Below are positions 1-64,000 of a stretch of 64,000 nt of DNA, in pieces (the stretch's first letter is position 1; each line of letters begins with the position of its first letter). The notes under the pieces were generated by a model. The model saw only the letters and a list, made by a program, of their open reading frames with translations. It made no database searches and was not told the DNA's origin. The translations under genes and the position numbers were made by a program. The stretch comes from Chthonomonadaceae bacterium (GTDB lineage Bacteria > Armatimonadota > Chthonomonadetes > Chthonomonadales > Chthonomonadaceae): positions 1 to 64,000 of the forward strand of contig DAIDHN010000013.1 in assembly GCA_027459665.1 (NCBI GenBank), in the 5' to 3' direction.

Positions 1-161
1 TAGGGAGTGCGCTGGGCGGTCTTCCGCCAGCAGAGAGGCTGGAAGGCACGGCAGCTGCTGCAGCGCTGGCGGCGATGGGAGGGGCTGGCATTGTGCGCGT
101 GCATGATGTGAAAGCCATGAAGCGGGTGACCGCCCTCTGTGATGCCGTGCGCAATGTCTGA
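1..161 (+). CDS. folP: dihydropteroate synthase, C-terminal end (partial)
   Basis: The reading frame is open from base 3 to a TGA at 159-161 and its 5' part lies outside the window. The 52 visible residues end with GIVRVHDVKAMKRV, the last beta strand and helix of the DHPS TIM barrel, whose Arg-Val-His segment contributes to the pterin-phosphate/pABA site. An upstream EGTAAA segment also fits the family. The enzyme condenses 6-hydroxymethyl-dihydropterin diphosphate with p-aminobenzoate in cytosolic folate synthesis. The next gene starts 27 bases downstream on the same strand, so they may share a transcript. Only the tail is visible, but the motif is diagnostic. Confidence 0.85.
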   Translation, partial: GSALGGLPPAERLEGTAAAAALAAMGGAGIVRVHDVKAMKRVTALCDAVRNV

Positions 162-188
162 AACCTGACACAGGGAGAATACGTCCAG

Positions 189-998
189 TTGAGCGAGATG
201 ATAAACCAGCCACCCATAATACCGCCGGAAACAGCGCCCGAATCTATTGTGGCGCTTGGAATTACCAAGCAGTTCGGCAAAACCTGTGCAGTGAACAATG
301 TAAACCTGCTGGTGAGGCAGGGGGAATTTTTTGGTTTTCTTGGCCCAAACGGGGCAGGAAAATCTACCACTATTCGCATGTTGTGCGGGCTGATACGGCC
401 CGACAGCGGAGGAATTAGGGTGGCAGGATATGAGGCTGCTACCCAACTGCAGGAAATGAAGGGGGCGATTGGGGTGCTGCCCGATGAACCGGAGCTGTAC
501 GAGCGGCTTACCGGCAGAGAGTATCTGATGTTTGCGGGACAGATGTATGGTTTGAACAGAAAAGAGTGCGCCAGCCGTGCTGCTGACCTGCTGGAACTGA
601 TGCAGCTTACCTCAGACAGCAAAAAGCTTATAGTAGATTATTCGCTTGGCATGAAAAAGAAGGTTGCGCTTGCAGGCGCGCTGATTCACCGCCCGCAGGT
701 ATTGTTTCTGGATGAGCCGTTCAATGGCATAGACCCTGTATCGGTGAGGGTTTTACGCGAGGCGTTGCATCATCTTACCGAACGCGGCGCTACTGTTTTT
801 ATTTCCTCACATGTGATGGAAGTAGTGGAGAAACTCTGCACGCGAGTTGCTGTGATACAGAAGGGACAGCTGCTGGGAGTGGGAACTCTGGAGGAACTGC
901 GCAGCATGAGTCAGGCAGGAGAGGATTCTTCTCTGGAAGATGTTTTTTTGAAGATGGTGGATGCTCCGTCTACAGAAACCGGGCTGGACTGGTTATGA
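189..998 (+). CDS. ABC transporter ATP-binding protein (exporter type)
   Basis: This is the cytosolic ATPase of an ABC-2-like exporter. It has a Walker A GPNGAGKST near residue 52, a signature region with YSLGMKKKV in place of LSGGQ, Walker B VLFLDEPF near residue 176 and a switch His in SSHVMEVVE. The LGMKKK signature is common in ABC-2/NatA-like drug or antigen exporters. I chose the TTG start at 189 because AGGGAG at 172-177 lies 11 bases upstream; an ATG at 198 is the alternative. Its last four bases (ATGA) overlap the start of the permease gene, which implies translational coupling. The substrate cannot be told from sequence. Confidence 0.9.
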   Translation: MSEMINQPPIIPPETAPESIVALGITKQFGKTCAVNNVNLLVRQGEFFGFLGPNGAGKSTTIRMLCGLIRPDSGGIRVAGYEAATQLQEMKGAIGVLPDEPELYERLTGREYLMFAGQMYGLNRKECASRAADLLELMQLTSDSKKLIVDYSLGMKKKVALAGALIHRPQVLFLDEPFNGIDPVSVRVLREALHHLTERGATVFISSHVMEVVEKLCTRVAVIQKGQLLGVGTLEELRSMSQAGEDSSLEDVFLKMVDAPSTETGLDWL

Positions 999-2647
999 GG
1001 CCGGTAGCGCTGTTGATGGGGCTGCGTTTGCGCCTGAATATCCGCCGCTTTTCGCGCACCCGCACTGCCATGGTTCTGGGTATTTTTGTGATGCTTTCTC
1101 TGCTTGCTTTCGCATGCGGCACGGCATTTCTCACATGGCAGCTTCACCTGCTATCTCCTTTTTACAAGCTGAATGTTTTGGGCGGCGCCATGCTGGTGGT
1201 TTTCGTTTTCTGGACTGTTGCGCCGATAATCGGCTACTCGTTCAACGAATCTTATGATATATCACGTCTGTTTATGTTTCCTATCAGCAGCCGTCAGCTG
1301 CTGGCAGGGTCTATTTTTGCTGCTTTGCTAGACAATGCCACGCTCTGGATGATACCATCGCTCATGGTTGTGCTCTATATTTTCAGCACCAGCCTATTCA
1401 GTTTTTTGGTAACGGGCGCTTCGCTGCTGCTGTTTTTGCTGCTGGTTTTGCTTCTCAGTCAGTTTCTCATGCTTCTGGGCGCCGGCCTGCTGCAAAGCCG
1501 GCGTTTTAAGGATTTCTCTTCTATATTTGCTCTCATTGTAGCTGCCAGCTATTATATGCTGCAGCAGACCCTGTTTCTGCACATCACCAACATTCACTGG
1601 GCAGCGCTTCTGCACAGCCGTCTGTGGCAGGTGTTGAATGTACTGCCCCCGGGGGCGGCTTCTTCTGCTATTGGCGCTGCCGCCCAGGGTAAGCCAATGG
1701 CTGCACTGGGGTGGCTTTGTCTGCTGGCTGTCTACTTTACTTCGCTGCTTTTTATTACAGCACGCATCCTCGATGCGGTGCATTCGGGCCTGGATGGGCC
1801 GCTGCAGAGCAGGCTGGACAGCAAGGAAAAGGAGATAGCAGACACAGGCGAAACCAGAGAAAAAGCCGGGTGGCTGCAGAGTAAAATACCGCCAGTGATG
1901 TTTTTGATGATGCAGAAGGAACTGCGCTACTTTCAGCGCTCACCCTTTTACCGCCTCATTTTGGCAAACACGCTCTACATGGTGGTGGTAATAGTTGCCG
2001 GCAGCCTTCCGGCAGTGGAGGCGGGCACAATGAAACAGAACCTGCCGCATGTTGTAGCCGGCGTCGACTGGGCTGTGCTGTTTTTGCCCATGCTGGTGCA
2101 AACCACGGTGGTAGGCAATTTTCTAGGGCTTGAATCGCTCACCCAGATATTTCTTACGCCGGCTTCGCGGCGCGATATGATACTGGGCAAGAATATTGCG
2201 TATTTCTCCATTTTTGGAGGGGTCAACTGCTTTATTGTAACAGCCGTGAGTTTGTTTCATCATGCTGCAGGGCAAATTTTACCCATGATAGTCTGGGCGC
2301 TGCTTGCAGAGATTGTTCTGCTGGGGGCAGGAAACATTACAAGCATAGTTATGCCCCGCCGCATTGTGATGCGGGGCTGGCGTGCTGCGGGTGCAGCAGG
2401 GGGAGGCTGCGGACGCATACTGTTTTCGCTGGGACTGCAGCTGGTCACTTTGGCACTGCTGATACCAGTGCTGGCGGCGCTGCTGCTGCCGAATTGGTTT
2501 CATGCTGCGATCTGGTATGCGTTTTCTATACCCGGCGCGGTTGTGTATTCTGTACTAATCTACCTGCTGTCGCTCTATTTTGCCGTGCCCATGCTTCAGA
2601 ACCGCGAGCCGCTTATTGTTGAGCGCATGCACCAGCAGAATGAGTAG
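995..2647 (+). CDS. ABC transporter permease, ABC-2-like membrane protein
   Basis: A 550-residue polytopic membrane protein with roughly twelve hydrophobic segments in two blocks, separated by a charged cytosolic linker around residues 265-310. It starts inside the stop of the ATPase gene (ATGA overlap), so the two are almost certainly subunits of one exporter. The length and layout suit the large ABC-exporter permeases that are fused duplicates rather than 250-residue half-permeases. No substrate-specific motif was recognised. Its stop lies 9 bases from the end of the convergent protease gene, with no obvious terminator between them. Confidence 0.8.
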   Translation: MRPVALLMGLRLRLNIRRFSRTRTAMVLGIFVMLSLLAFACGTAFLTWQLHLLSPFYKLNVLGGAMLVVFVFWTVAPIIGYSFNESYDISRLFMFPISSRQLLAGSIFAALLDNATLWMIPSLMVVLYIFSTSLFSFLVTGASLLLFLLLVLLLSQFLMLLGAGLLQSRRFKDFSSIFALIVAASYYMLQQTLFLHITNIHWAALLHSRLWQVLNVLPPGAASSAIGAAAQGKPMAALGWLCLLAVYFTSLLFITARILDAVHSGLDGPLQSRLDSKEKEIADTGETREKAGWLQSKIPPVMFLMMQKELRYFQRSPFYRLILANTLYMVVVIVAGSLPAVEAGTMKQNLPHVVAGVDWAVLFLPMLVQTTVVGNFLGLESLTQIFLTPASRRDMILGKNIAYFSIFGGVNCFIVTAVSLFHHAAGQILPMIVWALLAEIVLLGAGNITSIVMPRRIVMRGWRAAGAAGGGCGRILFSLGLQLVTLALLIPVLAALLLPNWFHAAIWYAFSIPGAVVYSVLIYLLSLYFAVPMLQNREPLIVERMHQQNE

Positions 2648-2656
2648 CCCGGGTGC

Positions 2657-3700
2657 TCACCTGCCGGCAAGCACCAGCAGGAGCAGGGTGGCGTTGTAGC
2701 AGCCATGCATAATCATGCCAGGCAGCAGTGTGCCTCTGCGGTGACGCAGCAGAGCCAGCATGCAGCCTATTGTCCATATGCTCAGCAGAGAATTGGGAAG
2801 GGTGGGGTGCAGCAGCGAAAAAATTAGACCAGAAACCAGTATGGCCCAGCCTGCTCCCAGGTGGTTGCGCAGTGCTGTGAAAAGCAGCCCGCGCAGCAGC
2901 AGTTCTTCTACAATGGGCGCTGCAATGCAGGCTGTAAAAAAAACCACCAGCAGCATGGGGGCACCATGTGTATGCACCAGAATGGTTTCTATTGGGTTGG
3001 CAGGCGATTTTGCGTTGTGAGTTAGAACCTTGTTCAGCAGGTCTGCAGCGATGAGCAGCGGCAGAGTAAGCAATAGGCAGCCAAGCCCCGCCCCAATCTC
3101 TTTAATTCCCTGCCCTTTGTGCAAGCCAATGTATTTTAGCGCCTCTTGCATGCGTATGCCTGCTGCAGATGAATATCTGGCCAGCAGGAAAAGCACGCCT
3201 GTGGCTGTTATGGGTTCAAACAACAGGTTCAGAATCAGGTTTGTCCAGATGAAGCGGGAAGTAACCGCGCCAGAGTGCGTGTTTTGAAACACAAGGGTCA
3301 TTATTGCCAGCAGAGTTAGAAAAAAGACTTGAAATATGAGAAATACCTTGAGCAAAATAATGTTTAGAGCAGGAACATTGGTAGACTGGCTGACTGTGCT
3401 GTGTTGATTCTGCTGCGAAGCATTGAGATGCTTAAGCACCGACTGTATTGCCAGAGCAGCCCATGCAAGTATGCCAGAAAGAATGAGAAATTGAAATGCC
3501 CTGAATGCTTCTGAGGCAAGCAAGGTGGGGGTGTGGTGCTTCAGCAGCGAGGCTGAAGTGCCCCATATGCGAATCTTGACTGCATTGTTCTGCAGCCCTA
3601 AAGCGGCTGTCAGGCCGCTAAGGGCACAGACAGCCGTGAAGAATAGGGTGAAACGGTTTATTTTATTGTGGTCTGCAGTTTCATCTGTATTAGAGGGCAT
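2657..3700 (-). CDS. CPBP (CAAX/Abi) family intramembrane metalloprotease
   Basis: Multi-pass membrane protein of 347 residues. The C-terminal half holds the CPBP (Abi) motifs: EELLLRG (motif 1, paired Glu plus Arg), FSLLHPTL (motif 2 His) and MHGCYNATLL (motif 3 His/Asn). Together these form the metal-dependent glutamic-type active site of Rce1-like proteases. The N-terminal half has four or more additional membrane segments. The start ATG shares one base with the stop of the TPR gene (TAATG), so the two are coupled. The substrate is unknown; bacterial members act in processing of membrane peptides or in immunity to them. Confidence 0.85.
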   Translation of the reverse strand: MPSNTDETADHNKINRFTLFFTAVCALSGLTAALGLQNNAVKIRIWGTSASLLKHHTPTLLASEAFRAFQFLILSGILAWAALAIQSVLKHLNASQQNQHSTVSQSTNVPALNIILLKVFLIFQVFFLTLLAIMTLVFQNTHSGAVTSRFIWTNLILNLLFEPITATGVLFLLARYSSAAGIRMQEALKYIGLHKGQGIKEIGAGLGCLLLTLPLLIAADLLNKVLTHNAKSPANPIETILVHTHGAPMLLVVFFTACIAAPIVEELLLRGLLFTALRNHLGAGWAILVSGLIFSLLHPTLPNSLLSIWTIGCMLALLRHRRGTLLPGMIMHGCYNATLLLLVLAGR

Positions 3701-4371
3701 TAAATGTGCATGCTTTCTTTCTCAATAATGAGGGCACGCACTCTGCGCAGCTGTACCAGCGCGATAGCGTCGCCCTTGATTTTGCTGGCGTGTTCCCATG
3801 CTTTTTCCGCTCCCTTGAGGTCTCCTGTCAGTTCGTAGCAGTGCGCCAGTCCATGCCAGGTAAGCATGGGGCTGGGGTATTTTACCGCCTGTTTGTACCA
3901 TTTCAGCGCAGTGGCAGGCTGATGCAGGTGCAGCCAGTAAAATGTTCCTAGTTCATCATACATATAGTAGCTGTGCGGGTTTGCATTCAGGCCCTGTTTA
4001 AGGGTTTCGAGTGCGAGACCAGTTCTATCGGTAGACCAAAGGAGCCAGGCATTGTCGGCATAGGCATCCATATTGTGCGGGTCGCCCTGCACTACTACCT
4101 GGTTGAGGTTGATGCAGTGGTTGTACTCTCCCTTGTCAAAGTGGGCATCTGCCATGAGATATATCCTGCCCAAGCTGTCGGCCAGAATTGCATCTGAGGC
4201 GGCCTGCTGGCTGACTGCGCCTGGGTTGGGGGCATGTGCGGGGGCAGTTGCAGCAGAACCGGAAGTGACCGACGCTCGGCCAGACCTTGAGACGGGAGGC
4301 GCCGCCAGCGCCAGACTGGGCGTGGCAATGGCAGCCCAAACACAGACCGTATTGATTAATGCTTTTTTCAA
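3700..4371 (-). CDS. exported TPR-repeat protein
   Basis: 223 residues. An N-terminal Lys-Lys plus hydrophobic stretch ends in ALAAPP, a signal peptide with a likely cleavage after ALA at about residue 24. From about residue 60 onward there are three to four TPR-like helix pairs (for example the segments with MDAYADNAWLLW, YYMYDELGTFYWLH and TWHGLAHCYELTG). It is therefore probably a periplasmic or secreted interaction scaffold with no catalytic motif. It lies between the HEAT-repeat gene (17 bases away) and the CPBP protease (1-base overlap), so this part of the minus-strand operon encodes two solenoid proteins plus a protease. Confidence 0.75.
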   Translation of the reverse strand: MKKALINTVCVWAAIATPSLALAAPPVSRSGRASVTSGSAATAPAHAPNPGAVSQQAASDAILADSLGRIYLMADAHFDKGEYNHCINLNQVVVQGDPHNMDAYADNAWLLWSTDRTGLALETLKQGLNANPHSYYMYDELGTFYWLHLHQPATALKWYKQAVKYPSPMLTWHGLAHCYELTGDLKGAEKAWEHASKIKGDAIALVQLRRVRALIIEKESMHI

Positions 4372-4388
4372 AAAACTCCTCCTGAGTT

Positions 4389-5606
4389 TTATTTGTGCCA
4401 GGTTTTTCGATTCATCAGCTGCAGCCCAAACTGTGCTGCCTGGGCAATTCTGCCATCCTTGCTTCGTGTGAGTCGCTGCAGCAGCGGGACTGCCCTGGGG
4501 GCTCCAATTCTCCCCAGTGCAATGGCTGCTGCCGTTGGAATGGCATCATCGTTGTAATATTCAGCTGCATACATGAGAGAAGGCACGGCACGGCGGTCGC
4601 CAATATTGCCCAGCGCCTTTGCGCTCTGCTCTCTTACATCTTCATTGGCATCTTTGAGGCCGCGCTGCAGGGCTGGCAGCGCACGCACATCTCCAATGGC
4701 TCCCAGCGCCTGAGCTGTTACAAAGCGTACCAGCCTGCTGCTGTCATGCATCAGGGGGATGAGAACGGGCACTGCACTTCGTGCGTGCAGATGGCCAAGC
4801 GCGCCTGCCGCTGTAGCGCGCAGGGAGGCTCTGCTGCTTTTGAGCATGGATACCAGCACAGGAACAGCACGAGTGTCTCCCATTTTGCCTAGCGCATAAG
4901 CTGCGTAAAAGCGCGCTCCATATCCTGGCTGTGCAGGCTGATGCAGCATTGCTTCCAGCTGGGGCACTACTGCAGTATTGTGCAGCTGAGCCAGAGCAAC
5001 CGCCGCATTGATGGCTGTCTGCCTGTTTTTGTCATGCAGCAGAGGCAGCAAAAGCGGTGCGCATTCTGGCGTGCCTGCCGTGGCAAGAGCGGCAGCCGCC
5101 AGCAGCCTTGTGCGAGCATCGCTGCTGTGCAGCTGTCCTGCCAAAGCAGCTGAGGCGCTGGTATCTCCTATCTCGCCCAGTGTGCGTATGGTTTGTCGGC
5201 GCACGGTGAGCGATCGGCTCTGCAGTAGCGGAATCAGCACGGGCACTGTTTGCGGCATTGCCAGTATGCCCATTTCGCGTACCAGAGCGGTTTTCTGCAC
5301 CGGGGCTGCCTTGTGCAGAGCGCCGAGGATGAGTGAAATGTCTGATCGTTTAGCAACGTTTGCCAGCGAACGGGCCGCCAGCGACCGCACCTCGGGGGAG
5401 GCGTCGGCGAGCGCTGTTATGAGTACGCCTACTGCCCCCGGCTCACGGCGCCTGCCCAGGCGGATGGCTGCATCTGCACGTTGCGCAACAGCGCCATGCA
5501 AAAGCAGATGCTCTGTGCTTTTGTAAACTGGAATATGCGTTATCGCTTCTGCTGCCGGCAGCGCCGTGAGCAGCAGAAGCGCAGATGTTACAAATAAGCG
5601 TACCAT
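4389..5606 (-). CDS. exported HEAT-repeat protein
   Basis: 405 residues beginning with a signal peptide that ends near PAAEA. The rest is an almost unbroken array of about ten HEAT/PBS-lyase-like repeats of roughly 31 residues, with the recurrent pattern A-ALG-IGD-RAVP-L (for example AVPVLVSMLKSSRASLRA and ALPALQRGLKD). Such arrays form an alpha solenoid for protein binding. The array fills the protein, so no lyase activity should be inferred. It lies 42 bases downstream of gatB and 17 bases upstream of the TPR gene on the same strand. Its function is unknown. Confidence 0.8.
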   Translation of the reverse strand: MVRLFVTSALLLLTALPAAEAITHIPVYKSTEHLLLHGAVAQRADAAIRLGRRREPGAVGVLITALADASPEVRSLAARSLANVAKRSDISLILGALHKAAPVQKTALVREMGILAMPQTVPVLIPLLQSRSLTVRRQTIRTLGEIGDTSASAALAGQLHSSDARTRLLAAAALATAGTPECAPLLLPLLHDKNRQTAINAAVALAQLHNTAVVPQLEAMLHQPAQPGYGARFYAAYALGKMGDTRAVPVLVSMLKSSRASLRATAAGALGHLHARSAVPVLIPLMHDSSRLVRFVTAQALGAIGDVRALPALQRGLKDANEDVREQSAKALGNIGDRRAVPSLMYAAEYYNDDAIPTAAAIALGRIGAPRAVPLLQRLTRSKDGRIAQAAQFGLQLMNRKTWHK

Positions 5607-5648
5607 AACAGTTATGAACGTATTGCTGCGGTGAGGAGTTTCTTATTG

Positions 5649-7091
5649 TCAGTTTTTGCGCGACAGTTTTTCATCCAGCAGTTTATTTACGTCTCTTGGG
5701 TCTGCCTTGCCCTGTGTTGCCTTCATCACCTGCCCAACCAGAAAGCCTCTTTTGTTTACCAGCCCTTTTTCTACAATGTCTGATACAATGGCGCTGTTTT
5801 CGGCCAGCACACTATCTAGCGCTGCTTCGAGGGCAACTGTGTCTCGCAGCACCACCAGCCCTTCGCGCTGGGCGAGGGTTTGCGGATTTTCGCCGGTAGC
5901 TGCCATTCTTTCGAGCAGGGTTTTGCCCAGCTTGCCGCTGATGTCGCCTCTTTCTATCATATTGATCATAACAGCAAGGTGAGGGGAAGAGACCGGTGAG
6001 TTGGCGATGTCAAGCGACTGCGCATTCAGAATGCGGCTCAGGTCGCCCATGATCCAGTTGGCAGCCGCCCGCGGGTCAGCAGCACCGGCAGTTTGTTCGT
6101 AGTAATCGGCCAGGGAGCGGGTTTCTGTGAGCTGAGCGGCATCTGCATTCGAAATGCCGTACTGTTCTACAAAGCGTGCATGGCGTGCGTCTGGCAGTTC
6201 TGGCAGCGAGGCGCGAATCTCTTCAATCCATTGGGGGGTAATGTCCAGGGGAAGCAGGTCTGGTTCAGGGAAGTATCTGTACTCCTGTTCCACCTCTTTG
6301 CTGCGCTGTGCAAAAGTAGCCTGTCGAGCTTCATTCCATCCCCTGGTTTCCTGTACCACTTTTTCTCCGTGGTTCAGCAGGGAAGCCTGCCGTTCAAGTT
6401 CATATTCTATGCCTCGCTGCACGGCTCGAAAAGAATTGAGGTTTTTTATTTCGGTTTTTGTGCCGTAGGCGGCGGCGCCCACTGGCCGAAGGGAAACATT
6501 GGGTTCACAGCGCAGCGATCCCTGTTCCATTTTACCGTCGCATACCTCCAGATAGGTAAGTATGGCTCGCAGTTTCATGAGATAGGCCCGCGCTTCTGCA
6601 GTGGAGTGTATGTCTGGCGGAAACTCGGTAACTATTTCCATCAGGGGCACGCCTGCGCGGTTGAGGTCTACGTAGCTCTCATTGCCTACGGTATGAAACA
6701 GCTTGCCGGTGTCTTCTTCCAGGTGTACCCTGCGTATGTGTATTCGTTTTTTCTGGCCGTTTACTTCAATGTCCAGCCATCCAGACGCCCCGATAGGGTT
6801 GTCGTACTGGCTGATTTGATAGCCTTTGGGCAGGTCGGGGTAGAAGTAGTTTTTGCGATCGAAACGCGCACGCGAAGCAACTGTACAATTGAGGGCAAGG
6901 GCAGTACGAATAACATGCTCTACTGCCTTGCGGTTTGTTACCGGCAGGCTGCCCGGCATTCCGAGGCATACCGGGCAGCAGCGTGTGTTGGGTTCTCCGC
7001 CAAACTGGTTGGCGCAGCCGCAAAACATTTTGCTTTCTGTAAGCAGTTCAGCATGGCATTCCATGCCAATCACCGGTTCATATTCAGGCAC
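5649..7091 (-). CDS. gatB: Asp-tRNA(Asn)/Glu-tRNA(Gln) amidotransferase subunit B
   Basis: 480 residues, the usual length of GatB. The N-terminal [12 protein letters not shown], the zinc-site Cys cluster (CGCANQFGG followed by [13 protein letters not shown]) and [16 protein letters not shown] are hallmark GatB motifs, and a YqeY-like tail domain occupies about the last 150 residues. With GatA and GatC it amidates misacylated Glu-tRNA(Gln) or Asp-tRNA(Asn). The start is GTG with a purine-rich AGGAG about 12 bases upstream. gatA and gatC are not adjacent, so the operon is split, which is common outside Firmicutes. Confidence 0.97.
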
Positions 7092-7130
7092 CTTGCTCTT
7101 CTTCTCCTCTAAGGCGTAATAGCTGCAGCA

Positions 7131-7622
7131 TCAGGTAAACAAATGCTGCATTACAACAACATCCAGCCACCTGTCGAATTTGTACACCACTTCTTTGTAG
7201 CATGCGGCCTGCTGGAAGCCGAATGCAGTGTGAAGCCGTATGCTTGCCTGGTTCTGACTGTCTATCAGAGCCATCATACTGTGAAAGCCATTTTGCCTGG
7301 CATGCTGCAGCAGGGGCTGCATCAACGCCGAACCTGCTCCGCGTCCTCGCCAGGCTTTGGCAACATACACCGAGTTTTCTACTGTAAAGCGATACCCGTA
7401 ACGAGTATGAAACGGACCATAGGATGCCCATCCGATCACCTCATCGTTTTCTTTGGCAAGCAGCACCGGAAAGCCGCCTTGCATGCGTGTTTCGTACCAG
7501 TGCAGCCTCTGCTCGATAGTTTGCGGTTCATGGTCTGCTGTGCAGGTAAGGGTGAGTACCGCTTCATTGTAGATTTCCAGCACCGCAGTCATGTCCTGCG
7601 GATTAGCATTGCAGATGATCAT
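7131..7622 (-). CDS. GNAT N-acetyltransferase, phosphinothricin-acetyltransferase-like
   Basis: 163 residues forming one GNAT domain. The acetyl-CoA loop appears as VAKAWRGRGAGSAL near residue 90, followed by HSMMALIDSQNQASIRLH and FGFQ, the arrangement of the Pat/Bar/YncA branch. This family acetylates small amines (phosphinothricin, methionine sulfoximine and related compounds) or amino acids. The start overlaps the stop of the ABC binding-protein gene by four bases (ATGA), so it is translated with the transporter. That suggests it may modify a compound the importer handles, which is an inference only. Confidence 0.85.
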   Translation of the reverse strand: MIICNANPQDMTAVLEIYNEAVLTLTCTADHEPQTIEQRLHWYETRMQGGFPVLLAKENDEVIGWASYGPFHTRYGYRFTVENSVYVAKAWRGRGAGSALMQPLLQHARQNGFHSMMALIDSQNQASIRLHTAFGFQQAACYKEVVYKFDRWLDVVVMQHLFT

Positions 7623-8680
7623 GGAAGATTGTTTGGCCCTGTGGGAGCACTCGCCATGTTTATATGGGAGGCAACAATATGCTTGGGAATAAACTCACGG
7701 TCGAGAAACTGGCTGACCGGAATGATTTTGTTGATTATACCTGCTTCCTGGGCATGTTTTTCAATTTCCATCATTTCGGCATCTGTAGGAGTAAGATGTT
7801 CGTACTTTACACGTCCTGGCGGGTTGGTGAGTACAAAATCGAGCAGCTTAGGATTTTGCCGGAAGTAGGGTGCTGCCAGTTTTGCCGCCTGCAGGCGATG
7901 AGTGTCGGCCCATTTTCCGCTGTCTGCTATGCCTCGTACCAGGTCTTTTACTTCATCGGGGTGTTTTTGTATGAGCGAGTCGCTAACAACCAGCACGCAG
8001 GAGATGAATCGGGGCCAGAGCTGATAAGAGTAGTAGAGTACTTTGCCATATCCTGCCATTTGCGATGCGCCGGCAAAAGGCTCGCCTACAAAGTAGGAAT
8101 CTATTGCATGCGTCTGCAGCGCCGAGGGCATATCGGGCGGAGCCATTTGCACAAAGTGTACAGATGCGCTGTTTACCCCCTGGTGTTTCATGGCGTACAA
8201 AAGAACAAGGTACTGGTTGCTTTCAAAACTGGGGATAGCAACCGTTTTGCCTGCCAGGTCTTTGAGGCTGTGAATTGGCCCGTTTTTCAGCACCATCATC
8301 GTAGAGCCGTCGCGGTGTCCCAGGTAGACAATTTTGCAGGGCACGCCTTCTTCGTTGAGTTTGATAGCCATGGGGGCCAGCATGAAGGTTGCCTGCAGTC
8401 TGCCCGACTTGAAGGCTTCTGCCACAGTGGGCCAGTCGTGGTACAGGTGCGAGTCAAATTCTGTGCCTGTAACGCTTGTTTTGGATGCAAAGGAGGTAAC
8501 TGGGCAGGTAAGATGGCAGGTTACCGGTAGAAACCCTACTTCCAGTACTTTTCTTTTACCACCTGCTGCAGCGCTGAGAGAGACCGGTTTTTGTTTCCAC
8601 GGCTGTTTGCGCAGAATAAACAGTGCGATGATGAGTACAGCTGCAATCAGGATGATGCGCAGCAAGGGACTTTGTTTCAT
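7619..8680 (-). CDS. NitT/TauT-type ABC transporter substrate-binding protein
   Basis: 353 residues with a single N-terminal hydrophobic segment (about residues 7-23) and no lipobox, so it is probably membrane-anchored by its signal. The mature part shows the SsuA/NrtA fold, including GFLPVTCHLTCPVT near residue 50, the hinge segment with LKDLAGKTVAIPSFESNQYLV, and a VGEPFAGASQ ligand-cleft segment. The paired Cys of TCHLTCPVT sit where the ligand-binding loop begins. A strong AGGAG precedes the ATG. The permease and ATPase genes lie upstream on the same strand, completing an importer for a small anion or sulfonate-like solute that sequence cannot identify. Confidence 0.85.
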   Translation of the reverse strand: MKQSPLLRIILIAAVLIIALFILRKQPWKQKPVSLSAAAGGKRKVLEVGFLPVTCHLTCPVTSFASKTSVTGTEFDSHLYHDWPTVAEAFKSGRLQATFMLAPMAIKLNEEGVPCKIVYLGHRDGSTMMVLKNGPIHSLKDLAGKTVAIPSFESNQYLVLLYAMKHQGVNSASVHFVQMAPPDMPSALQTHAIDSYFVGEPFAGASQMAGYGKVLYYSYQLWPRFISCVLVVSDSLIQKHPDEVKDLVRGIADSGKWADTHRLQAAKLAAPYFRQNPKLLDFVLTNPPGRVKYEHLTPTDAEMMEIEKHAQEAGIINKIIPVSQFLDREFIPKHIVASHINMASAPTGPNNLP

Positions 8681-8709
8681 AAAATACTCCTGTGTGCTGT
8701 TATGATGAA

Positions 8710-9441
8710 TCAGACATGCATACCGAGCACATTCAACATTTTTTCTGCTGTATCTATTACAACCGGATGCGAAAGACTGCGAGGGCGTTCCATTTCTGGG
8801 AGTGTGATTTCACATGCAATTGCTGCCGGCCGGCGGGTGAGTAAGATGATGCGTGTGGCAAGCTGTGCTGCCTCTTCTACATCGTGGGTAACAAAGATGA
8901 CTGTTTGCTCTTTATCTTTGAGGAGGCGTATGAGTTCTGAGCGCATCTTTAGGCGGGTGAGAAAATCCAGGGCAGAAAAAGGCTCATCCATCAGCAGTAT
9001 TTCGCTGCCAGATACCAGCGCTCGCGCCAGTTCCACCCGCTGCCTCATCCCTCCAGAGAGCTGATGCGGGTACGATTCCTGGTAGCCGTCCATTCCTACG
9101 CTGCCCAGCATTTCATTCGCCAGGGTGATTCGCTTTCCATTTGATTTTTCGATGTGCAGCAGGCCCATGGCAACATTTTCCAGGGCAGTTTTCCAGGGGA
9201 GCAGTCCTCCCTGCTGGTAAATGGTGCGAGTGTGTGCGCAGCGTTCCAGCGTGCCTGTGTCATGAGTTTCATGGCCGCCCAGCAAGCGCAGCAGAGTGGT
9301 TTTACCGCACCCTGAAGGCCCTACCACGGCCACGAATTCGCCGGCGTTTACGCTGAACGAGATGTTTTGCAGCACTTGTCTGCCGCTGTATGAGCGGCTG
9401 ACATTTTCAAGGCGCAGCATGGTTGTGGTGTCTGGTTTCAT
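8710..9441 (-). CDS. NitT/TauT-type ABC transporter ATP-binding protein
   Basis: ATPase of the SsuB/TauB/NrtD branch: Walker A GPSGCGKTT, Q-loop QQGGLLPW, signature LSGGMRQRVELARAL, Walker B ILLMDEPFSALD and H-loop FVTHDVEEA. The longest frame begins at 9465, but I chose the ATG at 9441. It makes an ATGA overlap with the stop of the permease gene, the normal arrangement in such operons, and gives the usual family length (243 residues). It powers import together with the neighbouring permease and binding protein. Confidence 0.9.
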   Translation of the reverse strand: MKPDTTTMLRLENVSRSYSGRQVLQNISFSVNAGEFVAVVGPSGCGKTTLLRLLGGHETHDTGTLERCAHTRTIYQQGGLLPWKTALENVAMGLLHIEKSNGKRITLANEMLGSVGMDGYQESYPHQLSGGMRQRVELARALVSGSEILLMDEPFSALDFLTRLKMRSELIRLLKDKEQTVIFVTHDVEEAAQLATRIILLTRRPAAIACEITLPEMERPRSLSHPVVIDTAEKMLNVLGMHV

Positions 9442-10232
9442 AGGTTTGTCTGCTGGTACCCCCATTGTACTGAGGGCATAGAAGCAATGCCTGCCAGCAT
9501 TCTATCAAGCAGCAGCCCTATGATGCCAATCACAATCATATGAACCACCAGCAAGTCTTGTCTCAAGGCATTGCGGTCGTCATAAATTGCGAACCCGAGG
9601 CCGCTGTTGCCTGCAGTCATTTCTGCAGCCACCACAACCAGCCATCCTACTCCCATTGCCACCCTGAGGGTAGTGATGAGACCAGGCATAATGGCGGGAA
9701 GAATGACCTGATTCAGTTTTTCCCATTGCGACAGGCCCAGCTCTTTTGCAACCCGGTAATAGAGTGGGGGAATGGAGAGTACAGCTGTAGATACCGAAAG
9801 AGCGATGGGAAAAACGAGAGAAAGAAAGATAAGAAAAATGGCTGAGTTGTCTCCAACTCCAAACCAGAGAATGGCAAACCCTATCCACGCAAGTGGAGAC
9901 AGGCAGCGTAGAAAGTTGAGTGCGGGCATAAACGCGCTGCGCAGCAGACTGCTCTGACCAAGGGCAATTCCGGCAGGCAGTGCGACGAGTACAGAGAGAG
10001 TAAAGCCAACCACCACTCTCCAGAGTGAGGCGATGATGTCGGTATACAGCCTGCCGCTGTGCATTTCTTCTCCAAATCCTTTTGCCACCTGGCGTGGTGT
10101 GGGAAACATGGAGGGAGGCAAAACGTGCTGCGACATCAGAATCTGCCAGGCGCCAAGAGCAGCAAGAAAAACAAGCACAGGGGGAATACAGTTTTTCCAT
10201 GCAGTTTGGGCGCTGTTTTTATCAGGAAGCAT
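9438..10232 (-). CDS. NitT/TauT-type ABC transporter permease
   Basis: 264 residues with about six membrane helices and the BPD_transp_1 EAA loop (around ALSVSTAVLSIPPLYYRVAK followed by ELGLSQWEKL and the ILPAIMPG segment), as in SsuC/TauC. It is the first gene of the operon. The gene order permease, ATPase, binding protein is the reverse of the ssu order in E. coli but common elsewhere. A candidate minus-strand -10 box lies at 10314-10319, leaving a leader of about 75 bases. Confidence 0.88.
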   Translation of the reverse strand: MLPDKNSAQTAWKNCIPPVLVFLAALGAWQILMSQHVLPPSMFPTPRQVAKGFGEEMHSGRLYTDIIASLWRVVVGFTLSVLVALPAGIALGQSSLLRSAFMPALNFLRCLSPLAWIGFAILWFGVGDNSAIFLIFLSLVFPIALSVSTAVLSIPPLYYRVAKELGLSQWEKLNQVILPAIMPGLITTLRVAMGVGWLVVVAAEMTAGNSGLGFAIYDDRNALRQDLLVVHMIVIGIIGLLLDRMLAGIASMPSVQWGYQQTNL

Positions 10233-10313
10233 GTCCTTTCCATTCTAGCATCTCTGCATTTTTTGAAGAAAACTACTGTACGCTATTGTACAATTAGTTA
10301 CCATTTAATGAAT

Positions 10314-10319
10314 ATTATA
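10314..10319 (-). promoter_or_regulatory. candidate -10 box for the ABC importer operon
   Basis: On the minus strand this reads TATAAT and sits in an AT-rich divergent intergenic region (10233-10477). No convincing TTGACA is seen 16-18 bases upstream, so the assignment rests on one perfect hexamer and its position ahead of the operon. Confidence 0.35.
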
Positions 10320-10424
10320 CTATGTTTTGTGCATTGTCTGTTACTATTTTTGCGGTACAACCGGTTTGTGCAGTTACAGTGAGGCGGGCAGCTGTTTGGC
10401 GGCATATGAATTGTTTGGCATGGG

Positions 10425-10430
10425 TATAAT
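10425..10430 (+). promoter_or_regulatory. candidate -10 box for hisF-hisI
   Basis: A perfect TATAAT preceded by GGG lies 47 bases upstream of the hisF ATG. The only -35-like candidate, TTGTTT at 10411-10416, is too close (8 bases), so the promoter may depend on an activator or another sigma factor. The rest of 10233-10477 is AT-rich and holds no gene. Confidence 0.4.
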
Positions 10431-10477
10431 AAAGGTATGAAATATTTATATTTGCAGCGTATGCGGTGTGGTGAACA

Positions 10478-11266
10478 ATGCTGAGCCGCAGAATCATTCC
10501 TTGTCTTGATGTTAAAGCAGGGCGAGTGGTGAAGGGAGTAAACTTTGTAAACCTTCGCGACTCGGGAGACCCGGTAGCACTTGCCGCCCGCTACGATGCC
10601 ATGGGGGCGGATGAACTGGTTTTTCTGGATATTACCGCCAGCCATGAAGAACGCAATGTGATAGTGGAAATGGTAGAGCGGGTGGCCAATGAGGTGTTTA
10701 TTCCTTTCACTGTTGGGGGAGGAATTCGTACCACAGAAGACTTCAAGCTGATACTGCGCGCAGGGGCAGACAAGGTTGCAGTGAATTCTGCTGCTGTGCA
10801 GCGCCCGGAAATTATTGCAGAGGCTGCCAGCATGTTTGGAAGCCAGTGTGTGGTGCTTGCCATGGACCCCCGCTGCGTTGGACATACCCCGCAGGGAGAA
10901 CCAGAGTGGGAAGTGTTTACACATGGAGGAAGACGGTCAACTGGCGTAAATGCCATTGAGTGGGCGGTGCAGGCTGAAAAAATGGGGGCTGGAGAAATTT
11001 TGCTTACCAGCATGGATCGCGATGGCACACAGCAGGGGTATGATCTGCCGCTTACCCGTGCCATTGCCGAAAGGGTTTCCATCCCTGTGATTGCTTCTGG
11101 CGGGGCCGGCACTCCCCAGCACTGCCTGGAAGCGTTTACAGAAGGGAAAGCCGACGCCGCTCTGATTGCCACCATGGTGCATGATGGTTATTACACTATC
11201 TCTGAAATCAAACAATACATTGCTGCCAATGGCGTACCGATGCGCTTGATTGAAACTGCGGCATAA
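10478..11266 (+). CDS. hisF: imidazole glycerol phosphate synthase, cyclase subunit
   Basis: 262-residue (beta/alpha)8 barrel. Diagnostic motifs are [18 protein letters not shown] at the N-terminus (catalytic Asp near residue 11), the first phosphate site VGGGIR near residue 80, the second catalytic Asp in [15 protein letters not shown] (about residue 177), and the second phosphate site IASGGAG. It uses ammonia from HisH to cyclise PRFAR to IGP and AICAR in histidine synthesis. Only hisI follows it; the rest of the pathway is not in the window. Confidence 0.97.
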
Positions 11267-11279
11267 CCAGGAGTGAAAA

Positions 11280-11651
11280 ATGCGTGTAGCAGAAGGTTTG
11301 AAGTATGATGCAAATGGATTGATACCTGCCGTGGTACAGGATGTTGAAAACGGCGATGTGCTGATGGTGGGATACATGAACCGGGAAGCCGTGGAACGCA
11401 CCATTGAGACCGGCAGAGTTACTTTTTGGAGCAGGTCTAGGCAGAAGTTTTGGATAAAGGGAGAGACAAGCGGCAACGTGCAGCATGTGCAAGGTCTGTA
11501 TATAGATTGTGACCAGGATTGTTTGCTGGTAAAAGTGGAGCAGGTGGGGGCAGCCTGCCATGAGGGGTACCGCTCGTGTTTTTTTAGAGAAGTGGATGAG
11601 GAGGGCAGCGCCTTGAAGGTGGTTGCCGAAAAATTGATGGAAGCCTACTGA
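11280..11651 (+). CDS. hisI: phosphoribosyl-AMP cyclohydrolase
   Basis: 123 residues, the length of the mono-functional enzyme without the HisE pyrophosphohydrolase domain. Visible motifs are [32 protein letters not shown] and the metal-binding [28 protein letters not shown] with its conserved Cys and Asp residues. It opens the adenine ring of PR-AMP, a zinc-dependent step three reactions before HisF acts. It starts 13 bases after hisF with a strong AGGAG, so the two are co-transcribed. Confidence 0.97.
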
Positions 11652-11679
11652 TTGCCTTATTTGAATGGAGAAAGCCGCC

Positions 11680-12477
11680 ATGATGGCTGAAGAGGCTGTA
11701 AAGGTTCCCTTGCAGCTTCCGGTGTACTTTGTTGATGCGGGGTATGTAGGCGCATGCAAGAGAGGTGAAACTCCACCTGCCAGTGCGCACAACAGGTTGA
11801 TTGTTGTACGCCAGGGAAAACTGATCTGGAAACGTGAAGCAGACAAGTTCGATGTAAAGACCGGAGAGGCGCTGCTGCTGCGACCAGGTGAAACCTTTGC
11901 AGTTTCGAGCGGCAGCGATGGTGATACCAGATACTACTGGGTCGAATTTGGCATAACTCCCTATGAAAGCATGCATGGCATACAAATAACGCGTACTAGC
12001 AGGCTTTGCCGGCCAGATGTGGTGTATGAGCAGTTTCAGCGTTTGCTGCAAGATTGCAGCAGCGGGGCAGCTACTCTGATTTCCAGTGCATTGTATGTAC
12101 TGCTTTTGCTTACCGAAGTTGAGCAGCATAAGGGAAAACTGGGGTATGGTAATTTGGTGCGCCAGGCATCAGTTTTGCTGAATGAGCGTTACGATTCGCC
12201 TTTGTCTGTAATAGATATTGCTAATATTCTGGGCTGCAATGCTGAATACCTCGGTCGCATTTATCACGCAGCTACCGGCGAGACCATGCATGCAGCACGG
12301 AATGTGCTGAGAGTACGCAAAGCCTGCGTGCTTCTCTCTGAGACTAGCAGCAGCATGGCTGAGGTTGCAGAAAAGTGCGGCTTTACCAGCCAAACCTATT
12401 TTTGCAGGGTATTTCGCAGTTTGCGCGGCATCACTCCGCTGCAGTACCGGCGGGTGTACAGCAATACTGACAAGTGA
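11680..12477 (+). CDS. AraC-family transcriptional regulator
   Basis: The N-terminal part (about residues 10-90) is a cupin-like sensing domain (segment with DVKTGEALLLRPGETF). The C-terminal 100 residues carry two helix-turn-helix motifs: IDIANILGCNAEYLGRIYH and MAEVAEKCGFTSQTYFCRVF, then GITPLQYRR, which is the AraC/XylS signature. I chose the ATG at 11680 because GGAG at 11667-11670 lies 9 bases upstream, whereas the outer ATG at 11665 has no site. It follows hisI closely. A regulator of this class usually controls sugar or aromatic metabolism, so co-transcription with his genes may be incidental. Confidence 0.88.
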   Translation: MMAEEAVKVPLQLPVYFVDAGYVGACKRGETPPASAHNRLIVVRQGKLIWKREADKFDVKTGEALLLRPGETFAVSSGSDGDTRYYWVEFGITPYESMHGIQITRTSRLCRPDVVYEQFQRLLQDCSSGAATLISSALYVLLLLTEVEQHKGKLGYGNLVRQASVLLNERYDSPLSVIDIANILGCNAEYLGRIYHAATGETMHAARNVLRVRKACVLLSETSSSMAEVAEKCGFTSQTYFCRVFRSLRGITPLQYRRVYSNTDK

Positions 12478-12514
12478 GCCGCTTGGTTGTGCAGCAGACG
12501 ACACGCCAAAAATA

Positions 12515-12549
12515 ACGATGCTTCATACAGAAAGTGCATGAAGCATCGT
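12515..12549. terminator. bidirectional terminator-like hairpin
   Basis: A perfect 12-bp inverted repeat (ACGATGCTTCAT and its complement) encloses an 11-base loop between the convergent araC-type and mdh genes. It is followed on the + strand by ATTGTTTTC, a weak T-rich tail. Confidence 0.6.
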
Positions 12550-12608
12550 ATTGTTTTCTGGCCTGTTTGTTTCTATCTTGGCAGCGCATGCCTCAGTAGA
12601 AATGCAGG

Positions 12609-13565
12609 TTAGGGAATAAGCGGCGGATCAAAACTGCGCAATGCATCTACCAGAGACTGTACTGATGCAGCAGAGCTGTGCAGCGCCGCCTGTTCGCCTG
12701 CAGTAAGGTCCATTGAGACGATTTCTTCTACCCCTGCCGCCCCAATGCGTGCCGGGAGACCGAGGTAGAGACTGCTTACACCGTAGCCGCCGGCATTGCT
12801 GCCAGTATATACGGCACACGGCAGAATGCGCTTGCGGTCGTTGAGTACTGCATCTATCATCTGTGCAAGGGCGGCGGAAGGCGCATAGAAGGCAGAGCCT
12901 GTTTTTAGCAGAGAGACTATTTCTCCGCCGCCTTTTCGGGTGCGTTCTACTATAGCCTGCAGGCGGTCGGCAGGAATCAGTTTCTCTACAGGAACCCCGC
13001 CGATGTTGGTGCTTCCAAGCAGGGGAACCATGTCATCGCCGTGCCCGCCCAGTACATATGCATTTACTTCGTTCACGCTGACGCCTGTTTCCATTGCGAG
13101 AAAAGCACGGAATCGGGCGGTATCGAGAATGCCCGCCTGCCCGAACACCCGCTCAGGTGGAAAGCCGCTTGTATGCAAAGCAACATGGCACATGGCGTCT
13201 AGTGGATTGCTGAGCAGTATCAGGATAGCATTGGGAGATTTTTCGCATGCATTTCTGGTGCAGCTGGCTACAATGTCTCCATTGACTTTTAGCAGGTCAT
13301 CACGGCTCATGCCTGGCTTGCGCGGCAGGCCGCTGGTAATCACCACTATATCGCTGTTTGCAGTTTCATCCCAGTTGTTGGTGCCTGTAATGTGCGCATC
13401 GCTGCCAATGATGGGCATTGCCTCCAGCAGGTCAAGAGCCTTTCCCTGGGGCATGCCTTCTACGATATCGTACAGCACAATATTTGTATCGCCGCGCTGC
13501 GCAAGCCAATGTGCAAGGGTTGCCCCTGTTTGACCGGCGCCAACGATGGTAATTTTTTTTCTCAT
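12609..13565 (-). CDS. mdh: malate dehydrogenase (LDH-like type)
   Basis: 318 residues. The Rossmann motif GAGQTGATLAHWLA is followed by LYDI, where the Asp selects NAD. Substrate-binding Arg residues occur in GLPRKPGMSRDDLL, the Asp/Asn pair in ILLSNPLDAM, and the catalytic His in VLGGHGDDMVPL. The Arg in GLPRKPG marks malate rather than lactate specificity. It interconverts malate and oxaloacetate. It is 58 bases downstream of icd on the same strand and has a good AAAGGA site, so these two TCA-cycle genes form an operon. Confidence 0.95.
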   Translation of the reverse strand: MRKKITIVGAGQTGATLAHWLAQRGDTNIVLYDIVEGMPQGKALDLLEAMPIIGSDAHITGTNNWDETANSDIVVITSGLPRKPGMSRDDLLKVNGDIVASCTRNACEKSPNAILILLSNPLDAMCHVALHTSGFPPERVFGQAGILDTARFRAFLAMETGVSVNEVNAYVLGGHGDDMVPLLGSTNIGGVPVEKLIPADRLQAIVERTRKGGGEIVSLLKTGSAFYAPSAALAQMIDAVLNDRKRILPCAVYTGSNAGGYGVSSLYLGLPARIGAAGVEEIVSMDLTAGEQAALHSSAASVQSLVDALRSFDPPLIP

Positions 13566-13623
13566 AGCAATTCCTTTTCAGTTTTACCGTAAGTGGTCTG
13601 TGCAGATGCGCAGCTCACCAGCA

Positions 13624-14697
13624 TCAGCCGTTTAGTTTGCTAATGATAGCATCTGCCATTTGCGATGTACCCACCGCTGTTGGGTCATTGCGATCTGGCT
13701 TCATGTCATAGGTAACATCCCTGCCCTCGGCAATTACTGCAGCAACTGCCTTTTCCAGTCTGTCTGCTGCCTCATGTTCTTTCAGGTGTCGCAGCATCAG
13801 CATGCCTGAAAGTATAAGCGCTGTGGGGTTTACCTTGTTTTGCCCCTTGTATCTGGGTGCAGAGCCATGCGTGGGTTCAAACAATGCGGCATTTTCGCCA
13901 ATGTTTGCGCCCGGTGCAACCCCCAGTCCGCCTACCAGCCCTGCACAGAGATCTGAGAGTATGTCTCCGTACAAATTTGGCATTGCCAGCACGTCATACA
14001 GTTCGGGTTTTTGCACCAGCTGCATGCACATATTGTCTACCAGTACCTCCTGGTATTCAATTTCCGGGTATTCTTTTGCGACCTCCTGGCCAACGCGGAA
14101 AAAGAGGCCGTCGGTGTATTTCATGATATTCGCCTTGGCAACGGCGCTTACTTTTTTGCGCCCGTATTCTCGGGCATAGCGGAAGGCTGCTTCCAGAATA
14201 CGGCGTGAGCCGCTGGCAGAGATTGGCTTGATGGAGATGGCTGCATCCTCCCGGATTTTGCCAGCGCCTGCCATTTCAATGATCTGCTTTGCTTCGGGTG
14301 TAAACTGGTCATATTCCACACCGGCATACAGGTCTTCTGTGTTTTCGCGTACTACCACCAGGTCTACATCGGTGTATCTGCTGCGAATGCCTGGGTAAAA
14401 CTTGCAGGGGCGTATGCATGCATAGAGATCGAGTTCTTTGCGCAGCGCCACATTTACAGATCGGAAGCCGGTGCCGATAGGGGTGGTGATGGGGCCTTTG
14501 AGTGCGACCTTGTTTTTGCGTATAGATTCTATGACTGAAGGGGGAAGCGGTGTGCCGGCGGTCTCCATGATGTCTACCCCTGCTTCCTGAATATCCCAAT
14601 TGAAAGCTACCCCTGTCGCATCCAGCACTCTTCGTGCAGCTTCTGCAAGTTCGGGGCCAGTTCCATCGCCCCTGATCAGGGTTACATTGTGTGCCAA
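13624..14697 (-). CDS. icd: isocitrate dehydrogenase, NAD(+)-type (isocitrate/isopropylmalate family)
   Basis: 357 residues. Family motifs are [11 protein letters not shown], the substrate phosphate/carboxylate region [19 protein letters not shown] with several Arg, [31 protein letters not shown] with the metal-binding Asp, and FEPTHGSAP. The short length and YAGVE fit the NAD-dependent homodimeric or mitochondrial-like branch better than the long NADP enzyme. LeuB is less likely because of the GTGFRSVN motif and the mdh neighbour. The start is TTG with GAGGAG 8 bases upstream. Confidence 0.92.
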
Positions 14698-14749
14698 AAT
14701 AATTCTCCTCGATTGTTGTCTATGTGCAGAAAGATGTTCTGCAGTTGTT

Positions 14750-14777
14750 AGTCTGGCGCAACAGATTTCGCCAGACT
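14750..14777. other. inverted repeat between AIM24 and icd genes
   Basis: Perfect 9-bp arms (AGTCTGGCG and complement) around a 10-base loop lie just after the AIM24 stop on the minus strand. No T-run follows, so it may be an RNA-stabilising or processing hairpin rather than an intrinsic terminator. Confidence 0.45.
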
Positions 14778-14788
14778 GAAACCAGGGT

Positions 14789-15505
14789 TTAGTTTCCCAA
14801 AATTCCTCCCAGGCCAGAACCTCCGTGGTTTGTATTCAGAGTTGCCTGATGCATGATGGCTCCTACCATGCGAGAGAAGGGCAGAGTAGAGAGGGTAACT
14901 CTGCCTGGCCCTGTGAGAGTGATGAGAAACAGCCCTTCCCCTCCAAAGAGTGCATTGGAAAGGCCGCCAATAAATTCTACATTGTACTGCACTGACTGCT
15001 GAAACGCTACAGCGCAGCCTGCCTCTACCCTCAGCCTCTGGCCTGGGGCGAGGTCATAGTCTACCAGATTGCCGCCACCATGCAGAAAGGCGGTGCCTGT
15101 ACCCTGTACACTTTGCAAAACAAACCCTTCTCCGCTAAAGAAGCCAAAGCCAAGTTGCTGGCTAAAGGCAGTTCCCACCTCAATGCCTGGAGTGCAGAAA
15201 AGAAACGAATCTCTTGCACATATCCAGGCATCTCCATTCAGGTCAATCTGCCGCACATGCCCCGGATAATGCGCGGCAAATGCCGCCATGCCTGAGGGCG
15301 CGGTGCAATTGAAATGGGTGAGAAACAGGGTGGCGCCTGAAAAGGCTCTTTTCAGCCCAGCCATAATTCCACCGGTAATTTTTGTGTTGATATCAACGCC
15401 ATCTGAAAGGTAGATCATGGCTCCTACATCAGCACGCACTTCTTCGCCTGCCTGCATGTGCGCCACTACGCACTGCATTACATCGCCCTTCACTTCAAAT
15501 TGCAT
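14789..15505 (-). CDS. AIM24 family protein (TIGR00266-like)
   Basis: 238 residues of a beta-rich tryptophan-RNA-binding-attenuator-like fold. Family features are the N-terminal [20 protein letters not shown], the Gly-rich [21 protein letters not shown] in the first third, and the central [18 protein letters not shown]. The C-terminus is Gly-rich ([13 protein letters not shown]). Bacterial AIM24 proteins have no established biochemical role. A GGGAGG lies ahead of the ATG. It follows the MarR gene on the same strand and might be its target, an inference from position only. Confidence 0.85.
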
Positions 15506-15529
15506 GGTAAGCCCTCCCCATGGTTGTAG

Positions 15530-16045
15530 TTATGGTTCTTCGTGAGTCAATTCGTCAAGATTGTTCAGGTTGTCTGCAATGCGCTGCATGGTTTCCAGGG
15601 TGGTTTCAAGTGCAGCCTGTGGTATGTTTTGTACTGCCTCATTGTGCAGCTGGTGCCAAATGGCGCGCATGGGAGTTTCCAGGCTGCGGCCCTGCTGAGT
15701 AATGCGTATGCGAATCATGCGTCTATCCCGGGTATCGCGCACTCTCTGCACCAGGCCGTTTCGCTCAAGATCATCTATGAGAGGCGTAAGCGTGGAATTT
15801 TCCAGTTCGCTTTTGTGTGCCAGGCTGGTCAGCGTTATGTCGTCTTCTTCAGCCAGGTGCAGCAGCAGTATTCCTGCGCCAGTAAGCAAGTTTTCCATGC
15901 CCTGGTTTTGCATGAGCGTGTGCGCCCTTTTTCGGAAAGCATGCTGCACTGCCCGAAAAAGGCGAAACATGGGGTCTGCCTGCAGCATCCACTGAGGAGG
16001 GGCCGGCTTCGGCGTTCCACACGGGCCGGTGTCTAGATCGTCCAT
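15530..16045 (-). CDS. MarR-family transcriptional regulator
   Basis: 171 residues. The winged helix occupies about residues 55-125, with a recognition helix in TLTSLAHKSELENSTLTPLIDDLERNGLVQRV followed by the wing RDTRDRRMIRIRIT, the classical MarR DNA-binding signature including the conserved Arg-Asp-Arg. MarR dimers usually repress neighbouring genes and respond to phenolic or other small ligands. The start lies 13 bases inside the end of the NIL-domain gene. Confidence 0.9.
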   Translation of the reverse strand: MDDLDTGPCGTPKPAPPQWMLQADPMFRLFRAVQHAFRKRAHTLMQNQGMENLLTGAGILLLHLAEEDDITLTSLAHKSELENSTLTPLIDDLERNGLVQRVRDTRDRRMIRIRITQQGRSLETPMRAIWHQLHNEAVQNIPQAALETTLETMQRIADNLNNLDELTHEEP

Positions 16046-16290
16046 GCCGATTCAGAGCCGATAGCAGTTACCGTGATGCCCAACCCCCTCAGGTACTGCA
16101 TGCCTGCTTCCAGGTCTGCGGTTTCTCCTTGAATTTCCAGTGCGATCATGCCTCCAGTGTGACTGTCTATGTTGGCACGGCGAATGTTTGGTACTAGGTG
16201 GTAGTCTGTGACGAGATGATAGATGATTGGTTCTTTTACTTGTTCCAGCGGGTAGTCCAGCTGAACGCGAAGCACCTGTGATTCAGGCAT
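16033..16290 (-). CDS. stand-alone NIL domain protein
   Basis: 85 residues forming a single ferredoxin-like NIL domain, with QVLRVQLDYPLEQVKEPIIYHL at the start and NIRRANIDSHTGGMIALEIQGE in the middle. NIL domains are best known at the C-terminus of the methionine importer ATPase MetN, where they bind methionine and inhibit transport; free-standing copies occur with sulfur-metabolism and ferredoxin genes. AGGAG precedes the ATG. The gene overlaps the debranching enzyme by 8 bases and marR by 13 bases, so three functionally unrelated proteins are translated in a chain. Confidence 0.88.
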   Translation of the reverse strand: MPESQVLRVQLDYPLEQVKEPIIYHLVTDYHLVPNIRRANIDSHTGGMIALEIQGETADLEAGMQYLRGLGITVTAIGSESAWTI

Positions 16291-18325
16291 TGTGTGTATC
16301 TCCTGTAAGCAGTTTCCATACGCGTAGTGTTTCGGCTACACTCCAGGCCTGTGCGAAGCAGCCATTCGGTCTTTGGGGCATGCCGCCGTCGTATATCTCG
16401 CAAATGGTTCCCATGCCCATTGCTGCGAGCTGGTTTTGAATAGGCAGCAGAATTTTTGCAGCTTCCAGATTGTTCTGGCTGCATTTTGCATACGCTTCGG
16501 CGTATGGCCCCAGCAGCCAGGGCCATACTGTACCCTGGTGGTATGCGCCGTCTCTCTGCCACGAGTCTCCGCAGTACCTGGGCTGATAGGCAGGGTCTTC
16601 TGGTGAAAGTGTTCTCAGACCGCAGGGAGTGAGCAGGTGCTGTTGAATTGTTTGCAGCATCTGCCCTGCGAGTTCGCCTGTGGGAGGAATCACCGAAAAA
16701 GGAAGGCTTACTGCAAAAACCTGGTTGGGTCGAATGGAAGCATCCTGACCACCACCGGGCACATCCAGCACATCGTACAATCCCTTTCCATCTGTACGGG
16801 CAAACCGGTTTTGAAAGCTTTGCGCCGTCTGCTGCGCCAGGCTGGCGTATTCACTGCTTTCCTGCTGTTTTCCCAGTTGTTCTGCCAATTTCTCCATAAT
16901 GCATAGTGCATTGTACCAGAGAGCATTGATTTCTACGGGCTTGCCAATGCGTGGAGTAACCACATGGTCGCCGGTTTTGGCATCCATCCAGGTAAGCTGC
17001 ACTCCCTGCTCGCCAGCATAGAGCAAACTATCTGCAGAGTCAACATGAATATTATACCGCGTGCCCTGTTGATGCGCCTGCACTATCTGTTGCAAAACCG
17101 GCCAGAGAGAATGGGCCAGCGCGTTGTCTGGCCGGGCTTGCAGCGTATGCCAGATTGCAACAAAGTACCAAAGGGTGGCATCTACTGTATTGTATTCGGG
17201 TGTTTGGCCGCTGTCGGGAAAGCGGTTTGGCAGCATGCCTGCATCTACATGGCGCGCGAACTCTCTGAGAATCTCTGAGGCAAGCTCGGTTCTGCCGGCT
17301 GCCAGACAAATACCCGGCAGTGCGATCATGGTATCGCGCCCCCAGTCACTGAACCATGGGAAGCCTGCCAGCAAAGTTGTGCGGGTTTGCTGTGTGTGAA
17401 CTACAAAAGCATCTGCGGCAAGAGCCAGCTGCTTGCTAAACACATCATGCTGCTGTTTTTGCAGCGCCTCCTGCCTGTTGACAAGCATCTGCATGCTGCT
17501 TTGCGGGGTTACAGAAGGCATTGTACCGGCTGCTGCTGTTACTACCAGAGGCTGTTTGGGGGTGAGCAGCGCCCTGAATACTCCAGGGTTGTAAAGGTCT
17601 TCTGATTGGGAAAACCCTCTTTCAGCCTCGCGCGGGTACTGAAAATGGTAGTACCAGTCAGGCCGTGGAGACCAGCTTACATCGGGCAGGGGGTCTGCGT
17701 GCTGGTTTGAAAACCGAAGCTGAAGGCTTGTAGGAAAGCTGCATGCATTTTGAATGGGGGGCAGCGTCAAGGCCAGTGTAGAGTTATTCCACGAGGCAGG
17801 CAGCTGGGTAGTGCAGGCAGCCATAGTGCTATGGTAGTCTCGCCATGCAAGCAGAGGAACAACCTGCAGATGCACAGTGGATCCGCGGGGTGCTTTTAGA
17901 AGCGTCCATTCTACACAGGTGGCATTGAACCCTTCCATCATCCAGATGCGTTTTTGCAGCAGCAGACCAGGAAGCGGTTCCCACGTCCAGGTAGGTGTGG
18001 GAAGCAGCTGCCACTGGTTCAGCATCTGGTTTCCCTGGGGGTAATAGATGTCTGGCTGATAGAGGTTCACCGAGAGCGGGAACTGGTGTGTTGTGCCATT
18101 GGCCAGTGTGATTTCGAGGGTCTCTTCCAGTTTGGAGAGCAGCACTGCACGCCCCAGAGGCGGCTGGAGAGCTGCAACCAGAAGTCCGTGGTAACGCCGC
18201 GTATTTGCGCCAGCCAGGGTTGATGATGCGTACCCACCCAGATGATTGACACAAAGCCATTCACGCATTAGAGCAGACCCGTCTGCGCGCAGAACGCTGC
18301 TTTCTACAGTAATCTCTGCACTCAT
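16283..18325 (-). CDS. glycogen debranching enzyme, amylo-alpha-1,6-glucosidase type
   Basis: About 680 residues. The N-terminal domain (roughly 20-275) is the bacterial/archaeal GDE_N beta-sandwich with EWLCVNHLGGYASSTLAGANTRRYHGLL, split here as NHLGGYASSTLAG and NTRRYHGLL. The C-terminal (alpha/alpha)6 barrel has the family motif DWGRDTMI near residues 327-334 and DGAYHQGTVWPWLLGPYAEA. It removes alpha-1,6 branches from glycogen or maltodextrin in the cytosol. The longest frame starts at 18427, but homology begins at the ATG at 18325. A TTG at 18349 with GGAGG about 12 bases upstream is an alternative start. Confidence 0.92.
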   Translation of the reverse strand: MSAEITVESSVLRADGSALMREWLCVNHLGGYASSTLAGANTRRYHGLLVAALQPPLGRAVLLSKLEETLEITLANGTTHQFPLSVNLYQPDIYYPQGNQMLNQWQLLPTPTWTWEPLPGLLLQKRIWMMEGFNATCVEWTLLKAPRGSTVHLQVVPLLAWRDYHSTMAACTTQLPASWNNSTLALTLPPIQNACSFPTSLQLRFSNQHADPLPDVSWSPRPDWYYHFQYPREAERGFSQSEDLYNPGVFRALLTPKQPLVVTAAAGTMPSVTPQSSMQMLVNRQEALQKQQHDVFSKQLALAADAFVVHTQQTRTTLLAGFPWFSDWGRDTMIALPGICLAAGRTELASEILREFARHVDAGMLPNRFPDSGQTPEYNTVDATLWYFVAIWHTLQARPDNALAHSLWPVLQQIVQAHQQGTRYNIHVDSADSLLYAGEQGVQLTWMDAKTGDHVVTPRIGKPVEINALWYNALCIMEKLAEQLGKQQESSEYASLAQQTAQSFQNRFARTDGKGLYDVLDVPGGGQDASIRPNQVFAVSLPFSVIPPTGELAGQMLQTIQQHLLTPCGLRTLSPEDPAYQPRYCGDSWQRDGAYHQGTVWPWLLGPYAEAYAKCSQNNLEAAKILLPIQNQLAAMGMGTICEIYDGGMPQRPNGCFAQAWSVAETLRVWKLLTGDTHNA

Positions 18326-18551
18326 GGTATGTATGCTATTGGAACTCAAAACGTTGAGTTTCCTCCATTTCAATAGGTAGGCAACGGCGCAGCCATGCCT
18401 CCGAATGCTTATACCATTTCGACACAACTCACTCTTGTACCTGCCGGAATTATGCTGTATGTGTAAAGGCCGGCAGTACTTTGGTTTTTATCACAGCTGC
18501 AGGCATGAGATTAAAGAAGCGAATGAAAACGATATTCACAAACAGGCTGTT

Positions 18552-19724
18552 TCAGAGGGCGCGGGAGGCAGAATAGCGTGCTATGGCAGAACGGTAGACT
18601 TCCAGTATGCGCATTGTCATGGTCTGCGGCGTGTAGAGCGCTGCCCGCCTGCGTCCTTTTCTCCCCATTTTGCGTCTGAGCGAAGGGTTTGTTATCAGGG
18701 TAGCCAGATCTTCTGCCAAAGGACGGGGCGCTACAGGAGAAAGCAGCCCTGTTTCCCCGTGCACCACCAGTTCTCTTGGGCCGCCGTGTGCCATGGCGAC
18801 GCATGGAAGCCCCGCTGCCATGGCCTCGACAATTGTAAGCCCCTGTGTTTCCTCTGGTGAGGAAAGCACAAAAATATCTGCTGCAGCATACCATGAGCTG
18901 ATGGTATCAAAAGGCTGTTCTCCTGCCAGCAGCACCCTGTTTTCCAGACGCAGCATTTTTCTCAGTTCTTCAAGCTCTTCACGGCACTGGCCACCGCCAA
19001 CTACTGCCAGGCGAAAGCTGGAGGCTGGAGAATTCAGGTTCATTTTTTCCAGCAGGGATACAGCCTGTAAAAGCAGGTCTACCCGTTTTTCAGGCCCGAG
19101 GCGGCTTACCTGCAGCATAAGCGGTGCATTGGGGGGCATTTGCAGCGAGTTTCTTATGAGTGCGCGTGCATCGGGCGAAGGCGGAGAGAGAGATACACCG
19201 CTGGGCACCACCACAAATCTTGCCGCTACGCCGTCTTCTGCGAGCGCAACGCGTGTATGGTTTGATGGGACCACTACATATTCAGAACGTGCGCAAAAAC
19301 GGCGCACCATGCTGCGCACTGCCTTGGGGCCAACCTTGCGCACCAGCGACGAGCGTGAAAGCTCAACCATATCATCATACAGCGAGTGTGCGGTGTACAC
19401 CATGGGCAGGTGGTGCTTGCGGGCAAGGTTTGCGCCGAGACGCCCCACTGTGAAAGGGTGATGGCAATGGATGATTTGCACGCCAAGAGAATGAAAGTCT
19501 ATGTCTGGGCGTGGAAACGGCCGCGCAATATGGTATGGATGCCTGGGAAAAGGCAGCTCGGGCAGGCGAAATATGTGTTCATCATCCTGCGGCTGTGGTG
19601 CGCCTGGGGCAAACAGATAAACAGTGTGCCCTGTTTCGCGCAGGGTATCGCGCAGGGCATGTAGAGAGGTAACTACCCCATTGACAACCGGGTAGTAGCA
19701 TTCACTGAAGAAGGCAATCTTCAT
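18552..19724 (-). CDS. glycosyltransferase, GT4 family
   Basis: 390 residues with the GT-B fold. The N-terminal FSECYYPVVNGVVTSL and VQIIHCHHPFTVGRLGANLA are typical of the GT4 branch acting on diacylglycerol or phosphatidylinositol (PimB, diglucosyl-DAG synthases). The C-terminal half contains the EX7E-like region FVLSSPEETQGLTIVEAMAAGLP for nucleotide-sugar binding. It probably transfers a hexose to a membrane lipid or glycan at the cytosolic face. Its ATG overlaps the stop of the FemAB-like gene (ATGA), linking the two in envelope biosynthesis. Confidence 0.9.
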   Translation of the reverse strand: MKIAFFSECYYPVVNGVVTSLHALRDTLRETGHTVYLFAPGAPQPQDDEHIFRLPELPFPRHPYHIARPFPRPDIDFHSLGVQIIHCHHPFTVGRLGANLARKHHLPMVYTAHSLYDDMVELSRSSLVRKVGPKAVRSMVRRFCARSEYVVVPSNHTRVALAEDGVAARFVVVPSGVSLSPPSPDARALIRNSLQMPPNAPLMLQVSRLGPEKRVDLLLQAVSLLEKMNLNSPASSFRLAVVGGGQCREELEELRKMLRLENRVLLAGEQPFDTISSWYAAADIFVLSSPEETQGLTIVEAMAAGLPCVAMAHGGPRELVVHGETGLLSPVAPRPLAEDLATLITNPSLRRKMGRKGRRRAALYTPQTMTMRILEVYRSAIARYSASRAL

Positions 19725-20857
19725 GAACTGTTTGTGGTCTCCTGCGAAGTGCCGCTGCCAGAAGCAGATTTGCGTTCGGCGTATGCCCGTGCATTGTCGG
19801 TAACATAATACTCTGCCTTGTTGAGCAGCGTTCCCAAACGGGCCGGCATGCTTTTGTGCGCTCTCTGCAGAAAGAGGCGCTGGTTGATGCGTTCTGAGGG
19901 AAGCCAGCGGTATTTGTATGCTTCATGGCCGCGCAGAAAATCGAATTCCCGGTGCTTTTCCTCAATGGCCTGGCGTATGGCGCGTGCTGTTAAGAGAATG
20001 CCTGGGCTGTAGCGCGACAGCTGCAGATCAAACCCGCCCAGGTAGTAGTATGTGCGCCCTCTGCCTGCAAAGCAGTAGAGCGCTGCTGCCGGTTTGCCTT
20101 CTATTTTCAACATATGCAGCCTGAGAATGTCTGCTTCAAGAAAGCGCTGTGCCGCGAGCATGTGAAACTGCCTAATGCGCGTTCCTCCCAGCGCTCCGGG
20201 CAGGCTGCGTGCATGCCATCTTTTCTGATGCAGAGCAATCATTGCGTCTATGTCTTCAAAAAGGGTTTGCCCGCTGGCCATGTAGAACTCTGCATCGGGA
20301 AAAGTGCGTACAAGCAGACGCTCATAATACCCTATGTTGGAACGCATTTTTTTGCTCAGCCCTGCAGTAAGAGTTTCCCACTTTTCAGGCAGCTGCAGAT
20401 AAGGGCATGGTTCCATGCTGATAGGAGTGTGGTTTTGAGTGCAAAACTCTGTGTAGAAGGCACTGTCTGGGCGAATTTGCTGTAAATCTGCAATATCCCA
20501 GCCTGTAACCTGCGTATGCAGGTGGTGCAGCAGCAGCTGTGCGATTTCCTGCTCGTACCCTTCTGCCGTTAGAGGGCCAAGGTAGTCGCTGGGGCCAGTG
20601 CCCATCCAGGCCAGTCTGCGCAGCGGGGTGCCCAGATATGGTGCAGTGCAAAGCGGTGCAATGCCCTGCAGCGTTCCGCAGCTGCTGTGAAAAAGTAGCA
20701 GACGCGCCTGTTTGCGTTTTCCGAAGAAACGCCACCAGGCTTCGTTCCATTCCCACGACTGCCACGGCGTTGCCTCTGCAGAACGTGCATAGAGGTTTTG
20801 CCAATCGGTTTTTAATGTGCTTATGGCATTCCGGTCGCACACAACGGTTATTTTCAA
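19721..20857 (-). CDS. FemAB/BioF2-like GNAT acyltransferase (CelD/BcsL type)
   Basis: About 378 residues in two tandem GNAT-like halves. Recognisable parts are the N-terminal WQSWEWNEAWWRFFG, a central MRSNIGYYERLL, and the C-terminal GKPAAALYCFAGRGRTYYYLGGFD with SRYSPGILLTARAI, as in the Acetyltransf_6 family of exopolysaccharide loci. Members are thought to acylate polysaccharide or peptidyl acceptors. The longest frame starts at a GTG at 20884 without a ribosome site; I prefer the TTG at 20857, which has AGGA about 10 bases upstream, but this is uncertain. It is co-transcribed with the GT4 gene. Confidence 0.82.
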   Translation of the reverse strand: MKITVVCDRNAISTLKTDWQNLYARSAEATPWQSWEWNEAWWRFFGKRKQARLLLFHSSCGTLQGIAPLCTAPYLGTPLRRLAWMGTGPSDYLGPLTAEGYEQEIAQLLLHHLHTQVTGWDIADLQQIRPDSAFYTEFCTQNHTPISMEPCPYLQLPEKWETLTAGLSKKMRSNIGYYERLLVRTFPDAEFYMASGQTLFEDIDAMIALHQKRWHARSLPGALGGTRIRQFHMLAAQRFLEADILRLHMLKIEGKPAAALYCFAGRGRTYYYLGGFDLQLSRYSPGILLTARAIRQAIEEKHREFDFLRGHEAYKYRWLPSERINQRLFLQRAHKSMPARLGTLLNKAEYYVTDNARAYAERKSASGSGTSQETTNSS

Positions 20858-20959
20858 AGCATTTGCATCCTGCAGGAAAAACACGAGCAGCTGAAACAGC
20901 GCTCAGATGTGCGAATTATAGTCGAAAGCAAAGGGAATTGTAAAGAGTGCTGCGTTTGG

Positions 20960-21250
20960 GTAAGAGTTCAGTGTTTATGTAAACTATTTTTCAGTTAGTA
21001 TCAGCCTGCCTCTTTCCTGCAAGCATCAGGCTGCATGCGAGGAGGGGGGGTGTTTTTTAATGCCCCATGTACCATAGAGGCTCTGCAGCATTGCCCTTGT
21101 GCTGGAACCATGTTTCGAATTCAACACCAGTACCGGCAGTTACTGCAGAAGTTTCAGCGTACAGAAACAGTGGGAAATACATGGGGGCAGCAGGCACCAA
21201 GGTGAACAGCAGATAAAATAAAATAACTTACACCAAGACTGAACTCTTAC
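20960..21250. mobile_element. MITE-like element, 291 bp, with GTAA...TTAC ends
   Basis: Perfect 13-bp terminal inverted repeats (GTAAGAGTTCAGT at 20960-20972, complement at 21238-21250) continue as imperfect complement for about 13 more bases. The 5'-GTAA ends resemble IS66-family tips. No transposase is encoded. Inside, the minus strand is open for about 57 codons (21228 to the stop at 21057) without a start or ribosome site. The eight flanking bases on each side do not match, so no target duplication is visible. It fills most of the otherwise gene-free gap 20885-21361. A non-autonomous transposable element is the best reading. Confidence 0.6.
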
Positions 21251-21361
21251 AGAAATAATCTGCAATTTATCAGAGTATAGTACTGAATAGCTGCCTGCTT
21301 GATGAGGTTAAATATGAGTACAAAAAACCAATAAGCCGCCAACAATACAGCCATTGCTGAT

Positions 21362-22495
21362 ATGCCCCCGCTCGGTACATATAGTACATTAGACTGCTGG
21401 CGGGCAGTAGCCGCTCTTCTGGTAGTGCTATTTCACATAGGAGGACCATTTTATGCAAAACATATTATGCATCACCGTTCTCTTGCCAAGTACATCACTG
21501 TTTTTTGGTTTGTAGCTTCAAGAGGGGGGATGGGGATATGGATATTTTTTGTTCTATCAGGTTTTTGCATTAGCCATGCAGCGTGCAGAAGCCTGAGCAA
21601 ACAAAATGGAACAATGGAGTTTATTAAAGCTCGATGCAGGCGCATATACCCCACCTACCTGGCTGCCTTTTTGCTGAATTTGATCGTGATATCATTTACT
21701 TACTTTTTAGTAACACACCACATCATAAAACACAGTGTAACCGTTTCTCAGCACCGTTTGAATTTATCTCCCTACAATCTTGTGCCCAATCTGCTGCTGC
21801 TCTTTCCCCTTTTTCCAAAATCTAATGTGATGCTTGGAGTGGCTTGGACATTATCTTATGAAATTGCCTTCTATTTTCTCACTGCTGTTCTTATGTTGAA
21901 GGCCAAAAGCGAAACATCTCTGATATACCGTTTGCATATTCTCACATTTGTATGTATTTTTTGGGATGCACTTTTTATTAAATCAGCATGTTATCCTTTC
22001 AACCTCTGGCCTGCATTCGGCATGGGAGTAGTCGTATATCATTATCTGCGTGACAAACAAAATTCTTCTACACGATTGTATTGCGGGCTTTTATTTTGCA
22101 CCCAAATGCTACTTCTGGTTCACCACAATGGGATGCACGGCCACAACATCACTGGCCAGGCAACCATACTGATACTCATGTTCACTCTTTTACTGGCATC
22201 CCTGCATCCATATGATAAAAAATTGCTCCAGCATCGCATGGTAAAGGGGGTTGCCTTCATCGGCACATTCAGTTACAGCCTGTACCTTGTTCACTTGCCT
22301 ATAACTGCAGCATCGACCGGTTTGTTAAAACGACTGCTTCCAGGTCATTATGTTGTGTGGATGTATGTATTAGGCATACCGATTGCCCTGGTATCAGGCT
22401 GGCTGTTCTTTCTCCTAGTCGAGAGGCATTTTCTCAGTGCAGGTGCAAAAAAACGCATTCAGGCAGAGATTGCGCCTTTGTCCTCATCCGAGTAG
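21362..22495 (+). CDS. acyltransferase family 3 membrane protein (OafA/YrhL-like)
   Basis: 377 residues with about ten membrane helices. The N-terminus STLDCWRAVAALLVVLFHIGG carries the invariant Arg and catalytic His of the family, FFVLSGFCISHAA is motif 2, and SYSLYLVHLP near residue 305 is a late conserved motif. Such proteins O-acetylate or O-acylate extracellular polysaccharides. The gene is visibly more AT-rich than its neighbours and lies between a MITE-like element and an IS1-type element, so it was probably acquired. No strong ribosome-binding site precedes the ATG. Confidence 0.9.
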   Translation: MPPLGTYSTLDCWRAVAALLVVLFHIGGPFYAKHIMHHRSLAKYITVFWFVASRGGMGIWIFFVLSGFCISHAACRSLSKQNGTMEFIKARCRRIYPTYLAAFLLNLIVISFTYFLVTHHIIKHSVTVSQHRLNLSPYNLVPNLLLLFPLFPKSNVMLGVAWTLSYEIAFYFLTAVLMLKAKSETSLIYRLHILTFVCIFWDALFIKSACYPFNLWPAFGMGVVVYHYLRDKQNSSTRLYCGLLFCTQMLLLVHHNGMHGHNITGQATILILMFTLLLASLHPYDKKLLQHRMVKGVAFIGTFSYSLYLVHLPITAASTGLLKRLLPGHYVVWMYVLGIPIALVSGWLFFLLVERHFLSAGAKKRIQAEIAPLSSSE

Positions 22496-22583
22496 CGATA
22501 CCCTAAATTGTCAATATAAATACCACACTATACTATGACTACTGTTTGCTGGGCGAGAAAGGTTTGGACACTGATATGGATAA

Positions 22584-22724
22584 TCAACCGGAGACACCGT
22601 TGAATCAGCCCGCCCAGGTGATATTATGCATTCTGGCGCTGACATCAGCCTGGCACAGAAGCTGATAGGATACTCTCCAGCTATTTCTCTTGAGAATGGA
22701 TTCCAACTGACCTTGCAGGTATAG
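22584..22724 (+). pseudogene. remnant of a nucleotide-sugar epimerase (C-terminus)
   Basis: After an in-frame TAA at 22581, the + strand reads ARPGDIMHSGADISLAQKLI and then GYSPAISLENGFQLTL before a TAG at 22722. This is the C-terminal signature of extended SDR enzymes such as UDP-GlcNAc/UDP-glucose 4-epimerases (RPGDVRHS-ADISKA--LLGY-P---LEEGL). The terminal Trp-Tyr and everything upstream are missing or frame-shifted; 22496-22580 holds nothing recognisable. It looks like the stump of a sugar-nucleotide gene that once accompanied the acyltransferase. Confidence 0.7.
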
Positions 22725-22875
22725 GTGTAGCACTTTATATTGACAATTTGGGTCAAAGCATAGATGCATTGCTACAATCATGCATCTGGTAGATGCACGC
22801 AACTGCAACACACCTGCTGATAAATATGCAGCAGGAAAAACAGCAAATCACAGCAAAACATAACTTAAAAACGAT

Positions 22876-23659
22876 GAGTGCCTAACCAGGTAGGTACAGG
22901 CAGTCACACAGTGCTGGTACATGTTTAATGTGCTTTTGGTGTTTCAGCAGCTGCCTTCGATTGTAGGCACTACTCATGAGCCTGACTGCGCATCTGAGCG
23001 CCTCAGCGCTTGGTGTAAAGCATCTGCTTTTGCGTGCCAGGCGAGCCAGATAATGCCGCAAGTCTGCGTTGGTTCCCTCTTACACTGAATGTCTGGCTCT
23101 TGCCCGGGTACATCAATCCAGCATAGGCAGTGCATCCATCTGAGTAGCAGCGTGCAGCCGGTATGCAGGCATCCAGCACCCTTTGCGCCTCCTCCCAACT
23201 GAATGCCTCACAGACACGAAAGGAGAGCAGGCAGCGCGTAGTGCGGTCAATGGCAGCAGCTGCGAAGAGAAATTGCCCTTTTTTTGATGGGCGGCGTACA
23301 GCTCGTCCATCTCTACTATCTCGGCTTCCGGCGGCTGCATGGCGGCAGGCTGCCGTGCCTCTTCAGCGGCTATCCAGTTTGCCACGGTCTGAGCATTGAT
23401 GCCCAGGATACGCCCTGTGCGGCGAAAGCCGTTTTGTTCCAGGTAGAGCCTAAGGGCTTGCTGGCGCAACTCATCGGAATACCCACGGCGGGAAGGACGC
23501 AGTTGATAACTGCACTTGCAGTGCTGGCAGCGATAGCGCCGCTCACCGCTGCGGTTAAAGCCGATCTTGACTTGACGATGAACTGATTTGCAGCGCGGAC
23601 AGACGAGTTGAGGGGGGATAACAGGTTCCATAAAAAATTATACCTCACAATAGGCACTC
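22876..23659 (-). mobile_element. IS1-family insertion sequence (inactivated)
   Basis: The bounds are set by short inverted ends GAGTGCCTA (22876-22884) and its complement (23651-23659), which enclose an IS1-type transposase reading frame. The total of about 784 bp is normal for the family. The left end overlaps the transposase stop codon. The true tips may lie a few bases further out, and no direct target duplication was found. It separates the epimerase remnant from mrp. Confidence 0.75.
22882..23631 (-). pseudogene. IS1-family transposase with programmed -1 frameshift signal and a disabling 1-base insertion
   Basis: The InsA-like part (from the ATG at 23631) has a Cys4 zinc finger (CPRC...CQHC) and an HTH. 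After DELYAAHQ the frame enters A-AAA-AAG (23284-23278), a classical slippery heptamer, and the -1 frame continues as GQFLFAAAAIDRTTRC and CYSDGCTAYAGL. One extra A at about 23080 then shifts the frame again. Removing it restores FSVEGTNADLRHYLARLA, KSRCF and YNRRQLLKHQ, ending at the TAG at 22882. The DDE residues are DEL, SDG and VEGTN, and the insertion falls just before the Glu codon. Frame 0 alone continues to 23113. Confidence 0.82.
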
Positions 23660-23755
23660 CCCCCTGGGCCTGCTGTTTCCCTTCGGCATGTGCAATGTGC
23701 TACACTATAGATGAAAGGCTTTTACGGCCAACCTGTTGCGGAAAGATGTTTTTAG

Positions 23756-24820
23756 ATGAAAGAGCCAGCAGAAGAACAGATATTGAATGCTTTGCGTACG
23801 GTGCAAGACCCCGATTTGCACCGTGATATTGTGACTCTGGGTTTTGTAAAGAACCTGCGGGTGTGTGGAGGCAGCGTTGGCTTCACCATAGAGCTTACTA
23901 CCCCGGCCTGCCCGGTGCGTGAGCAGATGAAAGCGCAGGCAGAAGAAGCAGTAAAATCTGTTGAGGGTGTTTCGGTGGTTCAGATAGAGATGACTGCACA
24001 GGTAAGAGGCCGTGAAAAAACCGGTGAGGCGCTGCTGCCGGGAGTGCGGCATGTAATCGCCGTGGCAAGCGGCAAGGGCGGGGTGGGCAAATCTACTGTT
24101 TCGGCGAATCTGGCGGTTGCACTGGCTCAAACCGGCGCGAAGGTAGGCTTGCTTGATGCCGATATTTACGGCCCTTCGCTCCCGCTGCTGATGGGTGCGC
24201 AAGATGGCCCGCTAACAAAAGAGACGCCCAATGGTCTGCGCCTTGTGCCGGTTGCTGTGCATGGCGTGCTGCTGATGTCGCTTGGGTTTTTAATAGACCC
24301 CGAAAAGGCAGTGGTATGGCGCGGCCCTATGGTAGGCAGCGCAGTGCGGCAGCTGATGAGCGATGTTTTGTGGGGAGACCTGGACTATTTGGTGGTAGAT
24401 TTGCCGCCCGGTACCGGCGATGCCTCGCTCACCCTGGCACAGCAGGTTCGCCTTTCGGGAGTGGTGATTGTAACCACCCCTCAGAGACTGGCGCAGGAGA
24501 TTGCCTACAAGGCTGTGGTTATGTTTCGAACCCTTTCTGAAGGGCAGGAGACAAACATACCGATACTTGGAGTAGTGGAGAACATGAGTGGAGGGACGTT
24601 TGGGGCAGGCGGAGGTGGGCTGGCTGCAAAGCAGTTTGGCGTGCCATTGCTGGGTTGTATTCCCATGGATGCAGCTCTCTGCATGGCAGCAGACATGGGC
24701 CTGCCTGCCATGATTCACAACCCGCAGTCTGAAACAGCGCTGGCTTTTCGCTCACTGGCTTCTGCTCTTGCAGCGCGTATCAGCACCCTGCACTATGAAC
24801 CTGAAACTACCGGGGGATAG
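23756..24820 (+). CDS. mrp: Mrp/NBP35 (ApbC) family Fe-S carrier ATPase
   Basis: 354 residues. Residues 1-85 are a MIP18/DUF59 domain (DPDLHRDIVTLGFVKNL). The ATPase begins with the deviant Walker A SGKGGVGKST near residue 103, followed by GLLDADIYGPSLP, WRGPMVGSAV and VDLPPGTGDASLT, all Mrp hallmarks. The CxxC of the C-terminal cluster-binding site is not evident here (the segment reads VENMSGGTFGAGGGG where many relatives have MS-F-CP-C), so it belongs to the Cys-less subgroup. It is thought to carry and insert Fe-S clusters in the cytosol. A GGAAAG lies about 10 bases before the ATG. Confidence 0.92.
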   Translation: MKEPAEEQILNALRTVQDPDLHRDIVTLGFVKNLRVCGGSVGFTIELTTPACPVREQMKAQAEEAVKSVEGVSVVQIEMTAQVRGREKTGEALLPGVRHVIAVASGKGGVGKSTVSANLAVALAQTGAKVGLLDADIYGPSLPLLMGAQDGPLTKETPNGLRLVPVAVHGVLLMSLGFLIDPEKAVVWRGPMVGSAVRQLMSDVLWGDLDYLVVDLPPGTGDASLTLAQQVRLSGVVIVTTPQRLAQEIAYKAVVMFRTLSEGQETNIPILGVVENMSGGTFGAGGGGLAAKQFGVPLLGCIPMDAALCMAADMGLPAMIHNPQSETALAFRSLASALAARISTLHYEPETTGG

Positions 24821-24845
24821 TACTGCACCAGCGCTTATTGTACAC

Positions 24846-24876
24846 AAGGCCGGTGCAGGTGCGCACCGGCCTTTTT
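24846..24876 (+). terminator. intrinsic terminator after mrp
   Basis: An 11-bp perfect GC-rich stem (AAGGCCGGTGC and complement) with a 6-base loop is followed directly by a run of T. It lies between mrp and the aminotransferase gene, so the latter must have its own promoter or rely on read-through. Confidence 0.85.
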
Positions 24877-24901
24877 GCGTATCAGGACAAAAGGATAAAA
24901 C

Positions 24902-26218
24902 ATGTCTGGAATTCTTGAACAAAATATTTTGTCTCTCAATGAAGAGGGACTGCTGGCCGATGTGCTTGGCTTTGAAACAAACGAAGTTGCGCGCACTGCG
25001 CAGGGAGCATTGCTGCATACGCACAGCGGGCATGAATTTATAGACTTTACCAGCGGTATTGCAGTGCATGCCTGCGGGCACAATCATCCTGAAGTGGTGC
25101 AGGCTATTGTGCAGCAGGCGAGAGAGGTTTTGCATGTTTCTGATATTATGCGTCATCCGCCCCAGCTGGAACTGGCAGACTGGATGCGCCGCAGATTTGC
25201 AGAAATACTGCCCGGCGACCCCTTCACTTTTCTGCTTCTCAACAGCGGCAGTGAAAGCATAGATGCTGCCGTGAAGCTTGCCCTGCGTGCAACCGGCAGA
25301 AGCAGACTGGCTGCATTTGAGGGGGCGTTTCATGGCAGGACAATACTTGCAACCGCGCTTTCACGCTCAAAAACCATTCACTGGCAGTCATGCTCTGCCC
25401 TGGTAGACCTGCTGCGCAGTAATATCTACCATGCGCCCGCCCCGCGCTGCAGCGGCTGCCAAAACCGAAGCAGCGCGCCCTGCTGCCTGCAGGGAATGGA
25501 AGAGTATTTGAAACAGCATGGGGCAGATACTGCGGCTATTGTGTTTGAAGCTCAGCAGGGCGAAGGGGGATATGTGCCCCTGGAACCTGCCATGGCACAG
25601 GAACTGCAGAAAATGGCACGGAAGTACGGGGTGCTGCTGATTGCAGATGAAATACAAACCGGCTGGGGGCGCACCGGCAAATGGTTTGGTTTTGAATACC
25701 TGGGCATAGAACCAGACATTGTGGTGTTTGGCAAGGCAGTGGGAGGCGGACTGCCGCTGGCAGGGGTTGCAGCACGAAAACCGCTGATGGACCAGTGGCT
25801 GCCTGGAGAACATGGCACAACCTTTGGCGGCAACCCGCTGAGCTGTGCTGCCGGGCTTGCTGCACTTACCATAATGCATCGCGATGGTTTGGTAGAGCGC
25901 GCTGCAGTGCTGGGAGAAGCAGTACGCAAAAGGCTTTCGGCCATGAAGGGAAGCTGCGGCATAGCGGATGTGCGAGGCAGAGGGCTGATGATAGGAATTG
26001 AACTGCGTGATGCAAATGGAAAACCAGATTATGCCGCCTGCGATGCAGTGAAGCTGCGCGCACGTGACAAAGGGCTTTTGCTGCTTACATGCGGTGCAAA
26101 GATAGGCAGTGCGCATGCAGATAATTCGTGCCTGAGAGTTTTACCTGCGCTTAATGTGTCTGAAGAAATGCTGTGGAAAGGCATTGAAATACTGGAGAGC
26201 GCACTGCGCGGAGACTAA
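24902..26218 (+). CDS. class III PLP-dependent aminotransferase (4-aminobutyrate/ornithine type)
   Basis: 438 residues. The PLP-binding core is seen in NSGSESIDAAVKLAL, FHGRTILATALS, LIADEIQTGWGRTGKWFGFE (Asp binding the pyridine N) and VVFGKAVGGGLPL, where the Lys forms the Schiff base. GTTFGGNPLSCAAGLA completes the fold. Length and motifs fit GABA or acetylornithine aminotransferases. An insertion near residue 180 contains CSGCQNRSSAPCC, resembling a Cys cluster found in the GABA-aminotransferase branch. It acts in the cytosol; the substrate is not certain. AAAGGA lies 7 bases before the ATG. Confidence 0.92.
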   Translation: MSGILEQNILSLNEEGLLADVLGFETNEVARTAQGALLHTHSGHEFIDFTSGIAVHACGHNHPEVVQAIVQQAREVLHVSDIMRHPPQLELADWMRRRFAEILPGDPFTFLLLNSGSESIDAAVKLALRATGRSRLAAFEGAFHGRTILATALSRSKTIHWQSCSALVDLLRSNIYHAPAPRCSGCQNRSSAPCCLQGMEEYLKQHGADTAAIVFEAQQGEGGYVPLEPAMAQELQKMARKYGVLLIADEIQTGWGRTGKWFGFEYLGIEPDIVVFGKAVGGGLPLAGVAARKPLMDQWLPGEHGTTFGGNPLSCAAGLAALTIMHRDGLVERAAVLGEAVRKRLSAMKGSCGIADVRGRGLMIGIELRDANGKPDYAACDAVKLRARDKGLLLLTCGAKIGSAHADNSCLRVLPALNVSEEMLWKGIEILESALRGD

Positions 26219-26220
26219 AA

Positions 26221-26254
26221 CATTGGGGGCAGACGCATGCATCCGCCCCCAATG
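26221..26254. terminator. inverted repeat between convergent genes
   Basis: Perfect 10-bp arms (CATTGGGGGC and complement) around a 14-base loop lie immediately after the aminotransferase stop and ahead of the convergent arsM end. There is no clear T-run, but the position suggests a two-way transcription stop. Confidence 0.55.
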
Positions 26255-26266
26255 CCGGCTGCCGGT

Positions 26267-27127
26267 TTACAATGGTTTTACCGCGCGCAGGTATGCTCCC
26301 AGCACACGGCCGTCCAGCGCCTCTTTCTCATCAGGCGAAAGTGCGTCAATGTCTGGCGAACTGCAGGCAGCAGCCTGCAAATCTGCAAATCGGTAACGCC
26401 GTACCGGGTCTATAGAAACCTTTTCAAACCCCGCCCTGGCAATGCGCTGCAGGTAGTCTGATTGTTCCAGCGCACCGGCAACGCATCCAACATACGCTTC
26501 CATATCTGCACGAATGGCGGGAGGCAGTTCCCCCTGCACTACTACATCTGAAACAGCCAGACGCCCGCCGGGTTTTAATACCCTGAATGCCTCGCGCAAA
26601 ACCGCATCCTTGTCGGCCGACAGGTTGATGACGCAGTTGGAAATGATTACATCGAGGCAGTTGTCTGGCAGGGGAATCTGCTCAATGTGCCCTTTGAGAA
26701 ACTTCACATTCTCAATTTCCGCCTCTGCCCTGTTTTTCTCAGCGAGCTGCAGCATCTCATCAGTCATATCCAGGCCGTACACAAATCCGCCGGGGCCAAC
26801 ACGGCGTGCAGAAAGCAACACATCAATCCCTCCGCCCGAACCAAGATCAAGTACAATTTCTCCTGGGTGCAGTTCTGCAACTGCAGTAGGGTTTCCGCAT
26901 CCCAGCGAGGCAAGCAGAGCAGCTTCTGGAATGGCGGCCGCTTCAGTTGAGCTGTAGTGCCCGCCAGTAACTACGCTGCCGCCGCAGCAGCTGCCAGCAC
27001 CGGTATGCCCCCCGCAGCATGCCGCCCCTTCGCCCTGCAGCACCGTGAGGGCTGCCTGGCCGTATTTTTGCTGTATCAGGGCCTGCACGTCTGCCCTGTC
27101 TGTGAGCGAAACAGGTTTATCTGCCAA
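26267..27127 (-). CDS. arsM: arsenite S-adenosylmethionine methyltransferase
   Basis: 286 residues. The SAM-binding motif LDLGSGGGIDVLL is followed by ArsM-specific LGCGNPTAVAELHPGE, VYGLDMTDEML and DVIISNCVINLSADKD. The conserved catalytic Cys lies in SNCVINL and the second in EAYVGCVAGA; the N-terminal ACCGGHTGAGSCCGG supplies more thiols. The enzyme methylates As(III) to methylated arsenicals in the cytosol. The longest frame starts at 27238, but I chose the TTG at 27127 because AAGGAG at 27135-27140 lies exactly 7 bases upstream and homology begins there. No arsR or arsB is adjacent. Confidence 0.93.
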   Translation of the reverse strand: MADKPVSLTDRADVQALIQQKYGQAALTVLQGEGAACCGGHTGAGSCCGGSVVTGGHYSSTEAAAIPEAALLASLGCGNPTAVAELHPGEIVLDLGSGGGIDVLLSARRVGPGGFVYGLDMTDEMLQLAEKNRAEAEIENVKFLKGHIEQIPLPDNCLDVIISNCVINLSADKDAVLREAFRVLKPGGRLAVSDVVVQGELPPAIRADMEAYVGCVAGALEQSDYLQRIARAGFEKVSIDPVRRYRFADLQAAACSSPDIDALSPDEKEALDGRVLGAYLRAVKPL

Positions 27128-27261
27128 TTGCTTACTCCTTCTTTTATCATACAAACTGTATTCATTTACAAATGTTTTGTTTGAAATGATGCTGTGGCGC
27201 TGAAATGAGCAGACATGGCTCGTTTTGCAGATGAGCATGCGAGCAGAGCTGCAGCCAAAGT

Positions 27262-29052
27262 TTAGCGGTGTATGCGTGGGTCTAAAACCGGTTTGCCGCC
27301 TTCCTGCAGCCAGTAAAACCGGTTGGCTGGCATCGGGCCGAACTTCTGCACCATGCCTCTGGGCCAGCGAATTTCCATTCCCTCTATTTGCGAGAGTTCT
27401 CCCAGCCCAAAAATCAGCCTCAGGTCTGAGTGTGAGAGATAGCTGGAACCGCCATGCACCCAGGCTGTGCGAGGGCCGTTTGCGGTATGCAGTGTTACTT
27501 TTGCCCCTATTGCATCGCGGTTGGAATGCACTCCCTCCAGCCGCAGGTTGAACCAGTGGCTGCTGTTGCCTCCATCGTTGCGAAACAGCTGCAACGGCCC
27601 ATTCTGTGCCATCATCACCACATCGGGGTCGCCGTCGTTGTCAAAATCGCCCACCGCAAGGCCGCGAGTTACCCTGGGTTTCGCCAGATCGCCCAGTGAG
27701 TGTATGTCTTCAAGAAAGTGCCCGCTTCCATCGTTGTGAAACAACTGCTGGCTTTGTGCGTAGCTGGCGCCCTCGCCCAGTATTTCAATATGATCCAGCA
27801 CGTGGCCATTTCCCACAATCACATCCAGGTTGCCATCCAGATCGTAATCCAGCGATTCCAGGCCGAAACCCAGAAACTGCAGGTTTGAGCTTGCCATATC
27901 AGACTGGTAAGAGTCTTCTTCAAAAATGCCGTGCCCCAGGTTTCTGAATACAGATTTGGTTTCGCCCGAAAAGTTGACTACCAGCAGGCTGTCTTCCCCA
28001 TTGTGAAAAAAGTCTCCCGGTGCAATTCCCATTCCAGACATGGGGGTGCCGTCTGGCCCTACAGCCACCCCTGCTTCCAGGGCCATGTTGGTAAAGGTGC
28101 CATTGCGGTTGTTGTGAAACAGCGTGTTGGGCATGGTATCGTTGGTAACAAAAAGGTCTATCCAGCCGTCGTCGTCATAATCCATCCAGATAGCGCTCAT
28201 GGCCTTGCCCGGCACCTTCTGAATACCTGCCTGCGTGGTAACGTCGGTAAAGGTGCCGTCTCCATTGTTGTGATAGAGCCTCGAAACAGAGGGCTGGTAT
28301 ACCTGCGGGCGGCAGTAGGAGAGTTTGCCGTTGAGCAGGCAGGGGCGGTCTATTGCCATAGACCAGCGTGCGTAATGGCACACAAACAGGTCGAGTTTGC
28401 CATCATTGTCGTAATCTCCCCATGCGCTGCTGAGGGGCCACGGCAGTATATCCCCGCTGGTATCTGCTATTCCGGCTTTTTGTGTAATGTCTGTAAAGGT
28501 GCCATTGCGATTGTTTTTGAAAAGGCGGTTGCCGCCGTAGGCAGTAATATAGAGGTCTGGCCATCCGTCGTTGTCGAAATCTGCTACCGAAACGCCCATG
28601 CCGTATCCTGTGTAGGCATCCAGCCCAGACCCTGCGGTAACATCGGTAAAGGTGCCGTTTCCATTGTTGCGGTAGAGGGCATTTCTTTTAGGGAATGGCT
28701 GGGTGTTGGGGTTGCCTGGTATAGGGCCGCCCTGCACGGCAAATATATCCATTAGGCCGTCGTTGTTGTAGTCAAACAGGGCTACGCCGCCGCCTGTGCT
28801 TTCAATAAAGTAATGGTGGCCGGTTGCCCCGTTGTTAAAGCCCCAGTTCACTCCCGCCTGCGAGGTGATGTCGGTAAAATGCACAGGGTAGCGGGTAATC
28901 TGCCTGCTGCTTGCAATTTGCTGCGGGCTGTAGATGGTGGTGACCGGATATGCTGTTTGCTTCGGTTTGTCCGGCTTTTTTTCACCGCATCCATATGCAG
29001 TCAGTATGCCGCCAGATGCAGCAGCAAGAAATTTGCGTCTTGAAATGATCAT
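27262..29052 (-). CDS. CRTAC1-like FG-GAP/VCBS repeat protein with ASPIC/UnbV domain
   Basis: 596 residues. The N-terminus SRRKFLAAASGG is a twin-arginine signal, followed by a Cys at TAYGCGE that could be lipidated. Six FG-GAP repeats carry DxDxDG calcium loops (DYNNDGLMD, DFDNDGWPD, DYDNDGKLD, DYDDDGWID, DYDLDGNLD, DFDNDGDPD), forming a beta propeller. The C-terminus holds the ASPIC/UnbV domain (YLSHSDLRLIFGLG, IEIRWPRG-like). It is exported folded and probably binds calcium; the ligand is unknown. Its ATG shares a base with the stop of the TPR gene (TAATG). Confidence 0.92.
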   Translation of the reverse strand: MIISRRKFLAAASGGILTAYGCGEKKPDKPKQTAYPVTTIYSPQQIASSRQITRYPVHFTDITSQAGVNWGFNNGATGHHYFIESTGGGVALFDYNNDGLMDIFAVQGGPIPGNPNTQPFPKRNALYRNNGNGTFTDVTAGSGLDAYTGYGMGVSVADFDNDGWPDLYITAYGGNRLFKNNRNGTFTDITQKAGIADTSGDILPWPLSSAWGDYDNDGKLDLFVCHYARWSMAIDRPCLLNGKLSYCRPQVYQPSVSRLYHNNGDGTFTDVTTQAGIQKVPGKAMSAIWMDYDDDGWIDLFVTNDTMPNTLFHNNRNGTFTNMALEAGVAVGPDGTPMSGMGIAPGDFFHNGEDSLLVVNFSGETKSVFRNLGHGIFEEDSYQSDMASSNLQFLGFGLESLDYDLDGNLDVIVGNGHVLDHIEILGEGASYAQSQQLFHNDGSGHFLEDIHSLGDLAKPRVTRGLAVGDFDNDGDPDVVMMAQNGPLQLFRNDGGNSSHWFNLRLEGVHSNRDAIGAKVTLHTANGPRTAWVHGGSSYLSHSDLRLIFGLGELSQIEGMEIRWPRGMVQKFGPMPANRFYWLQEGGKPVLDPRIHR

Positions 29053-30269
29053 TATGGAATTACGTAGGGTGTAGAGCCTGGCTGCTTTGCCTGTGCCGCC
29101 AGAGCATAGAGATGATGTTTGAGGCTGTATTGTATCAGTTGTTTGCGAGCAGCGGCGTTGTCGGGCTGTGCATCTACTGCAAGCTTGTAAAACTTGAGCG
29201 CCTGGCCATCCTGCAGCAGCTCATGCAAATGCCCCAGCTGCAGCAGCGCATTGCTGTTGTGCGGGGAATAGGGAAGATGTTCGTTGATGTGTTCTGCCTC
29301 GTTCTTCCAGGCCAGCACCTGCTTGTATCGCTTCAGCACCTTGTTGCGTGCCGGCATATTGTTTAGCATTGCATAGCATTTCATTTGTCCGTTGAGCACG
29401 GTTTCATTGTTGGCAGAGATTTTTGAAGCTGCATTGTAGTAAAAAAGGGCGTGTTTAGGATGCCATGCATTCAGCCATACCTGGGCTGCCAGCAGATACG
29501 GATTGATGATGGATGGATTGATCTGGCCGGCACGCATTGCGTAGGCAAGAGTTTTGTTCATATTTTGCGGTGTAGGCGTTTTCTGATTGTAGATTGTAGC
29601 CATGAGCAGCAAAGCCTGGTAATCGTTTGGATGTGTTTTGAGATACGGCCCCAGGTCTTTTTCGGCCTGCTGCATGTCTCCATTATCCATTTCTGCTGAA
29701 ACAATGTTGATAAAGTACCGTGGCACTATTTTGATGGCGCATGCCCTGCGCAGGTATTTTATGGCCGCCATGCGGTGGTGCAGCTTTGCCTCAAGCATGC
29801 CGAAATCTCCCAGTGCCTGTAAACTGCGCGGCATCAGTTTTACCGCCCTGCTTGCGGCGCTTTCAGCCAGATCGTATCTGCCTGCCATGTCTGCAATCCT
29901 GGCAAATTCCAGCTGAAGTTCCCCGTCGTCAGGGTGAAGCTGGCATGCTTTCTGCAGGTACCTGCCTGCTACCTGATAGTGAAACAGGTCTGAATAGAAG
30001 TATCCCAGTTTTTCGTAATTCATCCAGAAGCCGGGGTCTTTGCGTACTCCCTCCTGCCAGTAGTTTTTCGCCTGCACCGGCTGGTGATTGTTCATGGCGA
30101 CAAGACCCTTTTGGTAATACTGCATTCCGGGCCGGTACATCTGGTAAGAAAACCATATCAGATACACAGCGGCTGCCAAACCTGCCGCAATAATGGTGAA
30201 TGCGAGCGCCTTGCGTCTGCCGGGGGGAACACTACCTTTTGTTGTAGTTTCTGTAATGGATGACTGCAT
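29052..30269 (-). CDS. membrane-anchored TPR protein
   Basis: About 405 residues. A single transmembrane helix (about residues 22-44) precedes an array of TPR-like repeats, visible in GLVAMNNHQPVQAKNYWQEG, NYEKLGYFYSDLFHYQVAG, DDGELQLEFARIADMAGRYD and later copies. I chose the ATG at 30269 because GAAGGG lies 7 bases upstream; the outer start at 30287 has none. It is translationally coupled to the CRTAC1-like gene. Pairs of TPR and ASPIC/UnbV proteins are common in Planctomycetes, Acidobacteria and related groups, so they may work as one envelope complex (inference). Confidence 0.85.
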   Translation of the reverse strand: MQSSITETTTKGSVPPGRRKALAFTIIAAGLAAAVYLIWFSYQMYRPGMQYYQKGLVAMNNHQPVQAKNYWQEGVRKDPGFWMNYEKLGYFYSDLFHYQVAGRYLQKACQLHPDDGELQLEFARIADMAGRYDLAESAASRAVKLMPRSLQALGDFGMLEAKLHHRMAAIKYLRRACAIKIVPRYFINIVSAEMDNGDMQQAEKDLGPYLKTHPNDYQALLLMATIYNQKTPTPQNMNKTLAYAMRAGQINPSIINPYLLAAQVWLNAWHPKHALFYYNAASKISANNETVLNGQMKCYAMLNNMPARNKVLKRYKQVLAWKNEAEHINEHLPYSPHNSNALLQLGHLHELLQDGQALKFYKLAVDAQPDNAAARKQLIQYSLKHHLYALAAQAKQPGSTPYVIP

Positions 30270-30422
30270 AAAAAAACCCTTCGCCAAAAATAGACATATA
30301 CCATTTTATTGTACAGTGAAATCGGCTTATTCACAAATGGCTAGTACGAATCAATATTTTGTAACGGATGCAGAGGAGGGTGTGCAATTGCTTATTCAGA
30401 TGCTGCATAAGGTAAACAGAAG

Positions 30423-30454
30423 AAAAGAGAGGCTGTTGCAACAGCCTCTCTTTT
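30423..30454 (-). terminator. intrinsic terminator after the prepilin gene
   Basis: A 32-bp perfect palindrome (AAAAGAGAGGCTGTTG and complement) lies 19 bases after the prepilin stop. It gives a GC stem flanked by A and T runs and can therefore stop transcription in either direction. Confidence 0.85.
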
Positions 30455-30472
30455 GCCCATAGAAAATGCAGG

Positions 30473-31255
30473 CTAGTTAGGCCATGTAGCAGAAGGGCCA
30501 TGCAGAGGAGCATTGGCTCCGGTGGAAACATTCTGATTTCCGTTGAAGTTTGCGTTGGGTGCAACCTGTGCAAGCGGTGCATATTTGGTATGGCCGTCTG
30601 CAAACACCCAGTCGCGCGCTCCACCGTTTTCAGTGGTGTTGATAACGCCCTGCTGGTTGTCGAAGCCCAATTCATCGTAGATCATGGGTTTATCTGCTGG
30701 GGATTGTATAGCCGAATCAGACACGCCGTCTCTCACGGCAGCGCCGCAGAAGTGGGGTGTTCCCTGCCATACGTTCACGTCTGAGCCAAAGGAGGCATCG
30801 GTGTGCGCGTTCCAGCTCTGGTCAAGCATGGTCTGCTTATCCCAGTAGTCATGGTCGTACCATGAGTCGAACATTGAGCCATAGCTCACATAGTTTGAGT
30901 TTCTCCAGCTGGTGCCGTCGTTGGGGCAGTAGTATACGCCTACTTCTTTGAGGTAGGGGTATATCTGCGATTCCCATCCGCAGGCCGCATAGGGGTCTAC
31001 TGTTTTCTTGATGGGGTCTGGCTGACCAACAAGCGGAGAGTCCCAGTTGTCACCAGCCGGGTACTGCTCGTCGTAATCCTGTACATACATAATTGCTGCC
31101 AGGCCAAGCTGCTTGAGGTTGCTGATACAACCTGCCTGTCGTGCCTTCATGCGTGCCTGGGCAAATACGGGGAACAGAATAGCAGCCAAGATTGCAATAA
31201 TAGCAATTACCACGAGCAATTCGATCAGGGTGAAACCGGTTGATCGTTTTCTCAT
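30473..31255 (-). CDS. type IV prepilin-like protein (pseudopilin with DUF1559/H-X9-DG features)
   Basis: 260 residues. The N-terminal [19 protein letters not shown] is a class III prepilin signal cleaved after the Gly, with the conserved Glu at +5. It continues with [13 protein letters not shown] and [19 protein letters not shown], a form typical of Armatimonadota. The C-terminal [15 protein letters not shown] is an H-X9-DG-like motif. Such proteins build pili, pseudopili or surface structures after processing by PilD. AAGGAAAGG precedes the ATG. A palindromic terminator follows, and a small membrane protein gene lies just upstream. Confidence 0.95.
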
Positions 31256-31337
31256 ATGAACCTTTCCTTATGATATGAATTCGGCTCATTCACCGCAGGT
31301 GCGGTTAGAACCGTGTGAAGAAAAACTGTACAAACGG

Positions 31338-31547
31338 CTAGTGGCTTCCAGCGCTCTGATTTGCAGCGTTTGGCGGCATTTGTGTAGGTGTGCCTCCGCC
31401 GCCGTGCATCATCATTTTCTGTTGTTTTTGCAAGGCAGGGGACAACTGCTCGGGAGCATTCATTCTGTAATAGCCAAAGCCGATAAGAAGAACTACAATA
31501 ACCACCACCACTGCGATTGCTACTGGTGTGCTGATTGGTTGCTTCAT
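31338..31547 (-). CDS. small single-pass membrane protein next to prepilin gene
   Basis: 69 residues with one transmembrane helix (about residues 8-27, Val/Ile-rich) and a polar tail containing MMMHGGGG and Pro/Gln-rich sequence. No known domain. GAGAGG lies 9 bases ahead of the ATG. It is 82 bases upstream of the prepilin gene on the same strand, so co-expression is likely. Similar short Gly/Pro-tailed membrane proteins accompany prepilin genes in this type of genome, but the function is unknown. Confidence 0.65.
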   Translation of the reverse strand: MKQPISTPVAIAVVVVIVVLLIGFGYYRMNAPEQLSPALQKQQKMMMHGGGGTPTQMPPNAANQSAGSH

Positions 31548-31998
31548 CGCTTGATACCTCTCTCATGTTGTGCGAATATAGCAAGCGTTTATCTGCCGGG
31601 AAAACAGTACTGCACATCAATTCGGCATGCCAACGGTTGCATTATCCATGGATTATGGAAGTGTATGAATTTGATTATACGGCTATTTTTCCTGAGTGTC
31701 AACTCAGGAAAAACAATTTTTCACCAGAAAAAACAAAATATACGAAAAAGTGCAAATTTTGTGCTGTTTTGTATGAACTAACGGTTAGACCAAACCTTTG
31801 TACTCCATATTAATAACATGAGTTAAATAAGTAGCTGCTGCAATTGCCAGCATTTTAATGTACTGGTAAACTTGGTATAAATAAACTTTTTCAGATTGAT
31901 GCCAGCGTGAACAGCCCTCCAGATTTTAGGCTGATGTGCCAACAATTTATGTACAAAGCCAGCTTTGCGCCCTCTGATTTCTGAAAGGAGAATACCAG
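31548..31998. other. AT-rich divergent intergenic region with a terminator-like hairpin
   Basis: About 450 bases without a credible gene separate the minus-strand small membrane protein from fliQ. At 31686-31713 a 12-bp inverted repeat (TTTTTCCTGAGT and complement, 4-base loop) looks like a two-way intrinsic terminator, odd for a region that should hold two divergent promoters. A 10-bp palindrome ATCCATGGAT lies just before it. A short leader RNA or attenuator is possible. Confidence 0.4.
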
Positions 31999-32268
31999 TT
32001 GACCGACCAATATGTACTGGATGCCGGCCGGCAAATGCTTATTATTGCGCTCAAGCTGTCGCTGCCAGTTCTGCTTTTTGGGCTGGTAGCCGGGGTGTTG
32101 GTTTCACTCTTTCAGGCAGTGACGCAAATTCAGGAGTTTACACTTACTTTTGTGCCAAAACTGCTGGCGGTTGTGCTGGCTCTGGCGCTGTTTGGTTCAT
32201 GGATGCTTTCTTCGCTGGTTACCTATTTTCATCAAACTCTCACCCACATGCCTCCGGTGCTGCACTAA
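31999..32268 (+). CDS. fliQ: flagellar export apparatus protein FliQ
   Basis: 89 residues, the exact family length, with two transmembrane hairpin helices (about 18-38 and 48-70) and the conserved LFQAVTQIQEFTLTFVPK loop between them. FliQ forms part of the helical FliPQR export gate in the basal body membrane. The start is TTG with AAAGGAG 8 bases upstream. fliR follows after 3 bases. fliP, which normally precedes fliQ, is absent here. Confidence 0.95.
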   Translation: MTDQYVLDAGRQMLIIALKLSLPVLLFGLVAGVLVSLFQAVTQIQEFTLTFVPKLLAVVLALALFGSWMLSSLVTYFHQTLTHMPPVLH

Positions 32269-32271
32269 ACC

Positions 32272-33048
32272 ATGTCTTATGCTGTTGAGATGCATCTCTT
32301 TTATACGTTTTTGCTGGTAGGGGCCAGGGTAGGAGGGCTAATTACTTCAGCGCCTGTGCTGGGCAACCATGCGGTGCCCCGCAAGGTAATGGCAGGCGCT
32401 GCCATGCTGCTTAGCATGGCACTTACTCCGCTGGAATCAGCTCACACCCCTCTGCTGCCTCAAAGCCTTGTTCAACTGGTTCTGCTGGTTGCAGAAAACG
32501 GGTTGATCGGGCTGATTATTGGTTCATTCACCATGTTTCTGTTTGGCGCTGTGAGCATGGCAGGCTATTTTATGGATGCCCAGATGGGGCTGGGGTTTGT
32601 GAATCTCATCGACCCGTTTTCGCAGCAGCAGGCGAGTATTATGTCGGCATTTCAATTTCAAACAGCCCTTACCCTTTACGTACTGCTAAATGGCCCGCTG
32701 CTGCTGCTGGCATCGCTGCAGCGCAGCTTCACCGCGTTCCCTGCCAATATTCCTCTCACCTCCATGGGGCTTCACCTCACGCTTGCCCCCATGATGGAAA
32801 TGATGATGTCGCTTTGCCTGCGCCTGGCTCTGCCTGCATTTGGGGTGCTGCTGCTCACCGATGTAGGGCTTGGCCTGATTGCACGCATGGCGCCTCAGGT
32901 AAACGTTTTCTTTTTAGGCATGCCCCTCAAAATCATTGTCGGGCTGGCCACAATTGCGCTGCTTATGCCCGTACTGGCCCTGGTAGCGGGCCAGATTGTG
33001 ACGGGAAGTTCGGCAGGCATACATACTCTGCTGGCAGGCGGGCGCTGA
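32272..33048 (+). CDS. fliR: flagellar export apparatus protein FliR
   Basis: 258 residues with about six membrane segments. Family features are FLLVGARVGGLITSAPVLGNHAVP near the N-terminus, the central GYFMDAQMGLGFVNLIDPFSQQQ and a C-terminal MPLKIIVGL segment. FliR combines with FliP and FliQ to make the export gate for flagellar axial proteins. The next gene starts at the base after its stop, so fliQ-fliR-flhB are one translational unit. Confidence 0.95.
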   Translation: MSYAVEMHLFYTFLLVGARVGGLITSAPVLGNHAVPRKVMAGAAMLLSMALTPLESAHTPLLPQSLVQLVLLVAENGLIGLIIGSFTMFLFGAVSMAGYFMDAQMGLGFVNLIDPFSQQQASIMSAFQFQTALTLYVLLNGPLLLLASLQRSFTAFPANIPLTSMGLHLTLAPMMEMMMSLCLRLALPAFGVLLLTDVGLGLIARMAPQVNVFFLGMPLKIIVGLATIALLMPVLALVAGQIVTGSSAGIHTLLAGGR

Positions 33049-34143
33049 ATGGCAGAAGGCGAAGAGCGAACTGAAGCGGCTACGCCGCGCAGACGGCGCG
33101 AGGCGCGAAAGCAGGGACAGGCCGCAAAATCGCAGGAGCTGGCTTCTCTTGCTGTGCTGATGGCGCTGGTGCTGGCCATGCCTGCTATTGGCGGCTATGC
33201 AGCGTCTGCGGTAAAAACCTACTTTGTAAGCGTTTTTTTGCACCTGAAGGGTACGCCGATCACAGACAGGGGTCTGCACACTGTTGGCACAACACTGCTT
33301 ATTGCAGTACTGCGCGCCGTGGCGCCGCTTGCACTTACAGCGATGGGCGTAGGCATTATTGCCAATATGGCTCAGACTGGTCCCATGCTGGCGCTGGAAC
33401 GTCTCAAGCCAGACCTCAACCGTCTCAACCCGATCAAGGGCATGCAGCGGTTTGTTTCGGTAACCGGTTTGGTGGAACTGCTGAAATCGGTAGCCAAAAT
33501 GGGGCTGGTAGGCTGGGTGGGCTACAGCACGGTGCGAGCTGCCTATCCACTTCTGCTTATGCTTGCTCTGGCGAATGTGCATATGGGGCTTGCAGCGCTG
33601 ATGAATGTAATACAGCAGCTGCTGCAGAGAGTAGCGGGTGTGATGCTGATTATGGCCGCTCTGGATTATGCCTATCAGCGGTACAATTTTGAAAAGCAGA
33701 TACGCATGACGCGCTATGAGGTACGCCAGGAATTTAAGCAAAACGAAGGCGACCCCATGCTCAAGAGCAGGCTGAGGGCACGCATGAGGCAAATGGCAAA
33801 AACCCGCATGATGTCGAATGTGCCTACTGCAGATGTAGTGATTACCAACCCTACACACTTTGCTATTGCGCTCAAATATGAGTCTGCCACCATGAAAGCA
33901 CCTGTTGTAGTGGCAAAAGGCCAGGATTTGATAGCGCTTAAAATTCGTGAGCTGGCTCAGATGAACGATGTGCCTATAGTCGAAAACCCGCCGCTTGCAC
34001 GTGCCCTTTTTAAGTCTGCAGCACTGGATCATGAGATACCGCCGGGTTTTTATGCTGCTGTAGCCGAAGTAATGGCGTTTGTGTATCAGATCAACGAAGA
34101 GCGCCGTCGCAGGCAGTCGTATGCGGGCAGTGTTCTTTCATAA
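33049..34143 (+). CDS. flhB: flagellar export switch protein FlhB
   Basis: 364 residues. The N-terminus GEERTEAATPRRRREARKQG, the four membrane helices, and the cytosolic domain with the autocleavage motif NPTH (Asn267-His270) identify FlhB. Cleavage between Asn and Pro switches substrate class from hook to filament. YEVRQEFKQNEGDP precedes the motif as in canonical members. flhA does not follow. A type III secretion homologue (SctU) is less likely given the conserved flagellar-style termini. Confidence 0.95.
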   Translation: MAEGEERTEAATPRRRREARKQGQAAKSQELASLAVLMALVLAMPAIGGYAASAVKTYFVSVFLHLKGTPITDRGLHTVGTTLLIAVLRAVAPLALTAMGVGIIANMAQTGPMLALERLKPDLNRLNPIKGMQRFVSVTGLVELLKSVAKMGLVGWVGYSTVRAAYPLLLMLALANVHMGLAALMNVIQQLLQRVAGVMLIMAALDYAYQRYNFEKQIRMTRYEVRQEFKQNEGDPMLKSRLRARMRQMAKTRMMSNVPTADVVITNPTHFAIALKYESATMKAPVVVAKGQDLIALKIRELAQMNDVPIVENPPLARALFKSAALDHEIPPGFYAAVAEVMAFVYQINEERRRRQSYAGSVLS

Positions 34144-34481
34144 GCAGGTGCGTATCTGATATTTCTGCAAAACCCGCCAGCCATAGCATGCTCTCTGCTG
34201 CCCAGATTTTTCACTGCCTTTCAGCCTCTCTTCACTATGCGGCCCTCCCCGCCCCTGCCCGTCGACAGCCCCTCTCGTTGCCGCTTCTTTCTGCATTGAG
34301 GGTGGGGCAGTATACTGGAACAATTGGGGCAGGCAAGTTGGGGTGGTGCAACAGGGTTCATAAAAACAGCACAGCCAGATAATATCCATTCACATGCAGG
34401 CGGGCTGAGTGCATGCCTGGGTTAAAAGCGGGTATTCTATAATGTAAATACTGTACAACAGCATTGGGAAGGCAGAAGCAT
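34144..34481 (+). promoter_or_regulatory. gene-free stretch with a candidate -10 box (34438-34443)
   Basis: No gene or clear terminator was recognised after flhB. A perfect TATAAT at 34438-34443 lies 38 bases ahead of the following membrane-protein ATG; no good -35 hexamer is present at standard spacing. The middle is pyrimidine-rich on the + strand. Confidence 0.35.
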
Positions 34482-34970
34482 ATGGAATTGATTGCATTTA
34501 TCAGCAAATGGCTGCACCTGCTCAGCATTGCGGGCATTTTGGGCGGCATCGCATTCGCTCTAATCGCACTGGTACCGGTTTTGCGCACCGAACCGGAGAG
34601 CGCTGCTTTGAAACAGATATGGAAGCGTTTTGGCATCACTATGGCAATACTCTGGCTGGTGGCGCTTGCCACTGGCTTCTACAACCTGTCGGTGGTAACG
34701 CCTACTGTAAACGGAACCTATCAGATGTGGGTGGGAATTAAAATTGCACTCGCCCTTGCCATGTTTCTCGGCACCATGCTGCTGGCGCACCCTTTTCCTG
34801 CCATTGCCCGCTTTTTCAAGGAAAAAGGAGCTTGGCTGGCTTTGCTGCTGCTGCTGGCCATTTTGATTGTGGGGATATCTGCCAAGCTCAATATCTCCCG
34901 TGTAAACGGGGCCTGGCTAAAGAAACCCGCCGCCGCTGCAATGCCCGTCAATCCTCCTGCAGCGCCGTAA
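34482..34970 (+). CDS. four-helix membrane protein, CopD-like
   Basis: 162 residues with four transmembrane helices (roughly 8-32, 47-66, 84-104 and 118-138) and a Pro/Ala-rich tail. The helix arrangement and the His in KWLHLLSIAG and LAHPF resemble the CopD/DUF2269 group of putative copper or haem-associated membrane proteins, but identity is low confidence. I chose the ATG at 34482 because GGAAGG lies 9 bases upstream; a TTG at 34464 is the outer limit. It stands alone, convergent with the feo operon. Confidence 0.6.
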   Translation: MELIAFISKWLHLLSIAGILGGIAFALIALVPVLRTEPESAALKQIWKRFGITMAILWLVALATGFYNLSVVTPTVNGTYQMWVGIKIALALAMFLGTMLLAHPFPAIARFFKEKGAWLALLLLLAILIVGISAKLNISRVNGAWLKKPAAAAMPVNPPAAP

Positions 34971-35009
34971 GGTTCTGTTTCTATTGCTGCCAGGCTGCAG
35001 TACAGAACA

Positions 35010-35252
35010 TTATTTTTTTGAGGCAGACTGAGAGCGGGGTGCTGCAGTGCGTGCAGCAAGAGGCAGGTTTGTGTTTTTTTGCTGCCTGCTTGCCAGCTCC
35101 TTCATTTTTTTTGCAGCATCGCAAGTGCCGCAGCCCGGGCAGCCTTCGTTGCTGCTGTTGCTGTGAAAAATGCCTCGCGCCTGATGCCACAGTGAGCGGG
35201 CTACATAAAAAAGTGAGAGCATAACCAGTATGGCAACAAAAATAGTCTGCAT
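35010..35252 (-). CDS. FeoB-associated Cys-rich membrane protein
   Basis: 80 residues. One N-terminal transmembrane helix (about residues 3-20) is followed by GCPGCGTCDAAKKM, a Cys cluster typical of the small FeoB-associated proteins, and a basic Ser/Ala tail. Its ATG shares a base with the feoB stop (TAATG), so it is translated with feoB. It may act as a metal-binding accessory to the iron gate, as proposed for this family; direct function is unproven. Confidence 0.82.
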   Translation of the reverse strand: MQTIFVAILVMLSLFYVARSLWHQARGIFHSNSSNEGCPGCGTCDAAKKMKELASRQQKNTNLPLAARTAAPRSQSASKK

Positions 35253-37387
35253 TATTTTACCCCCCAGCCCAGCAGCAGCCCGGCATGATATACCAGAAAC
35301 GTAACCCCCCATGCCAGTGCAGTCATGTAGGCAAGCTGAAACATGGGCCACTTCCAGCCGTTTGTTTCCCGTTTTACCACAGCAATGGTAGACATGCACT
35401 GCATGGCCAGAACATAGTAAACCATAAGGCACACGGCTGTGAGCGGTGTGAATACCGGCAGGCCGGTACGCGGGTTGGTATCGGCTTTCATGCGTCTTCC
35501 CAGGTCGGCCTGGCCCGCCCTCGATTCAGTTTCTCCTACATTGTATACGGTTCCCATGGTAGAAACAAACACCTCTCGCGCCACAAAGGAAGAGGCAATG
35601 CCCACCCCTGTTTTCCAGTTGAAACCCAGCGGGCGAATGACTGGCTCGATTGCGTGCCCAATGTGCCCCAGGTACGATTCGCGCAGTGCTGCATCGGGCT
35701 GAAGTTTGGGGTGAAGCGGGTATGTGGAAAGAAACCAGACCAGTGTAGAGACAGCAAGAATGATGGTGCCGGCTTTTTTCACAAACAAAAGCGCCCGCTC
35801 AAGCATTTGCATCAGTACCGAGCGCAGTGCAGGCATGCGATAGGGAGGCAGTTCCATGAGAAAGTTGGGAGCCTCGCCTTTCAGTAGAGTGCGGTGGAAC
35901 AGCCATGCCATGCAGAAAGCCGCTGCCATACCCAGGAAGTACATGGCCACAAATATCGCGCCTTGCAGAGTAAGCAGTGCCATGCCGCCTACTTTGATGA
36001 GTGGGTTGTTTGGAATAAACGCCGATGTCATAAGCAGGTAAACAGGAAGGCGTGCCGAGCAGGACATAAGCGGTGCAATGAGAATGGTGATGAGGCGTGC
36101 CTTGCGATCGCCAATGGTGCGGGTTGCCATAATGCCCGGAATAGCGCATGCAAATGAGGAGAGCAGCGGGATAAAAGAGCGCCCGTGCAGCCCTACGCGG
36201 CTCATAAGGCGGTCCATCAGGATAGCGGCCCGAGTCATGTAGCCCGTGTCTTCCAGCAGACCAATGAAGAAGAAGAGTAGCAGAATTTGCGGCAGAAACG
36301 ACAGTGTGGTTCCTACGCCTCCCAGTGCACCATCGTTGATGAGGTGTCGCAGCGGGCCATCCGGCATCCAGCGCGTCAGCAGTTGGCCCAGCGCTGTTAC
36401 TCCGTTTTGCACTGCGGTAGCTGGCTGCTGCCCCAGGCTGAAAATGGCCTGAAACACCACTGTCATCAGGCTGAAGAATATCACGTATCCCCAAAACGGG
36501 TGCATGGCAAAACGGTCGAACCCTTCGCGCACTGCCTGTTTTCGCTGGGCATCGCTGCGCACCAGCGCCGCGCCGCACGCTTTTCCGCTCCAGGCATACC
36601 TTGCCTCAACCACTCTGGCAGCAAAGTCTATGCCGCTCTGTTCCTGTTGTGCGCGCATTTCGCCGGTTTTTTGCAAAGCCTGCGGGTGCAGCCATTTTTT
36701 CAGCGTGCCATCTGGTTCCTGCATCAGCAGGATAACCGCTGCGGCAAAAGCAGTGTTTTCGTCAAGATTCTGCAGCGTGTGCAGTGCATGCGACAGCTCT
36801 TCTATGGGCATGCGCATTTCCTGCATTTGCAGCCATGCCGGGGCGGGAGGCTGGGGCGGGCTGACCAGACTTTGCATCAGCTCATCCAAACCCTCTCTGC
36901 GCGATACCACCACGGCGCATACCGGCACGCCCAGCGTGTGCTGCAAAATGTTTACATCAAGGGTTTTGCCCTGTTTGTGCAGCAGGTCTGTCATGGTGAG
37001 TGCAATCACAGTTGGTATGCCGGTGTCTAGTATCTGGCTGGTAACGTAGAGATTGCGTTCGAGATTGCCGGCATCTACCACATTGAGAATCAGGTCGGGG
37101 CGGGGGGTATCGCTGCGCAGGCCAAGCAGCACATCTCGTGCAATTTCCTCATCGGGCGAGTGCGGCGTAAGTGAGTAGAGACCCGGCAGGTCGATAAACC
37201 GTACAGCTGTGCCATCCGGCAGCATTCCCCGGCCTTCTTTTCGCTCTACCGTAACGCCGGGGTAGTTGCCTACTTTTTGGCGCAGGCCCGTGAGTGCATT
37301 GAACAGAGTGGTTTTACCGCAGTTTGGGTTGCCAATTAAAGCAACAAGCAGTTCGCGGGGAGGGGCGGCTATTGCAGGGATTTTCAT
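35252..37387 (-). CDS. feoB: ferrous iron transport protein B
   Basis: 711 residues. The N-terminal G domain has GNPNCGKTTLFN (G1), GVTVE (G2 Thr) and DLPGLYSL (G3), followed by a helical GDI-like linker. The membrane part contains two gate modules with Cys in SSFACAIPGIMATRT and in MSCSARLPVYLL, plus SFVAREVF and CMSTIAVVKRET. It imports Fe(II) across the inner membrane. I chose the ATG at 37387 because the preceding 29 codons of the open frame lack homology. feoA lies 13 bases upstream and the Cys-rich protein overlaps downstream. Confidence 0.97.
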   Translation of the reverse strand: MKIPAIAAPPRELLVALIGNPNCGKTTLFNALTGLRQKVGNYPGVTVERKEGRGMLPDGTAVRFIDLPGLYSLTPHSPDEEIARDVLLGLRSDTPRPDLILNVVDAGNLERNLYVTSQILDTGIPTVIALTMTDLLHKQGKTLDVNILQHTLGVPVCAVVVSRREGLDELMQSLVSPPQPPAPAWLQMQEMRMPIEELSHALHTLQNLDENTAFAAAVILLMQEPDGTLKKWLHPQALQKTGEMRAQQEQSGIDFAARVVEARYAWSGKACGAALVRSDAQRKQAVREGFDRFAMHPFWGYVIFFSLMTVVFQAIFSLGQQPATAVQNGVTALGQLLTRWMPDGPLRHLINDGALGGVGTTLSFLPQILLLFFFIGLLEDTGYMTRAAILMDRLMSRVGLHGRSFIPLLSSFACAIPGIMATRTIGDRKARLITILIAPLMSCSARLPVYLLMTSAFIPNNPLIKVGGMALLTLQGAIFVAMYFLGMAAAFCMAWLFHRTLLKGEAPNFLMELPPYRMPALRSVLMQMLERALLFVKKAGTIILAVSTLVWFLSTYPLHPKLQPDAALRESYLGHIGHAIEPVIRPLGFNWKTGVGIASSFVAREVFVSTMGTVYNVGETESRAGQADLGRRMKADTNPRTGLPVFTPLTAVCLMVYYVLAMQCMSTIAVVKRETNGWKWPMFQLAYMTALAWGVTFLVYHAGLLLGWGVK

Positions 37388-37400
37388 AAGGCAGTATAGG

Positions 37401-37748
37401 TCAGTGCTGCAGCGGACGAAGCCACACGTGCGCTGCTTCTTCCCTGCGCATGGAAAGTCGAAAGCCGCGTACATCTACATCGATGGGGCCGCCAAAGGCA
37501 GCCACTCGCATCACCTGCACATGCACCCCTGTGGTGATTCCCATTTCCAGCAGGCGCAGGCGCATAGAGGCAGCACCTGTAAGTGTGCCAACATGCCCGC
37601 ATTCGCCAGGCTTCAACTCTGCAAGCGTTACCCCGCCTCTTGTTTGCGATCCGGGCTGGGCAGCCTCTGCATCCAGCTGCATTTGGCACAATTTCATATG
37701 CAGGCGCTTGAGTGCATTGTTCTGCTTGTTTTTGTTAGTGTGCTTCAT
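37401..37748 (-). CDS. feoA: ferrous iron transport protein A
   Basis: 115 residues; the SH3-like FeoA domain spans about 40-112, with TLAELKPGECGHVGTLTG, RLRLLEMGITTGVHVQV and PIDVDVRGFRLSMRREEA. The N-terminal 35 residues are a polar, Lys/Gln-rich extension. FeoA binds and stimulates FeoB. Its ATG overlaps the stop of the DtxR-type regulator by four bases, so regulator, feoA, feoB and the Cys-rich protein form one coupled operon. Confidence 0.95.
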   Translation of the reverse strand: MKHTNKNKQNNALKRLHMKLCQMQLDAEAAQPGSQTRGGVTLAELKPGECGHVGTLTGAASMRLRLLEMGITTGVHVQVMRVAAFGGPIDVDVRGFRLSMRREEAAHVWLRPLQH

Positions 37749-38581
37749 AAAGTAAAGGCTTCTAATTTTGTATCGGCATGAAGCGGGGGCAATGCCTCCG
37801 CTTCATTTTCAGACGTAGTGTTTTCGAGAATGTTTCGCGGCGTTATGATTGTATCGGCAGAATGCACGCGTACTGCAGATGCAGCCTCCATAGGCAGCAG
37901 AACATGCGTGTTTTTCCCCTCTACATCAAGCAGCAGAGAGTTTTCTTCCACACAGTGCTGCAGCAGGGTAATGCGCGTTTGAGGCAGCAACCCAGCCTGC
38001 CAGAGTATGCCAAGCAGTTCTGCGCGCTCATCTGGAATGCAGCTGATTTGCAGATGCTGCCCCGGCTTGCAGTCTGAAAGGCGAAGAAAGGAAGTGTGTA
38101 CTGTGGCATCAATAGGGTTTCCATGGGGGCAGGTTACTGGTTTGCCCAGCGCTTCTTCCAAACGGTTTGCCACCTCGTCGCCAATATAATGCTCAAGTTT
38201 GCAGGCAAGCTCATGCACATCGTCCCACGGAAGCTCCAGAAAATTCACCAGCAGGCATTCAAGCAGTCTGTGCCTGCGCAACAGCGACTGCGCCTGCAGC
38301 ATGCCTGCAGCAGTCAAGCGCACGCCCTGGTAGGGCATATGTTCTGCGAACGCCATTTCAACCAGTTTTTTTGTCATGGTAGTCACCGAGGCTGGAGCTA
38401 CATCCATATACCGTGCAATATCGCTGATGCCAACTATTTCCAGTTCAGACTGCAGCCGGTAAATACCTTCCACATATTCTTCCATGGCTTCTGTAAGAGT
38501 TTCTTTGTGCCGCTCACGTGCAAGCGGCCTGCAGCTGGCGGGCACCTTGATCGTCACTTTTTTGCGTTTTTCAGTTTTCAA
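37745..38581 (-). CDS. DtxR/MntR-family metal-dependent regulator with FeoA-like C-terminus
   Basis: 278 residues. The winged HTH is at about 30-90 (EEYVEGIYRLQSE, GISDIARYMDVAPASVTTMTKKL), the metal-binding dimerisation domain at 90-165 (HRLLECLLV, VHELACKLEHYIGDEVANRLEEAL, PHGNPI), and an SH3-like FeoA domain at about 175-250. With iron or manganese bound it represses metal-uptake genes. It is the first gene of the feo operon and a DtxR-box-like palindrome lies 34 bases upstream, so autoregulation is likely. The TTG start has only a weak ribosome site; the basic N-terminal extension may be shorter. Confidence 0.92.
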   Translation of the reverse strand: MKTEKRKKVTIKVPASCRPLARERHKETLTEAMEEYVEGIYRLQSELEIVGISDIARYMDVAPASVTTMTKKLVEMAFAEHMPYQGVRLTAAGMLQAQSLLRRHRLLECLLVNFLELPWDDVHELACKLEHYIGDEVANRLEEALGKPVTCPHGNPIDATVHTSFLRLSDCKPGQHLQISCIPDERAELLGILWQAGLLPQTRITLLQHCVEENSLLLDVEGKNTHVLLPMEAASAVRVHSADTIITPRNILENTTSENEAEALPPLHADTKLEAFTL

Positions 38582-38615
38582 GTTTTTGCCCGCAGTCTGC
38601 CTCTATAAAGTTTAT

Positions 38616-38628
38616 GGTTAAAATAACC
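38616..38628. promoter_or_regulatory. DtxR-box-like operator upstream of feo operon
   Basis: GGTTA-AAA-TAACC is a perfect 5+3+5 palindrome. Its core matches the known DtxR/IdeR site, where GGTTA and TAACC are also three bases apart, though the outer TTA/TAA arms are not conserved. On the minus strand it is followed by a -10-like TATAGA, so a bound regulator would block initiation. Confidence 0.65.
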
Positions 38629-38818
38629 TGCAATTCAGGCATAGAGTTCCTTTTGCCTGCAATTTTTAGTCTGTACTAAAATAATATACCTCCATTTCTG
38701 GTTAACTGGTTGTGTGTTTCTTTGAAAATAGTGTGTTCTCTCTTAATAATTTGATTACTTGCAGGAAAATAGGCCAAAAGCACTAATATACAGGTAGTTT
38801 TTGAAGCTGGAAGGGAAT

Positions 38819-39742
38819 ATGCAAATAGAGCGCATTTTACTGGATACAGACATAGGTTCTGATATAGATGACGCACTTGCACTGGCCTATTTGCTGCGGC
38901 ATCCCGGCTGCGATCTGATGGGAATTACCACAGTATCTGGAGAAGCCGAGCGCCGTGCCCAAATCGCCTCGTGGCTGTGCAGCATAGCCAACCAGCCAGA
39001 TGTGCCCGTGCATACTGGCGCTGCGCTGCCATTGCTGGCTGAACAGCACCAGCCGCATGCTCCCCAGGCCGAAGCTCTGCCTGATTCAACGCGCGTGTTC
39101 AAGCCAGACAACAGCGCGCTGGCATTTCTGCGCGATACCATCCACAGGCATCCGGGCGAAATCACTCTGCTGGCGATAGGGCCGCTTACCAACATTGCGC
39201 TTTTGTTTGCCTCTTACCCTGAAATTCCGGGTATGCTGCGCCGGTTTGTGCTGATGGGCGGGTGTTTTCGCCGCGCCTCGCACCGGGGAGGAACTGCAGA
39301 ATGGAATATTCTCTGTGACCCGTATGCAGCCGCTGTTGTTTTCGACCGCTGCCCTGTGAATACCAGCCTGATTGGGCTGGATGTAACCCTGCAGTGTGCG
39401 CTGGACGCAGAGGAAGCGCGCACCAGACTGCAGCAGGGTGACGCACTGTCACGCGCGGTATTGTCTTTGGCCAACATCTGGTTTAGAAATACCGGCACGG
39501 TTACTTTTCACGACCCTTTGGCTGCAGCGTTTCTGTTTGAGCCGGCATTGTGCCGGATGGAAAGTGCGCAGGTTCTCGTAGAACTGCACCATACCGAGGC
39601 ATACGGCACGACCTTTGAAGCTGATGCAGCAGAAAACAGACCTCACTCTATTGCTGTTTCTGTAGATGCTGAAGCTTTTTTTGAACACTACTGGCGCATA
39701 CTTGCCACTGGCTCTGGCGCCTACCAGGAGAGTAAACCTTGA
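38819..39742 (+). CDS. inosine-uridine-preferring nucleoside hydrolase family protein
   Basis: 307 residues. The N-terminal LLDTDIGSDIDDALALAYLL is the calcium-binding Asp cluster of the family. Also visible are ITTVSGEAERRA, the central LLAIGPLTNIALLFA and VLMGGCF, WNILCDPYAAAVVF, and TFHDPLAAAFLF with the second calcium Asp. Members hydrolyse the N-glycosidic bond of ribonucleosides. I chose the ATG at 38819 with GGAAGGG just upstream; a TTG at 38801 is possible. Its stop overlaps the next start (TTGA), so it is coupled to an SGNH hydrolase. Confidence 0.93.
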   Translation: MQIERILLDTDIGSDIDDALALAYLLRHPGCDLMGITTVSGEAERRAQIASWLCSIANQPDVPVHTGAALPLLAEQHQPHAPQAEALPDSTRVFKPDNSALAFLRDTIHRHPGEITLLAIGPLTNIALLFASYPEIPGMLRRFVLMGGCFRRASHRGGTAEWNILCDPYAAAVVFDRCPVNTSLIGLDVTLQCALDAEEARTRLQQGDALSRAVLSLANIWFRNTGTVTFHDPLAAAFLFEPALCRMESAQVLVELHHTEAYGTTFEADAAENRPHSIAVSVDAEAFFEHYWRILATGSGAYQESKP

Positions 39743-40995
39743 AAATGCGATCTGTTTTCGCTGCAGCAGCTTTCTGCTGCCTTGCCGCTGCCACTGCTTC
39801 TGCAGCTCCGCCCTTTGCTCTGCACAATGGAGACAGGGTAGTTTTTTATGGAGACAGTATTACAGAACAGCATCTGTATACAAACTACATTGAAGATTAT
39901 GTTACAACCCGTTTCCCCAGCCTCAAGGTGATATACTTCAATGCAGGGGTGGGCGGAGACCGTGTAACAGGCGGGTGGGCCGGCCCAATCGACTTGCGCC
40001 TGCAGCGCGATGTTATTCCCTTTAAGCCCACTGTGCTTACCAGCATGCTGGGCATGAATGATGCCGGTTATCAGCCTTACAACCCTGGGTTGTTTCATAC
40101 ATACACAACCGGCTATCAGCATATTCTCAGCGTACTCAAAGACCACTTTCCGAAGCTGCGAATTACACTGATACAGCCCTCGCCTTTTGACGACTACACT
40201 CGGCCCGTATCATTTCCGGGAGGTTACAACGCGGTACTGCTTCGCTATGCGGATTATGTTTCCAAATTGGCGCAAAGCGAAGATGCCCTCTGCACCAACT
40301 TCAATGCACCCATGGTAAGCATGCTGCAAAAAGCTGCAGCGGCAGACCCTTCTCTGGCTCAGAAACTGGTGCCAGACCGCGTGCATCCCTCGCCTGCCGG
40401 CCATCTGATTATGGCAGAGGCGCTGCTAAAAACCTGGAATGCGCCTGCACTGGTGACCGCTGCGGCAGTAGATGCCTCGAACAAAACCGCTGCAACCGAC
40501 AACTGCGTGATCAGCGACATTGCCTATCAGAATGGCACGCTGAGCTGGACGGAGAAAGATGGATCGCTGCCTTTTCCGCTGAACCTCAAAGACCCGCTTA
40601 CCCGGCTGGTGCTGCAAAGCTCTCACTTTCTGCAGAATATGGATGCCGAACCGCTGAAAGTAACCGGCCTGCCAGAGGGCAGCTATACGCTGAAAATAGA
40701 CAGCACCACGGTAGGAGTTTTTACTTCTGAGCAGTTGGAAGACGGCATCAACCTTTCCAATATGAATACTCCCATGCTGCAGCAGGCCCTGCAGGTAGAT
40801 GCCCTTACCCAAATGCACAGCAATATACATATGACAGAATGGCGCAGCATAGAAATGCCTGTGCAGGGCAAAGTCTCTGATAAAGACCTGGAGAGAGCAG
40901 ACAATGCGCTCAATCAGCTCGATGTCGAACTGCAGGTTTCCCGCCGCAAGGCTGCAGCGCCCGTAGTGCACAATTACCAGATTGTGAAGGAATAG
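39739..40995 (+). CDS. secreted SGNH/GDSL hydrolase
   Basis: 418 residues with a signal peptide ending near ASAAPP (about residue 23). SGNH blocks are FYGDSITE (nucleophile Ser40), GVGGDRVTGGW (oxyanion Gly), LGMNDAGY (Asn) and PDRVHPSPAGH (Asp and His). A C-terminal region of about 170 residues has a beta-sandwich character and a charged helical tail. It is probably an esterase acting on acetylated carbohydrates or other esters outside the cytosol. The start is TTG with GGAG 8 bases upstream, overlapping the stop of the nucleoside hydrolase. Confidence 0.9.
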   Translation: MKMRSVFAAAAFCCLAAATASAAPPFALHNGDRVVFYGDSITEQHLYTNYIEDYVTTRFPSLKVIYFNAGVGGDRVTGGWAGPIDLRLQRDVIPFKPTVLTSMLGMNDAGYQPYNPGLFHTYTTGYQHILSVLKDHFPKLRITLIQPSPFDDYTRPVSFPGGYNAVLLRYADYVSKLAQSEDALCTNFNAPMVSMLQKAAAADPSLAQKLVPDRVHPSPAGHLIMAEALLKTWNAPALVTAAAVDASNKTAATDNCVISDIAYQNGTLSWTEKDGSLPFPLNLKDPLTRLVLQSSHFLQNMDAEPLKVTGLPEGSYTLKIDSTTVGVFTSEQLEDGINLSNMNTPMLQQALQVDALTQMHSNIHMTEWRSIEMPVQGKVSDKDLERADNALNQLDVELQVSRRKAAAPVVHNYQIVKE

Positions 40996-40999
40996 GGAA

Positions 41000-42751
41000 T
41001 TGCGCCGCCTAGCTCACACCCGCATGGCATGGCTGGGATGCGGCATGCTGCTGATGACTGCAGGCTGCCAGGGGGGATACCGCAGGATAGTATCCCCCGT
41101 GCACCTCACCCTGCAGCAGGAAACCGGATTTCAGCACACAAACAGCACCGGCAGGTGGGGCGGGGCATTTGTGATGGCCACCATTGCCGATCCGCGCACT
41201 TTCAACCCCATTACCACGCAGGAAACCAGCAGCAGCATTGCCTGGGGGCCGATTTTTAGCCCGTTGATTACTCGCGACGTGGAAACGCTGCAGGTGAAGC
41301 CGCGTCTGGCGCAAAGCTGGACCAACTCGGCAGATGGAAGAGTATGGACTTTTCATCTGCGCAGAGGCATTCGCTGGTCAGATGGAAAGCCCCTGACCGC
41401 GCAGGATGTTATTTTTACCCTGAATGTGATTTACGATACTAAAGTGAATGCCCCTATGCGTTCGCTGCTTGAGCAGAATGGTCAACCTTACGTTTACAAG
41501 GCGGTTGGGCGTCATACGTTTGTCATCACACTGCCCAAACCCTCTGGTTCATTTCTATCAGCTTTTGCCGGTGTAGTGGTGATTCCAAAGCACATTCTCG
41601 AACCTGTATGGCGTGCAGGCAAGTTCAACTCTGCGTGGGGGGTAGGCACGCCGGTTTCCAAACTGGTAGGAGACGGCCCTTTTCTGCTGGCGCAGTACAG
41701 CTCGGGGGAAAGCCTCACGTATGTACGCAACCCTTACTACTGGCGTTTGGCTGCAAACGGGCGTCAGCTTCCGTTTCTGGATGGCGGGGTAATTGAGATT
41801 GTGCCCGACATCAATACAATGGTGCTGAAATTTATGGCCCGTGAAACAGATGCGGTAACCCCCCGGGCAGAAGACTGGCAACCATTGCAGGCGTTGAAAA
41901 AAAACGGTCATTTCAAATTGTTCAATATGGGGCCAGACTGGGGAAACAGTTTTTTGGAGTTCAACCAGAACCCCAAATCTCCTCTTCCCGGGTATATGGT
42001 GAAATGGTTTTCTGATGTACGCTTTCGGCAGGCTGTGTCGTATGCCATCGACCGCCAGGCCATTGTCACCAGCGTGCTGCGCGGCTTTGGCGTGCCGTTG
42101 TGGGGTTATATATCGCCGGCCAACAAGGTTTTTTACGATCCTGAGGTGCCGCAGTACCCCTATAGCCCGGCGAAAGCGCTGGCGCTGCTTCAGCAGATGG
42201 GCTTTCAAAAGAAAAACGGCATTCTCACCGATGCGCAGGGGCATCCGCTGGAGTTTACACTGGAAACCAATGCCGGCAACAATCAGCGCGCGCAGATTTG
42301 CGATATAGTGCAGGCAGACCTCAATGCCATTGGCATGAAAGTAACGCTTTCGTTTCAGGATTTCAACTCGATCATTGGCAGCCTGGAAGGATCGCACAAC
42401 TGGCAGTGCATTATGCTAGGGTTTACAGGAGGGTATGACCCTCACAATGCCTCGGCGATCTGGCTGCACAATGGCTCGCTGCACGACTGGAATCCGAATC
42501 ACAAAAACCCGGCAACTCCCTGGGAGGCCGAAATAGACCAGATTTTCAACCAGGCAGCGCAAACAGTGAGCCGTGCAAAACGCGTTCAACTCTATCGACA
42601 ATTTCAGCAGACTGCCTCTACGCAGCTGCCGCTTGTTTACCTGGTAGAACCAGACGTACTTGCTGCTGTACGCGATACTGTACACAACAACCGCCCCTCT
42701 GCACTTGTCGGCGCTTTGTATCCGCTGGACGAAATATGGAAGTCGCAATAA
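41000..42751 (+). CDS. ABC transporter substrate-binding lipoprotein, peptide/nickel type (SBP_bac_5)
   Basis: 583 residues. A basic N-terminus and hydrophobic run end at MTAGC, a likely lipoprotein cleavage site at about residue 23. The family 5 signature is seen in PRLAQSWTNSADGRVWTFHLR, then RGIRWSDGKPLTAQDVIFTL, and in RFRQAVSYAIDRQAI further on. Such proteins bind oligopeptides, glutathione, haem or oligosaccharides. The TTG start has AAGGAA 7 bases upstream and keeps the positive n-region. It is 4 bases after the SGNH gene. No cognate permease or ATPase genes follow, so it must share a transporter encoded elsewhere or serve as a sensor. Confidence 0.9.
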   Translation: MRRLAHTRMAWLGCGMLLMTAGCQGGYRRIVSPVHLTLQQETGFQHTNSTGRWGGAFVMATIADPRTFNPITTQETSSSIAWGPIFSPLITRDVETLQVKPRLAQSWTNSADGRVWTFHLRRGIRWSDGKPLTAQDVIFTLNVIYDTKVNAPMRSLLEQNGQPYVYKAVGRHTFVITLPKPSGSFLSAFAGVVVIPKHILEPVWRAGKFNSAWGVGTPVSKLVGDGPFLLAQYSSGESLTYVRNPYYWRLAANGRQLPFLDGGVIEIVPDINTMVLKFMARETDAVTPRAEDWQPLQALKKNGHFKLFNMGPDWGNSFLEFNQNPKSPLPGYMVKWFSDVRFRQAVSYAIDRQAIVTSVLRGFGVPLWGYISPANKVFYDPEVPQYPYSPAKALALLQQMGFQKKNGILTDAQGHPLEFTLETNAGNNQRAQICDIVQADLNAIGMKVTLSFQDFNSIIGSLEGSHNWQCIMLGFTGGYDPHNASAIWLHNGSLHDWNPNHKNPATPWEAEIDQIFNQAAQTVSRAKRVQLYRQFQQTASTQLPLVYLVEPDVLAAVRDTVHNNRPSALVGALYPLDEIWKSQ

Positions 42752-42776
42752 ACAACGCGTTTCAGGAGATAAAGTT

Positions 42777-43616
42777 ATGCTAAATGCAGAAGAACTGAAT
42801 TTTTTTCGGGAAAACGGCTACGTAATAGCACGCAAGGTAGTATCGCAAGAGATGTGCAATGCTGTGGTAGATGCCATTTTCTGGTTTCTGCAAATGGATA
42901 AAAACAGCCATTCCGACTGGTACAGAGAACCGCTGAAACCGGGCGGCATGATAGAGATGTACCAGCACCAGGCAATGTGGAACAACCGCCAAAGCCATCG
43001 ATTGTATGAAGCCTTTTGCGATTTGCTGGGCACAGAGAAACTTTGTGTTTCAATAGACAGGGTGAATTTCAAGCCGCCTGCCAGCCCGCTGCATCCCACT
43101 TACGACCACAAGGGGTTTATACACTGGGATGTAGATACCACCCATCTTCCGGCAAATCCGGGTTTGCAGGGCGTGCTCTGCCTCACAGACACTACGCCAG
43201 ATATGGGAGGCTTTCAGTGCATACCAGGTTTTCATAAAAACCTGGCTCAATGGATAGCAAATCAGCCTGCCGATCGCAATCCCCGCGCCCCAGACCTAAG
43301 CCGTTTGCCTGAAGGGATGCAGGTGACCCCTATTGCGGCAGAAGCTGGCGATCTGATTATCTGGAGCACAACCCTTGCTCACGGCAACGGGCACAATGTA
43401 TCAGACCGGCCTCGTTTTTCGCAGTACATTTCCATGTTTCCTGCAGAAAGGCTTTCTGAAGAGAGCCGTGAGCACAGGGTAAACTGCTGGAAGCACAGGC
43501 TGCCTCCCGGCGGCAGTATTTTTCCCGGTGATGCGCGTGAGAGAGAGCAGCAGCACGGCGTTACTGCCGAGCTTTCACCGCTGGGACGCAAGCTGCTGGG
43601 GGTAGATTACTGGTAA
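42777..43616 (+). CDS. phytanoyl-CoA dioxygenase (PhyH) family protein
   Basis: 279 residues, Fe(II)/2-oxoglutarate-dependent oxygenase fold. The metal ligands are His116 and Asp118 in HWDVD and a distal His in TTLAHGNGHN (His202 or His206), followed by an Arg in SDRPRF for 2-oxoglutarate. Bacterial PhyH enzymes hydroxylate diverse small molecules. The frame is open from 42660, but the ATG at 42777 has CAGGAG at good spacing. It ends the nucleoside hydrolase-SGNH-SBP run; a strong terminator follows. Confidence 0.92.
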   Translation: MLNAEELNFFRENGYVIARKVVSQEMCNAVVDAIFWFLQMDKNSHSDWYREPLKPGGMIEMYQHQAMWNNRQSHRLYEAFCDLLGTEKLCVSIDRVNFKPPASPLHPTYDHKGFIHWDVDTTHLPANPGLQGVLCLTDTTPDMGGFQCIPGFHKNLAQWIANQPADRNPRAPDLSRLPEGMQVTPIAAEAGDLIIWSTTLAHGNGHNVSDRPRFSQYISMFPAERLSEESREHRVNCWKHRLPPGGSIFPGDAREREQQHGVTAELSPLGRKLLGVDYW

Positions 43617-43642
43617 AGGCAAAACCAACTCTGCAAGACTAT

Positions 43643-43673
43643 GCACGCCGCCAACGTTGAACCGGCGGCGTGC
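43643..43673. terminator. intrinsic terminator after the phyH gene
   Basis: A 10-bp perfect GC-rich stem (GCACGCCGCC and complement) with an 11-base loop is followed by TGTTTTGTTT on the + strand. It separates the phyH operon from convergent minus-strand genes. Confidence 0.85.
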
Positions 43674-43681
43674 TGTTTTGT

Positions 43682-43888
43682 TTATTTGCGGGCGCTTCGG
43701 TATACGTTTTCTACCAGAATGGCCGCCAGCCCCGCAAAGAAAACTATTCCCTGCGCAATATGCGGCAGGTGAAGCCGGGGAAGCAGCAACAGAATAAAAG
43801 CCACCCATGCCAGCGTTCCTATTGCAAGGCTGCCATCATCTACAAAAAGGCCGTACAGTTCTGTGAGAGCGATTTTTATTGCGTTCAT
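43682..43888 (-). CDS. small two-helix membrane protein
   Basis: 68 residues with two hydrophobic segments (about 20-38 and 43-60) separated by a short LPRLHLPH loop. No family recognised. It starts 21 bases after the COG4280-like gene on the same strand and is likely translated with it; it may be a small partner subunit. The basic C-terminus (VYRSARK) suggests a cytosolic end. Confidence 0.65.
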   Translation of the reverse strand: MNAIKIALTELYGLFVDDGSLAIGTLAWVAFILLLLPRLHLPHIAQGIVFFAGLAAILVENVYRSARK

Positions 43889-43909
43889 GGTGCAGCGTGT
43901 TTTCCTTGA

Positions 43910-44674
43910 TTATCCGGCTGGCTGTTTTGTTTGAGAAGGAGGCGGTGTCTGCAGGGCTTTTCTGGTGAGATAAACTCCAGCCCATGAAGCCAGCAGGTAT
44001 CCCGCTCCCAGTGCGAGCAGCGCTATGTCTGAGCCGGGCCAGTGCATTCCCGCGCCTTCGCCAATCCAGAAAGTGCCAAACGCGGTAAGAATGACGCCCA
44101 CCACGTATTTGAGAGTGTTTTCAGGCACGCGCGTGAGTGGTTTGTGCACCACCATTCCCAGCAGTATTACCAGCAGCCCTGCCGCGGAAGCCCCATACAC
44201 CGCAGGGAGAAGCATTCCGCCGGCGCTGGTTGCTATCACAATGAATACAACTTCCAGCCCTTCCAGCGTAACTGCCTTGAAGGTAGTAGCCACTGCAATG
44301 CTGTCTAGTGCGCTCTTTTGCGCAGTCTGGCCGGACAGTTTGTTTTTTTCCCGTTCAAAAATTTTGGCTTCGTCGTGCAGACTCAATTTGCCGCCTGCCC
44401 GCAGCACTGCCTTGCGCAGCCAGCGAATGCCAAACAGCAGCAGCAGTACGCCGATTACCAGCTGCAGACTATGCAGGGGAATACGCTGAAGCGCCGGCCC
44501 AAACAGCAGCACCAGCAGGGTAAGCAGCAGCACGCCGCCCAGTGTGCCAGCGATCGCCGAGCGCCACCCGCGTACCACTCCCACCGCCAGAACTATTGTG
44601 AGCGCTTCTACAAACTCAACCAGAGAAGCGAGAAAAGAGGCCAGCAGAGCGGGACCGATGTGTGCCCAGTTCAT
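43910..44674 (-). CDS. COG4280-type membrane protein, FTR1-like
   Basis: 254 residues with about seven membrane helices. Two internally related segments, ASFLASLVEFVEALTIVLAVG and TLEGLEVVFIVIATSAG, carry paired Glu residues resembling the REGLE motif of the FTR1 iron permease repeat. The linker between them is charged (HDEAKIFEREKNKLSG). It may move a metal ion, but the substrate is unknown. The frame is open from 44839; I chose the ATG at 44674 because homology and the first helix begin there. Confidence 0.75.
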   Translation of the reverse strand: MNWAHIGPALLASFLASLVEFVEALTIVLAVGVVRGWRSAIAGTLGGVLLLTLLVLLFGPALQRIPLHSLQLVIGVLLLLFGIRWLRKAVLRAGGKLSLHDEAKIFEREKNKLSGQTAQKSALDSIAVATTFKAVTLEGLEVVFIVIATSAGGMLLPAVYGASAAGLLVILLGMVVHKPLTRVPENTLKYVVGVILTAFGTFWIGEGAGMHWPGSDIALLALGAGYLLASWAGVYLTRKALQTPPPSQTKQPAG

Positions 44675-44708
44675 GGTTTTTGTTTCCTTTGCCGCCTTGT
44701 GTAGAAAA

Positions 44709-44906
44709 CTAGGCAGGCATGCTGCTGGCAGGCCGCCGTTCTGAGGCGCTGCGCGGCTTACATGTTTCTGAAACGCGGTAAATATGCACCTTGTCTCCAG
44801 AGGCAACTGCGAGCAGTGTGCCATCGGGCGAGAAGGCAATAGATGCTACCGTTTCTGGTGCGTAAACCGTACCTATGCGTACAAAATCATCTTCCTGTGA
44901 AGGCAT
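44709..44906 (-). CDS. single-WD40-repeat small protein
   Basis: 65 residues containing one WD40-like unit, VASIAFSPDGTLLAVASGDK then VHIYRV, followed by a basic Ser/Arg/Pro tail. A propeller needs several blades, so it is either a fragment of a lost longer protein or a peptide that assembles with others. I chose the ATG at 44906 because GGAG lies 8 bases upstream; 44927 is an outer alternative. It follows the Ig-like membrane protein gene on the same strand by about 25 bases. Confidence 0.6.
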   Translation of the reverse strand: MPSQEDDFVRIGTVYAPETVASIAFSPDGTLLAVASGDKVHIYRVSETCKPRSASERRPASSMPA

Positions 44907-44931
44907 TGCGTTTTCTCCAAACTGCATGAAT

Positions 44932-46641
44932 TTATTTTCCGGGGGTTGTGGCAGGCTGTGCCGGGCTGCCTCCTGTTGGGTTTGCTGCCCCGCCGGGCGG
45001 AACTGCCCCCGGTGATGCGGGCGGCGTTACGACTGGTGCCGCCGGCCGTGGCTGCGGGTTGAGCGAAATAGTGCGAGAAACAGTTTTGTTCAGGTTATCT
45101 GCTGCGGTAAGAGTGTAGCTTACCGGCCCATTCAGAGTGACCGATACATGCCCGGCAGCAGGCAGGTTGGAACCGATCACGTTGTTGCTGCCATCTGTAA
45201 TGGTAACGTTTTGCGTACGCAGGGTAGACCAGCGAAGTTCTACTGTATCACCCAGGTATGCATGCGCATTGGATACATGAAAACCCTGAATGTCTGCTAC
45301 CGAAGCAGAAGGGGAGACCACCGTAATGCGCAGTGTGCGCGATGCAGGCGGTGCGCTGCTGCCTTGCAGCGGCATTGCGCGCAAAGTGTAGGTGACCTGT
45401 GAGGGCAGGGTGACTGGCTGCGGCACAAGTGATGTAGACGCCACGTATTCAGAAAGTTTGTGATCGCCGGGGTCAAGTATAAAGCCTGAGCTGTTGGCTG
45501 CTTTCCATGAGAAAGTAACGGTTTCTCCCAGATGAATTTCTGTAGAGTCGGCGGTAAACGAAGAAAGCGCCGGGTGCGGAAGAGCAGGTGCCGGAATAAG
45601 CTGTACATCTACAGTACGGCTTTGTCTGCCGCCCCTGCCAGACACGGTAAGGGTATAGTGCGCCACAGTTGGCAGGCTCACTGTATCTGTATGCAGCAGA
45701 GTGTTGCCGCTTGCTTCGTACGGGCGCGGCATATTGTCGAAAATAACGCTCTGGTTTTCTGTGTGGCTCAGGGTGAACTTATTGTAGTCGCCCTGCACAT
45801 CCCAGGAAAGAGTGATTGGTCCGCCTGAAACCAGTGCGGCGGGGGTGGCCGTGAGTGCAGTGATGCGAATGGGAACCGGCGGGCGCGGACGAAAGAGCGC
45901 AAAACCGCCTGCGCCCAGGGCGAGCAGCAGCAGCAGCACCCCCAGCGCTGGAGAAAGCAGTGCGTAGCGTTCAAGCTGTCCCTGAGTTTTACTGCTTATA
46001 TAGGCATCATCTGCTGCGCGCGCCCACACAGAAAACCCGAAGATGCGCGAATTGCCTAACCATCTCACTACCTTGGGGCGTACTGCAAGCGGTATGGTAA
46101 CTGTTTCACCGGGCTTGAGGGTAATGCGGTCTACATCAAATTCAAAAGCGCATTCATCATCCGGGTCGCTGGCAGTGAGTTCTGCGGTTTGCTCGGTATT
46201 GCCCAGGTTGGTAACCTGTACCTCAAAATCTTGCAGAGGGTGCAGAAAAGTAGATGCGGCACGCCTGGGCTGCATGTCTGTTTCCAGTGCAGAGAAAGGT
46301 TTTACCATCAGCATAGCCTGCGCCATGCCTGTCTCGCCGGTTTCCATTGCCTGCACGCGTACCAGAAACGGGTAAGAACCGGCGATATTCGAGCTGCTGC
46401 GCATGATGCGTATATTGATGCGCACTTCACCCTGTGCGCCTGGCGCCAGGTTCACAGCTGCAACCGGTATGTTGTACCACTCAAGGTCTATGCCTTCAAT
46501 TTCTACCAGCATTCTGTCTGGGGTAGACTGGCGGTTGGTAATCTGCACTGTAAGCTTGGCAACTGTTCCCGGTTCGGCCAGAATATCAGGCTCTGAAAGG
46601 TGTACAAGAATTTTTTGTGTTTCTGGTATGGTGGAGGACAT
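44932..46641 (-). CDS. membrane protein with Ig-like domains
   Basis: 569 residues. The N-terminal 225 residues are beta-rich adhesion-like domains (TVAKLTVQITNRQSTPDRMLVEIEG region and DFEVQVTNLGNTEQ), followed by one transmembrane helix (LLSPALGVLLLLLALGAGGF). Three to four Ig-like/PKD-type repeats follow, each with a core like ITLSWDVQG, VTFSWKAAN and VELRWST. The C-terminus is Pro/Gly/Ala-rich and disordered. No catalytic motif; a surface or scaffold protein. The frame opens at 46698 but the ATG at 46641 has AAAGAG upstream and begins the conserved part. Confidence 0.8.
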   Translation of the reverse strand: MSSTIPETQKILVHLSEPDILAEPGTVAKLTVQITNRQSTPDRMLVEIEGIDLEWYNIPVAAVNLAPGAQGEVRINIRIMRSSSNIAGSYPFLVRVQAMETGETGMAQAMLMVKPFSALETDMQPRRAASTFLHPLQDFEVQVTNLGNTEQTAELTASDPDDECAFEFDVDRITLKPGETVTIPLAVRPKVVRWLGNSRIFGFSVWARAADDAYISSKTQGQLERYALLSPALGVLLLLLALGAGGFALFRPRPPVPIRITALTATPAALVSGGPITLSWDVQGDYNKFTLSHTENQSVIFDNMPRPYEASGNTLLHTDTVSLPTVAHYTLTVSGRGGRQSRTVDVQLIPAPALPHPALSSFTADSTEIHLGETVTFSWKAANSSGFILDPGDHKLSEYVASTSLVPQPVTLPSQVTYTLRAMPLQGSSAPPASRTLRITVVSPSASVADIQGFHVSNAHAYLGDTVELRWSTLRTQNVTITDGSNNVIGSNLPAAGHVSVTLNGPVSYTLTAADNLNKTVSRTISLNPQPRPAAPVVTPPASPGAVPPGGAANPTGGSPAQPATTPGK

Positions 46642-46720
46642 ATTATCAAAACTCTTTCTGACTGCATGCGGCGGCGGGGGGATACCCTTGTGGGGCATCC
46701 TCTGCCAGAGAGAACCCTGC

Positions 46721-46894
46721 TGGTATTATAATGATTACGTATGTTTTTGTCAATCTGCGCCCGTTGTTTCAAGAGTTTCGCCTGCCTGAGAATGAAGTGT
46801 ATATTATTCATTCAATTGCGGCTGAAGACATTATGAGTATGGTAGATTGATAAAGACTCTGCACGCGCAACAATTTGTTGCGCGTACTTTTTTT
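46721..46894 (+). ncRNA. candidate short transcript with its own promoter-like box and terminator
   Basis: An extended -10-like TGGTATTAT at 46721-46729 lies about 135 bases ahead of a perfect 23-base palindrome (46863-46885, GC-rich stem) followed by ACTTTTTTT, a strong + strand terminator. No recognised gene lies between. A 39-codon frame (46731-46850, ending HSIAAEDIMSMVD) has no ribosome site and its ATG falls within the promoter box. Either a small RNA or a short peptide gene is possible. No -35 hexamer was found. Confidence 0.35.
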
Positions 46895-46918
46895 CTTCAT
46901 TTATGAGTTGCGAAAATA

Positions 46919-47125
46919 ATGAACGCAATTATAATTTACTCGCGCACGCACGAGCTAAGAGCGTTCACAAGTAACATGGGAAATTCGGTCTTTGCTATTG
47001 CCGGGTCATTCAATCTCGAAATAAATTTTGGGTGTGACCTGGCAAGTGGGTATACCGTGCTAATTTGCGACAAAAGAGCAAGCCGTGTTTCTCTGGAGGA
47101 AATGTTTTGCAGCGAGGGTGAATAA
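46919..47125 (+). CDS. possible small protein of unknown function
   Basis: 68 codons from an ATG preceded only by a weak GAGTTG. The translation (for example FGCDLASGYTVLICDKRASR) has no recognised motif, membrane segment or signal. It lies between a terminator and hpnH in an otherwise gene-free stretch (46895-47304). It may be a chance frame or a decayed gene. Confidence 0.25.
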   Translation: MNAIIIYSRTHELRAFTSNMGNSVFAIAGSFNLEINFGCDLASGYTVLICDKRASRVSLEEMFCSEGE

Positions 47126-47304
47126 TAGCAGATGCTGCAGGGAGACAGGCTCTGAGCACCTCTTGAAACCTGCGCCGTACATGCCCCATTTCTACGCTGC
47201 CATTGCTTTTTGCGGGAGAATTGCCAGAAGGTGTGGGGTATACTTGCTATGATTAAAGAATTGTATTGTCATAAATATGCGTGCAAAGGAGAGACATCGA
47301 GGTT

Positions 47305-48306
47305 ATGCGCTACCCTATTGGTTTCACCATGGCTCAGGTTAAACATAGAAGAAAAATGGAACGGGAAGGCAAAAGCAGATTTCCCACTGTTTTGATGCTG
47401 GAACCGCTTTATACCTGCAACCTCGCCTGCATTGGCTGCTCGGTAGAGAGGCACACCGGTAAATTGAAAGACCGCATGTCGCTGGAAACATGCTTCAAGG
47501 CGGTAGATGACTGCGGTGCGCCCATTGTGAACCTTTGCGGCGGCGAGCCTACTCTCTATCCAGAATTGAAAGAACTCATAGAGGGCCTGATTGCTCGCGG
47601 CAAATACATTATTCTCTGCACTAATGCACTCAAGCTTGATACCAAACTATACGGCATTGTACCGCCGCACCCGCAGCTTTTTTTGATGATTCATCTGGAT
47701 GGCATGAAAAAAACACATGACTATGTGTGCAATAAAGAAGGGGTGTTTGAACATGCCGTAGCGATGATTGAAAAGGGGCGCGAACTGGGGTACACCATCT
47801 ACATCAATACCACTGTATTCAAAGAAACAGAAATTTCTGAAGTAGAAGAACTGTGCCAGATGGTAGACAGACTCAAGGTGAAAGGCATTCTTATTTCACC
47901 GGGCTATGAGTATCAAAGCGTAGAACGCGATATTTTTCTGACCCGCGACCAGATACACGAAAAATTTCAGCATATTCGCGAGTTTGCACGCAAGTACAAA
48001 GTCAGTGCTACCCCGGGGTTTCTTGAATTTGCTGCTGGTTTGAAAGAACTGCCCTGCGCCCCCTGGTCTACTGTGAACTATACTCCTATGGGCTGGAAAG
48101 CGCCCTGCTACCTGGTAGGAGATAAATTTACGCCAGACTGGGAAACCTTCTGGAACAAGACCAACTGGGAATACTGGGAATCGCGCATAGATTCACGCTG
48201 CCAGAACTGCAAGATGCACAGCGGGTTTGAACACAGTGCAGTAGAGGAAGCTTTGAAGACCATGCGCGGCACGCTGCAGCTGACAGCATGGTCGCTGACT
48301 GGTTAG
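47305..48306 (+). CDS. hpnH: adenosyl-hopene transferase (radical SAM)
   Basis: 333 residues. The radical-SAM cluster motif CNLACIGC gives Cys38, Cys42 and Cys45. IVNLCGGEPTLYPEL is the GGEP SAM-binding motif. The N-terminus FTMAQVKHRRKMEREG with FPTVLMLEPLYTCN and the C-terminal PCAPWSTVNYTPMGWKAPCYL match HpnH, which joins adenosine to diploptene, the first step to extended C35 hopanoids. I chose the ATG at 47305, where family similarity begins; a GTG at 47281 is the outer limit. It leads a run of hopanoid and isoprenoid genes. Confidence 0.95.
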   Translation: MRYPIGFTMAQVKHRRKMEREGKSRFPTVLMLEPLYTCNLACIGCSVERHTGKLKDRMSLETCFKAVDDCGAPIVNLCGGEPTLYPELKELIEGLIARGKYIILCTNALKLDTKLYGIVPPHPQLFLMIHLDGMKKTHDYVCNKEGVFEHAVAMIEKGRELGYTIYINTTVFKETEISEVEELCQMVDRLKVKGILISPGYEYQSVERDIFLTRDQIHEKFQHIREFARKYKVSATPGFLEFAAGLKELPCAPWSTVNYTPMGWKAPCYLVGDKFTPDWETFWNKTNWEYWESRIDSRCQNCKMHSGFEHSAVEEALKTMRGTLQLTAWSLTG

Positions 48307-48316
48307 GAGACCCTGT

Positions 48317-49360
48317 ATGAAAGCGCTGGTAACCGGCGCCACTGGTTTTGTGGGGTTTCATGTGGCGCGCCAGCTGCAGGCAGAAGGAGTTTTTGTACGC
48401 CTGCTTGCACGGCCCGCCAGCCAGACTGCCAACCTGCATGACCTGAACCCGGGTATGTGCGAAGTGGTGACAGGCGACCTTGTGCAGCCGCACACGCTGC
48501 AGGAAGCGGTAAAAAACTGCAGCAGGGTATACCATGTCGCCGCAGACTACCGGCTTTGGGCGCCAGACCCGCAGGAACTCTACCTGAGCAATGTAAACGG
48601 TACACGCAATCTGCTGGAAGCGGCGCGTGCCGCGGGAGTAGAACGGGTGGTATATACCAGCACAGTGGGGGCGCTGGGGCATGCCCGAAAGGGCGATGCG
48701 GCAGACGAGGATACCCCCGTGCTGGAAAGCGATATGATAGGCCATTACAAAAGGTCGAAGTTTCTTGCCGAAGAAGCTGCCCGTGAGTACGCCGCCGCCG
48801 GGCTGGATGTGGTGATTGTAAACCCCAGCACCCCAATAGGCGACCATGACCGCAAGCCTACCCCAACTGGCAAAATAATAGTCGATTTTCTAAATGGCCG
48901 CCTGCCTGCCTACGTAGATACCGGCCTGAACCTGATTGCAGTGGAAGATGTTGCGGCAGGCATTTTGCTTGCGGCCGATAAGGGGGTGAGGGGGCGCAGA
49001 TATATTCTGGGCAACCGCAATACATCGCTGTGTGAGATGCTGCAGATGCTGGCAGCTGTCACCGGGCTTCCGGCTCCGCGCATCAAGCTGCCGTATGCAG
49101 CGGCATGGGCTGCTGTAGGCGCTGAAAATTTGGCGGCCCGTGTAGTAAACCGCCCACCCGCACACCCATTTGAAGGGGTGAAAATGGCACGGCATGCCAT
49201 GTACTTTAGCGCGGAAAGGGCCTGTAGAGAACTTGGACTGCCGCAAACCTCTGTAGAGCAGGCACTAAAACGCGCTGCACACTGGTTTGCAGCAAACGGA
49301 TATGTAAAACAGGAGGCCAGAAAGCAAGCGGCGCTGGCTGTTTCCGGGAGAGAACAATGA
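48317..49360 (+). CDS. hpnA: hopanoid-associated sugar epimerase
   Basis: 347 residues, extended SDR fold. The Rossmann motif is VTGATGFVGFHVARQL, the catalytic Ser/Thr region is YTSTVGALG, and the Tyr-Lys pair sits in HYKRSKFLAE (YKRSK replacing YxxxK). VNPSTPIGDHDRKPTPTGKI is characteristic of HpnA, found in hopanoid operons and presumed to modify hopanoid sugars. Its stop overlaps the ispH start (ATGA). It is 10 bases downstream of hpnH. Confidence 0.93.
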   Translation: MKALVTGATGFVGFHVARQLQAEGVFVRLLARPASQTANLHDLNPGMCEVVTGDLVQPHTLQEAVKNCSRVYHVAADYRLWAPDPQELYLSNVNGTRNLLEAARAAGVERVVYTSTVGALGHARKGDAADEDTPVLESDMIGHYKRSKFLAEEAAREYAAAGLDVVIVNPSTPIGDHDRKPTPTGKIIVDFLNGRLPAYVDTGLNLIAVEDVAAGILLAADKGVRGRRYILGNRNTSLCEMLQMLAAVTGLPAPRIKLPYAAAWAAVGAENLAARVVNRPPAHPFEGVKMARHAMYFSAERACRELGLPQTSVEQALKRAAHWFAANGYVKQEARKQAALAVSGREQ

Positions 49361-50241
49361 GCGAACGTACAAAACGCACGGTAATTATGGCGAAGGAAGT
49401 AGGGTTTTGTTTTGGGGTAAAACGTGCCATCAACCTGACAAGACAGGCGCTTGCCGAACACAATAATGTTTTTATTCTGGGAGACCTGGTACACAACAAA
49501 AGAGTAACAGACGAACTGGAAGGCAAGGGACTGCGCAAGATTGAAGACTATGAAGATGAAAAAACCGGCACTATGGTGATTAGGGCGCACGGTCTGCCCA
49601 AAACGAGAATACAGGAAGCGCGCAGCCGAGGTATTGATGTAGTAGATGCCACCTGCCCCATTGTACTGAGGGCACAGGAGGCAGCGCAAACTCTGGAGAG
49701 AGACGGCTATCAGGTGGTTATAATCGGCGATAAAAACCACGCAGAAATCAAGGGCATACTGGGCGCACTGGAAAACCCTGCCCTGGTAGTAGACAATATT
49801 CAGGAGCTGCATGAGGCAAAGCGCTCGTACAAGCTTTTGCGCAAGGTGGGAGTGATTTTTCAAACCACGCATGCCCTGGAACTGTGCAACAGCATTGTGA
49901 ATGAAATGCTGATGATGTGCAAGGAGATTCGCATCATCAATACCATCTGCCGGCCCGTGCAAAACAGGCAGGATGATGCAATTGAACTGGCAGGCAAGGT
50001 AGACCTTATGCTGGTGGTGGGGTCGCGCACCAGCGCCAACACCATGGAACTTGCCGCGCTGTGCCGCTACCACAATCCGAATACTGTACATGTTCAGAAT
50101 GCAGATGAGCTGCCCGTTGAAACCTTTGCCCACTGCCGCATTGTGGGAATTGCCTCTGGCCTCTCTACACCGGAAGACCTGGTGGAAGCCGTGCGCGTGA
50201 AGGTGCTGACTGCCGATATGGAACCTGTTTCGGCAGCATGA
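49357..50241 (+). CDS. ispH: 4-hydroxy-3-methylbut-2-enyl diphosphate reductase
   Basis: 294 residues. The three Cys ligating the [4Fe-4S] cluster are in EVGFCFGVKRA (Cys18), VVDATCPIV and NTICRPVQNRQDD. GDKNHAEIKGILG holds conserved His and Glu residues. It catalyses the last MEP-pathway step, giving IPP and DMAPP. Placement inside the hopanoid run ties isoprenoid supply to hopanoid synthesis. Its start overlaps hpnA by four bases. Confidence 0.97.
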   Translation: MSERTKRTVIMAKEVGFCFGVKRAINLTRQALAEHNNVFILGDLVHNKRVTDELEGKGLRKIEDYEDEKTGTMVIRAHGLPKTRIQEARSRGIDVVDATCPIVLRAQEAAQTLERDGYQVVIIGDKNHAEIKGILGALENPALVVDNIQELHEAKRSYKLLRKVGVIFQTTHALELCNSIVNEMLMMCKEIRIINTICRPVQNRQDDAIELAGKVDLMLVVGSRTSANTMELAALCRYHNPNTVHVQNADELPVETFAHCRIVGIASGLSTPEDLVEAVRVKVLTADMEPVSAA

Positions 50242-50255
50242 AAGGATAGCAGAGG

Positions 50256-50981
50256 GTGGACCCCATCAACTCTGGGCCGGTTGCTGTTCTGTTTGCACTG
50301 CCACAGGAGAAAGGGCCTTTTCTGCGCAGACATCCTTCACTTGCTGCAGGCTGCCTTGTCGCATGTTCTGGTGCAGGCGCAGCTGCCGCCCGGCATGCTG
50401 CAGAGCAGCTTTTGCAGAAAAAACCTCGGCTGCTGATAGTATGCGGCTTTGCCGGAGCCATGGGCAGCCTTGAGCCTGGGCAGCTGATTGCAGCACATAC
50501 CGTAGTCTCTGCCTCTTCACGCTGCCGCTACACTGCCCCTGCGCAAAGGGTGAGACAAATAGAGTGCGCTGCTTCTCGTTTACCTCAGATAACGCTGCAA
50601 ACCGGCACCCTGGCAACGGCAGAGAGGGTTCTGATGAATTACCAGGAAAAAACTGCGCTGAATGATCTGCCCGGCATGGTGCGTGCCGATGCCGTAGACA
50701 TGGAAACCGCTGCCGCAGCAGAAGCTGCACAGGCGCAGAACACCGACTGGGCTGCACTGCGCGCAATCACCGATGGGCTGCATGACGCCATGCCGCTGGA
50801 TTTTAACAGCCTTGCAGACAGCAATGGGCAAACACCGCTCGCAAAAGTGGCGCTGGCCGCGCTGCGCACCCCCTCTGCAATGCCGGGACTGCTGACGCTG
50901 GGCAGACGCTCTGCACTGGCGGCGCGCAATCTGGCCGACTGCCTGAGCGTATTTCTGGAAGAAGAGATGCGCCCGGTATGA
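50256..50981 (+). CDS. hpnG: hopanoid-associated nucleoside phosphorylase
   Basis: 241 residues of the MTA/SAH nucleosidase-phosphorylase fold: LIVCGFAGAMGSLEPGQLI, AVDMETAAAAEAAQ (the nucleoside-binding Met-Glu) and LRAITDGLHDAMP with the catalytic Asp. HpnG cleaves adenine from adenosylhopane made by HpnH, giving ribosylhopane (or its phosphate). The GTG start has AAGGA about 10 bases upstream. Its last bases overlap the start of the TolC-like gene (ATGA), directly coupling hopanoid processing with an efflux-type protein. Confidence 0.92.
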   Translation: MDPINSGPVAVLFALPQEKGPFLRRHPSLAAGCLVACSGAGAAAARHAAEQLLQKKPRLLIVCGFAGAMGSLEPGQLIAAHTVVSASSRCRYTAPAQRVRQIECAASRLPQITLQTGTLATAERVLMNYQEKTALNDLPGMVRADAVDMETAAAAEAAQAQNTDWAALRAITDGLHDAMPLDFNSLADSNGQTPLAKVALAALRTPSAMPGLLTLGRRSALAARNLADCLSVFLEEEMRPV

Positions 50982-52264
50982 AAAATCTGCCCCTGTTTTG
51001 TACGCTGCTGTTCACGGCCGCCTGCCCTCTGGTGCATGCTGCCCCTCTTACATTGCAGCAGGCAGTGCAGCAGGCGCTTGCTGCAAGCCCTCAAATAAGA
51101 GAAGCCCGGGCCGAGAAGAAATCTGCACTGATACTGGCAGATAACGATAAACCTGTGGGGCGTACCCATTTCTCGCTGGTGGCCAGGGGTGGTTTGCAGG
51201 GGCCGCATCGCAATCTCCCGCTGAACTCGCCCGACAATGTTGTGCTGCCTCGCACTCAGGGCAGCATAGGGCTGGTGATGCAGCAAACAATTTACCATGC
51301 CGGCAGAAGGGCTGCCTGGCAAAGGTATCAGGCCGAAATTGCCCAGGCGCAGTACCATTTTGTGCAGGCGCAGAATAAAACGGCAGAGCAAACTGCCAAT
51401 GCCTATATTGATGTGCTGAAAGCCCGGCAGGGTGTTGTACTGGCAAAACAGGGGGTGCAGGCAGCAGAGCAGTTTGCAAAACTGGTACAGCAGCAGATTG
51501 CTGGAGGAACCGGGAAACCTGTTGATGCCTACACAGCGCTAACACAGAAAACTGAGGCGCAAGATGGTTTGCTGAAAGCAGAATCGGGGCTTTCGCTGGC
51601 GCAAATGCATCTCAATCAGCTGCTGGGACGCCCTTTGAATGCTCCGCTTGAACTAACTGACGATACAACAGAGGCGGCTGTGCCGGCAAGCGTGGAACAG
51701 GCTGTGGCGCTGGCGCAAAAATGCCGCCCGGAGCTGCTTGCCCTGAAAGCCAGGCTGCAGCAGGCTGAGGCGGAAACACAACTTGCCCGCATGGAAGACA
51801 GACCTCAGCTGCTGCTGCGCGGCGACTTGAGAGAACAGACCCCAACAGCGCTTCGCCCCGAAAATTATGCCGCCCTGATGCTGGAGGTGCGCTGGCCCTT
51901 TGAGGATGGCGGGAAGGCCCGTCGTGATACGCTTGCTGCGGAAGAAGGAGTGAAAGGGCTGCGAGCCGCACTGCAGGATGCCGAGTCGAACATTGCCCTG
52001 GAAATACAAAACGACTGGGTGCAGCTGGGCGAAGCACATTCCCGAATTGCTCTGCAGCAGGTGCGCCTGAACGCCGCGCTTCAGCAGGAAACCGTTGCGT
52101 TGACAGCCTATCGAGTGGGGCAGGGCAGCGCTCTGGAAGAGAAGGCGGCAGCAAGTGAAGCCCTTAGCAGCCGTATTGCACTGCTAAGAGCGCAGTTTGC
52201 CAGCATGCGTGCTTCTATAACACTTTTGTTTGCAGAAGGGAAAGGGCTTGCAAGTGACCATTAG
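50978..52264 (+). CDS. TolC-like outer membrane efflux protein
   Basis: 428 residues with a signal peptide ending near VHAAPL (about residue 22). Two OEP repeats are visible, each with Ala/Gln-rich amphipathic helices (TLQQAVQQALAASPQIREA, and VEQAVALAQKCRPELLALKA), giving the trimeric outer-membrane channel-tunnel. It is coupled to hpnG by an ATGA overlap. The encoded HlyD-like protein follows with an 11-base overlap. Presence indicates a diderm envelope. Confidence 0.9.
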   Translation: MKNLPLFCTLLFTAACPLVHAAPLTLQQAVQQALAASPQIREARAEKKSALILADNDKPVGRTHFSLVARGGLQGPHRNLPLNSPDNVVLPRTQGSIGLVMQQTIYHAGRRAAWQRYQAEIAQAQYHFVQAQNKTAEQTANAYIDVLKARQGVVLAKQGVQAAEQFAKLVQQQIAGGTGKPVDAYTALTQKTEAQDGLLKAESGLSLAQMHLNQLLGRPLNAPLELTDDTTEAAVPASVEQAVALAQKCRPELLALKARLQQAEAETQLARMEDRPQLLLRGDLREQTPTALRPENYAALMLEVRWPFEDGGKARRDTLAAEEGVKGLRAALQDAESNIALEIQNDWVQLGEAHSRIALQQVRLNAALQQETVALTAYRVGQGSALEEKAAASEALSSRIALLRAQFASMRASITLLFAEGKGLASDH

Positions 52265-53537
52265 CCCAAGAGCAATAGCGGCAGCTGCACTGCTGGCAGT
52301 TACTGCAGTGTCTGCGTTTGCATTTATGCCGCACCCTGCGGCACGCCGGTCGCTGCCTGTACCGCCTCCTGCTGCCCCTGATGTGCCTGTTGCGCCTGAC
52401 CCCGGCAAGCAGACCGATTTTGAAACTGCCCAGCTAACCGGTACCCTTATGCCGGGAGACTCGGCCAGCCTGTCGGTGATGCAGCCGGGCAGAGTGGTTT
52501 TTGTTGGTGCGGCCAATGGAGACACTGTGCAGGCTGAAGCAACGCTTCTGCGCCTGGATAACGGAATAGCATCTGCGCAGGTAAAACAGGCAGAGGGTGC
52601 GCTTGCTTCTGCACAAGATGGTTTGCTAAAGGCGCAGGCAGGCGGGGAGGCGCAAGAGCAAAAGGCTGCAAATGGCCTGCTGCAGGCGCAGTCTGATCTG
52701 AAACAGGCACAACTGCAGTATGCGCAGGCCCTGCTGGGCCTGCAAGGTGCGCAGTCAGAGCAGAAAGCCAATGCAGCAGGTGCGCGCAGCGAACTGGACA
52801 AGGCGCGCATAGGGGTGGAGCAGGCGAAGCAGACTGTAGACGGGTTGAAGGCGCTGAAGAGAGTGGGAGGGGTTTCGCAGCAGCAGATGAGCGGCGCCGC
52901 AGCGCAGCTGCAGGTTGCGCGCGATGACTTTCGGGCTGCCCGCACAAGGCTGCAAACCGTGCTTGCAGGCACCCGGGCAGGCGTTCCTTTTGGCATTGCC
53001 AATGCCAGGCAGAAGCTGGATATGGCTAAGCAGGGAGTACAGACTGCACTAAAAGGGGTGCAGGCGGCAGAAAAAGGCAAACAAACGGTGCAAAAGCTGG
53101 CAGCAAGTGAGGTGCAGACCGCGCAGGCGGGCATTGCTCAGGCTGAGGCAGGCGTGCAGAGCGCCAGGACAGCACAGCAGTTCAACGTGATACGCAGCCC
53201 CATTGCCGGTATTGTGAGCGGGCTTTCTTTGCATATTGGCGAGATGGCCCAGCCTGGCATGCCTCTGCTTACTGTGCAGAATGCGCAGGGCGCGCATGTA
53301 GATGCACTTGCTGCAGGCAGTGTGCTTGCCCACCTGCACACAGGAGAGAAGGCGCTTATTCATCTGCCTCAATGGGCAGGCAAAGACCTGCAGGCTAGGC
53401 TGGTAAGAATATCTTCTGTTGCAGAAGCGGATGGCCGTTCTTTCAAGGTAAAGTTTGAGCTGGTTAAACCGCCGGCGCATTTGCCGCTGGGCATGCATGT
53501 AGATATTATGCTGCAAACGCAGCCTGCCGGGAAGTAG
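52254..53537 (+). CDS. HlyD/RND-type periplasmic adaptor (membrane fusion protein)
   Basis: About 427 residues. One N-terminal membrane helix (ALLAVTAVSAFAF) is followed by a lipoyl half-motif (LMPGDSASLSVMQPGRVVFV), a very long Ala/Gln/Lys-rich coiled-coil hairpin (about 110-300), the second lipoyl half NVIRSPIAGIVSGLSLHIGE, and a beta-barrel domain. I chose the GTG at 52254 because AAAGGG lies 7 bases upstream. It should bridge an inner-membrane pump to the TolC-like channel, but no pump gene follows; the transporter must be encoded elsewhere. Confidence 0.88.
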   Translation: MTISPRAIAAAALLAVTAVSAFAFMPHPAARRSLPVPPPAAPDVPVAPDPGKQTDFETAQLTGTLMPGDSASLSVMQPGRVVFVGAANGDTVQAEATLLRLDNGIASAQVKQAEGALASAQDGLLKAQAGGEAQEQKAANGLLQAQSDLKQAQLQYAQALLGLQGAQSEQKANAAGARSELDKARIGVEQAKQTVDGLKALKRVGGVSQQQMSGAAAQLQVARDDFRAARTRLQTVLAGTRAGVPFGIANARQKLDMAKQGVQTALKGVQAAEKGKQTVQKLAASEVQTAQAGIAQAEAGVQSARTAQQFNVIRSPIAGIVSGLSLHIGEMAQPGMPLLTVQNAQGAHVDALAAGSVLAHLHTGEKALIHLPQWAGKDLQARLVRISSVAEADGRSFKVKFELVKPPAHLPLGMHVDIMLQTQPAGK

Positions 53538-53607
53538 TGCCATTGTGTACAGTTTGTGCCTTGCTCTAGTGACTGAAGTATTCAATTGAGATGTGCAGGA
53601 AAGCGAT

Positions 53608-53805
53608 ATGGCGGTATTGTATTATGTAAAAAGGGAGTTCGATACAGTCATCATTCTGGATGCGAATAATTCAATTTGGCCATTGGGAAAAGCAGAAAAT
53701 GATGGGCGTCTGGAAGAAGAACTTCGTCTGTTCTCTGTCTCTGTATCATGTGCTAAAAACAATTTATTAATATTTGTTTGCGATCAAATACAGAGTAAGA
53801 TGTGA
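53608..53805 (+). CDS. small unknown protein, frame continues past an in-frame TGA
   Basis: 65 codons with a good AGGAAAG site 4 bases ahead of the ATG. No domain recognised; the product is mixed polar/hydrophobic (FDTVIILDANNSIWPLGKAE). The same frame continues after the TGA at 53803 for 41 more codons (FIREMGLPTDAWLDDTDRKN, then IAKQLAENLKIPRC) to a TGA at 53929. This suggests a 106-codon gene with a premature stop, or two overlapping remnants. It is AT-rich relative to neighbours. Confidence 0.5.
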   Translation: MAVLYYVKREFDTVIILDANNSIWPLGKAENDGRLEEELRLFSVSVSCAKNNLLIFVCDQIQSKM

Positions 53806-54387
53806 ACACCTTCTCAGTTTATTCGGGAGATGGGATTGCCAACAGATGCCTGGCTCGATGATACCGACAGAAAGAATATTGCTAAACAACTTGCCGAAAA
53901 TCTTAAAATCCCGCGCTGTGCCTCTCACTGATTTCACTCCAAAAAAACAGTGATCTCCAGTGTGTTGAATCAGGCACTGATTACTTCAGAATTCAGATAC
54001 AACTGCACCTGGTATTACCTGGCGCTCACCTCAGCATTTTGCTATCTGGATATGCATTGCATACTGCGGAATGCTTGGTAGCTAATTTTTGTATTTATGC
54101 AAAAGAGGATAAAGCCATATCCAAGCAAAAAAGATTATTCGATTAATCTTGTTGTGCCTGCAGATGTGTAACTCACCGCTACGCACTGCTGAAATCACGG
54201 CATGGTATGGGCAGTTCTGGAGTACACTCAGGGAAGTGACCTGGATGTACTAAAAGAGTTTGCCGTTGCAGGCGCGACTGCATACTGATGCAATAAATCA
54301 TGGCTAGTTACAGCAAATAGAGTATATTGTCAGGAGGAGCCGAATGCTTTTGCATTGGCAAAATATACTCTTGAAAGGGAGAAAGCA
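53806..54387 (+). other. AT-rich region with decayed coding fragments
   Basis: After the interrupted frame above, short protein-like pieces appear in shifting + strand frames: ITSEFRYNCTWYYLALTSAF to a TAG near 54081, YAKEDKAISKQKRLFD to a TAA near 54146, and EYTQGSDLDVLKEFAVAGAT to a TGA near 54288. None has a start or ribosome site and no family was recognised. The layout fits one or two genes broken by several indels. No promoter-like box was clear ahead of the GH16 gene. Confidence 0.35.
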
Positions 54388-56235
54388 ATGAAACTGCGGT
54401 CTGCTGTTTTTTGTATCCTGACCGGGCTGGCCCTGACGGCGTACATGGCAAGAAAAGTGCTGGCCGACCCGCCGCCTGGAAAAGGGTACGTGATGGTGTT
54501 TGATGATGAGTTTAACGGAAACAGCCTCAACACCAGTAAATGGAATTACAATTATCCCTGGGGCACCTACCACAATGGCGAAGCCAACATGAATTCTTCG
54601 GAGGTAACTGTAGCCAACGGAGTGCTGAACCTGCAGGCAGAAAACAAGCGTACTATATGGAACCCATGGGGATTCTGGTCAAACGACTTCAATGAATACA
54701 TTCCACTGGACTATACATCGGGTACCATCAACACCGATGGCAAGGAGTCATGGCATTACGGCTATTTTGAAGGGCGTTTCAAAATGCCTTCTGCACAGTC
54801 AACCTGGCCGGCATTCTGGATGCTGCAAAACGGATGGCCGCCTGAACTTGATATTTTCGAGGTTCAGCACAGCCGCTACAATGATTACTATACCTACCAT
54901 TACTCAGGCAGCAGTGCACCGGCCTCTTTTGGAGGCGTGTTCAACAACGGAACTGATCTGAGTGCGGGCTGGCATACCTATGGAGTAGAGTGGACGCCCA
55001 GTCACCTCAGTTACTATGTAGACAATCAACTGGTGCACAGCTTCTATGACCCCTCTGCCATTTCTCAAATGCAGAATATGTACCTGCTCATCGATTTGCA
55101 GGTAGGAGGCTGGGCAGGCACACCCAATGCAGCAGACTATCCGCAGAAACTGCAGTGCGACTGGGTGCGGGTATGGCAGATTGGAGGCCCTCCCAGTGGT
55201 GTTTATCGGATCACTCCTAAAAATTCACCTGGCAGTGCTCTGGATGTAGCGGGATACAACACCGGCAATGGAGCCTCACTGGATATCTGGAATGCCTCGT
55301 ACGGAGAAAACCAGCGTTTTCAGGTTACCCGCCAGCAGAATGGCGCCTATACCATAAAAGCCTATCCCGACTGGTCATGGCTCAACAGAGTGCTGGATGA
55401 TGCAGGCTGGGATACTGCCAACGGGGCTGGAGTAGACATTTGGGACAGTACTGGAGGAGACAACCAGCTCTGGTATTTCAACGACCAGGGGAACGGATGG
55501 TATGACATTAGCAGCCGCAATGCCGCCATCAACACCGGCAACAATTTAGCCCTCGACATAGAGGGGCAGTCTTCCGCACCGGGCGCCAGTCTGGATTTGT
55601 GGAGCTTTTGGGGAGGTAGCAATCAGCTTTGGAAAACAGACTACCCCATGACACTGACGGGTGTTGCTGTCAATGGCATTACAGACACAGGGGCAGACAT
55701 AGCCTGGCAAACCATGCCCGGCGCTACCTCGGAAGTAGATTACGGCACTACGAGCGCATATGGGCAGAGTACAGGCGCATCGATACAAACCGGTTCGCAT
55801 TCCATTCAGCTTACCGGCTTGAAACCTGCTACCACCTATCACTTCCAGGTGAAATCGGTAGATGGTTATGGTGATGTGTTGACTAGTTCAGATCAGATAT
55901 TTCAAACTCAGGCGGCCAACACCCCTTACCTGCAAGTCATTGATCCGAAGGCGAGTCTGGACACAAGTACAGGAGACCTTGTGGTTACTTTTTTCCTGTA
56001 TAATTCGGGCACTGCCGCTGCCCGCAATGTAGTACTGCAGCGCGCCCTGCTGGGCAAAGCGCAAAGCGCACTCAATTTGCCGGTACATGCAGGGGATATT
56101 GCAGTTGGTCAGCAAGTACAGGTTACAGTTCGTTTCTCTCCTGCTCCGGCATCAGGCATGGTGATGCGCTTGTATCTGTTTGCAGTAAGAACGGGTGGAG
56201 CATTGCAGCAGGGCTTGTATCTGAAAATACCGTAA
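54388..56235 (+). CDS. secreted GH16 beta-glucanase with ricin-type lectin and FN3 domains
   Basis: 615 residues. A signal peptide ends near VLADPP (about residue 27). The GH16 domain (30-260) has the catalytic ELDIFE motif (nucleophile Glu153, acid/base Glu158) and lacks the loop of strict lichenases, fitting laminarinase-like activity on beta-1,3-glucans. A ricin B-type lectin (about 265-405; repeated LDIW, ENQRF, DNQLW) and a fibronectin type III domain (about 415-505; ADIAWQTMPGATSEVDYG) follow, then a C-terminal beta domain. AAAGGGAG lies 6 bases before the ATG. It is likely exported to degrade glucans. Confidence 0.93.
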   Translation: MKLRSAVFCILTGLALTAYMARKVLADPPPGKGYVMVFDDEFNGNSLNTSKWNYNYPWGTYHNGEANMNSSEVTVANGVLNLQAENKRTIWNPWGFWSNDFNEYIPLDYTSGTINTDGKESWHYGYFEGRFKMPSAQSTWPAFWMLQNGWPPELDIFEVQHSRYNDYYTYHYSGSSAPASFGGVFNNGTDLSAGWHTYGVEWTPSHLSYYVDNQLVHSFYDPSAISQMQNMYLLIDLQVGGWAGTPNAADYPQKLQCDWVRVWQIGGPPSGVYRITPKNSPGSALDVAGYNTGNGASLDIWNASYGENQRFQVTRQQNGAYTIKAYPDWSWLNRVLDDAGWDTANGAGVDIWDSTGGDNQLWYFNDQGNGWYDISSRNAAINTGNNLALDIEGQSSAPGASLDLWSFWGGSNQLWKTDYPMTLTGVAVNGITDTGADIAWQTMPGATSEVDYGTTSAYGQSTGASIQTGSHSIQLTGLKPATTYHFQVKSVDGYGDVLTSSDQIFQTQAANTPYLQVIDPKASLDTSTGDLVVTFFLYNSGTAAARNVVLQRALLGKAQSALNLPVHAGDIAVGQQVQVTVRFSPAPASGMVMRLYLFAVRTGGALQQGLYLKIP

Positions 56236-56266
56236 CAAACCGCTGAGGGGCGGCAGCGCAAGACGA

Positions 56267-56320
56267 CTGCTTTTGCCTGCTGCCCTCCTTGCAATAATAA
56301 AAGCAGGGCAGGCGGGCAGT
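56267..56320 (+). terminator. probable terminator after the GH16 gene
   Basis: Two nested inverted repeats, CTGCTTTT...AAAAGCAG and CTGCCCT...AGGGCAG, lie about 30-80 bases past the stop, and GGGCAG is followed by TTTTA. The structure is imperfect, so it is a moderate candidate. Confidence 0.4.
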
Positions 56321-56372
56321 TTTATGCTGCATACACAGAATTTTGCGCGGGAAGCGTACAGGAAAAAGGAGT

Positions 56373-56404
56373 TTGACAGAAACTTGTCGAAATAGACTGA
56401 CAAG
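56373..56404 (+). promoter_or_regulatory. TTGACA box and overlapping inverted repeat
   Basis: A perfect TTGACA at 56373-56378 is followed by CTTGTC (56383-56388) and its complement GACAAG (56399-56404), 10 bases apart. No good -10 hexamer is found at 17 bases. The inverted repeat covers the spacer and -10 region, as an operator would, ahead of the membrane-protein gene at 56458. Confidence 0.4.
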
Positions 56405-56457
56405 TATGCTGCGGTCTGCTTATAAGCCGGCTGCATAGGAAACGGCGGGAGGCTGGT

Positions 56458-56877
56458 TTGCAGCAACAGGAACATGGCAATTCTGCTCTTACCCTGCAGC
56501 AGCGGATATGCACTCTTGCTGGCATGCTTCTGACAGTACTCAGTCTCTTTGCAGGCTGGCAGCCGCCGCACGTACCGGCATGGGCGACGGTACTGGGGGG
56601 AACGTCTGTATATCAGGCTCAGCAGGCTGTGCCGGAAAACGGTTTTCGGGCAGGGGTCTGGCAGATTCTGATGGTATGTTCGGTGGTGTGCGGTTTGCTG
56701 CTTCTGGTACGGTGTGAAAACGGGCGCCTGTGTATTCCTGCGGTGGCAGGCGTGGCAGCAGCAGTTATCTGCCTGCAAACAGCGCTCACGCATTTTCATC
56801 CGATGCCGGGGCCGGCTCTTGCTATAGCCGGAGCTGTTCTCATGCTGGTTTCTGCTGCAGACAGACTGAGAAAGTAG
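56458..56877 (+). CDS. small membrane protein of unknown function
   Basis: 139 residues with about four hydrophobic segments (roughly 18-34, 65-84, 90-105 and 115-132) and an extracytoplasmic loop GWQPPHVPAWATVLGGTSVYQ. No family recognised. The TTG start has a strong GGGAGG 5 bases upstream, supporting a real gene. It precedes the nucleotidyltransferase fusion by 129 bases. Confidence 0.7.
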   Translation: MQQQEHGNSALTLQQRICTLAGMLLTVLSLFAGWQPPHVPAWATVLGGTSVYQAQQAVPENGFRAGVWQILMVCSVVCGLLLLVRCENGRLCIPAVAGVAAAVICLQTALTHFHPMPGPALAIAGAVLMLVSAADRLRK

Positions 56878-57006
56878 AAAAAACACCGCTCTCTCACATG
56901 TGTACTGTCTTTTGGTCTGTGCGCTCTAATCTTAATACTGCGGCAGTAATGCGCCGGAGCAAACCGGAAAGCATGCTCCCTGCCCAAATCAAGAGGTGTT
57001 AGCACT

Positions 57007-59547
57007 ATGAAAGCCGTAATTATGGCGGGAGGGGAAGGCACTCGCCTGCGCCCACTCACCTCTCAAAGACCCAAGCCACTTGCACCTGCTCTAAATGTGC
57101 CCATCATGGAGCACATCGTACTCCTGCTTAAAGAGCATGGCATTACTGATATTGTAGTGACGCTGCATTACCTGGCAGATGAAATAGAAGGGTACTTCGG
57201 AGATGGTTCTGAATGGGGAGTGAATCTGATCTACTCTGTAGAAGATACCCCTTTGGGAACCGCCGGCAGCGTAAAACAGGCGGAAGACTACCTCAAGGAT
57301 GATACCTTCATAATTATTAGCGGCGACGCCCTGACAGACATCGATCTGGACAAGGCGATTCGGTATCATCGTGATAAAAACAGCATCGCAACCATTGTTC
57401 TCTCCCATGTACCCAACCCCCTCGAATTTGGTGTGATTATTACAGACGATGAAGGGCGCATTCGCCGGTTTCTTGAAAAACCCTCCTGGGGAGAAGTGTT
57501 TTCTGATACAGTGAATACCGGTATGTATATTTTGGAACCCTCAATTTTTGAATATATGGAAATGGGGCGAAACTACGACTGGAGCCATGATATTTTTCCG
57601 CAGATACTTGCAGAACAAAAACCCTTGTTTGGCTATGTAATGGAAAACGATTACTGGTGTGACGTAGGCAACCTTCAGCAGTACCGTGAGGCCCAGTACA
57701 CAGTGATGAACGGCAACACGCGGGTACGCATTGGCTCTGGAACATCGGAAGGGCGCACGCATGGAGTATGGGTGGGAGAGGGATGTGAAATAGACCCCGC
57801 CGCCCAGATTATTCCCCCGGTTGTGTTTGGACGCAGTGTGAAAGTAAAGGCGGGAGCCATCGTTGGCCCCTATTCTGTGCTGGGAGACCACTGCATTATT
57901 GAAGAAAAAGCACGCATTCACCGCAGTGTACTTTGGGACAGTGTGTATGTAGGGGTGGAATCAAACCTGAGCGCCTGTACTGTCTGCTCGCATACTACCA
58001 TTAAAGACAACTGCACCATACAGGAAGGCGCTGTTATAGGGGCACGCTGCCGTATAGAAGAAGACTGCACTATACGCACCCAGATCAAACTTTGGCCAGA
58101 CAAAATTATAGAGGCTGGCAGCACTGTTACCATGAGTCTGATATGGGGACAGAAATGGGCAGGATCGCTCTTTCGCAAGCAGGGGGTCACGGGTATTGCC
58201 AACATTGAACTCACCCCCGACTTTGCCTGCAAACTGGGCGCCTCGTTTGGCGGCTACCTCAAAAAAGGCGCAACTGTAGTCACCAGCCGCGACTCTGGCC
58301 CTGTTGCGCGCATGATGAAACGCGCCATGATTTCCGGCCTGCTGTCGGTAGGGGTAAACGTACTGGATATGCGTTCGATGCCGCTGCCAATTGCCCGCCA
58401 CAGCATTATGGGCGCGCAGGCAGGAGGCGGCGTGCACATTCGGCTCTCGTACGAAGACCCGAAAATGGCCCTGTTCGAATTTTTTGATGCACAGGGGGTT
58501 TATCTCTCTAAAAACGCAGAGCGCAAGATAGAGACCATCTTTTTTCGGGAAGACTTCAGACGGGTAGATGCCGATCAGGTAGGCGTGCTGGAGTTTGCAG
58601 GGCGCAGCGTGGAGCAGTATGCAGAGGCTTTTTACCATCATCTTGACCTGGAGAGTGTTCAGAAACTGCGCCTGAAAGTGGTGGCCGACTTTGCATTTGG
58701 AAGGCTGGCCAATGTGTTTCCTTCTATGCTGGGCCGCATGGGGGTAGAACTGATTGCACTCAATGCGTACCCCGATGTGCAAAAAACTCCGAAAACCCCG
58801 GAAGCGCGCGCCTCACTGCTGCCAGGGCTGGGGCAGATTGTGCAGACACTGCATGCCGACCTCGGCGTGTTGTTTGAAGCAGATGGAGAGCGCATGACGC
58901 TGGTGGATGAGCAGGGACGCATTATTGAAGGAAACAATCTGCTGGCCATGATGACTGTATTGGTTGCGCGCACCCATCCGCAGGCGCGCATTGCAGTGCC
59001 TGTAAACACACCACGCGTAATTGAACCGCTGGCGGCTATGCACAATGCCGATGTAGTGCGATCCAAAATAGAACCTCGCGATCTGATGAGCCTTTGTATC
59101 CGCCGGCCAGGGCTTGAGAAACAGGTCACTTTTGCCGGAGATGACAGTGGAGGGTTTATTTTTAGTGAGTTCCAGCCCTCTTTCGATGCCATGTTTGCCT
59201 TCAGCAAAATGATGGAAATGCTGGCGCGTACCGGTCTGCAGGTTTCTTCGCTGGCAGGCGAGCTGCCTCACTCTCATGTACAGCGGGCGCTGGTGCGCTG
59301 CCCCTGGGAAATGAAAGGGCGCATTATGCGCGTGCTTACCCGTGAGGCAAATGAGATGCCCCAGGAAGGCGAAATGCGTGTGGAGATGATAGACGGCATC
59401 AAGTTTGTAGATGGAAACGAGTGGGCGCTGGTTCTGCCGGATGCTTCAGAACCATATTTTCATGTATATGCAGAGGCGCAGACGCCTGAGCGAGCAAATG
59501 AATTGCTCTGTCAGTATACGCAGCGCATAGAAACCTTGAGGGGATAG
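57007..59547 (+). CDS. nucleotidyltransferase fused to a phosphomannomutase-like domain
   Basis: 846 residues. The N-terminal NTP-transferase domain (1-235) has [19 protein letters not shown] and the metal Asp in [10 protein letters not shown] left-handed beta-helix with hexapeptide repeats (about 250-365) follows, then an alpha-phosphohexomutase-like region (380-846). This is the layout of mannose-1-phosphate guanylyltransferase/PMM-like fusions. The mutase catalytic TASHNP loop is not present; the corresponding place reads [14 protein letters not shown], so mutase activity is doubtful. It should make an NDP-sugar for glycan synthesis. Confidence 0.9.
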
Positions 59548-59575
59548 TCTTCTTTCTGCCGGGATAGAATACGTT

Positions 59576-61600
59576 TTGCAGATGTTGCCAGAAAACACTA
59601 AACTAGATCAGAGCGGATCAGAGAAGGGCAGAAATGCACTGACTTTGCGCGGCCTGCTGGCAGGTATAGTTTGCGTGGTTATTACCTGCTACACGGTGTG
59701 TTACGCTGAATTGGTAGTTGGCAAGATTCAACTGGGGTACATGCAGCTGCCCCCGGTAGTGATTGGTATGCTGGCGCTGATGCTGGGGGCGAGGGCTGTG
59801 CTTGGCCGTATCGCCCCGCGCCTTCAGCTGAAAACACATGAGATATATACCATTTATGTAATGATGCTCATTGCAGCAATGGTCTCTTCACGCGGGGTGC
59901 TGGAAAAGCTTATTCCTTTGCTTATTGCCCCAAACTATTTCGCAGACAGCACCAACAACTGGAAAAGCCGTTTTTTTTCCCATATCCCATCGTGGGTGGT
60001 GCCCTGGAACCCAGCCGGGCCGGCAAAACAGTTTGCCGCCAAGCGTTTTTATGAAGCGCTGCGCCCGGGTGAGCGTATCCCCTGGCAGCTTTGGATAGAG
60101 CCTCTTATCGCATGGGGAATTTTTGTTGCACTGGTGGTATTTGCCTATTTGTGCATGGCTTCCCTGCTTCGCAGACAGTGGGTAGACAATGAAAAACTTA
60201 CATTTCCCCTGGTGCAGCTTCCCCTGGAAATGATGAGAGGCGACAGGGATGCGCATGGAAGACCAGCAGAAAGTTTTCTTGCCAACCCTGTTACCTGGCT
60301 GGGCTTTGCACTGCCGGCAGTTATCTACTGCGTAAAAGGCCTGCATCAGTATCAGCCTGCCATACCAAACATCAGCACACAATTCAATATCGCACAGTAC
60401 TTTACTGCTCCGCCCTGGAACAGTATTGGCATGCTTACTGTGTATATGTCATTTGCAGGCATTGGGTTTTTGTTTCTGCTGCCAACCGACCTGCTCTTTT
60501 CACTCTGGTTTTTTTACATGGTTACGCGCATAGAAAACGTTGCGGCAGCTTCGTGGGGGTATCAGCTGCCAGCCATGCCAATGTATCCGTGCCGCCAGAT
60601 AGTGGGCTACCAGGTGATGGGGGCCTACGTTGCCCTGACAGGGTACATGCTCTACTCTGCCCGCATGCACCTGCGCCAGGTGTGGCGCGGTATGTGGCGC
60701 GGCAGCGCATACCAGGGGGAAGAACAGCAGGAACTGATGCCTTACAGAACAGCAGGGTGGGGGCTGATCATTAGCATACTGCTCATAGCGCTCTGGCTGC
60801 ACTTGCTGCATATGCAGTATCTGCTGGCGTTGTTTATGGTGACTGTTGCTTTGCTGCTGGTCGCACTTGTTATGGCCCGGTCTACTGCTGAAGCGGGAAT
60901 GCTGATGACAGAAACCTCTTTCAGACCAGTAGATGTATACAGCCTTTTTGCTGACCCGCGCAGCTTGGGCGGTGGAAACCTTACTGCACTTGCCTTTCTC
61001 GACGGGGCGCTTACAAGAGACCAGCGCGGCCTGCTGCTGACCGGGTTTCTCGATTCACTGAAATTTGCCGATGGCGTGCAGGTAAAACGCCGTTCGCTGC
61101 TGGCTGTGTTTGTGCTGGCTCTGCTGCTGGCCCTTGGGGTATCGGGGTACCTGCATATTATGCTGCCCTATAAACTGGGAGGGGTGCAGATGTACGGGTA
61201 TGTGTACATGGATAACCCGGTTTGGGCATTTGCAGATGCCCAGGCCAACCTTGCCCACACCAATCCGCCTCCTGCCTTTATCAACGACCTGGCCTTTTTG
61301 GCAGGGCTTTCTATTGCAGTGCTGCTGGCATCTCTGCGTACCCAGGTAGCAGGCTTCGTGCTGAATCCGCTGGGCTATGCGCTGTGCGGCAGCTGGACCA
61401 TGAAGGTTTTCTGGTTTCCCTGCCTGGTTGCATGGATGCTGAAAACCCTGATTCTGCGCTATGGCGGCATGAAGCTCTATTCAAAAGCCAGACCGTTTTT
61501 TTTGGGGATGATACTGGGAGAATTCACCATGGCGGTGCTGTTTACTCTGCCTGCAATAATCAACCGATTTACACCTACCCCAAACTTTCCATGGCCCTGA
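59576..61600 (+). CDS. DUF6785-type polytopic membrane protein
   Basis: 674 residues with about fourteen hydrophobic segments. Landmarks are a first loop around THEIYTIYVMMLIAAMVSSR, a cytosolic LLRRQWVDNEKLTFPLVQLP, and late PTPNFPWP at the C-terminus; this matches large unnamed DUF6785/DUF6784 membrane proteins seen in Armatimonadota and relatives, with a layout like OPT-type transporters. Substrate unknown. The TTG at 59576 has GGGATAG 10 bases upstream; an ATG at 59582 is equally possible. It follows the sugar-nucleotide gene by 28 bases, so co-transcription is likely. Confidence 0.75.
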   Translation: MQMLPENTKLDQSGSEKGRNALTLRGLLAGIVCVVITCYTVCYAELVVGKIQLGYMQLPPVVIGMLALMLGARAVLGRIAPRLQLKTHEIYTIYVMMLIAAMVSSRGVLEKLIPLLIAPNYFADSTNNWKSRFFSHIPSWVVPWNPAGPAKQFAAKRFYEALRPGERIPWQLWIEPLIAWGIFVALVVFAYLCMASLLRRQWVDNEKLTFPLVQLPLEMMRGDRDAHGRPAESFLANPVTWLGFALPAVIYCVKGLHQYQPAIPNISTQFNIAQYFTAPPWNSIGMLTVYMSFAGIGFLFLLPTDLLFSLWFFYMVTRIENVAAASWGYQLPAMPMYPCRQIVGYQVMGAYVALTGYMLYSARMHLRQVWRGMWRGSAYQGEEQQELMPYRTAGWGLIISILLIALWLHLLHMQYLLALFMVTVALLLVALVMARSTAEAGMLMTETSFRPVDVYSLFADPRSLGGGNLTALAFLDGALTRDQRGLLLTGFLDSLKFADGVQVKRRSLLAVFVLALLLALGVSGYLHIMLPYKLGGVQMYGYVYMDNPVWAFADAQANLAHTNPPPAFINDLAFLAGLSIAVLLASLRTQVAGFVLNPLGYALCGSWTMKVFWFPCLVAWMLKTLILRYGGMKLYSKARPFFLGMILGEFTMAVLFTLPAIINRFTPTPNFPWP

Positions 61601-61622
61601 AAAGGCTGTATGCGGCAGATAT

Positions 61623-62237
61623 TTACCGCACTGCCTTATGAGAATGCTTTTTCTGCCCTGCCTGCGGCAAAGACTGCGGCAGAGGCAGATACATTTGCTT
61701 CAACCCGGCGCCGCATGAGTGCACAATGAGCGCAGTGCAAACTCCTTTACCCTGTTTGTGCGGCGTCATGCGCACTTCAAACGCTATTCCCGCTGACACA
61801 TCGTCGTAAAAACGTATTGCTTCGCCGCCCTCTGCCTGCAGAGAACCGGCAGGTTTGGCTGTCGGAAAATGGTGCAGTATGGTTTGCAGACTGCTGCCTG
61901 CATGAATGCCGTTTTTGAGGCGGTACAGCGGGGAGGCAGTGTAGACTGCCGCAATCTGTTTTTGCGGGCCGTCTCCGCCAGGTACAGGAACAAGGTATAT
62001 ATCCAGCGCTTTCGTGCGTTTTGTTAAATAAGGCGACAAAGGCGGGCGCCGCCACATCATCCATGCATGCATCATGCCCGCGTCTGAGCTGTCTGGTTTG
62101 CCCAGCCAGTCAGGCAGCTTCTTTTCAGCACCCAAATGAATGCTGCCAACCTGTCTGCCAGGCACTACCAGCAGTCTGCGTGCCTGCCTGCCCGATAAAA
62201 GGAAAACCGCTGCAGACGCCGCTATAAAAATGCGCAT
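61623..62237 (-). CDS. exported protein of unknown function
   Basis: 204 residues with an N-terminal hydrophobic segment (about 4-15) that could be a signal peptide or anchor. The rest is mixed alpha/beta with no recognised domain; LPDWLGKPDSSDAGMMHAWMMW and SLQTILHHFPTAKPAGSLQA are distinctive segments. I chose the ATG at 62237 because GGGAG lies 7 bases upstream; the frame opens at 62255. It is convergent with the DUF6785 gene (23 bases apart) and divergent from the glycosidase gene. Confidence 0.7.
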   Translation of the reverse strand: MRIFIAASAAVFLLSGRQARRLLVVPGRQVGSIHLGAEKKLPDWLGKPDSSDAGMMHAWMMWRRPPLSPYLTKRTKALDIYLVPVPGGDGPQKQIAAVYTASPLYRLKNGIHAGSSLQTILHHFPTAKPAGSLQAEGGEAIRFYDDVSAGIAFEVRMTPHKQGKGVCTALIVHSCGAGLKQMYLPLPQSLPQAGQKKHSHKAVR

Positions 62238-62328
62238 GTTTATTCTCCCTGGCACAGCAAAAAAGCAGGCAAAACGTACTGTTTATTCATACAGCATATG
62301 TCTAGTTTGCTGGTTAAATGTTAGCAGG

Positions 62329-62334
62329 TATAAT
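62329..62334 (+). promoter_or_regulatory. candidate -10 box for the glycosidase gene
   Basis: A perfect TATAAT lies 44 bases ahead of the ATG in the divergent gap 62238-62377. TTGCTG at 62307-62312 is 16 bases upstream and could be a weak -35. Confidence 0.45.
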
Positions 62335-62377
62335 ACTATACTTCTGGTTGCGCCTTTTAAGGAGATCGTGCTGCTCT

Positions 62378-64000
62378 ATGCCGGATAATACCCCTGCCTT
62401 TTTGCTGCCCGAACGGAACGACCGTCTTACCCTGGGCGGCGGAGGGCACCTGCTCTATTCGCCAGCATTTCCAGGCATTCCAGATACCCCCGGTTTTTGG
62501 GAGGGGGTATGGGCGGGTGAAGAGCATTTGCCCTGTCTGCTTGGTGTGCTGCTGGTAGATGAACAGGGAATGCCAATGCCGCTGAAACGTGCCTGGCGCA
62601 GCTGGCAAACCCACAAGGTAGTGCTGCTCTATACTGTAGAAGGCGTACCTGGGCTTGAGGTGCAGGAAGAACGGACGCTGGCTCCGGGGGATGTATGTGC
62701 AAGCAGGTTTCGCTTTGTGTGGCGGGGGGTGCAGCCCAGAGTGCTGCATTTGGTGCTGTGGAGTATTCGGCAGCCTTCAGAAGAGAACTGCCAGCCACCA
62801 TGTGCCATGCAGCGCGATCTGGCCTCATGGCGCATGCTTCCTCACCCGCTTTGCGCAGCGTTGGGGGCAGACCGCCTGCCTGAAAGCAGGCTTTGCCTGA
62901 ACACCGGTGAGAATATGCCGCCACTGCTTTGGGAAGCATCGCCGTTTCCAGATTTTTTTCAGCGGGAAGCCTTACAGCGCATACCAAATGCCGAAAGCAG
63001 CAGTGCCGATGCATGGCAGATGCATATCGCCCTGCACTACGCACTGTATCTTGAGCCAGAAGGTACAGAGACTATTTGCGTGGGGGCGGCTGTATCGCCG
63101 TGGCAGGAGGAAGCAGAACAGAACCTGCGCACCTGTCTTGCCGCAGACCCGCTTTCTGTTAGCAGCGAGTATTGGCAGAAAGCACTGCAGGGCGCTCCGC
63201 AGATACAATGCTCGCAAACAATGGTAGAATTGTCGGCAAGGCACAGCCTGGCGCAGATGCATTTGCAGCTGCCATGTATAAATAAAACGTTTTTGCCGGA
63301 AGTAGTGCGCGAAACCTGCTGGATAGACGGCTGTGAAAGAGCTTCTGCTGCACTGATGAATGAACTGCAGTCAATGGTGCTGCCAGATGAAGCGGGGTTT
63401 AGGTATGTAGATTATGGCAGCGCAGCGCTTCGGCTGTTTCAACTGTCTGCACATAACAACTGGGTAGAGCCGGCATACGACTGCCTGAGCCGGTATGCAG
63501 CCATATTGCAGCAAAGGCGCGACCCAGACCAGAGCGGCCTCTACCTGGCTGCATCGCCCTGGGAGTGTACGGAATACTGCCCGGTGAGATGGCCGGGGCA
63601 TCCATTTGCAGCGCTGGATGCAAGCTGCACAGCCTACTCACTTGCGCAGGCACTCGAACAGATGGCGCGTGCACTGGGCAAGCCGGCAGAGGCTTCCAAA
63701 TGGAATCTGCAGGGAGATCGCATATGCAATGCAGTGCGCATGCGTTTGTGGAATGACAGTGATCTTTTTTTTCATGACCTTTGCCCTCAAACAGGAAAGC
63801 TGCTGCCGGCACGCACCATAGCAGGTTTTTTGCCATACTACTGCGGCATTGCAACGCTTGCGCACCTTGCCGGGCTTTGGCAGCTCTGGGACGAACGTAC
63901 ATTTGGTTCTAGCTACCCTGTACCGGTTCTGAGCATGGATCACCCTCTGTTTTCAGCCGAAGGGCTGTGGCAGGGTGGTATCGAGGCCCTTCCCGGCTGC
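62378..64000 (+). CDS. GH63-like (MGH1-type) glycoside hydrolase, N-terminal part
   Basis: 541 codons are open to the window edge. About the first 240 residues are beta-rich (an N-terminal sandwich with FWEGVWAGEEHLPCLLGVLL). From about 300 onward an (alpha/alpha)6 barrel begins, with DQSGLYLAASPWECTEYC and SCTAYSLAQALEQMARALGKPAEA, then MRLWNDSDLFFHDL and GIEALPGC at the edge, typical of MGH1/trehalase-like glucosidases. It probably hydrolyses an alpha-glucoside or mannoside. AAGGAG lies 13 bases ahead of the ATG, slightly far. The true end is outside the window. Confidence 0.75.
   Translation, partial: MPDNTPAFLLPERNDRLTLGGGGHLLYSPAFPGIPDTPGFWEGVWAGEEHLPCLLGVLLVDEQGMPMPLKRAWRSWQTHKVVLLYTVEGVPGLEVQEERTLAPGDVCASRFRFVWRGVQPRVLHLVLWSIRQPSEENCQPPCAMQRDLASWRMLPHPLCAALGADRLPESRLCLNTGENMPPLLWEASPFPDFFQREALQRIPNAESSSADAWQMHIALHYALYLEPEGTETICVGAAVSPWQEEAEQNLRTCLAADPLSVSSEYWQKALQGAPQIQCSQTMVELSARHSLAQMHLQLPCINKTFLPEVVRETCWIDGCERASAALMNELQSMVLPDEAGFRYVDYGSAALRLFQLSAHNNWVEPAYDCLSRYAAILQQRRDPDQSGLYLAASPWECTEYCPVRWPGHPFAALDASCTAYSLAQALEQMARALGKPAEASKWNLQGDRICNAVRMRLWNDSDLFFHDLCPQTGKLLPARTIAGFLPYYCGIATLAHLAGLWQLWDERTFGSSYPVPVLSMDHPLFSAEGLWQGGIEALPGC

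Follow-up and report, generated by a model that had tools for sequence, protein, structure and literature searches.

A TolC-type channel and an adaptor encoded with hopanoid side-chain genes in Chthonomonadaceae, and their probable RND permease, displaced to another contig

The window, a stretch of 64,000 nucleotides on contig C13, comes from a 3.67-Mb, 99.9% complete genome of the Chthonomonadaceae (Armatimonadota). Profile searches place six genes in line on its + strand at 47305-53537, in the order hpnH-hpnA-ispH-hpnG-tolC-hlyD (Table 1). The initial annotation had described this run as joined at several points by ATGA or 11-base overlaps, and both the profile matches and the joints confirm it. 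Read from the sequence, the joints from hpnH to hlyD are +10, ATGA (-4), +14, ATGA (-4) and an 11-base overlap, the last of which holds if hlyD starts at the GTG at 52254, a codon preceded by an AG-rich leader. We place the hpnH start at the ATG at 47305 because the HpnH of relatives opens with MRYPIGF; HpnH identity across the family genomes is approximately 72-83%. The name given to the putative hpnG rests in part on synteny, as its score is under the TIGR03468 cut-off. Overlaps, short gaps and kept order together suggest that hpnH to hlyD form a candidate operon. A consensus scan for promoters and terminators in the region upstream of hpnH gave no decisive signal. Separately, a divergent gene at 44932-46698 has a perfect sigma-70 consensus (TTGACA-17-TATAAT) in front of it, at window positions 46753-46725 on the - strand.

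Table 1. Positions of the hopanoid and exporter genes in the window and of the sites flanking them.
Feature	Positions	Strand	Evidence and remarks
Terminator-like hairpin with T-run, upstream of the promoter-like site	46863..46885	+	Consensus scan, weak
Promoter-like site upstream of hpnH	46908..46935	+	Consensus scan, 10/12 matches, weak
hpnH, radical-SAM adenosylhopane synthase	47305..48306	+	TIGR03470, 333 bits (cut-off 225)
hpnA, hopanoid-associated SDR/epimerase	48317..49360	+	TIGR03466, 446 bits (cut-off 368)
ispH (lytB), HMBPP reductase	49357..50241	+	TIGR00216, 261 bits (cut-off 188); ATGA overlap with hpnA
hpnG-like nucleoside phosphorylase	50256..50981	+	TIGR03468, 111 bits, below the 187-bit cut-off; syntenic with hpnG of the family
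tolC-like outer-membrane factor	50978..52264	+	PF02321, 118 bits; ATGA overlap with hpnG
hlyD-like periplasmic adaptor	52254..53537	+	RND_mfp TIGR01730, 100.5 bits (cut-off 94.9); 11-base overlap with tolC
Slot that holds an RND permease of about 1060 aa in 12 relatives	53538..54354	+	RND relic absent here

The genome carries the genes of the C35 hopanoid (bacteriohopanepolyol) pathway, namely squalene synthesis, shc, hpnH and the hpnG-like gene. Two squalene-synthase-type genes (SQS_PSY) lie on contig C6, and a search for shc outside the window, which the initial annotation had proposed, finds SHC on contig C46 (749 bits). In many relatives shc precedes hpnH and an RND gene follows hlyD, and the cluster is incomplete here because these two genes sit on other contigs (C46 and C69 respectively). 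Searching the whole window with RND permeases of the hpn-type by tblastn gave no significant match, hence no relic downstream of hlyD. Among 291 Armatimonadota genomes, HpnH is over its cut-off in 43 and SHC is found in 41, nearly the same set. HpnN (TIGR03480, cut-off 751.85 bits) reaches its cut-off in 0/291, a count obtained at E<=1e-40 with no positive control genome and relying on the order-level search, in which far homologs score 18-40 bits. The best score to the model, in this genome as across the order, is 40 bits against the 752-bit cut-off. We considered HpnN under another name and rejected it, since MMPL/RND matches reach only 18-40 bits. An RND pump with its own adaptor, encoded elsewhere beside hpnN, had been named as a finding that would speak against the proposed transport role; HpnN is absent.

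Labelling the regions around HpnH matches with HMMs made from family members allowed us to follow gene order in the window's family (f1, 17 genomes), in f3 (2 genomes) and beyond, including a genome outside the order (G209, f27). The tolC-hlyD pair lies behind hpnG in all 17 f1 genomes, directly in 15 and with an insertion in the other two (about 2.4 kb in G041, about 3.4 kb in G046). The hpnG-tolC-hlyD linkage extends to the two f3 genomes, a single f2 genome (G038) and G209. The order is therefore not due to chance, being the same in 17/17 family genomes and beyond. The earlier proposal that hopanoid side-chain genes are coupled to a TolC/HlyD pair, with the same order to be sought in other Armatimonadota, is borne out; far from sitting next to unrelated genes in all relatives, the pair adjoins hpn genes throughout the family. 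The kept linkage is more telling because genomes of Chthonomonas calidirosea are reported to scatter operons, with his, trp and purine genes dispersed and many normal operons broken up (PMC4959169).

An AcrB-type (HAE-1) ACR_tran permease of approximately 1060 aa lies directly after hlyD in 12 genomes, namely nine of f1, both of f3 (G055, G056) and G209; the operonic permease of G045 scores 787 bits to PF00873. Six f1 genomes, the one studied here among them, have the RND gene at another place (G000, G047, G048, G050, G051, G053), and its placement in G041 and G049 is undecidable from the assembly. In f2, tolC, hlyD and RND stay together apart from the hpn genes in G028-G030, G034, G035 and G037, and all of these are separate in G031-G033. 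In f28 the tolC-hlyD-RND unit likewise lies apart from the hpn genes.

Several neighbouring arrangements were observed along the way. Two related genomes (loci L039, L037) share a 1518-bp hpnA-ispH spacer of identical length holding short ORFs only. Before shc in many relatives (L041:194-3518 and syntenic places) are an aminotransferase, a secreted protein of about 220 aa and a protein of about 410 aa without a Pfam match. In f32 loci without hpnH (L234, L235), genes that we name from sequence reading as an ABC ATPase and an ABC-2-like permease, together with a DUF2092-like periplasmic protein gene, lie between tolC and hlyD-RND. In two f2 genomes (L246:13803-15008, L247:8256-9461), an unlinked tolC-hlyD is near a radical-SAM gene that is weakly HpnH-like.

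In the genome studied here, the best match to the G045 operonic permease is found outside the window, at 4181-7339 of contig C69, with 57% identity (33% for the next paralog) and 764 bits to PF00873. In the RND tree it clusters with the RNDs of G047, G048 and G050, which are likewise unlinked, and G045 lies next to this group (support 100 and 100/99). The HlyD tree agrees with the RND tree, and these unlinked genomes also come together in the TolC tree; the window TolC groups with RND-linked TolCs of relatives. The C69 permease is the ortholog of the relatives' operonic RND, displaced from its place behind hlyD. Departure of the RND gene from the operon in an ancestor that this genus shares with two sister genera is the best explanation; simple loss of the pump from this genome was rejected, as the ortholog is on C69. 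The view of a system "lacking a local pump" was thus half right: the RND gene is absent locally, but the system does have a pump, with its ortholog on C69 and the RND gene next to hlyD in 12 relatives. Two or three separations of tripartite-pump genes have taken place, with those for channel and adaptor remaining beside the lipid genes. The 15 kb examined around the C69 RND holds no gene for an adaptor or a channel; downstream are DUF-like genes (DUF names from sequence reading). In the genome as a whole, ACR_tran RNDs number six and TolC-type channels seven. Directly upstream, on the opposite strand, is a partial integrase (rve_3; L110:3647-4009, on C69), which may mark how the RND gene moved.

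The distribution of the permease was examined at two levels. The wider RND family has a match in 181/291 genomes, many without hpnH or shc, and we rejected it as an exclusive marker of hopanoid makers. Within it, the rows of the hpn-type subclade all come from HpnH-bearing genomes, and ten RNDs of HpnH-lacking genomes, together with Chthonomonadales paralogs, are separated from them by a 100/100 branch. One genome (G036, 96% complete) lacks HpnH, SHC, the hpn-type RND and the hpn-type adaptor, and keeps a paralogous RND. This is the only independent loss of shc and hpnH seen in the sample, and family membership is a confounder of the profile signal. In the hopanoid makers of f30 and f35, a clear hpn-type RND was not seen.

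The exporter proteins have distinguishing features of their own. In an AlphaFold model (pLDDT 87.5), the window adaptor has a transmembrane helix (5-23), a lipoyl domain, a hairpin (104-309, about 200 residues) and, up to residue 421, a beta-barrel as the last domain of the chain, and its best PDB match by fold is EmrA (4tko). The membrane-proximal domain is absent from 16/16 f1 adaptors (395-442 aa); adaptors of f2, f3 and G209 are 502-547 aa long, with this extra C-terminal domain. The f1 adaptors have lost the domain and resemble EmrA, and the loss preceded the split, since in nine f1 genomes the shortened adaptor is encoded before the RND. The membrane-proximal domain is listed for all RND-associated adaptors (PMC8277102). 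The HAE-1 adaptor set of membrane-proximal, barrel, lipoyl and hairpin domains is accordingly incomplete in f1, where the GGVS/GGAS TolC-docking motif is retained. The permeases keep the TM4 DD pair and the TM11 RLRP. A comparison of loci L064 and L233-L243 with L035-L126 showed that the TM10 relay Lys, at a position which we take to be that of AcrB K940, is replaced by Arg (GLMGRN) in every hpn-type row of Chthonomonadales that covers the site. The Lys is kept in G209, f28, HpnH-lacking relatives and two paralogs.

Together these results give good support to a genetic tie between C35-hopanoid synthesis and one tripartite exporter. The operon of close relatives is (shc)-hpnH-hpnA-ispH-hpnG-tolC-hlyD-RND, most of which the window holds, with TolC as the outer-membrane channel and HlyD as the periplasmic adaptor of a single HAE-1 RND exporter. 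One possible mechanism, to which we tentatively incline at somewhat under an even chance, is that this exporter carries a C35 hopanoid or a product of the hopanoid pathway, that it does a job like that of Proteobacterial HpnN, and that TolC, HlyD and the C69 permease still assemble in this genome. Driven by the proton gradient, it would pick up its cargo at the outer leaflet of the inner membrane, and adaptor and TolC would then conduct the cargo toward the outer membrane or past it. That the cargo is a hopanoid or pathway product is, from gene content and arrangement, a similarly tentative proposal. In its favor we count the hpnG-tolC-hlyD linkage, the RND gene after hlyD, the phylogenetic profile, the co-loss in G036 and the lack of HpnN. 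Against a hopanoid cargo we count the frequency of the wider RND family without hpnH or shc, the units kept off the hpn genes in most f2 genomes and f28, the f30/f35 hopanoid makers, and the f1 adaptor without a domain described for all RND-associated adaptors. Known hopanoid RNDs are, furthermore, HAE-3/MMPL rather than HAE-1. A conduit of the TolC kind usually discharges to the cell exterior; it would expel its cargo instead of placing it in the outer membrane. A more general claim appears unlikely on the present comparison, namely that a dedicated HAE-1 RND-adaptor-TolC exporter (with shortened adaptor and Lys-to-Arg relay) takes the place of HpnN in C35-hopanoid-making Armatimonadota and brings hopanoids, or a derivative of them, to the cell surface or the outer membrane.

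The specific linkage could also be attributed to co-regulation. An ordinary multidrug or envelope-stress efflux pump may be co-transcribed with hopanoid genes as both lower envelope permeability, hopanoids not being its cargo, and such a pump of a hopanoid-containing envelope is nearly as likely as a hopanoid cargo. The MdtB/AcrB-type HAE-1 family of the permease, the EmrA-like adaptor, the presence of the wider RND family in lineages without hopanoids and the unlinked unit in most f2 genomes all fit an efflux pump. They have to be set against the hpn-type subclade, which tracks genomes bearing hopanoid genes, the loss of the hpn-type RND in the one genome that lost those genes (G036), a linkage retained in a family whose operons are known to be scattered, and the absence of other drug genes from the run.

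Two further explanations appear considerably less probable. TolC and HlyD could have been re-used here with another inner-membrane pump (MFS, ABC or another RND), leaving the C69 permease alone or with other partners. Displacement of the RND here and in five relatives would allow this, as would an adaptor that lacks the membrane-proximal domain and, among solved folds, comes nearest to EmrA, an MFS adaptor, and the own genome offers alternatives among its RNDs and TolC-type channels. We consider it improbable, as the same shortened adaptor is encoded directly before an RND gene in nine family genomes, an MFS or ABC gene after hlyD is absent, and the adaptor tree still matches the permease tree after the split. 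Slightly more improbable still is a passenger history, in which tolC-hlyD-RND landed behind hpnG once and stayed there with no functional meaning. Vertical inheritance alone would keep such a linkage in a family, and the trees are largely clade-like; however, the linkage occurs in four families, one of them outside the order, while neighbouring genes changed. Moreover, shc and RND moved off on more than one occasion and most of f2 no longer has the link, whereas the pair stayed with hpnG throughout the window's family.

An HAE-1 exporter tied to hopanoid synthesis suggests a hopanoid-linked export route in bacteria without HpnN. HpnN is the transporter that the papers found name for bringing hopanoids to the outer membrane. 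In PMC12583986 and PMC8277102, HpnN of Rhodopseudomonas palustris and Burkholderia multivorans is cited as taking hopanoids there, and HpnN is reported in every predicted bacteriohopanepolyol-producing alphaproteobacterium examined (PMC12583986). None of the 43 Armatimonadota genomes with HpnH has HpnN, and the exporter whose genes accompany the side-chain genes in Chthonomonadaceae belongs to another RND class. Our literature search, with subscription journals outside its scope, returned no paper that connects TolC or RND with the hopanoid genes of Armatimonadota or Chthonomonas, and no example of a tripartite conduit for a polycyclic triterpenoid was found in the literature searched. The analysis provides a named candidate exporter and a cultured relative, Chthonomonas calidirosea, in which hopanoid transport could be tested.

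Four known systems come closest to this exporter. Like HpnN, the permease is an RND superfamily member genetically tied to hpn genes; HpnN, as with the known hopanoid RND proteins in general (PMC8277102), is of the HAE-3/MMPL class, with an 862-position model and a dimeric form, whereas here an HAE-1 ACR_tran protein of about 1060 aa comes with TolC and adaptor genes. MdtABC and AcrAB-TolC share the ACR_tran permease (MdtB is the best solved sequence match), a TolC-family channel and an adaptor with lipoyl, hairpin and barrel domains. They differ in that the components here belong to a hopanoid operon and lie at two loci, the f1 adaptors lack the membrane-proximal domain, and the TM10 Lys is Arg in Chthonomonadales. 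EmrAB-TolC, an MFS system, has the same adaptor fold of transmembrane anchor and long hairpin with no membrane-proximal domain, but the genetic partner in relatives is an RND permease and not an MFS protein. Among the BstABC sterol transport proteins of Methylococcus capsulatus (PMC10942540), an RND-family protein is linked to transport of a polycyclic triterpenoid lipid, as may be the case here; BstA is HpnN-like with BstB and BstC as partners, in place of which we find TolC and an adaptor.
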